From positions 1-32,732 of the forward strand of contig SLIM01000030.1 in assembly GCA_007135625.1 (NCBI GenBank): DNA of 32,732 nucleotides, given 5' to 3'. Shown here one piece after another: positions 1 to 32,732 of this stretch. The notes under the pieces are model-generated. The model was not told where the DNA came from. It saw only the letters and a program-made list of their open reading frames with translations, and did not search any database. The first letter of the stretch is position 1; the number at the start of each line of letters is the position of its first letter. Both the position numbers and the translations under genes were made by a program. This stretch comes from Gammaproteobacteria bacterium (GTDB lineage Bacteria > Pseudomonadota > Gammaproteobacteria > Chromatiales > Chromatiaceae).

Positions 1-212
1 AGTTCCGTCCACCTTGACCGCTCACAGCGAAAGTTCCGCCGTAAGTAGCGGAGTCCTTGGGGCGAAATGCCCTGCTTGGCACTCTCGGACCAGGGTATTG
101 ACCGGAAGGATGACCAAGGCCGTTTTTAACGATCCACTCGGCTCTCAACAGCAAAACCGCGCCCCTGTGGCTACCCGAGCCGAACCCTTTACTGCTATGG
201 AGAGTTTTTTCG

Positions 213-1394
213 ATGAGTCCAGCACCGCGTCAAATCGTCACCCCGCGCCCTACGATGTCGCTAACCATCCCCCAGGGAATGGCCCCGGTTGAGTTCTTCA
301 ACAGTCCGGCCAATCTAAAAAATCTGGCCGAAGAGAATGGCCTCCTGCGGACTACCGATGATCTGTTAATGTACCGCAAGCTGATCGGCCACAGTAGCGA
401 ATTCGATACCTCGCTGATGCTCGACACTTCGCGGCGCATTCTCGACCCGCTCGGACGACCGGTGCGCCGCGATCAGATGAGCCGGGGACAGAAGCGGAGT
501 TGGAACCGCATGACCCAGATTCTCTTCTCCTATATGCTGGAGAAGTACCCCTCTCCCGAAGAGCATCTTATCCTTTGCGGTGAAGCAAGTCTCGACTCTA
601 CGTGGCCGCTCAATAAGCCGGGGGTGCCGAGTATTCGCATGATTCATAACCATTTTATGGCGTTTCCGATGGAGCAGTTGCGGACTGCTGAAGAGGCCGA
701 TCCGAACGATCCTAATCTAACCGATAGCGGCCACCATAGCCTCTTTCTGCGCCACCTGAGCGAGGTTTATCACCAGTTTTTGGAGGTGCTCGACCTGCAG
801 ATTCTTGCCCCCATCTCTAGCGATGAGTGCCGCCTCGGGCTGACTGGCTACCCCCAGGGGCTACCTAGTTGGGTGATTAGTGACGGCCCCGAGCGGTTGC
901 GGGATCAATACTTTTGGTATGAGTATGAGCAGATCCTGCGCGGCTTTCTCGATTTCTATCGCACCTTTTTTCTGCTGGTGGCGAATGGTGAGCCGGTGGT
1001 GCCGCGTGAGGCGAACTTCCCGAACCAGGTCAATAACGTGCTGCTCTCCAACCAAACGTTCCTACGAGTTGCTCGCGATCTGCGCGAAAAGGTGATTCAA
1101 GATCCGCAGTTTGCTAATGAAATCCGCTGGCGACCGGCCTATAAGCAGATTCTCTATCGTGATGATCTGGGCCGTTTGATCGTCACTATTTCGCAAAACT
1201 CGGTGGGTAATGCGATTACTGAGCTACTGGGTATTGTCGTCCGCCGGGTCGAGGATTCCGCTGCCTATGCCGCGATTGAGCCGGGCCTGGTCACCCGTCT
1301 GCTGGAAGCTCGCCAGCGCCTGATCGATGCCAACCTCGGTGAGCCGCTCTCCGCGCCCAGTTGGCCGAATGGGGAGTTTGTGGCGACTCTTTGA
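213..1394 (+). CDS. conserved hypothetical protein (393 aa) with an HNHF motif
   Basis: Long ORF with GGAG about 9 nt upstream of the ATG at 213; coding-like composition; IRMIHNHFMAFP resembles HIT-like motifs but the family is not firmly recognised. Confidence 0.75.
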   Translation: MSPAPRQIVTPRPTMSLTIPQGMAPVEFFNSPANLKNLAEENGLLRTTDDLLMYRKLIGHSSEFDTSLMLDTSRRILDPLGRPVRRDQMSRGQKRSWNRMTQILFSYMLEKYPSPEEHLILCGEASLDSTWPLNKPGVPSIRMIHNHFMAFPMEQLRTAEEADPNDPNLTDSGHHSLFLRHLSEVYHQFLEVLDLQILAPISSDECRLGLTGYPQGLPSWVISDGPERLRDQYFWYEYEQILRGFLDFYRTFFLLVANGEPVVPREANFPNQVNNVLLSNQTFLRVARDLREKVIQDPQFANEIRWRPAYKQILYRDDLGRLIVTISQNSVGNAITELLGIVVRRVEDSAAYAAIEPGLVTRLLEARQRLIDANLGEPLSAPSWPNGEFVATL

Positions 1395-1437
1395 GAATGG
1401 CTACAGTTTTTTAGCCGCTTCTGTTGGGGTTCCTGCG

Positions 1438-1635
1438 TCACCCCAACCTGCGGGCTGATTTCCTTTGGCGTTCTAGCATGGCTTCTGTACGTTTACGCCA
1501 AAAGTCTAATTGCTCTTGTAATGACATGCCAGCCACTAATTGAGCAACGTGTGTAGCGCGGGAGGTGCGGAACGTGGGTATTTCCGTTGCTTGGGAGGAT
1601 ATACGAGAGATTCTTTTTTGCAAGCGTTTTTTCAA
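1438..1635 (-). CDS. small hypothetical protein (65 aa)
   Basis: Short ORF, basic and helical; no family recognised. Confidence 0.3.
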   Translation of the reverse strand: MKKRLQKRISRISSQATEIPTFRTSRATHVAQLVAGMSLQEQLDFWRKRTEAMLERQRKSARRLG

Positions 1636-1660
1636 GACCTCAACCTACCCGTCTATTCGT

Positions 1661-2056
1661 CTATCCGTCAATATGTTCAATATAGTAGGGACGATCCTCC
1701 ATCACCAGGGTCACGCCGCTCGCTTGTAGGCGCAGGCGCTGCTCACTCCCTTCGAAGCGCAGGTTGCAGTGGGCGCGTCCTCTGCTCTCCAGCGGAATTG
1801 GGATCATGTCGCGGTAGGTGTAGATATTTTCCCCAACGTCACCGCCACTACAGACCAGCGGGCCGGGGGGTGGCAGCTCTTCCACTTCGGGGTCGCTGAA
1901 GATCAGGCTGCCGCTCTGGTGCCAGCGGCTCTGCTGCTTGGCTCCGCTCTGGGTCTGTATCAGGTAGGCGCGGGCGAAGCGCAGGGTGAGGGTCTCGCCG
2001 CTCTGCTCAATGCCGGCGATTTCACAGCCGGGCAGCTCGATGTAACTTCCATCCAC
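1661..2056 (-). CDS. hypothetical protein (131 aa)
   Basis: ORF MDGSYIELPGCEIAGIEQSGETLTLRF... with alternating beta-rich pattern; plausible coding. Confidence 0.6.
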   Translation of the reverse strand: MDGSYIELPGCEIAGIEQSGETLTLRFARAYLIQTQSGAKQQSRWHQSGSLIFSDPEVEELPPPGPLVCSGGDVGENIYTYRDMIPIPLESRGRAHCNLRFEGSEQRLRLQASGVTLVMEDRPYYIEHIDG

Positions 2057-2142
2057 GTTATTTTGCTCCTGGTTGGTGGTGCTATAGGCGTAAAAGAGAA
2101 GCAGTAAAGATCGGCAGTAGCGCAGACGGTACGCGGCATACC

Positions 2143-2226
2143 CTCCCTCTCTCCTCCCTCTCTCTCCTCTCTCTCTCTCCTCTCCCCTCTCTCCCCTCTC
2201 TCCTCTCTCTCCTCTCTCTCCTCTAC
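2143..2226. repeat. CT/GA low-complexity microsatellite tract
   Basis: ccctccctctctcctccctctctctcctctctctctctcctctcccctctctcccctctctcctctctctcctctctctcctct between dcd and the next gene. Confidence 0.9.
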
Positions 2227-2236
2227 TCCATAGGCC

Positions 2237-2803
2237 TTATGGCCGGGGTAAAGTAACTCCGGTCTGCCCTTGGTATTTGCCGCCTCGGTCGCGGTAGGAG
2301 GATTCGCAAACTTCGTCGGACTCCAGAAAGAGGATCTGGGCGACCCCTTCGTTGGCGTAGATGCGGGCGGGTAGCGGAGTGGTGTTGGAGAACTCCAGGG
2401 TGACGTGGCCCTCCCATTCGGGTTCGAGGGGGGTGACGTTGACGATAATCCCGCATCTTGCATAGGTCGATTTGCCGAGACAGATGGTGAGTACAGAGCG
2501 GGGAATCCGAAAATACTCAATGGTGCGGGCCAGGGCAAAGGAGTTGGGTGGGATGATGCAGAGATCCGATTGGAGATCCACAAAGCTGTTTTGGTCGAAG
2601 TTCTTTGGATCGACAATTGCGTGGTTGATGTTGGTGAAGATTTTGAATTCGTCGGCGCAGCGCACGTCGTAGCCGTAGCTGGAGGTGCCGTAGGAGATCA
2701 CCCGTTGCCCCTGGTAGTCGCGCACCTGCTGCGGTTCAAAGGGTTCGATCATGCGGTGCTGTTTGGCCATCTGCCGAATCCAGCGGTCGGATTTGATGCT
2801 CAC
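2237..2803 (-). CDS. dcd: dCTP deaminase
   Basis: [27 protein letters not shown]...[22 protein letters not shown]...[51 protein letters not shown], typical Dcd; GTG start with AAGGGAG SD. Confidence 0.95.
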
Positions 2804-2969
2804 GTTGTTGCTCCCTTTTTCATGATATCACCGACTTTCCGCACCTTGCCCTTATAACCCACTGATCCGAATAAATGATTATGTTTTTCTAGAGTCATAC
2901 TACAAGGAGATACCTCTTTTGGATCAGCGTGTTGCACGGGGGGTGCGGAATGTAGGATATAAAGCAGAA

Positions 2970-3027
2970 GACGGCCTGAAGGCCGTCCTACTGCTGCTAC
3001 AGCAGAAAAGACGACCCGCAGGCCGTC
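2970..3027 (-). terminator. tandem pair of similar hairpins downstream of dsrP (terminator- or REP-like)
   Basis: Minus-strand GACGGCC-TGCG-GGTCGTC-TTTTCTGCT and GACGGCC-TTCA-GGCCGTC-TTCTGCTTTA, both with short T-rich tails. Confidence 0.65.
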
Positions 3028-3037
3028 CCACATCGGG

Positions 3038-4249
3038 TCAACTCTTGGCCGGAGCCTCATCCTCAAGGGTGTCGGGGAGTACCTTGAGCATCCGCGAAGC
3101 GATGGCGACCATCATCATAGAGACCGTCACTCCGGCAACTCCGAGGGCAAACTCGGCGAAGGTTGGGACGTAGCGGGCAATTTGACCATCCATCATGCTG
3201 CTTTCGAGGACATCTTTGCCCGGGAAGAGGTTCATCGGGTAGGCCTGCCCGCCGATAAGAAGGATATAGATCAGGGCAAAACCGCCGATCAGGGTACCTA
3301 CAGCGGCGACGAGTACCGCAGTGCGTGACTTCTCGAAGGCGGGGGAGTAGATCAAAAAGAGCGGCACGATGGTGCCGAGGATCAGGTAGCCAAACCAAAA
3401 AAGCAGCGGATAGATACCGCCACTGACCAGGAAGAAGCTCGACAGGTCGGCGTGGCGGGCGGCGTAGAGGTTGGTCAGGTGGTAGACGGCGACGAAGTAG
3501 AAGACACCGCCGATAAAGACCCCGAGCAGGTTCTTGAGCTTGGCGATGCGCAGGTCGCCGATGCTGCGCTCGGCCCACCAGTAGGCGGCCATGAGGGCGA
3601 CGATGAAGAAGGCCAGGCCATAGGCGAAGGACATGACGATAAACATCGGGGCGAGAATTGCCGCATCATACGCCTCACGCGCAACTAGGAAACCGAAGAT
3701 GGAGCCGGTACCGGTGGTGAGGATGAGTCGCCAGAAGAAGGCAGCAAAACCGAGCGGTTTGTAGTAGTGGTTTACGCTGCGATCCATCATGCTCCACAGG
3801 TAGGCTCCGACAATGGCGAAGAAGCCGGTGTAGAGGATAATGTTCCAGGCAAAGATCGACTTGAAGTTGTAGGTGGTCATTGCCACGATCAGGCGATCCG
3901 GGCGACCGAGATCGAGCAGCAGCACCATCAGTCCACCCGCCAGCAGGCCAATCGCCAGCAGCGCCGAGAAGCGCCCCAGCGGTTTGTACATCGGCCCGCC
4001 GAAAACCGAGCCGATGGAGGCGACATTGAGGGCACCGGAGGCGGCGACAATTAAGAAAATAGCGAAGACATGGGGGATACCCCACACCACATGGTTGGTC
4101 ATGCCGGTGACCCAGTGACCGTTATGCTCCATGTAGAAGGCGGAGAGCAGGCCGATCAGCACGACACCGGCCATTGCGCCGAGACCGAACCAGTAGCGCC
4201 GGGGGTCGCACCACAACTCGCGATAATGCAATCTATACATCGAATTCAT
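3038..4249 (-). CDS. dsrP: DsrP, NrfD-like integral membrane subunit of DsrMKJOP
   Basis: Polytopic membrane protein of about 403 aa; position after dsrO; NrfD-like character. Confidence 0.93.
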   Translation of the reverse strand: MNSMYRLHYRELWCDPRRYWFGLGAMAGVVLIGLLSAFYMEHNGHWVTGMTNHVVWGIPHVFAIFLIVAASGALNVASIGSVFGGPMYKPLGRFSALLAIGLLAGGLMVLLLDLGRPDRLIVAMTTYNFKSIFAWNIILYTGFFAIVGAYLWSMMDRSVNHYYKPLGFAAFFWRLILTTGTGSIFGFLVAREAYDAAILAPMFIVMSFAYGLAFFIVALMAAYWWAERSIGDLRIAKLKNLLGVFIGGVFYFVAVYHLTNLYAARHADLSSFFLVSGGIYPLLFWFGYLILGTIVPLFLIYSPAFEKSRTAVLVAAVGTLIGGFALIYILLIGGQAYPMNLFPGKDVLESSMMDGQIARYVPTFAEFALGVAGVTVSMMMVAIASRMLKVLPDTLEDEAPAKS

Positions 4250-4261
4250 GCCTCTTTACGA

Positions 4262-5089
4262 TCAGATGTTGGTGTAACGAACGCCGGTGTTGAGTTCCAG
4301 GTCGGCCCGAATCTGACGGCTGGTCTGTTCTGCCAGCGCCTTGGCGAGGGCACTTTCGGGATCCTTCAGGTCGCCAAACAGAATGGCGTGGTGTCCGGCA
4401 GCGGCGCAGGCATCCTGGCAGGCGGTGGTAACTTCGCCGCCTTGATCCCGGTCGATGCGATGTGCGCAGAGGTTGCAAGACTCCACACAGCCGATGCCAC
4501 GAGGGGCGTGGGAGCGCTGCTCTGCGACGTGCTGGTGGATAAAGGAGCGGGCCTTGTAGGGACAGGCCATCATGCAGTAGCGGCAGCCGATGCAGATGTG
4601 ACGATCCACCATGACGATGCCGTCGGCCCGTTTGAAGGAGGCGCCGGTGGGGCAGACATCGCAACAGGGGGGCTTTTCGCAGTGTTGGCACATAATCGGC
4701 AGGTTGGTGACTACCCCGGTCTGCTGGTCTTGCAGTTTGACTTTGCGAATCCACTGCGGGCGCTGCTGCTCCCACAGATGGTCTGGGTTACGCTTGGGTT
4801 GTACCACCAGGTCGATACCGTTTTCCGTTTCGCAGGCCTCAACGCAGGCGGTGCAACCACTGGCGCACTTGTCGGTGTCGATGAGCATTCCCCAGCGTTG
4901 ATTAGAGGTTACGTCTCCGCTGCCGGTCGCCTTGGCCACCGTTATCAGTAGTCCAGGTGCGACCACTGCCGCGCCCGCTGCGATGACGGTGTTGCGCAGA
5001 AAGGCTCGCCGTTGCTGCTGCTCCAGCGCTGGCTCGACGCAAACCGAATCTACGCCATGAGCACTGGATTTGTTCAGGTCATCACTCAT
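4262..5089 (-). CDS. dsrO: DsrO, periplasmic ferredoxin-like Fe-S subunit
   Basis: N-terminal RRAFLRNTVIAAGAA Tat-like signal; several Cys clusters (CASGCTACVEACE, CQHCEKPPCCDVCPTGA, CIGCRYCMMACPYKAR). Confidence 0.94.
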   Translation of the reverse strand: MSDDLNKSSAHGVDSVCVEPALEQQQRRAFLRNTVIAAGAAVVAPGLLITVAKATGSGDVTSNQRWGMLIDTDKCASGCTACVEACETENGIDLVVQPKRNPDHLWEQQRPQWIRKVKLQDQQTGVVTNLPIMCQHCEKPPCCDVCPTGASFKRADGIVMVDRHICIGCRYCMMACPYKARSFIHQHVAEQRSHAPRGIGCVESCNLCAHRIDRDQGGEVTTACQDACAAAGHHAILFGDLKDPESALAKALAEQTSRQIRADLELNTGVRYTNI

Positions 5090-5092
5090 TGT

Positions 5093-5494
5093 TTATCTCT
5101 CCTCCGGTACCTGGCTATGGCACTGGAAGCAGTTGATGCGAATCCCGGTATAGGTGTGACAACTGGCGCAGAACTGCCCTTTGTCACTGACCGGGATAGG
5201 GGTGCCGCTGGCTTCGCGTCCGGCGTGGCAATCAATACAGCCAACCAGGCTGTGATTGATGCTCCGATTGCCGCGTTGCACCGCACGATCCCGGTCATGG
5301 TTAAGGTAGCGCATGTGGTTGCGACGCATGTCGTTGGGATCGCCGACACAGGAGCTACCCGGCGCTAACGCCTTGGAGCCGGGGGAGAGGGAGCCGACGG
5401 CAAACGCCGTGCCGCTGGTGAGGGCGGCGAGAGCCATCCCTACGACCAGCAGGCCCGCGATGCGCCGGAGACCGGTTGCTACACACATCGCCAT
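5093..5494 (-). CDS. dsrJ: DsrJ, triheme cytochrome c
   Basis: Start trimmed from ORF 5093..5638 to an ATG just after dsrL; signal peptide; three CxxCH motifs (CIDCH, CASCH, CFQCH). Confidence 0.9.
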   Translation of the reverse strand: MAMCVATGLRRIAGLLVVGMALAALTSGTAFAVGSLSPGSKALAPGSSCVGDPNDMRRNHMRYLNHDRDRAVQRGNRSINHSLVGCIDCHAGREASGTPIPVSDKGQFCASCHTYTGIRINCFQCHSQVPEER

Positions 5495-5501
5495 GCCCCT
5501 T

Positions 5502-7457
5502 TTACTCGCCCAGGCCCATCTGAATGTAGCCGGTGGGGCAGACATCGTGGCAGATGTGGCAGCCGATACAGCGGCTGTAGTCGGTGTCGACGTAGCGCCC
5601 GGTGGTGTTCTGCCCCTTTTTGACCCGGAATACCGCATCCTGGGGACAGAAGATCACGCAGTTGTCGCACTCAAAGCACATTCCGCACGACATGCAGCGC
5701 TTCGCCTCGGCGATGGTCTGCTCCTCGCCAAGCGGTTGCAGCCGCTCGTGAAAGTGGCCAAGTACCTCTTCAGCGGTCGGTACCTCTTCGCTGCGAATGT
5801 TGCGCGGGGTATATTTGAAGTGACCAAGAAAGAGGTCTTTGTGGGAGATGACCTCTGACTTGGAGCGGTCTTCAAAGTTATGCACTGCATATTTGGCACT
5901 GGCGGTGCCGCGCAGGTCGCCCTGGGCGGCATCGAAGTCTTCCGGTTGCAGCCCTGCCTCACGCAGCTTGTCGAGCAGGCTGAAGTGGTGGACATCGACC
6001 TTGGGACGCTTGCCCAGCTCCTGCCCCTGGAGGTATTGATCGACGCTCTCGGCACAGATCGAGGCCTGGCCGATGGCGGTGGTGAGGAGGTGGGGGCGGA
6101 TGATGTCGCCGATGACGAAGTGGCCCGGCTTGCCAGGTACTTGGTAGTACTTGTCGGAGTCGATCATGCCGCGACCGTTGTTCAGCGCGTCGAGGCCGTC
6201 GAGATCTCCCGATTGACCAATTGCGGCGACGATCAGATCGGCCTCAATCACCCGCTCGGTGCCGGCGATCTGAATCGGCTTCATCCCTTCCATGGTGCAG
6301 TTGCAGACCTTCAGGCCGGTGGCGCGGCCATCGGCTCCGAGAATCACCTCCAGCGGCATCACTCCATCGAGAATGGTAACCCCCTCTTGCAGGGCATCGC
6401 TAATCTCATGCTCAGAGGCAAACATCTTATCGCGCACGAAGAGCGAGGTCAATGTTACGTCGGCCCCTTGGGCGGCGGCGGTAACGGCGGAGTCGTGGGC
6501 GACATAGCCATCGACAATCGCGCTCTCTGGCCGTTCGCTGGGGTTGACATGTTCGATGTGGCCGAGGCGGCGGGCGACCGAAACCACGTCAATCGAGGTG
6601 TCACCACCACCGATACAGACCACCCGCTTGGCAGTGACCTTCATACGCTCTTCGTTAAAGGCCTTGAGGAAGGCGACACCACCGACGCAGTTGGGGGTAC
6701 CTTCCCAGCCGGGAACCGGCAGGCCACGGGCGTTCTGGCAGCCGACCGCCCAGATCACCGCGTCAAACTCTTTCTCTACCTGCTCCATCGGAACATCTTT
6801 GCCGACCCGGGTCTTGAGGCGGGTCTCCACGCCCATGTCGATAATGCGCTGACACTCCGCCTCCAGCTTGTCACGCGGAATACGGTAGCCGGGGATACCG
6901 TAACGCATCATTCCGCCGAGTCCTTCGTTGGCCTCAAACAGGGTGACGGCGTGGCCCATGCGGCGCAGTTGGTAGGCGGCGGCCATGCCCCCCGGTCCCG
7001 CTCCGACAATCGCGACCTTTTTGCCGCTGTCGGGACCCGACTCGTACTTGAGACCATGCTCAATGGCGTAGTCGCCAAGGTACTGCTCGACTGAATTGAT
7101 GCCGACGAAGTCTTCCACTTCGTTGCGGTTGCAGCCGTCCTGACAGGGGGCGGGACAGACTCGGCCCATCATTGAGGGGAAGGGGTTGGAGTCGGTGGCA
7201 CGGCGGAAAGCGTACTCCTGCCAGCTCATCTCACCCGCCGGTTTCTCTTGGCCGCGCACAATCGCCAGCCAACCACGGATGTCGTGGCCGGAGGGACAGC
7301 TCCCTTGGCACGGAGGGGTTTTGTGAATGTAGGTGGGACATTTGTGGGAGGTGTCCTGGACGAAAATCTGTTCATCCCAACCATCCCACTCGCTGGTGCC
7401 ATCTTCGTAACGGCGGAAGTTCAGGTTTTGATTCACGTGTTCACTGGGAGTCGCCAT
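5502..7457 (-). CDS. dsrL: DsrL, NAD(P)H-linked FAD/Fe-S oxidoreductase
   Basis: GltD-like flavoprotein (VAIVGAGPGGMAAAYQLRRMGHAVTLFE; VVCIGGGDTSIDVV) with C-terminal ferredoxin Cys clusters; position in dsr operon. Confidence 0.95.
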   Translation of the reverse strand: MATPSEHVNQNLNFRRYEDGTSEWDGWDEQIFVQDTSHKCPTYIHKTPPCQGSCPSGHDIRGWLAIVRGQEKPAGEMSWQEYAFRRATDSNPFPSMMGRVCPAPCQDGCNRNEVEDFVGINSVEQYLGDYAIEHGLKYESGPDSGKKVAIVGAGPGGMAAAYQLRRMGHAVTLFEANEGLGGMMRYGIPGYRIPRDKLEAECQRIIDMGVETRLKTRVGKDVPMEQVEKEFDAVIWAVGCQNARGLPVPGWEGTPNCVGGVAFLKAFNEERMKVTAKRVVCIGGGDTSIDVVSVARRLGHIEHVNPSERPESAIVDGYVAHDSAVTAAAQGADVTLTSLFVRDKMFASEHEISDALQEGVTILDGVMPLEVILGADGRATGLKVCNCTMEGMKPIQIAGTERVIEADLIVAAIGQSGDLDGLDALNNGRGMIDSDKYYQVPGKPGHFVIGDIIRPHLLTTAIGQASICAESVDQYLQGQELGKRPKVDVHHFSLLDKLREAGLQPEDFDAAQGDLRGTASAKYAVHNFEDRSKSEVISHKDLFLGHFKYTPRNIRSEEVPTAEEVLGHFHERLQPLGEEQTIAEAKRCMSCGMCFECDNCVIFCPQDAVFRVKKGQNTTGRYVDTDYSRCIGCHICHDVCPTGYIQMGLGE

Positions 7458-7633
7458 GCTCTTGTCTCCTCAACCGTAGGTAGTCGTTAACGTTCGGCGC
7501 ACGATAAGATCGCCGCCAAATAGATTCAGTTCATGCCGGGAGGATTCCCGACCCAAGCGCTTGCGGTCGCGGATGATCACGATGGCGACTCCAAAGGGGT
7601 AGCCGCTGCGCTGATCACCCGTGACGTTCCGCC

Positions 7634-9175
7634 CTATTCGTCCTCCTCATCCTCCTCCTCAGCCCACTCGGGGGGCGGAGTTTTGCGATTAAGGACGATG
7701 GCGTTGCTCACCAGTTGGTGAACACTGACGATCTGGTCCATATCCATTCCATAGTAGGGCAAGGTCTTGGTAAATTGACTCTTGCAGATGGCACAGATCG
7801 CAGCCATGTGGGTGACCCCGTACTCATCCATGGCGTTCTTTAAGGCGGTCATGCGGGGTAGCGCACCTTTTACCCGCAGTTCCATTAGGTCATCAGTAAG
7901 CAGTCCGCCGCCGCCGCCGCAGCAGAAGGTGCGCTCGCCGATGGTTTCGTGGTGCATATCGACGTAGTGGTTGCAGACCGCCTTAATGACGTTACGCGGA
8001 ATCTCGAACTGGCCGCCCGGTAGATCGCCCATGCGGGTGGCGCGGGCGACGTTACAGGAGTCGTGGAAGGTGAGTACCTTGTCGTCATTTTCCGACTTGT
8101 CGAACTCCAGGGTTCCTTTCTGCATTTCGTCCCAGGTGAATTCGCAGATGTGCTGCGGTACCGGGTAGTTGGGGTCGAGGAAGTCGAACGGTCCGGCGAG
8201 GGTGTTGAGAAAGGCGTAGGCGACGCGCCAGGCGTGGCCACACTCGCCAAAAACGATGCGCTTGACTTTAAGCTCCAGCGCGGCCTTGCGCACCCGCAGG
8301 GCGACCCGCCGCATATTTTCGTAGGAGCCGATGAACATGCCGAAGTTGCCCGCTTCGGAGGCGGTGGTACTCAGCGTCCAGGAGACTCCGGCCTCGTGGA
8401 ACACCTTGCCGTAACCGATTAGTCCATCAACGTGCGGTTCAGCAAAAAAGTCGGCGGAGGGGGTGACCAACAGCACCTCGGCCCCTTCCACATCGAGCGG
8501 AAAGCGGACGTGTACCTCGGCATCGTCCCACACATCCTCTTCCAGCCCTTCAAGGGTGTTGGCAATCGCCGGGCCGGGCAGGCCGAGGTTGTTGCCGACC
8601 TTATGGACTTTGGCGATGATTTCGTTGCAGTACTTCTGGCCGTAGCCGATGCTGTCGAGAATCTCACGCGCCGCCATGGAGATCTCGGCGGTATCGATGC
8701 CGTAGGGGCAGAAGACGGAGCAGCGGCGACACTGGGAGCACTGGTGGTAGTAGCTGTACCACTCATCCAGGGTCTCGCGGGTGAGATCCTCGGCACCCAC
8801 CAGTTTGGGAAAATATTTACCGGCCAAGGTAAAGTAGCGGCGGTAGACCTTGCGCAGTAGATCTTGCCGCCCGACCGGCATGTTTTTGGGGTCGGCGGTG
8901 CCTAGGAAGTAGTGGCACTTGTCGGTGCAGGAGCCGCATTTGACGCAGGAGTCGAGGTAGACCCGTAGCGAACGGTAGCGCGAACAGAGATCCCCAAGCT
9001 TCTCTACTGCTTTGGTCTGCCAGTCGTCGATCAGCTCGCCTGGAAAACCAAGATCGGTGTTGTGATCCGGGTTATTGACCACAAACGGTTTGAGGTGCGC
9101 CATTGCGCCCTCTTTGATCGCCGGAACCTCGACGTACTGGGTCAGTTCCGGCACCCCAAATTCAGCCTTAGCCAT
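7634..9175 (-). CDS. dsrK: DsrK, HdrD-like Fe-S subunit
   Basis: CVKCGSCTDKC, CSQCRRCSVFCPYG, CCG-type motifs (TFHDSCNVAR, RTFCCGGGGGLL); acidic C-terminus. Confidence 0.95.
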   Translation of the reverse strand: MAKAEFGVPELTQYVEVPAIKEGAMAHLKPFVVNNPDHNTDLGFPGELIDDWQTKAVEKLGDLCSRYRSLRVYLDSCVKCGSCTDKCHYFLGTADPKNMPVGRQDLLRKVYRRYFTLAGKYFPKLVGAEDLTRETLDEWYSYYHQCSQCRRCSVFCPYGIDTAEISMAAREILDSIGYGQKYCNEIIAKVHKVGNNLGLPGPAIANTLEGLEEDVWDDAEVHVRFPLDVEGAEVLLVTPSADFFAEPHVDGLIGYGKVFHEAGVSWTLSTTASEAGNFGMFIGSYENMRRVALRVRKAALELKVKRIVFGECGHAWRVAYAFLNTLAGPFDFLDPNYPVPQHICEFTWDEMQKGTLEFDKSENDDKVLTFHDSCNVARATRMGDLPGGQFEIPRNVIKAVCNHYVDMHHETIGERTFCCGGGGGLLTDDLMELRVKGALPRMTALKNAMDEYGVTHMAAICAICKSQFTKTLPYYGMDMDQIVSVHQLVSNAIVLNRKTPPPEWAEEEDEEDE

Positions 9176-9201
9176 GTTAGTCCCTCTTGCCGTGATCGGG
9201 T

Positions 9202-9939
9202 TCAGTTACCGGGTTTGTCTTGCTTCTCCAGCGCCTCGGCCCAGGGGGCGAGGTGGCGCTGTTCACGCGGATTGTCCACCTGATTGCGGCTTGGGCTAAA
9301 GAAGATCCCAGGTGCGTGCAGCAGTTTGCTGAAGGGGAAAATGATCATCAGCACAATGACCAGACCGATATGGAGCAGCAGTAGGAAGTCCATCGGCAGC
9401 GGCCCCCAACCAAAGGTGAAGAGGTTATTGAAGAAATCCTTCACTGCAACAATGTCGGTATGCACCACAAAGGTCATCATCAGGCCGCTCAGTGCAATCA
9501 GCAGCAGCAAGATAAGCATCAGGTAGTCCGACGGTGCGGAGATGTAGCGTACCCGATCCACCAAGATGCGACGGGCCAGTAGTCCGCCCAGGCCGATGAC
9601 CATGGCAAACCCGGCGTACATACCAAATGGCTGAATGAGTTGAATGGGCAGCCATACTGGATCAATAAAATAGCGGAAGTGGCGAAGGATCACCAAGAGC
9701 AGGGCAAAGTGGAACATCCAGCTAAAGATCCAAGTCCACTTGCTCCCCTTGAACAGGCTCTCGAAAAACACTACTTCACGAAATATGCGCAGTACCACTC
9801 CGGACGGGGTCGTCGGTGCCGGGGTAGTTGCAATCTTTAGGGGGGCTGGTGTCTTGTAATACTGGCGAATCTTCATTCCCACGCCTACTACCAGCGTAAT
9901 GGTCGCTGCGATGAAGAGCAGCGCATACAGAGTCGACAT
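9202..9939 (-). CDS. dsrM: DsrM, NarI-like membrane cytochrome b subunit
   Basis: Hydrophobic protein with His in TM segments (MFHFALLLVILRHFRYF, LLLLHIGLVIVLMIIFPFSKLLHAPG); adjacent to dsrK. Confidence 0.94.
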   Translation of the reverse strand: MSTLYALLFIAATITLVVGVGMKIRQYYKTPAPLKIATTPAPTTPSGVVLRIFREVVFFESLFKGSKWTWIFSWMFHFALLLVILRHFRYFIDPVWLPIQLIQPFGMYAGFAMVIGLGGLLARRILVDRVRYISAPSDYLMLILLLLIALSGLMMTFVVHTDIVAVKDFFNNLFTFGWGPLPMDFLLLLHIGLVIVLMIIFPFSKLLHAPGIFFSPSRNQVDNPREQRHLAPWAEALEKQDKPGN

Positions 9940-10039
9940 CGTCCCGAGGCCCTCAGTTTCTTGAAGAGAACCGGGAGGCGGCAGGCCCCCCGATCACAAC
10001 GACAAGGATAAGCAGTTATCCCGTGCCGGAGACCGTACG

Positions 10040-10071
10040 GGGCAGTGATAACCATGCGGTCACCACTGCCC
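10040..10071 (-). promoter_or_regulatory. intercistronic RNA hairpin between dsrC and dsrM
   Basis: Minus-strand RNA GGGCAGUGGUGACC-GCAU-GGUUAUCACUGCCC forms a continuous 14-bp stem with two G:U pairs; no U-tract. Confidence 0.75.
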
Positions 10072-10082
10072 TGCCGCTGGTT

Positions 10083-10415
10083 TTAGATACAGCCGGTCGG
10101 CTTTGGCAGACCAGCAAAGCGGCAGGCCTGCTTGCCTGGGCCGTAGGGGAAGAGGGAGTAGAGGTACTTGCTGTTACCCTTATCCTTACCCAGCTTCTTG
10201 CCAACCGCTTTGGTCAGCACCCGCACGGCGGGGGCGATCTGGTACTCGTCGTAGTACTCGCGCAGGAAGTTGATAATCTCCCAGTGTTCGTCGTTCAGTT
10301 CCAGTTCGTCCTGTTTGGCCATCACTTCGGCGATACCCGGCTCCCACTCGGCCAGATTGACGAGGTAGCCCTCTTCGTCGGTCTCAAAGCTCTTTCCGTT
10401 TACTTCGATAGGCAT
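10083..10415 (-). CDS. dsrC: DsrC sulfur carrier protein
   Basis: MPIEVNGKSFETDEEGYLVNLAEWEPG...GPGKQACRFAGLPKPTGCI with both C-terminal Cys (penultimate and upstream) conserved. Confidence 0.97.
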   Translation of the reverse strand: MPIEVNGKSFETDEEGYLVNLAEWEPGIAEVMAKQDELELNDEHWEIINFLREYYDEYQIAPAVRVLTKAVGKKLGKDKGNSKYLYSLFPYGPGKQACRFAGLPKPTGCI

Positions 10416-10470
10416 AGTCTCTCTCCTAAAACATTGTTAGATACATGCTGAATAGCCAGCGCAGGGCGTA

Positions 10471-10776
10471 TCAGACCCACGCCACGACCTTATCGTACTC
10501 GGCAGCGAGATCGACGAAACCGGTGTAATCAACCACGGTTACTCCGTCAATCAAGCGCTCCTCTTGCATCCCTCGGGCCTTCAGATCCGGCCCCAGGACA
10601 TAAAGCTTCACCCCTGCAACTCCAGCAACTAAGTCGCTGACCGAAGTCCCTTTGGTGGCGGCGTAGACACCATCCTCATAGAGCAGCAGCGCACTCCCTT
10701 CGGAAGCGTGCGCGATACAGCTCTGCAGGGAGCTTTTTTCAAAAGGCGATTTGTTTACCGTATGCAGTATGCTCAT
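10471..10776 (-). CDS. dsrH: DsrH
   Basis: MSILHTVNKSPFEKSSLQSCIAHASEGSALLLYEDGVYAA; DsrH/TusB-like. Confidence 0.93.
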   Translation of the reverse strand: MSILHTVNKSPFEKSSLQSCIAHASEGSALLLYEDGVYAATKGTSVSDLVAGVAGVKLYVLGPDLKARGMQEERLIDGVTVVDYTGFVDLAAEYDKVVAWV

Positions 10777-10788
10777 CGTCTGCTCCCG

Positions 10789-11196
10789 TCAGAAACTGAA
10801 GAGTACATCTTGCTCATCCATCAGCTTGGCCAGTTCGGCGCGGCTGATGAGCTGAATGGAGTCCTTCTCGGCCCAATCTTCGGCCTCATCTTCCCAGGTG
10901 AGGGGCATCAGGTCATCGACCGTGAGACCGCGCTCCTCCAGTGACTCCCGCTCGACATAGAGCTTGGTCACCTCGTAGTCACCGAGCGCCGAGTAGGTCG
11001 GTGAGAAGTTCTTCATGTCAATCCCGCTGGTATCCTGGCCCTTGATGATCTGGTAGACCCCATCATCCAGGAAAGCGAGCGAGACATCCTGCTCAAACGC
11101 GGCTCCGATCAGCACCACCTCCAGGGACTCCCAGGCGTAGATGGTACCGTAGGGGGGCCGACGGTTGAGGTACATGAACTTTTTGGTTACTGACAT
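10789..11196 (-). CDS. dsrF: DsrF
   Basis: KKFMYLNRRPPYGTIYAWESLEVVLIGAAFEQDVSLAFLDDGVYQI; DsrF/TusC-like. Confidence 0.94.
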   Translation of the reverse strand: MSVTKKFMYLNRRPPYGTIYAWESLEVVLIGAAFEQDVSLAFLDDGVYQIIKGQDTSGIDMKNFSPTYSALGDYEVTKLYVERESLEERGLTVDDLMPLTWEDEAEDWAEKDSIQLISRAELAKLMDEQDVLFSF

Positions 11197-11209
11197 CCTC
11201 TACTCCCCC

Positions 11210-11602
11210 TCAATCACCGAAGACCATTAGACGATCCGACTGCACCGCCGCCTCAATCAACTGGCCGAGTCCGGAGATGCGGAACTTGGGGTGGATGTTG
11301 GTGGCATCCTTCCTGTTGCGCTCCGCCTCGCCGTCATCGACCATGCCGCGCCGCTGGGCGGCGGCGACACAAACGACTAGATCGAGGTTGTACTGCTCGG
11401 CGAGTGCCGCCCAGCGGTTGACGATGTGGCGGTCATCCTGTGGCGGAGTGGTCAAGCGGGTGCTGTTACCGACCCCGTCGTGGTAGAAGAAGACGCGAAA
11501 GATTTCGTGTCCCTTCTCCAGTGCCGCTTTAGTGAACAGATAGGCCGAGTCAGCCGCTTGGTGCTGATACGGCCCTTCATTGATTTGAATGGCAAACTTC
11601 AT
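11210..11602 (-). CDS. dsrE: DsrE
   Basis: MKFAIQINEGPYQHQAADSAYLFTKAALEKGHEIFRVFFYHDGV...VVCVAAAQRRG; conserved Cys retained. Confidence 0.95.
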   Translation of the reverse strand: MKFAIQINEGPYQHQAADSAYLFTKAALEKGHEIFRVFFYHDGVGNSTRLTTPPQDDRHIVNRWAALAEQYNLDLVVCVAAAQRRGMVDDGEAERNRKDATNIHPKFRISGLGQLIEAAVQSDRLMVFGD

Positions 11603-11628
11603 TGCTAAACCTTTCCTTATTCCTTCAA

Positions 11629-12714
11629 TTAGAAGCGAATGTGAGCGGAGGCATTGAGGTTGTTACGGCTGCCGCGCCAGTTATCAATGTGATACTTGGT
11701 GAAAGGCAGACCGGTCTTCTCGAAGAAACGCGCCCAACCGATCCGCTCGGCCCACTCGCCAAGGCGCTCCCAATCGCGTGCATCCTCTTTGTAGACTTTG
11801 AGGATGTTTTTGACCACTTCGGCGACCTCAGGCCAGCGCGGTGGATTGTTGGGGAGACCGGCGGCGACCAGTTTGTGGAAGGTTGGCTTGGAACGTGCAT
11901 TCGAGTTCTTGCCACCGACCCAGATGGCCAGCTTGGAGTGTTCGGGGTCGTTAATCTGCATCGGCGGGCAGGGCGGGAAGCAGGCACCGCAGCAGATGCA
12001 CTTGCGCTCATCGACCTCTAGCGAGGGCTTGCCGTTGACCAGCGCCGGGCGGATTGCGGCGACCGGGCAGCGGGCAACCACGGCGGGGCGCTCGCAGATG
12101 TTGGCCACTTGGGTGTGGTCGATCTTGGGGGGCTTGGTGTGCTGGATGTTGATCGCAATGTCACCCTGACCGCCGCAGTTGATCTGGCAGCAGGAGGTGG
12201 TCATGCGGACCCGGTTGGGCATCTCTTCGTGGGTGAACTCGTGGTACAGCTCATCCATCAGCGCCTTGACCGCGCCGGAGGCATCGGTACCGGGGATGTC
12301 GCAATGCAGCCAGCCTTGGGTGTGGGAGATCATGGAGACCGAGTTGCCGGTGCCACCGATGGGGAAGCCTTCGGCTTGCAGCTTGTCGATCAGCGGCTGT
12401 ACCTTGGACTCCTCGGAGAGCATGAACTCAATGTTGGAGCGGATGGTGAAGCGGACATACCCTTCGGCGAACTGGTCGGCGATATCCATCAGCTTGCGGA
12501 TGGTGTAGAGATCCATCTGGCGCTGGGTGCCGGCACGCACCGTCCAGATCTCGTCACCGGAGTGGGCGACGTGGTGCAGCACACCGGGACGCGGGCGGTC
12601 GTGCCACTTCCAGTTGCCGTAGTTCTTTTTCAGTACCGGATGCAGGTAGTCCTGGATATCGGGTACGCCACACTCATCGGGCATACGAGGTGCATCAGCC
12701 ATTATAACCTCCAA
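11629..12714 (-). CDS. dsrB: dissimilatory sulfite reductase beta subunit
   Basis: Siroheme/Fe-S Cys motifs (TTSCCQINCGGQGD), ferredoxin domain (CICCGACFPPCP). Confidence 0.97.
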   Translation of the reverse strand: MEVIMADAPRMPDECGVPDIQDYLHPVLKKNYGNWKWHDRPRPGVLHHVAHSGDEIWTVRAGTQRQMDLYTIRKLMDIADQFAEGYVRFTIRSNIEFMLSEESKVQPLIDKLQAEGFPIGGTGNSVSMISHTQGWLHCDIPGTDASGAVKALMDELYHEFTHEEMPNRVRMTTSCCQINCGGQGDIAINIQHTKPPKIDHTQVANICERPAVVARCPVAAIRPALVNGKPSLEVDERKCICCGACFPPCPPMQINDPEHSKLAIWVGGKNSNARSKPTFHKLVAAGLPNNPPRWPEVAEVVKNILKVYKEDARDWERLGEWAERIGWARFFEKTGLPFTKYHIDNWRGSRNNLNASAHIRF

Positions 12715-12742
12715 ATATTCGTATAAACCGTTTACTATCGTT

Positions 12743-12771
12743 TACATGCGGCCTCAGCGAGACCGCATGCA
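12743..12771 (-). promoter_or_regulatory. intercistronic RNA hairpin between dsrA and dsrB
   Basis: Minus-strand UGCAUGCGGUCUC-GCU-GAGGCCGCAUGUA forms a 13-bp stem including two G:U pairs. Confidence 0.65.
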
Positions 12772-12789
12772 GTCAGCCGGGGAAGAGAC

Positions 12790-14031
12790 TCAGGCGGAGG
12801 CCCGCTCACTCCACTTAGCCGCCTCTTCGTCCCAATCATCAGTGCGGACGTAGGGGTTCATGCGTGGACGCTCGATCATGTTCGGATCGATCTCCAGGCC
12901 AACACCTTCCAGGAAGTTGGTCAGTCCGATGCGCTCAATCATCTCGCCAGTGCGCTCATGCTCCAGGGCGTTGTCGGCGAAGAACTCCAGAATCTCAGAG
13001 GCCAGCTCCTCCAGCCACTCGAAGTCTTCATCGCTTTCGAGTTTGTGGAAGGGGACGATAACGGTACCCATCAGGTCACCGATCTTGAGGGTGCGCTTGC
13101 CGCCGCAGAGCAGGGTGATGCCCTTGTCGTCACCTGGCGAGAGGGCCTTGGTCATGACGTTAATGCAGTGCATACAGCGCACGCACGACTTGTTGTCCAC
13201 CGCCAAGGTGTCGTCGTCATTGAGGCTCAGCGCCTGGGTCGGGCAGCGGGTGATGACGTTGTCGATGGTGTACTTGCGGCCCGCCTTGGCGACATAAGCC
13301 TTGACCTCTTCCTGATCGACCTTCATGTCGTCACGCCAGGTGCCGATCACTGCGAGGTCGGCCCGCTGCACCGAGTTCATGCAGTCGTTGGGGCAGCCGG
13401 AGACCTTGTACTTGAACTTGTAGGGGAGCGCCGGACGGTGCATGTCGTCAAGGGCGTTGTTGACCAGGGCACGCATGGTACGTCCTTCGTCGATGCAGGA
13501 CTGCTCGCAACGGGCAGCACCGACGCAGCTCATGCCGGTACGCACCGCCGGGCCGGCACCGCCGAGATCGAAGCCCATTTCGTTGATTTCGTCAAAAGCG
13601 GGCTGAACATTTTCGCTGGTGCAGCCCTGGAACATAATGTCACCCGACTGACCATGGAAGGCGATCAGGCCAGAGCCGTACTTCTCCCAAATGTCGCAGA
13701 ACTTGCGAATGGTGTTGGTATCGTAGTGCATTCCCGGAGGTGGCATCACCCGCAGGGTGTGGAACTCCGCAGCCGCAGGAAATTTCGGCTTGCCATCTGC
13801 GCCTTTCAGTTCGGTAAAGCGTGGAATGATCCCGCCGCCGTAGCCGATCACACCAACGGTGCCGCCCTTCCAGTACCCTTTGCGGGTTTCGTAGGAGGTT
13901 TCAAGCTGGCCGAGAAGATCGACCATCATGTCGTTGTCGTTGGCCAGCCGCTTGAGGCCGGTTACAAAGCTCGGCCACGGTCCGCTCTCCAGTTGGTCGA
14001 GCATCGGGGTCGCATGCATCGGTTTCGCCAT
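12790..14031 (-). CDS. dsrA: dissimilatory sulfite reductase alpha subunit
   Basis: MAKPMHATPMLDQLESGPWPSFVTGLKRLA...; siroheme Cys motifs (CVGAARCEQSC; CPNDCMNS) and ferredoxin CVRCMHC. Confidence 0.97.
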   Translation of the reverse strand: MAKPMHATPMLDQLESGPWPSFVTGLKRLANDNDMMVDLLGQLETSYETRKGYWKGGTVGVIGYGGGIIPRFTELKGADGKPKFPAAAEFHTLRVMPPPGMHYDTNTIRKFCDIWEKYGSGLIAFHGQSGDIMFQGCTSENVQPAFDEINEMGFDLGGAGPAVRTGMSCVGAARCEQSCIDEGRTMRALVNNALDDMHRPALPYKFKYKVSGCPNDCMNSVQRADLAVIGTWRDDMKVDQEEVKAYVAKAGRKYTIDNVITRCPTQALSLNDDDTLAVDNKSCVRCMHCINVMTKALSPGDDKGITLLCGGKRTLKIGDLMGTVIVPFHKLESDEDFEWLEELASEILEFFADNALEHERTGEMIERIGLTNFLEGVGLEIDPNMIERPRMNPYVRTDDWDEEAAKWSERASA

Positions 14032-14532
14032 CAGTACAGTCTCCCGTAGGTTTCGGTAGAAAATCTAGGGACTCCGATTCGTCGGGGGACTCCCCGATTG
14101 CAGATCCTGTTGATCCATGATCTCGCCAGACTGCTCTCGAAATCCAGAACCCGGATTGTCCAGTGGCCACTCGGTGGCGAACTGGAATGTGGAGGGCGAA
14201 GTTTAGAAGTTCCTAATGCGTTACAATATCCCCCTGATGGGGTGATCGCCCAACAGGCCAATCTATCCCTAAGGAGATATTTTAATTAACAGGTAAATAG
14301 AAGTAAAAATCTCGATGGAGGCACCAACTCCTTCATAGAACGTGATATTCGACACTCTTTTGGACCTCTTTCAACTCTGCCCAAAAGACATAAAACAATA
14401 CTATTACAGAAACATTAAATGGACTTATTCCATAAATACTGAAGAGTTGTCACTCGCCCTAGAGAGACCGATATTTGCCCCATACGGAGGGCAGCACCCC
14501 AAAGCCCCCTTTTACCATCGGGAGAATTCGCC

Positions 14533-14709
14533 ATGCTGTATTTGAGTGAGTTGCTGATTCAAAACCCTGACCTAGAGAGTTTTGAGCAGCTCTACCGGCT
14601 AGTCCTAGAGAGCAAACAGCGCGAGATGTTCTTTCGCATTGATGTCAAACCCCCCTTCCCCGACACCCCGGAGAACTGGGAAGACCGCCTTGAAGCGGCC
14701 TTTACCTAA
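14533..14709 (+). CDS. small hypothetical protein (58 aa)
   Basis: ATG MLYLSELLIQNPDLESFEQLYRLVLESKQREMFFRIDVKPPFPDTPENWEDRLEAAFT stop; GGAG upstream; below the ORF-track cutoff. Confidence 0.6.
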   Translation: MLYLSELLIQNPDLESFEQLYRLVLESKQREMFFRIDVKPPFPDTPENWEDRLEAAFT

Positions 14710-14746
14710 GCGTCGCTTCACCGCGCAATAAAAAGGATTATTATCC

Positions 14747-15457
14747 GTGAAATACCTCGACATGGAGCGCCTCATCGGCCAGCCATCCGCCCCCCCTAGC
14801 GACCCGCGTACCGTATCTACGTTACTCGCCGCCCAGCTTGGTGAGCTTGAGGATGCGCTCTCCGCCCTGCCCACCGACACGCCGCTGAGCGAACGCAACC
14901 GGCTCCAGCTTCAGTGCGGCTACACCCTGTTGGATCTAGGGCGCAACCCAGAGGCGTGGCAACGCACTCGCCCGCTCTTGGAACCCACCGTAGCGGCGGA
15001 AAACTGGCTGCAAGCGGTCGAGATCTGCGATATTCTCTACCGCAGCGAGCAGCACGAGTCGCTCAAAGCGCTTGCCCACGGGGTGTGGCTGGGGGTAACC
15101 TACCCCATTGACCCTGAACTGAGCGTGGCGATGCTGCAACATATTGTCGAAGAGACCCCCGACCACTCCGACGGCGGAGCGGTTGCCGCTGCGGTTGCCA
15201 ACTACTTGGTCGATCTGCGCGCCAGCGGCGAGCAGCGGGAGACGCTCCACTTCTTCACCACCCAACTGCTCGGCGAGGTCGCCCGTCGCCACAGCCAGGT
15301 CGAAGAGAAGGAGATTTTCGACTTTTGGGTCGAACAGTTGGCGCTCAATGACCCCGCCAAGCTACTTCCCCACCTCGCCAAGATGCTTGATCTGCTGGTC
15401 ACCGATGGCTGGTGGTTTGACCGCGACCAACTGCGTAGCCGTATCCCTGAGGCATAA
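14747..15457 (+). CDS. hypothetical all-helical protein (236 aa)
   Basis: GTG start with AAAAGGA SD; TPR/HEAT-like helical composition; tightly followed by the Cas6-like gene (7-nt gap). Confidence 0.8.
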   Translation: MKYLDMERLIGQPSAPPSDPRTVSTLLAAQLGELEDALSALPTDTPLSERNRLQLQCGYTLLDLGRNPEAWQRTRPLLEPTVAAENWLQAVEICDILYRSEQHESLKALAHGVWLGVTYPIDPELSVAMLQHIVEETPDHSDGGAVAAAVANYLVDLRASGEQRETLHFFTTQLLGEVARRHSQVEEKEIFDFWVEQLALNDPAKLLPHLAKMLDLLVTDGWWFDRDQLRSRIPEA

Positions 15458-15464
15458 CATAGCA

Positions 15465-16130
15465 ATGTATTGGCAACAACCGGACGAGGATGACCCGCAG
15501 CAGTTTAGCGTACCCGAGCGGGTCATTGATCTCCACTTTCGCATCGAGTGCCCCGCCCTGCCGGTCGATCACGGCTGGCTGCTCTTTAGCGCTCTGCGTC
15601 CCCACCTACCGTGGCTGGAGCAGGAGCCGGGCGCGGGTATCCACCCCATTCACACCGCCGAGAGCGGCAACGGCTGGAGCCGACCCGAGCAGCGCGATGC
15701 GCTACTCTACCCCTCGCGTCGCACCCCGCTGGTACTGCGCCTGCCCCGCTCGCGCCTGCACGAAGCCCAGCAACTGCGGGGTACCACGCTCACTCTCGGC
15801 GACTTCTCTCTGACCCTTGGCCAAGCCACTGTGCGCCCCCTGCACAAGAGCCGCACCCTGCACGCCCGCCACCTCGGCTACCCCGATGCCGACAACGAAG
15901 CGCACTTTCTGGAGCAGGCGGTCAACGAACTGCGCAGTCTTGATATCGGTTTTAAAAAAGTCCTCTGCGGACGCGACCACACCCTGCGCAATGGCGAACA
16001 GGAACTCGCCACCCGCTCACTGATGGTCGCTGACCTCACCCTAAGCGATGCCGTCCGACTTCAGGAGCATGGACTCGGCCCCTTTCGCCATCTCGGCTGT
16101 GGCCTGTTCATTGCCCACAAAGCGGTATAA
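15465..16130 (+). CDS. orphan Cas6-family protein (Cmx6-like)
   Basis: ATG at 15465 inside ORF 15144..16130; VIDLHFRIECPALPVDHGWLLFSALRPHLPWL...GAGIHPIHTAES...PLVLRLPRSRL...C-terminal Gly-rich LQEHGLGPFRHLGCGLFIAHK. Confidence 0.7.
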   Translation: MYWQQPDEDDPQQFSVPERVIDLHFRIECPALPVDHGWLLFSALRPHLPWLEQEPGAGIHPIHTAESGNGWSRPEQRDALLYPSRRTPLVLRLPRSRLHEAQQLRGTTLTLGDFSLTLGQATVRPLHKSRTLHARHLGYPDADNEAHFLEQAVNELRSLDIGFKKVLCGRDHTLRNGEQELATRSLMVADLTLSDAVRLQEHGLGPFRHLGCGLFIAHKAV

Positions 16131-16176
16131 ACTACCTAACGTTCCAATCCCATCCACCAGCAGCAAGGAGAACAAC

Positions 16177-16521
16177 ATGGCTTACGAAATCAACGGTAAA
16201 ACCATCGAAACCACGGAGAACGGCTACCTCGTCACTCTCGAAGAGTGGAGCGAAGAACTCGCCACCGCCATCGCCGCCAACGAAGGGATCACCCTCTCCG
16301 AAAAGGCGTGGGAGATTATTCACTATCTGCGTGACGAATACTTTAACAATAACCAGAACCAGCCCAATGAGCGGACGATGGTGAAGCACTTCAAAGGGGT
16401 CTGGAGCGACCTGCCCAAGGTCGATGCCAAGACCCTCTACGAACACTTCCCGATGGGACCGGCCAAGCAGGCGGGCAAGATCGCCGGACTGCCGGAGACC
16501 AAGCGCAAGGGCGGCTACTGA
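16177..16521 (+). CDS. DsrC/TusE-family protein lacking both C-terminal cysteines (RspA-like)
   Basis: MAYEINGKTIETTENGYLVTLEEWSEELA...FPMGPAKQAGKIAGLPETKRKGGY, compared with DsrC ...FPYGPGKQACRFAGLPKPTGCI in the same window; SD aaggag. Confidence 0.9.
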   Translation: MAYEINGKTIETTENGYLVTLEEWSEELATAIAANEGITLSEKAWEIIHYLRDEYFNNNQNQPNERTMVKHFKGVWSDLPKVDAKTLYEHFPMGPAKQAGKIAGLPETKRKGGY

Positions 16522-16532
16522 GGGATAGAGCC

Positions 16533-16603
16533 GGAAGAGTGAGAAGCGTGTACGCTATCCCGTTGACGAGCGGCACTGGCGTGCTACGCTTCGGCGCTCT
16601 TCC
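16533..16603 (+). ncRNA. candidate structured RNA / 3' stem downstream of the rspA-like gene
   Basis: ggaagag/ctcttcc and gaagcgt/acgcttc nested inverted repeats (16533-16539 with 16597-16603; 16543-16549 with 16586-16592). Confidence 0.35.
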
Positions 16604-16712
16604 CGACTTCTCGGCTTTCTGTCCTCTACGATAAGCAGGTAGAAGGCAGGAAGCAGGCCAGAAGTATCGCGAAACGCAGTCGGTGCAGCGCAACCTGCTC
16701 TACCGACGCTCT

Positions 16713-16742
16713 AGGGCGGGAGCTTACCGGGCGACCCGCCCT
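16713..16742. other. inverted repeat agggcggg...cccgccct
   Basis: 8-bp perfect stem, 14-nt loop, 31 bp before the next ATG. Confidence 0.5.
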
Positions 16743-16773
16743 GCCTCTCTCCTCTATCGCTCCTCTACAATCC

Positions 16774-17664
16774 ATGCAGCACAGCCCCTTCGACCTCACC
16801 AACCACGACCTCTACCAGCGCTGGCGGGAGTATAAACTGCGCTGGGCCGATACGCCCCTAGAGGGGCGCATCGTCGAGATTCGCGACCCGCGCCACCTCA
16901 CTTCCAGTGAGTACCGTGCCCTGCTGGAGCGTTGCCAGCGTTACAACTTCGCCCTCTATCGCAGCACTACCGGCAACGATCCCGATCCCCAGATTCCGCT
17001 CCACCTAGGCCGTGCCCTTGGCCTGCAACAACTGGATCGTAACTGGCTCGGCGACCAGGCGAGCGGACTCACCCGCCTTACCGTCCGCCATGAAGGGGTG
17101 CGTCAACACTACATCCCCTACACAAACCATCCGATCCGTTGGCACACCGACGGCTACTACAACCCCCCCGAGCGCAACATTTACGGGTTAATCCTGCACT
17201 GTGTCGAGTGTGCCGATGGGGGCGGCGACAATGGACTTTACGACCATGAACTGGCCTACCTCCAGTTGCGTGATGAAGATCCCGACTACCTCCGCGCCCT
17301 GATGCGCCTTGATGCAATGACTATTCCTCCGCGTCAGGATGAACAGGGTACCTCCCGCCCTGCCCAGAGCGGCCCGGTCTTTGCGATCACTCGCGAGGGC
17401 GAACTGCACATGCGCTTCACCGAGCGCCAGCGCAATATCGCCTGGCACCCGGAGCTGCAAGCGGCGGTAACCCGTCTGCGGCAACTCCTCGAAAACCACC
17501 AGCCCGCCCTGCGTGGCTACCTGCAACCCGGCATGGGGCTGGTCTGTAATAATATTTTGCACGACCGCAGCGGCTTCGCCAGCGACTCCCCGCGCCTGCT
17601 CTACCGTGGCCGCTATTACGACCGCATCGCTAATACTGGATTTGCTGTGATTTTGGGGAGGTAG
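16774..17664 (+). CDS. TauD/TfdA-like Fe(II)/2-oxoglutarate dioxygenase family protein
   Basis: WHTDGYY (HxD) and downstream NNILHDRSGF (distal His) with R-rich C-terminus. Confidence 0.75.
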   Translation: MQHSPFDLTNHDLYQRWREYKLRWADTPLEGRIVEIRDPRHLTSSEYRALLERCQRYNFALYRSTTGNDPDPQIPLHLGRALGLQQLDRNWLGDQASGLTRLTVRHEGVRQHYIPYTNHPIRWHTDGYYNPPERNIYGLILHCVECADGGGDNGLYDHELAYLQLRDEDPDYLRALMRLDAMTIPPRQDEQGTSRPAQSGPVFAITREGELHMRFTERQRNIAWHPELQAAVTRLRQLLENHQPALRGYLQPGMGLVCNNILHDRSGFASDSPRLLYRGRYYDRIANTGFAVILGR

Positions 17665-17720
17665 CGGCATATACCACCCACCTCATAAAAAATGTTTCAA
17701 AAATGGTTATCTATCGCCAC

Positions 17721-19448
17721 TCAATAGTGCATATCCACCTGCACCCCCAACAGCTTCTCCGCTTCGGAACGATCTCCAAGCGTCAGCACAACGTTTTTAT
17801 CGATCAACCTCCGCCGCTCTTCTGCCGTTAGGTACTCCTCCATTCCCTGGATCTGATCTTCATTGAGCGTAGCGATGTACTGGCCTTTGCGCTTTTGGGT
17901 TATTGCCTCGGCGATACGAAAGGCCTCCGCTCGCTGCCGTGGATCCATATCGCTAAAGAGGCGGCTATCGTGGACTACGAAGTCGATATGGTGGTTACAT
18001 CCCGCTATGAGCAGGGTAAGGTCGTAACAGAAGATACGGACTTCGTTGATGCCGTCGGAGGCATCGTTCTCGATACGAACCTCAAAGTCGAAGCGAACCT
18101 GATTTTCGCGATGATTGTTGTGCAAAGTCAGTCCGGCGGGAGAGTCGGGATAGAATCGGCGGCTTAACCCTTTGAATACGGAATTAATCCTCTCTAGCTG
18201 GACGTGGATTTGTGCGAGATATTGGTTGGTTCGAAGCACTTCTTGCTGCATCGCGCCCTTGATCGTTGCCAACTCATCGCTCCAGCGGCGACCCAGGGTG
18301 CGGTAGTCGCGCAGCTTCTGCGCCTTGGCTTTGAGTGCAGCAATTTCACCTCCGATAACGATGAAGTAATCTAGCGCCCGACTACGCCCGAGATAGGCGC
18401 TCTTTTCGTTTAGCGCGTCACTTAACTCGCGAATGCTGCGCTCCTGCACCGCCAATTCCTGCTCTAAACGCCTCCGTTCCTGGGTGAGTCGAGTGATGCG
18501 GTTGGTGATCAGTTGCTGGTGAAAGTCCTGCACCTCGTCAAGACGACGCAGGGTTTCGGGGCGAAAGGCCGCGCCGACCTCCTGGTAGGCCACCTTGATA
18601 CGATCCGGGGCGATGTCGGGACGAATTTTAAGACTCTCCTCGATGTTGTTGATCGCGTTGCGCAGGAGTACGGCCCGGTTGCCTAGAGCCTGTAACTCGA
18701 CACCGAGATCGTTGGCCTCCTTTTGTATCTGGTAGTAGTCCTCAGCGACCTGGAAGGATCGCTGATTTTCCTCCAGCTCGGCGATGCGCTCCTCCAGAAA
18801 GGAGAGCTCGATATCTACGTCCTTGTTGGCGGTGTAGAACTCGCGCAGTAGCGGGTCGCTCTTGAGGCTCTTTTCTGACTTTCGGATGTTATCCAGGCGT
18901 TGGTAAAGCCGGGCCTTCTCGGCGACCAGCTCAACATCGAGTCCGAGCAGAAAGATGTTTCGGATCAGTTTGTTGTAGGGCGACTGGTCGCTGTTGGTGT
19001 ATTCAGCCTGAACGTAGTCGGCCTTATTGCGCCGCAGAAACTTGTAGAGCAGGCCGCGAAAACTCAATCCTTCAATACCGAGAGGAAGGTCGAAGGTGAG
19101 TTCTGCCAGCCGCTCACAGTATTCGCGAAGTTGCAGATCCTGGCCGTCAAAAATGACGCTGTTCTGACGGCTGGTGTTGCGCTGTACCCGGTGGAGGACA
19201 CCAGAGATCTCAAAAGTAAGGGTGAACACCCAATCCGGAATGCTCTCCTGGAACGCGTTGTTCCTATTCGATCCCAGACAGAAGTGGATTAGGACAATGG
19301 CGAGGGATTTACCAACGCCGTTGTAGGTCTTATCGTTATCCACGTCACCCTTGCACGAGCGGCCACCGACGATCAGGCTGACCCCTTCGCGATTGAACCG
19401 AATAGTCCGAAAGGAGGAGCGGTTAGCGCTCAGTTCGATGAAACGCAT
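17721..19448 (-). CDS. ABC-3C system ABC ATPase (DUF2326-like)
   Basis: Walker A-like NGVGKS, long coiled-coil middle, C-terminal IDFVVHDSRLFSDMDPRQ Walker B-like. Confidence 0.85.
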   Translation of the reverse strand: MRFIELSANRSSFRTIRFNREGVSLIVGGRSCKGDVDNDKTYNGVGKSLAIVLIHFCLGSNRNNAFQESIPDWVFTLTFEISGVLHRVQRNTSRQNSVIFDGQDLQLREYCERLAELTFDLPLGIEGLSFRGLLYKFLRRNKADYVQAEYTNSDQSPYNKLIRNIFLLGLDVELVAEKARLYQRLDNIRKSEKSLKSDPLLREFYTANKDVDIELSFLEERIAELEENQRSFQVAEDYYQIQKEANDLGVELQALGNRAVLLRNAINNIEESLKIRPDIAPDRIKVAYQEVGAAFRPETLRRLDEVQDFHQQLITNRITRLTQERRRLEQELAVQERSIRELSDALNEKSAYLGRSRALDYFIVIGGEIAALKAKAQKLRDYRTLGRRWSDELATIKGAMQQEVLRTNQYLAQIHVQLERINSVFKGLSRRFYPDSPAGLTLHNNHRENQVRFDFEVRIENDASDGINEVRIFCYDLTLLIAGCNHHIDFVVHDSRLFSDMDPRQRAEAFRIAEAITQKRKGQYIATLNEDQIQGMEEYLTAEERRRLIDKNVVLTLGDRSEAEKLLGVQVDMHY

Positions 19449-19684
19449 CGTTGCAGTCTCCCATTTCGATTAAGCGTGATAACGCCCAACGCGAACAGCA
19501 TATCCACGCTCAGTACAAGATTGTCAAAGCTATGGTTGGCAGGGAAGGCACCGCTCTCCATCTGCGGATGCAATTCATTCCAGAGCGCGTCAATGCTCTT
19601 GGGGGCCTCCAGCGACTCAAGCACTAGCGCACCCAGTCCCAGCAGGGACTCAGAAAAGCGGATATGCTTATCAGGCAGTAACAT
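19430..19684 (-). CDS. ABC-3C middle component (MC6-like)
   Basis: MLLPDKHIRFSESLLGLGALVLESLEAPKSIDALWNEL...; start trimmed to the ATG one nt after the upstream stop; overlaps ATPase start. Confidence 0.8.
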   Translation of the reverse strand: MLLPDKHIRFSESLLGLGALVLESLEAPKSIDALWNELHPQMESGAFPANHSFDNLVLSVDMLFALGVITLNRNGRLQRCVSSN

Positions 19685-19685
19685 A

Positions 19686-20648
19686 TTAGTCCTCGGGGTT
19701 CTCGAAGAGGTCGCAAGATTCAAAGAAAAAGGCCATAATCGTCAAAGCAACATCTTGCAGCGCTTTGCGCTTGCGTGGATCCTCTGTTTCTGGGGTAATT
19801 CGGCGCAAGATTTCGATAAAACGCTGATCGGAAAGCGTAACTCCATCGGAGACCGCACAAGGGTGAGATTCGGCCCGCATTGCGTCAAGATAATACCCGT
19901 TTAGGGTATCTCGGATGGCTTGGCGGGTGAAGTCGCTATTGGCAGCAAAATAACCCTCCACCGATCCTGCCTGATAGGATGCGGTATTGAGCCAATGACC
20001 GGTTACCCCTAGGCCGTTAAAGCGTATCTTGTCATCGAAGTTCGGCACTCTGAGACGTCCTGTTTGGGTTAGATCAACGGGATGATCCAGCACATGGCGA
20101 ATTACCGTGTTTAGGTCTGCGTAATTGAGCAGAGTGATCGACTCCGGATCTGGAATGAAACCGATGATCGACAACATTCCCTCTTCAGTCAGCGAGAAAA
20201 ACTCGTTCTCAAGGTGCTTGGTAAGAAACGGCTCGCAGCGATCCAAGGCGTAGCGTTGACGGATTCGCTCCATCGCCTCATGGATGCTGGGAAACACCGA
20301 ACCCCGGCAGCGGTCGTTGAGGACGAAGTAGAACTCACGGATACCGCTGGGAAAGATACCCGACCAGTGGGCGTAAAGCCCCTGAAAATCGGTCTCCAGC
20401 TTGCAGATGGCATCCTGCTCTCGATTACGTAGCTCCTCCGGCGCATACACTTGGAAATAGCGACCTGCCATCGGCTCAAATCCATCGTTCTTGCGGTCGC
20501 CGAAGGCACCCTGGGGCTTGGTCTGCCGAAAATCGCGGCGGGCGGCGGACATGATCTCCGTAAAAAGTTGCTCGAACTCACTGCCGGAAGCCTTGAGAAT
20601 CTGGTTCCTGAGGATAAGGCGGGCGATCTGTCGCTGATTTAAGTCCAT
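19686..20648 (-). CDS. ABC-3C effector/C-terminal-domain protein with putative REase-fold N-terminus
   Basis: EFEQLFTEIMSAARRDFRQTKPQGAFGDRKNDGFEPMAGRYFQVYAPEE N-terminus plus helical C-terminal domain; operon with MC6 and ATPase. Confidence 0.8.
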   Translation of the reverse strand: MDLNQRQIARLILRNQILKASGSEFEQLFTEIMSAARRDFRQTKPQGAFGDRKNDGFEPMAGRYFQVYAPEELRNREQDAICKLETDFQGLYAHWSGIFPSGIREFYFVLNDRCRGSVFPSIHEAMERIRQRYALDRCEPFLTKHLENEFFSLTEEGMLSIIGFIPDPESITLLNYADLNTVIRHVLDHPVDLTQTGRLRVPNFDDKIRFNGLGVTGHWLNTASYQAGSVEGYFAANSDFTRQAIRDTLNGYYLDAMRAESHPCAVSDGVTLSDQRFIEILRRITPETEDPRKRKALQDVALTIMAFFFESCDLFENPED

Positions 20649-20742
20649 GCCGGAAGTGTCTCGTTACTGTAGATCTGTAAAGATGGGAAGCGTACAGCGT
20701 ATTACCAGGTACACGGCATCACCACTGTAACTCTTCGCCTGA

Positions 20743-21642
20743 TCACTCCTTCAACCAAGAATCAAAGAAGCTGTCCGACTCCTCCCCCTCTTCGCCCTCT
20801 TCGCCCGTCGAGGTCTGGTGCGGTGGCTCCTGCAACTCGGCAGGGAGTGGGGTGGGGTCGGGCGGCTGTTCTGCCGGCGTTGGGGGCGCGGACTGGGAGT
20901 AGATCAGGGACTCTTCCAGCAGATCGGGATCGACCTCCAGATCGAGTCCGCCGAGGTTGGCGGCAATCTCCGCCTCGCCGATGTCGCCCCACTCATCTTC
21001 GACCTCTTCCGGGTTTTGCAGGAGCGAAAGATTTTCCGAAAAGAGGGCGTGCCGAAGGTAGTAGTTATCCGAGTCGAAGAGGTCGCCGCTCTCCTCCTGC
21101 TCCAGGATCTCGGAGGGGGTAGGAGTGCTGGCGATCGGCTCCGCCTCGGCCACTTGGGCGATCTCTTCGGCGGCCACCTCGCCCTCAACCACCTGCTCCT
21201 CTACCGTTGCTGGGGAGGGTATCCCCTCGACCGCCGTCCCCGTCTCCGCCGCCGCCACGGCCACAGCGGGGTACACCTCCTCCGGCGGCCTCTGCGGGAT
21301 CACTTGATCGGCGGCGGGAAGTGGCTCGGCGGGCCGCTCTTCGGAGTCTTGCAGCAGGAGGTGGAGATCGGTCTGCTCCAGAGCTTCGAGTGCAAAGTCG
21401 CTCTTGGCGCGAATCATCTTGCGGCGTTTGCGCTGCTGGCTGCGGATCCGCTCCAAAGTCTCGTTGAGCAGACTCTCCAGTGCGGTGTAGGCCCGCACCT
21501 GGGCATTTTGATAGCTAGTTGTAGGCTTTTCATCGAGCATCGACAGGCGTGCCTCGAAGTAGGCAATATCTGCCTCCAACTTACTGTTGCTGGGCGGTGT
21601 CCAGCCACCCGATGGTCCCTGTTTATTACTCTCTTCGGCCAT
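20743..21642 (-). CDS. acidic, partly low-complexity hypothetical protein
   Basis: ORF from internal Met (MAEESNKQGPSGGW...), E/P/A-rich C-terminal half ending EEGEEGEESDSFFDSWLKE. Confidence 0.65.
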   Translation of the reverse strand: MAEESNKQGPSGGWTPPSNSKLEADIAYFEARLSMLDEKPTTSYQNAQVRAYTALESLLNETLERIRSQQRKRRKMIRAKSDFALEALEQTDLHLLLQDSEERPAEPLPAADQVIPQRPPEEVYPAVAVAAAETGTAVEGIPSPATVEEQVVEGEVAAEEIAQVAEAEPIASTPTPSEILEQEESGDLFDSDNYYLRHALFSENLSLLQNPEEVEDEWGDIGEAEIAANLGGLDLEVDPDLLEESLIYSQSAPPTPAEQPPDPTPLPAELQEPPHQTSTGEEGEEGEESDSFFDSWLKE

Positions 21643-21862
21643 TCCTGGAACGCCTGCGCTGATTTCCCTCAATGTAGGTTTAACGACAGTGATCGACGGG
21701 TACCTCGTGCTGCCCTATACCCGCCATCACCGCTCCGTTCTGCCCTCCCTCCTCTACCACACCCCATTCTACCCCAAAACGGGGAACGCCCTCCGTCATT
21801 TCCATCGAATTTGGGAATAACCGGTTACCTCGCCGCTCCATTTCGCTATAATCTTCCCCTAA

Positions 21863-22012
21863 TAGAACCCCTCTGGGAGTCGCAACACAAATACAATTAA
21901 GTAACAAGATTTTAAGGAGAGTGTCGCCGATGCGTTATAGAACCCCCTCTGGAGTCGCAACATGAGCATCATTAAACAACAAGATTTTGTGGAGAGCATC
22001 GCCGATGCGTTG
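21863..22012 (+). repeat. 75-bp imperfect tandem duplication (x2) of the fumarase 5' region
   Basis: Copy 1 21863-21937 and copy 2 21938-22012: tagaaccccc..tggagtcgcaac...acaagatttt..ggagag..tcgccgatgcgtt. Confidence 0.92.
21930..21965 (+). CDS. candidate leader peptide MRYRTPSGVAT
   Basis: AAGGAG at 21914-21919, ATG at 21930, TGA at 21963-21965 overlapping the fumarase ATG (ATGA). Confidence 0.4.
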   Translation: MRYRTPSGVAT

Positions 22013-23494
22013 CAGTATATCGCCTGCTACCACCCGCAGGACTATATCACCGCCCTGGCGGAGGCGTGGCGCGTGGAGCGCTCCCCGGCGGCACGCGACG
22101 CGATAGCGCAGATTCTGATCAACTCACGCATGTGTGCCGAGGGGCAACGGCCAATCTGCCAGGATACGGGAATGGTTGTGGTCTTTGTGCGGGTCGGCAT
22201 GGGGGTGCGCTGGGAGGGTTCGCTATCGCTGCAACAGATGGTCGATGCCGGGGTACGCCAGGCCTACCTCGATCCGCTTAATCCACTGCGTGCATCCATG
22301 GTACTCGACCCCGCTGGTCACCGCCGCAACAGTGGAGATAACACCCCGGCGGTCGTCCATTGTGAGCTGGTCGCCGGGGATCGGGTCGAGGTCAAGCTGG
22401 CGGCCAAGGGGGGCGGTTCGGAGAATAAGGCCCGCTTTGCGGTACTCGATCCGGGGGCTTCGATTAGCGACTGGGTGGTGGAGACGGTGGCCGAGCTGGG
22501 GGCGGGGTGGTGTCCGCCGGGAATGCTGGGGGTAGGCATTGGCGGCTCGGCGGAGCGGGCGATGCAGTTGGCCAAGGAGGCGCTGCTGGAGCCGCTTGAC
22601 CTGCCGCTGCTGCGCCAGCGCGGTGCCGCGACTCCGCTGGAGGCGCTGCGCCTGGAACTGGTGGAGCGGATTAACGCCCTGGGGATCGGGGCGCAGGGGG
22701 TCGGCGGGGTAACGACGGTGCTGGATGTGAAGATTCGCGACTACCCGACCCACGCCGCTTCGCTGCCGGTGGCGCTGATTCCCAACTGCGCCGCTACCCG
22801 CCACCTGGAGTTTACCCTGGATGGCAGTGGGCCGCTGCAGCTCACGCCGCCCGCCGCCGAGGGGTGGCCAGTGGTGACCCAAGAGTTGGAGGGTGAGGTG
22901 CGCCGTATCGATCTGGATCGAGTCACCCGCGCGGAGCTGGAGTCGCTGCGGGCGGGCGAGCGGCTGCTGCTGTCGGGCCATCTGCTAACCGGTCGCGATG
23001 CCGCCCATCGCCGCCTGGCCGAGCGGCTGGCGGCGGGAGAGGGGCTGCCCGAGGGGGTCGATCTGCGCGGACGCTTGCTCTACTACGTCGGCCCAGTCGA
23101 TCCGGTGGGGAGCGAGGTGGTCGGCCCGGCTGGCCCCACAACCGCGACCCGCATGGATCGCTACAGCGAAATGGTGCTGGGTGAGCTGGGGTTGTGGGGG
23201 ATGATCGGTAAGGCCGAGCGGGGGGCGGAGAGTATCGCCGCGATTACGCACCATAAAGCGGTCTATCTAACCGCAGTCGGGGGGGCGGCCTATCTGGTGG
23301 CGAAGGCGATTCGCGCCTCCCGAGTGGTCGCCTTTGCCGATCTTGGCATGGAGGCGATGCGCGAGTTTCGGGTGGAGGAGATGCCGGTGACGGTGGCGGT
23401 CGATAGCTTGGGCGAGTCGCTTCATGCGAGTGGCCCGCGCTACTGGCGCGAGGAGATTGCCGGCACGCTCGCGCACTCTTGCGGACAATCATGA
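21962..23494 (+). CDS. fumarate hydratase class I
   Basis: INSRMCAEGQRPICQDTGMVVVFV, NTPAVVHCELVAGDRVEVKLAAKGGGSENKARFAVL, TTATRMDRYSEMVLGELGLWGMIGKAERG: class I 4Fe-4S fumarase. Confidence 0.95.
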   Translation: MSIIKQQDFVESIADALQYIACYHPQDYITALAEAWRVERSPAARDAIAQILINSRMCAEGQRPICQDTGMVVVFVRVGMGVRWEGSLSLQQMVDAGVRQAYLDPLNPLRASMVLDPAGHRRNSGDNTPAVVHCELVAGDRVEVKLAAKGGGSENKARFAVLDPGASISDWVVETVAELGAGWCPPGMLGVGIGGSAERAMQLAKEALLEPLDLPLLRQRGAATPLEALRLELVERINALGIGAQGVGGVTTVLDVKIRDYPTHAASLPVALIPNCAATRHLEFTLDGSGPLQLTPPAAEGWPVVTQELEGEVRRIDLDRVTRAELESLRAGERLLLSGHLLTGRDAAHRRLAERLAAGEGLPEGVDLRGRLLYYVGPVDPVGSEVVGPAGPTTATRMDRYSEMVLGELGLWGMIGKAERGAESIAAITHHKAVYLTAVGGAAYLVAKAIRASRVVAFADLGMEAMREFRVEEMPVTVAVDSLGESLHASGPRYWREEIAGTLAHSCGQS

Positions 23495-26043
23495 GCATCC
23501 CCAATCCGCAGCAGGTCGAGGCGATTGAGCAGGGCGGACGGCAGCTCAAGGGGCGGCTGGCGACACTGCTGCTGGCCACCGCTTTGGGGTGGTCGCTGTT
23601 TCAGCTCTGGATCGCCTCCCCGCTCCCCTACTGGCTCGGTTTCGGGCTATTTAATGCTAGCGAGAGCCGGGCTATCCATCTGGCCTTTGCGCTGTTTCTT
23701 GGCTACCTCGCCTTTCCCGCACGACGCGGCGCACTTACTGCCCGGCTACCGCTCTACGACGGGCTGCTGGCGGTGGCGGCGGTGGCCTGTACCCTCTATT
23801 TGCTGGTTTTTTATCAGGAGCTGGCGCGGCGGGCGGGCAATCCAACTACGCTGGATGTGGTGGTCGCCATCCTTGGGCTGCTGCTGCTGCTGGAGGCGAC
23901 CCGGCGCACTCTCGGCTGGCCGTTAACCCTTATTGCCATCGCATTTTTAGGCTATACCTTTGGCGGCCCCTGGCTGCCCGATGTGCTGGCCCATCGCGGC
24001 GCTTCGCTGGAGCGGGTCGCCTCCCACCAGTGGCTGACCGGTGAGGGGGTGTTCGGGGTGGCAATTGGGGTCTCCGCCAGCTTTGTTTTTCTGTTTGTGC
24101 TGTTTGGGGCGATGCTGGAGCGTGCCGGCGGAGGACACTACTTTATTCGGGTCGCTTTCGCCCTGGTCGGCCATCTGCGCGGCGGCCCGGCCAAGGCGGG
24201 AATCCTCGCCTCCGGTCTTACCGGAATGGTCTCCGGCTCCTCCATCGCCAACGTCGTCACCACCGGGACCTTTACCATCCCGCTGATGAAAAAGGCCGGT
24301 TTTCCCGCCTATCGCGCCGGGGCGATTGAGGTCGCCGCCTCAACCAATGGCCAACTGATGCCGCCGGTGATGGGGGCAGCAGCTTTTTTAATGGTGGAGT
24401 ATGTCAATATTCCCTATACCGAAGTGCTGAAACACGCCCTGCTACCTGCGCTCTTGAGCTATCTGGCGCTGCTCTATGTGATCCATCTGGAGGCGCTGAA
24501 GGCGGGGATGGAGCCGGGTCGCCGGGCTGCCGTTGCCGCGCTGCCCCGGCGGCTGCTCGGCTGGGGGCTGACTCTGGCCGGGGTGGTCATCTTTAGCGCG
24601 GCGGTATGGCTGCTGTTAGCAGGGGTCGCCGCGCTGTTCGGGGGGTGGGCGGGCTACGTCGCCGCGCTGCTGCTGCTGCTCGGCTACGTTGCACTGATCG
24701 CGCTGGAGGCCGACACCCCGGAGCCGGAGGGGTGGGATCCCGAGCGCCCGCTCACCCCCGCCGAGGCGCTGCGCGGCGGACTCCACTTTTTGCTGCCGGT
24801 TGCGGTGCTGGTCTGGTGCCTGATTATCGTGCGCCTCTCTCCTGCCGCCAGCGTCTTTAACGCGATTCTGCTGCTGATCGTTATACAGCTCACCCAACAC
24901 CCACTGCGCCGACTGTTTCGCCACCAGGCGGTGGGCAGCGCCTGGCGGCGCGGTCTGCATGAGCTGGTTGCGGCGCTGGAGGGAGGGGCGCGAAATATGG
25001 TTCCCATCGCCATTGCCACCGCCAGCGCCGGAATTGTGGTCGGCACGGTGAGCCTCACCGGCATCGGCCAGCTTCTCGGCGAGCTAATTGAACTTGCCTC
25101 CTTCGGCTCTTTTACCCTGATGTTGCTGCTGGTGGCCCTGATCTGCATGATTCTCGGCATGGGGCTGCCGACCACCGCCAACTACATTGTCGTCGCCACC
25201 CTCATGGCCCCGGTGATGGTGCAGATCGGCGCGGCCAATGGGCTGGAGATCCCGCTGATCGCCGCCCATCTGTTTGTCTTCTACTTCGGCATTCTCGCCG
25301 ACGACACCCCGCCAGTGGGACTGGCCGCCTACGCCGCTGCTGGTATCGCCAACGCCGACCCGATTCAAACTGGCCTGCAATCGTTTTTCTACGACCTGCG
25401 CACCGCCATTCTCCCCTTTATCTTTATTTTTAACACCGATCTGCTGCTGATTGGCATTGAAGGGGTTGGCCATCTGCTGCTGGTGATCCTCTCGGGACTG
25501 CTCGCGATGCTGCTCTTCGCCGCCGCCACCCAGGGGTGGCTGCTGACCCGTAGCCGCTGGTGGGAGAGCCTGCTGCTACTGCTCATCGCCGTTGCCCTCT
25601 TTCGCCTCGATCTTCCGCGTGATCAACTCTACCCCGCCTATCACCAGCACAGCGGTGCCGAGCTGGTGAGCGCGATTGCCACCATGCCCCCCGGTCAGCC
25701 GCTGCACCTGCAGGTCGAGAGTGAGGAGGAGCGCGGCACCACCCTGCGCACCCTGGTCTTCACCCTCCCCGACCGCCCCGCCGAGCAGCGCTTGCAGCAG
25801 CTCGGGCTGATCACTCGCTTGCACCAGGGGGAGCTGCTGATCGACGATATCGGCCTGTTTAGCCCGGCGGAGGATCTCGGCCTGCTCCCCGGCTACGCCA
25901 CCCGCATCGTCGGCTACCAGCTTCCCGCTGAACAGCCCTCTAAATACTGGTTTATGATCCCCCCGTTGCTGCTGCTCGCCGGCGTGCTGTTTGCCCAACA
26001 GCGGCGAAGAGAGGCGGAGACTCCCCGCTCTCCAGCGCTCTAG
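23491..26043 (+). CDS. TRAP transporter fused (4TM/12TM) permease with C-terminal DUF3394-like extension
   Basis: ATGA overlap with fumarase stop; SGSSIANVVTTGTFTIPLMKKAGFPAYRAGAIEVAASTNGQLMPPVMGAAAFLM is characteristic of fused TRAP permeases. Confidence 0.93.
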   Translation: MSIPNPQQVEAIEQGGRQLKGRLATLLLATALGWSLFQLWIASPLPYWLGFGLFNASESRAIHLAFALFLGYLAFPARRGALTARLPLYDGLLAVAAVACTLYLLVFYQELARRAGNPTTLDVVVAILGLLLLLEATRRTLGWPLTLIAIAFLGYTFGGPWLPDVLAHRGASLERVASHQWLTGEGVFGVAIGVSASFVFLFVLFGAMLERAGGGHYFIRVAFALVGHLRGGPAKAGILASGLTGMVSGSSIANVVTTGTFTIPLMKKAGFPAYRAGAIEVAASTNGQLMPPVMGAAAFLMVEYVNIPYTEVLKHALLPALLSYLALLYVIHLEALKAGMEPGRRAAVAALPRRLLGWGLTLAGVVIFSAAVWLLLAGVAALFGGWAGYVAALLLLLGYVALIALEADTPEPEGWDPERPLTPAEALRGGLHFLLPVAVLVWCLIIVRLSPAASVFNAILLLIVIQLTQHPLRRLFRHQAVGSAWRRGLHELVAALEGGARNMVPIAIATASAGIVVGTVSLTGIGQLLGELIELASFGSFTLMLLLVALICMILGMGLPTTANYIVVATLMAPVMVQIGAANGLEIPLIAAHLFVFYFGILADDTPPVGLAAYAAAGIANADPIQTGLQSFFYDLRTAILPFIFIFNTDLLLIGIEGVGHLLLVILSGLLAMLLFAAATQGWLLTRSRWWESLLLLLIAVALFRLDLPRDQLYPAYHQHSGAELVSAIATMPPGQPLHLQVESEEERGTTLRTLVFTLPDRPAEQRLQQLGLITRLHQGELLIDDIGLFSPAEDLGLLPGYATRIVGYQLPAEQPSKYWFMIPPLLLLAGVLFAQQRRREAETPRSPAL

Positions 26044-26152
26044 GCCCGGAGATGAGCTGCGTAGAGGCAAAGAGAGCGCAGGCGGCCCGTACCGGCGCTC
26101 TCCTCTGCCCTCTGCTATAAAGCTACCGGTTTATCACCTGACCGCTACCTTA

Positions 26153-26158
26153 TATAAT
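26153..26158 (+). promoter_or_regulatory. putative -10 element upstream of guaB
   Basis: TATAAT 51 nt before the guaB ATG; only weak -35 (tttatc) at 17-bp spacing. Confidence 0.4.
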
Positions 26159-26208
26159 GATCGGCTACGCTCTATCGAAGAACACCACTACACTCTGGAA
26201 ACTCTGCC

Positions 26209-27672
26209 ATGCGCCTGCTTGAGGAAGCCCTGACCTTTGATGATGTCCTGCTGGTACCTGCAAACTCGACGGTGCTGCCGAAGGATGTTGACCTCTCCAC
26301 CCAACTGACCCGTGAAATCGCCCTAAACATCCCCCTGATTTCAGCCGCCATGGATACCGTTACGGAGTCCCGGCTCGCTATTGCTTTGGCTCTGGAAGGG
26401 GGAATCGGCATCGTCCACAAAAATATGACCCCCGAACAGCAAGCCGGGGAGGTGCGTGCGGTGAAAAAGTTTGAGAGCGGGGTCATTCGCGAACCGGTCA
26501 CTGTCCACCCGACGGTGAGTGTTGGGGATGTACTGGAGATCACCCGCGCCCACAACATTTCCGGGGTTCCGGTGACCGACAACGGCAAGCTGGTGGGAAT
26601 CGTTACCAGCCGCGACCTGCGCTTTGAGAGCCGCCTGAACGAACCGGTCTCCTCGATCATGACCCCGCGTGAACGGCTGGTCACGGTGCAGGAGGGGGCG
26701 AGCCGCGAGGAGGTGACGCAACTGCTTCACCGCCACCGTATCGAAAAGGTGCTGGTGGTCAACCCGGCCTTCGAGCTGCGCGGCATGATTACGGTAAAAG
26801 ATATTCAGAAGGTTAAGGATTATCCCAACGCCTGCCGCGATGAGGATGAGCGGCTGCGCGTCGGTGCGGCGGTCGGCACCGGTAGCGGTACCGAGGAGCG
26901 GGTGGCGGCTCTGGTCGAGGCGGGGGTCGATGTGATTGTGGTCGATACCGCTCACGGCCACTCGCAAGGGGTTCTCGACCGGGTCGCCTGGGTCAAGCGC
27001 CACTATCCCCAGGTGCAGGTGATCGGCGGCAACATCGCCACCGGCGAAGCGGCGCTGGCGCTGCGTGATGCCGGGGCCGATGCGGTTAAGGTCGGAATCG
27101 GTCCCGGCTCGATCTGCACCACCCGCATTGTCGCCGGGGTTGGTGTTCCGCAGATTAGCGCCGTGGCTAACGTTGCCCGAGCCTTGGAGGGGAGCGGCCT
27201 GCCGCTGATCGGTGATGGTGGCCTGCGCTACTCCGGCGATATCGCCAAGGTCATCGCCGCAGGTGCCCACTCGGTGATGATCGGCAGCATGTTTGCCGGT
27301 ACTGACGAATCGCCAGGAGAAGTAGAGATTTTTCATGGCCGCTCTTACAAATCGTACCGGGGCATGGGTTCCCTCGGTGCCATGGCGGGCAACCAAGGCT
27401 CTAGCGACCGCTATTTTCAGGAGAGTACCGCCGCCGAAAAGCTGGTTCCCGAGGGGATCGAGGGGCGGGTACCTTATAAGGGGAGTATGTTAAACATTAT
27501 CCACCAACTGATCGGCGGGGTGCGCTCCAGCATGGGCTATACCGGCTGTCGCACGATCCATGAGATGCGTACCAAGCCGCTCTTCGTGCGGGTCACCAAC
27601 GCCGGCATGACCGAATCCCATGTTCATGATGTCACCATCACCAAAGAGGCACCGAATTATCGGAGGGATTGA
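26209..27672 (+). CDS. guaB: IMP dehydrogenase
   Basis: [17 protein letters not shown]..., CBS domains, [22 protein letters not shown] active-site loop, C-terminal [11 protein letters not shown]. Confidence 0.98.
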
Positions 27673-27674
27673 GG

Positions 27675-27718
27675 GGGTTAAGAGGGTTAAGGGTTAAGGG
27701 TTAAGGGTTAAGGGTTAA
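27675..27718 (+). repeat. GGGTTAA heptamer tandem repeat
   Basis: One unit at 27675-27681 and five contiguous units 27684-27718. Confidence 0.95.
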
Positions 27719-27778
27719 GGTATTATGCTCGCATGGAGGATGAGTGGGTGTTGCTGGTAGCATGGTACTTTCCCTTTG

Positions 27779-27837
27779 TCCTTTGTCTTCTCTCCTCTGT
27801 CTTCTCTCCTTTGCCTTCTCTCCTCTCTCCTCTGCCG
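27779..27837. repeat. polypyrimidine repeat (ctttgtc / cttctctcctctg)
   Basis: tcctttgtcttctctcctctgtcttctctcctttgccttctctcctctctcctctgcc. Confidence 0.8.
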
Positions 27838-27852
27838 CTGTGCTTTCGAAAA

Positions 27853-27898
27853 TTTTTTGCAAAAAAGAGTAGACAGCGGGACGTGCGCCCCCTATAAT
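27853..27898 (+). promoter_or_regulatory. tRNA promoter
   Basis: ttttttgcaaaaaa palindrome (27853-27866), TAGACA (27870-27875), 17-bp spacer, TATAAT (27893-27898), GC-rich discriminator GCGCC. Confidence 0.8.
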
Positions 27899-27916
27899 GC
27901 GCCTCTCCTTTGACGG

Positions 27917-27992
27917 GGGGCCATAGCTCAGCTGGGAGAGCGCAACACTGGCAGTGTTGAGGTCGGCGGTTCGATCCCGCCTGGCTCCACCA
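27917..27992 (+). tRNA. tRNA-Ala(GGC)
   Basis: Cloverleaf GGGGCCA...TGGCTCCACCA; anticodon loop CTGGCAG; GGTTCGATCC T-arm. Confidence 0.97.
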
Positions 27993-28044
27993 ACAATTTA
28001 CGCAGTGCTAGAGACGAAGCTGGCACTGCGCTTCTCCGAATAAC

Positions 28045-28120
28045 GTCCCCTTCGTCTAGAGGCCTAGGACACCGCCCTTTCACGGCGGCGACAGGGGTTC
28101 GACTCCCCTAGGGGACGCCA
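28045..28120 (+). tRNA. tRNA-Glu(TTC)
   Basis: GTCCCCTTCGTCTAGAGGCC...CTTTCAC anticodon loop...GGGGTTCGACTCCCC...GGGGACGCCA. Confidence 0.97.
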
Positions 28121-28173
28121 TTTTCTACTGACAGCCTCAGGCATAGCGTGTATTAAGCCGGTCTTCACAAGCC

Positions 28174-29190
28174 ATGACCTACCGAATTCTGCTTCTGCCG
28201 CTGCTGTTCCTGCTGCTGCTTCCGCCAGCGGCGAGCGCCCGCTCCTTCTACTGCACCGCCTCGCAAGATAGCGAGCCGGAGCGCCTGCTGCAGTGGGGTG
28301 ATCTGCTCTTGGAGCAAGTCCGCTACGGCGGACGCTGCCACTTTCGGATCGGTCACGATCACACCAGCCGCCCCACCAACTTTCGCGACTTCAGCTTTAG
28401 CGAAGAGGGCGAGATCTTCATCTATGCCCAGTTTCACAACCCCCACAACCCCCACTCCACCTTCGCCACCTCCGGCACCAAGGGTTACTACCTGCTGCCC
28501 CGCATCGCCACCCTACGGGCGCACTTCGACCAACAGGCACAACGCCTCCAGATTCGTCTGCCGAGCGGTGAGCGGGTCTATTTTCGTAACAACCCGGTGG
28601 CCATTGACGAGGTACGCACCAGCGATCTAGAGATCCGCCAACAGCCAGTCACCTTCAATAACGCCGCCGGTATCGCCCTGCGCAATCCACGCGGCATCCT
28701 GCTCAACCTCGGCTACCGCCCCGGCGGATCGGAAGAGATCACCCGCAATCTACAGCTTGAAGACCGCCACGGCAACCGCTGCGCCCTCCCCCACCGCAGC
28801 CTCTTTGACTACTACCGCAACCACTACCGCATCACCCCCGGCCCCTGTCCCGCCGAGCTAACCAGCGACTGCCGCTGCGCCGACCGCCACACCAGCCGCG
28901 AGCGCACCATCTGCGGCGTAAGCAACCGCCTCGCAACCGCCGATGCCAGCTCCCGCACAGTCGATAGCTATCGCATCAAAGCGGACATTGAAAACCTCAT
29001 TGAGCGGCAATGCCCGCAACTGGCCCGCCTCGATCGCACCCCGATCATCGACCCGCCAACCCCAGCCCCCGCTCTCCAACTCGCCCTGCGCCCCGGCCAC
29101 AACGCCCCTCCCCAGCCGCGCCGCCCGCCCGCCAGCAGTCGCCAACGCAGCAGCAATCCCGCCCTGGATGGGCTAGGTCTCCACTTTTAG
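28174..29190 (+). CDS. secreted hypothetical protein
   Basis: N-terminal signal peptide (MTYRILLLPLLFLLLLPPAASARS), multiple Cys, Pro-rich C-terminus. Confidence 0.8.
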   Translation: MTYRILLLPLLFLLLLPPAASARSFYCTASQDSEPERLLQWGDLLLEQVRYGGRCHFRIGHDHTSRPTNFRDFSFSEEGEIFIYAQFHNPHNPHSTFATSGTKGYYLLPRIATLRAHFDQQAQRLQIRLPSGERVYFRNNPVAIDEVRTSDLEIRQQPVTFNNAAGIALRNPRGILLNLGYRPGGSEEITRNLQLEDRHGNRCALPHRSLFDYYRNHYRITPGPCPAELTSDCRCADRHTSRERTICGVSNRLATADASSRTVDSYRIKADIENLIERQCPQLARLDRTPIIDPPTPAPALQLALRPGHNAPPQPRRPPASSRQRSSNPALDGLGLHF

Positions 29191-29214
29191 AGAGCACCAC
29201 TCTCCGGCGAGGCA

Positions 29215-29928
29215 ATGGCAAATTTCAACACCCACCTAGCAGTAGCCGCTGTCGCCGGAGGGGGTTTTGCCAGCCTCGCCCTCGGTCTGGGACTGGCCAC
29301 CCCGCCCCAGGTTGCCACCCTGGTGCTGCTGGTCACCATCGGCGGCATCCTCCCCGACATCGATCTCGACTACTCCACCCCGACCCAACTGCTCTTCAGC
29401 GCCATGGGTCTGATCGCCGCCTTCCTCGTACTCAGCCTGCAGGCCGAACACTTCTCCCTGTTTGAACTCTGGCTTGCCGCCGGCTTCAGCTATGCCGTGA
29501 TCCGCTACCCGGCCTGGGAGTTCTTCAGCCGCTACACCGTTCATCGCGGTATTTTCCACTCCCTGCTCGCCCTCCTCTTCTTCACCTTCCTCAGCGCCAC
29601 CCTCGCCTACCACCTCTTTGACAGCTCGCGGGAACTCGCCTGGCTAGCCGGTATTGCCGTTGGCCTCGGCTATCTGGTACATTTGCTGCTGGACGAACTC
29701 TACAGCGTCGACTTCATCGGCAAACGGCTCAAGCGCTCCTTTGGCACCGCACTCAAGCCGTTAAACCGCAAAGACCCGAAAAGTTCGCTATTGATGACTG
29801 GGGCCGCCCTGCTCGCCCTGCTAATGACCCCAGACCTCGCCCCCCTGCTAGAGCACCTGAGCGATGCCACCCATTGGCAGCAACTCGGCGACAAAGTCTG
29901 GCCGCAAGGGGTCTGGTTCAGCACCTGA
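29215..29928 (+). CDS. YdjM-like inner-membrane metal-dependent hydrolase family protein
   Basis: MANFNTHLAVAAVAGG...GGILPDIDLD...HRGIFHSLLALLFF...HLLLDELYSVDF motifs. Confidence 0.85.
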   Translation: MANFNTHLAVAAVAGGGFASLALGLGLATPPQVATLVLLVTIGGILPDIDLDYSTPTQLLFSAMGLIAAFLVLSLQAEHFSLFELWLAAGFSYAVIRYPAWEFFSRYTVHRGIFHSLLALLFFTFLSATLAYHLFDSSRELAWLAGIAVGLGYLVHLLLDELYSVDFIGKRLKRSFGTALKPLNRKDPKSSLLMTGAALLALLMTPDLAPLLEHLSDATHWQQLGDKVWPQGVWFST

Positions 29929-29964
29929 CTCCCCCACCCACAACCGTATCCAACTCCTAAAACA

Positions 29965-30501
29965 ATGGCAAAAAAGACCCAAAATAGCCTACTCTCCACC
30001 CTGATCCTAGCGATTGCCGCCGCCCTCGTCGCCGTCATCGCCTACAAACAGATCTACCTCGTCGGCAAAGTGACCACCGCACTCCCCGAGGCGGCCCTCA
30101 CCGCCAGCCTGCAACGCTGTTTTCAAGAACACCTCACCCCCACCATGCTACAAAGCGGAGCGCGCACCGACCTGGGAATGGATCTTGACCTGGGGCGGCT
30201 GATGGGCGGCGTACTGGGACAGCTCTCCAGTGGCCTGGTAGAGACCCGCGTCACCAAAAACTATTTGGGAGAGATCAAGGTACTACGGATTCAGGACTTG
30301 CTCGCCACCCATGCCGAAATGCGGGTCAACGGCTCCCTCGACCTGCTCTCCCGCGTCCCCCTAATGGGCGAGATCCCGCTACGCCGCGACTATCAAGTCA
30401 CCCTAATGAAGCGCGATGACCAGTTCCACTTTGACGGCATCGCCATTAAGGCGACCGACTCCGCCCAATGGGATCGCTGGGACTGCGCCCAGCGGCTCTA
30501 A
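29965..30501 (+). CDS. membrane-anchored hypothetical protein
   Basis: N-terminal TM (TLILAIAAALVAVIAYKQIYL); ORF in tight series. Confidence 0.75.
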   Translation: MAKKTQNSLLSTLILAIAAALVAVIAYKQIYLVGKVTTALPEAALTASLQRCFQEHLTPTMLQSGARTDLGMDLDLGRLMGGVLGQLSSGLVETRVTKNYLGEIKVLRIQDLLATHAEMRVNGSLDLLSRVPLMGEIPLRRDYQVTLMKRDDQFHFDGIAIKATDSAQWDRWDCAQRL

Positions 30502-30538
30502 CGACCGACAAACCCACTACCCCCAGGAGCAGAGCGCC

Positions 30539-31189
30539 ATGTCCCACGCCACCACCACCAGCGACAGCAACGGCGACAGCGAACCCCGCGAACCCCTCCC
30601 TCCCCTGCCCACGTGGAAATGGCTGCTGCTGCTGATCGCCCTACTGTTCGGCATCAGTGGAGCGATTCTCTACTGGCTAGCCCCCGAACCACCTCCTGAG
30701 CCGCTCCCCTTGACCCCACTCAGCAGCGAGCGCCCCACCCTGCACAACCCCCTGCTGCCCTACTCCCTACTCCCCTCGGTACAAAGCTTCCAAGGCCCCG
30801 CCACCCACTCCTTCATCGGCCCCCTCGGCGAGTCGGGAGAGGGGCTACAGGAGATTCGGCAGTTCGCCGAAGAGCAGTTGGGGATGGTCGAGTGGTCTGC
30901 CTTTTTGATGAAACTCGGCTTCAGCTTCCTCGTCGGCTTTAGCATCGGCTACGCCCTCGCTGGATTTTTGCGCCTCACCCTGTTCCTCTTCGGTGCCATT
31001 CTGCTCCTGCTCTTCGGCCTGCAATACGCCGGTCTGATTGAGGTCAACTGGATCGGCATGGAGCAGCTCTACGACCGCTTCATCGAGTGGCTCGCCCCCC
31101 ACATCGGCAGCTTTCGCGACTTCATCACCAGCAACCTCAGCTCCTCGGGAATGGCCGCCATCGGCTTAACCATCGGCATTAAGCGCTAA
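30539..31189 (+). CDS. FUN14-like membrane protein
   Basis: FLVGFSIGYALAGFLRLTLFLFGAILLLLFGLQYAGLIEVNW...; start trimmed to ATG at 30539 with ccaggag SD. Confidence 0.7.
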   Translation: MSHATTTSDSNGDSEPREPLPPLPTWKWLLLLIALLFGISGAILYWLAPEPPPEPLPLTPLSSERPTLHNPLLPYSLLPSVQSFQGPATHSFIGPLGESGEGLQEIRQFAEEQLGMVEWSAFLMKLGFSFLVGFSIGYALAGFLRLTLFLFGAILLLLFGLQYAGLIEVNWIGMEQLYDRFIEWLAPHIGSFRDFITSNLSSSGMAAIGLTIGIKR

Positions 31190-31324
31190 TGGGATCAATG
31201 ACCTCGCAATGGCCGCCATCGGCCTAACCATTGGTATTAAGTGCTAATGGGATCAATGACCTCGCAATGGCCGCCATCAGTCTAACCATTGGTATTAAGC
31301 GCTAACAGGATCAATGACCTCGCA
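31151..31324 (+). repeat. 58-bp tandem repeat x3 covering the 3' end of the FUN14-like gene
   Basis: Units begin at 31151, 31209, 31267: atggccgccatc..taaccat.gg.attaag.gctaa..ggatcaatgacctcgca. Confidence 0.95.
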
Positions 31325-31337
31325 GTAGCGCCCGAGC

Positions 31338-31379
31338 AAAAATAAAAAATTGACCTCCTCTGCAAAAAAGGCTTGCTAT
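31338..31379 (+). promoter_or_regulatory. putative promoter with A-tract UP-like element
   Basis: aaaaataaaaaa followed by TTGACC (31350-31355), 18-bp spacer, TGCTAT (31374-31379). Confidence 0.45.
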
Positions 31380-31681
31380 CGTCCCCAAGAGATGAGACTA
31401 TGGAACCGTGATTAACGAACTGCCTATCTTTACCCCCCCTGAACCTGATTGGTTCTGCCATTCTGATCCCTCTGAATTGCAAGCCCATATCATCGGTTAC
31501 AGCCTACTCCATAGCGGGTATAGCTGTAATGGATCGTGCTTGTCTCTGAATCGGTTCACCAGGCAACCCAACGGGTACCGCCTCTCCCACTCAACAAGTT
31601 GGAGTAGGGTCGCGTCTACCCAGGCTGCGGCAACGATATCCAGGTCACACAACGAGAAACTCTCGTCGTACTCTACAATAT

Positions 31682-31737
31682 GCCAACGGTGGGTTTGTGT
31701 GCCTGTTCCACCGTCGGCACCTCCCAACAGCACACAA
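31682..31737 (+). promoter_or_regulatory. candidate pseudoknot or alternative-hairpin leader upstream of RRM gene
   Basis: gccaacggtgg(31682-31692)/ccaccgtcggc(31708-31718) interleaved with ttgtgtgcctgtt(31695-31707)/aacagcacacaa(31726-31737). Confidence 0.4.
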
Positions 31738-31757
31738 TCAAGAGAGAAACTGCACTA

Positions 31758-32054
31758 GTGAATATCTATGTTGGAAATCTGGCCTACCAGACCACTGAAG
31801 AAGACCTGAAAACTGCCTTTGCAAGCTTCGGAGAGGTCTCCACCGTCAACCTGATCAAGGACCGTTACACCGGTCAGTCCAAAGGCTTTGCCTTCGTTGA
31901 GATGGCCAGTAATTCCGAGGCGGATGCCGCCATTAAGGGTTTGAACCAGCAGCCACTTGATGGCCGCGTGGTTACCGTCAACCAAGCCAAACCGCGCAGC
32001 GACAGCAGACCCTCGCGTAGCGGCGGCGGCGGTGGTGGTGGTGGTCGTTACTGA
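31758..32054 (+). CDS. RRM-domain RNA-binding protein
   Basis: GTG start; NIYVGNLAYQTTEEDLKTAFASFGEV...GFAFVEM (RNP1/RNP2) and C-terminal Gly-rich tail. Confidence 0.95.
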   Translation: MNIYVGNLAYQTTEEDLKTAFASFGEVSTVNLIKDRYTGQSKGFAFVEMASNSEADAAIKGLNQQPLDGRVVTVNQAKPRSDSRPSRSGGGGGGGGRY

Positions 32055-32062
32055 TCACTAAC

Positions 32063-32091
32063 ACTGATCCTGCCCTTGCGGCAGGGTCAGT
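32063..32091 (+). terminator. hairpin after RRM gene, no T-tract
   Basis: actgatcctgcc-cttgc-ggcagggtcagt, 12-bp stem with one G:U on plus-strand RNA. Confidence 0.6.
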
Positions 32092-32136
32092 CACCCATTC
32101 ACATAACCCAACAAAACTTCCAAAAAGGAAATGATT

Positions 32137-32535
32137 ATGAAAAACACCCTTAAAGCACTTGCTATCGCTGCTGTTGTTGCCGCTGCTCCTCTCTCCACCG
32201 CTCAGGCATGGTGGGGTGGTCCCGGTTACGGCGGTAACGACTGGATGGGCGACGGCTTCGGCGACTTCAACATGAACTTCTCCGGTCGCGGCAACAGCCG
32301 TTACCAGGGCCATGGCTACGGCCACCCCTACTACGGCGGTTATGGCGCTCCCTACGGCTATGGCGCTCCTTACCACGGCGGCTACGGCGCACCCCACGGT
32401 TACGGCGCTCCTCAGGGCTACGGCGCTCCTCAGGGTTATGGCGCTCCCCAGGGATATGGCGCTCCCCAGGGTTACGGCGCTCCCCAAGGTGGCTACCGTG
32501 GTCCCCAAGCCCCACAGGCCCCTGCCCAGCAGTAA
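32137..32535 (+). CDS. sulfur-globule-family-like Gly/Tyr-rich secreted protein
   Basis: Signal peptide [24 protein letters not shown], then WWGGPGYGG...[25 protein letters not shown] and tandem GYGAPQ hexapeptides. Confidence 0.8.
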
Positions 32536-32592
32536 AAGCCTAAAGGGATCAGGAGACGAGTAACCGGCTAACGGTTACCCAGCTCCCGACGC

Positions 32593-32623
32593 AAAAGCGG
32601 CCACCTCGGTGGCCGTTTTTTTT
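32593..32623 (+). terminator. rho-independent terminator of the sulfur-globule-like gene
   Basis: AAAAG-CGGCCAC-CTCG-GTGGCCG-TTTTTTTT. Confidence 0.93.
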
Positions 32624-32732
32624 GGCACACAACGCCGGAATCGAGGCAGGTGCCGCTACCGCTGTGCTTCCGATCTCAACGACTCAGAGTGAAGCTTTGG
32701 GTAGCACAATACGACTTCGGAAGAAGGTCGTA

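Follow-up and report, generated by a model that had tools for sequence, protein, structure and literature searches.

Cas6 is a CRISPR RNA processing enzyme. The Cas6/Cmx6 proteins of type I-MYXAN systems, which are related to type I-B and are covered by the family models TIGR02807 and PF09559, have a solved relative in the Cascade complex of a type I-B CAST (8fcj and 8fcu). Their fold and Gly-rich loop are also those of the protein studied here, designated Cas6L. DsrC homologues devoid of cysteine have been named RspA and are regarded as regulatory. We analyzed a stretch of 32,732 nucleotides from a member of the Chromatiaceae (assembly GCA_007135625.1, contig SLIM01000030.1), hereafter the window, which contains a reverse-type dsrABEFHCMKLJOP operon in the standard order. 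The operon is located on the minus strand, with dsrA at 12790–14031 (TIGR02064, 555 bits), followed by dsrB, E, F, H, C, M, K, L, J, O, and P down to position 3038.

Divergently from dsrA, four closely spaced open reading frames (ORFs) on the plus strand encode p58 (14533–14709; 58 amino acids), p236 (14747–15457; 236 amino acids, GTG start), Cas6L (15465–16130; 221 amino acids, with His36 and a C-terminal Gly-rich loop, GLGPFRHLGCGLF), and a DsrC-like protein (16177–16521; 114 amino acids). The gaps between these ORFs are of 37, 7, and 46 bp. This arrangement had been recognized in a first-pass annotation of the window, which overlooked a fifth gene of the cluster encoding a TauD-like Fe(II)/2-oxoglutarate dioxygenase (16774–17664, plus strand; PF02668, 67 bits). 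The four ORFs are considered to be genes because all of them were conserved in related loci: p58, p236, and the cysteine-less DsrC-like protein were present in 78, 48, and 69 of the 94 Cas6L loci, respectively. The TauD gene is elsewhere mostly the first gene of the module, and the metal-site motifs of its product, HTDGYYN and NNvLHxR, were conserved in 62 copies. Synteny of the module was conserved in approximately 100 loci, with the variant order Cas6L, DsrC-like protein, rhodanese, 206-residue helical protein, and TauD in L002 and L164.

Beyond the TauD gene, the minus strand harbors an ABC-three-component (ABC-3C) locus (17721–20648) encoding a DUF2326 protein, an MC6 middle component, and a CTD10 protein. 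This locus, which adjoins the dsr module, is a candidate conflict system. Short tandem repeats were also observed: a 75-bp unit is present twice at 21862–22011, upstream of the ORF at 21962 and overlapping its start, and a 58-bp unit occurs three times where another ORF ends (31150–31329).

The product of the gene at 15465–16130 is a Cas6 in both family membership and fold. The protein matched PF09559 with 194 bits (E=3.5e-57) and TIGR02807 with 109 bits, above the cut-off of 98.85, and was called Cas6 by Pfam, NCBIfam, and PADLOC. A sequence search of the PDB retrieved the Cas6 chain of a type I-B Cascade (8fcj_B; E=1.4e-9, or 8.8e-30 with a profile). The AlphaFold (AF2) model, of mean pLDDT 92.9, comprised the tandem ferredoxin/RAMP fold with the Gly-rich loop. 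Its best Foldseek match in the PDB was a Cascade Cas6 (8fcu_B; E=1.3e-17, TM 0.78/0.81), and all remaining matches at E<=0.001 came from Cas6 or from Cascade complexes. The profile search and structure prediction that the first-pass annotation had proposed as checks bore out its Cas6 assignment, and the lack of a RAMP fold that it had named as a refutation was not observed. His36 is, by analogy with other Cas6 proteins, the presumed catalytic general base of Cas6L. It was retained in 91 of the 92 dsr-type copies and in every aligned CRISPR-type copy, the L002 protein having an Asn at this position. The Gly-rich loop was conserved as in the CRISPR relatives. Two features, the insert SGNGWxRP found in most members and the tail PHKxI, were conserved in dsr-type Cas6L and absent from CRISPR relatives.

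The distribution of Cas6L was determined in 369 genomes belonging to the class of the window's organism, presumably the Gammaproteobacteria, with a threshold of E<1e-30 for dsrA. PF09559 was detected in 118 genomes, dsrA in 119, and both in 111 (odds ratio ~480; Fisher p=7e-75, a value inflated by the phylogenetic non-independence of the genomes). The dsrA gene was located within 6 kb in 77 of the 94 Cas6L loci. Among 249 genomes sampled from the phylum, PF09559 was found in only three, in each case divergent from dsrA. Co-occurrence, the locus survey, and the phylum sample led us to reject a chance neighborhood of Cas6L and dsr. The seven genomes with Cas6 only contained the module in whole or in part, on short contigs in six cases and near a contig end in the seventh (G195), and most of the contigs with dsrA only broke off directly after this gene. 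Within the window's family, five of the six Cas6L-negative genomes lacked dsrA, one of these five being only 83% complete, and the tested genomes with an unlinked Cas6L copy did contain dsrA. A natural loss was observed in a near-complete genome of this family (G039, loci L039/L188), in which dsrA and TauD were present and no Cas6L was found.

Cas6L was unlinked to dsr in five dsr genomes (G052, G059, G100, G177, and G391), and its persistence there argues against mere hitch-hiking with the dsr genes. Two of these genomes (G177 and G391; loci L118 and L119) are small, 1.4–1.5 Mb, and have Cas6L beside cell-housekeeping genes, p58 being likewise unlinked. Cas6L was also kept in genomes of ~1.0–1.1 Mb. 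In the phylogenetic tree, 84 dsr-type Cas6L sequences formed one group (support 100/99), apart from the CRISPR Cas6 proteins of G044, G059, and cyanobacterial plasmids. The proposal of the first-pass annotation that this Cas6 had been repurposed in connection with dsr is therefore upheld by the 111 genomes containing both genes, the separate tree group, and the conserved synteny. A lineage of the Cas6 fold has almost certainly been taken over by the reverse-Dsr sulfur-oxidation pathway, of which it is a fixed companion in a conserved operon.

The partners of Cas6L were analyzed individually. p58 had no match in Pfam or NCBIfam and is a new small protein family, with the consensus MLxLSEILLQ...GExFFRMDVKPPFxDTPExWEDRLEAAF and 55–71% identity between the window copy and relatives across the class. 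A p58 profile detected the protein in 106 of the 369 class genomes, 105 of which were Cas6L-positive; in the sole exception, the contig ended after p58. The AF2 model of p236 (pLDDT 93.7) was all-helical, and the fold search returned weak matches to TPR-like proteins and designed repeats, none with E<=0.001. Trp and Arg were invariant in an alignment of 46 rows, and p236 accompanied about half of the Cas6L loci. The possibility that p236 is a Cse2/Cas11 small subunit was rejected: weak PF09485 matches were obtained for 10 of the 46 relatives and none for the window copy, and Cse2 was absent from the 50 best fold matches.

The DsrC-like protein belongs to the TusE/DsrC family (PF04358, 112 bits; TIGR03342, 97 bits). 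The window copy, as stated in the first-pass annotation, and also 63 of 73 relatives had no cysteine at any position, and the C-terminal sequence RKGGY was conserved. The window protein lacks the conserved C-terminal Cys of the DsrC/TusE sulfur carriers and, being devoid of cysteine, cannot therefore serve as a thiol sulfur carrier.

The region between dsrA and p58 was inspected for conserved elements. Of 77 intergenic regions, 43 contained a single exact copy of a palindrome, TATCCC-N4-GRGATA (14264–14279; TATCCC-N4-GGGATA). In these 43 loci, columns conserved at a fixed position from the palindrome revealed a TAnAnT -10-like box (TAAACT, 14200–14205, minus strand) of the presumed dsrA promoter, and a second dyad (~14227–14247) lies between the two. 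The palindrome was located upstream of the -10-like box, at constant spacing from this box and the second dyad, and occurred at about one site per genome. It is probably the operator of a transcription factor acting at the presumed dsrA promoter, judging from this arrangement of the sequence. A role as RNA-hairpin substrate of Cas6L was also considered; constant spacing and the single occurrence per genome fit a DNA operator better. On the dsr strand, substitutions that preserved G-U pairing were in 8:2 excess (by eye), a number too small to decide.

No conserved RNA target of Cas6L was found in the leaders or gaps of the dsr operon and the module. In the leaders of dsrA and of the module, a k-mer search picked up ribosome-binding words and AT-rich promoter-like words and nothing else. 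The gaps between dsrA and dsrB (12700–12789) and between dsrC and dsrM (9940–10082), together with their relatives, were predicted to form more stable structures than shuffled controls (mean z of -1.6 and -2.3, respectively, compared with near 0 to -1.3 for other dsr gaps), with no common sequence visible between the structures. These structured gaps could be attenuators, stabilizing hairpins, or processing sites.

Retention of the nuclease His and of the Gly-rich loop for RNA binding makes it most likely that Cas6L binds RNA, and its association with dsrA points most economically to control of dsr RNA. Grimm et al., as cited in PMC3397948, reported transcript levels of dsrEFH and dsrC above that of dsrA in A. 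vinosum, so that the operon does show uneven expression on which such control could act. The target would be a particular RNA stem-loop, most probably within a dsr transcript, which Cas6L would bind and at which it would probably cleave, thereby setting the level or stoichiometry of the dsr gene products. The DsrC-like protein would report the state of the pathway or contact DsrAB or DsrEFH, and p236 and p58 would act as assembly partners. We hold this RNA-processing mechanism only tentatively and would sooner doubt it than assert it. It is weakened by the failure to find an RNA target, the strongest element looking like a DNA operator. We also count against it the Asn replacing His36 in L002, the persistence of Cas6L away from dsr (L043, L052, L062, L118, and L119), and the presence of a CRISPR array in the window's own genome. 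The statement that combines takeover by dsr with an RNA mechanism is, in our judgment, evenly balanced between true and false. Its most explicit form, according to which a CRISPR RNA endonuclease domesticated as a devoted post-transcriptional regulator of core energy metabolism is gated by the cysteine-less DsrC-like sensor, has p58 and p236 as partners, and cleaves specific RNA according to sulfur flux in most rDsr oxidizers of the class, is conceivable and on balance doubtful.

Two other roles for Cas6L appear unlikely to us, to the same degree. Cas6L might act on RNA other than that of dsr, maturing or trimming a small RNA or tRNA needed during sulfur oxidation, in a manner akin to TusE. 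TusE is a DsrC homologue acting in tRNA sulfur modification (PMC3397948), so that a connection between DsrC-like proteins and RNA has a precedent, and the retention of unlinked Cas6L in the five dsr genomes listed above is consistent with such a role. However, the DsrC-like protein of the module has none of the cysteines that sulfur transfer requires, and no further RNA family was recognized in the window. Alternatively, Cas6L might have lost RNA processing and, as a scaffold or binding component, form a complex for assembly or maturation of Dsr together with p58, p236, and the DsrC-like protein. The TPR-like and DsrC-like nature of its partners, the insert and tail absent from CRISPR relatives, which suggest a new interface, and the negative search for an RNA target all speak for this role, whereas the conserved His36 and Gly-rich loop would be needless for a pure scaffold.

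The relation of dsr-type Cas6L to CRISPR was examined at the level of the window, the genome, and the class. As reported in the first-pass annotation, the window contained no CRISPR array and no other cas genes, according to an array search and a reading by eye of the larger ORFs; in particular, cas3, cas8, cas7, cas5, and cas4/cas1 were not found beside Cas6L. Cas6L was not significantly associated with Cas1 in the 369 class genomes (p=0.08). The first-pass annotation had also envisaged that a CRISPR locus elsewhere in the genome might be served by this Cas6. This objection retains some force for the window's genome, in which a CRISPR array and fragments of Cas1 lie on other contigs; it fails for the clade, which follows dsrA rather than Cas1. 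One of these contigs (L099, G000:C360, 205–4958) carries the array, with a 37-nt repeat (GTTTGAATGGGTGCCCTGATTAAGAAGGGATTAAGAC), and a Cas1 fragment; a neighboring ORF displays weak similarity to prokaryotic viperins. The window Cas6L may have an extra, moonlighting role in crRNA processing in its own genome. In G059, of the window's family, a true I-MYXAN-like operon (cas6-cas3-cas8b-cas7-cas5-cas4/1) coexists with a dsr-type copy, and G044, of the same family, likewise combines a similar operon, with its own CRISPR Cas6, and a dsr-type copy. That Cas6L just serves a CRISPR-Cas system encoded elsewhere in the genome, its adjacency to dsr being accidental, is highly improbable: the array, the Cas1 fragments, and the single PF09559 gene of the window's genome speak for it, and against it stand the absence of Cas1 from 61 of the 111 genomes with dsrA and Cas6L (a count that Cas1-less CRISPR systems would escape), the detection of PF09559 in only 1 of 83 genomes with Cas1 and no dsrA (G195, which bears a dsr-type module), the separate tree group, and the distinct CRISPR Cas6 owned by G044 and G059.

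A mobile origin of Cas6L was considered and rejected. No phage matches were obtained, and the plasmid matches were cyanobacterial Cas6 proteins, CRISPR-linked in 6 of the 7 loci examined. On plasmid pGMOR1 of Gloeobacter morelensis (L184, 2977–5175), a PF09559-type Cas6 was observed next to a PAPS-reductase-family gene and genes for hypothetical proteins, with no cas genes in the stretch examined. It is perhaps another non-CRISPR Cas6.

A stable Cas6 clade whose distribution tracks a metabolic pathway, and not CRISPR, would clearly exemplify the use of CRISPR-type machinery for housekeeping metabolism. In this class, most genes matching PF09559 and TIGR02807 do not belong to CRISPR, so that annotating Cas6 automatically, or compiling statistics on orphan cas genes, gives a misleading picture. 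Through the module, a pathway central to the sulfur cycle gains several uncharacterized proteins, retained even in genomes of ~1 Mb, and the regulation of dsr expression becomes accessible to direct tests.

Within the partial coverage of our literature search, neither the TauD-p58-p236-Cas6L-DsrC-like module as a component of dsr nor any link between Cas6 and dsr was found. The system is not CRISPR, although Cas6L is a Cas6 by family and fold. CRISPR Cas6 and Cas6L have in common the His of a DH motif near the N-terminus, and identity to cyanobacterial CRISPR Cas6 is 24–29%. The DsrC-like protein belongs by sequence to the family of DsrC and TusE, but ends in RKGGY without the C-terminal Cys. 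In contrast to the Cas6 of I-MYXAN systems, Cas6L has no adjacent cas genes or array and is instead encoded in an operon with TauD, p58, p236, and the DsrC-like protein; it follows dsrA, not Cas1, and forms its own tree group, characterized by the insert SGNGWxRP in most members and the PHKxI tail.
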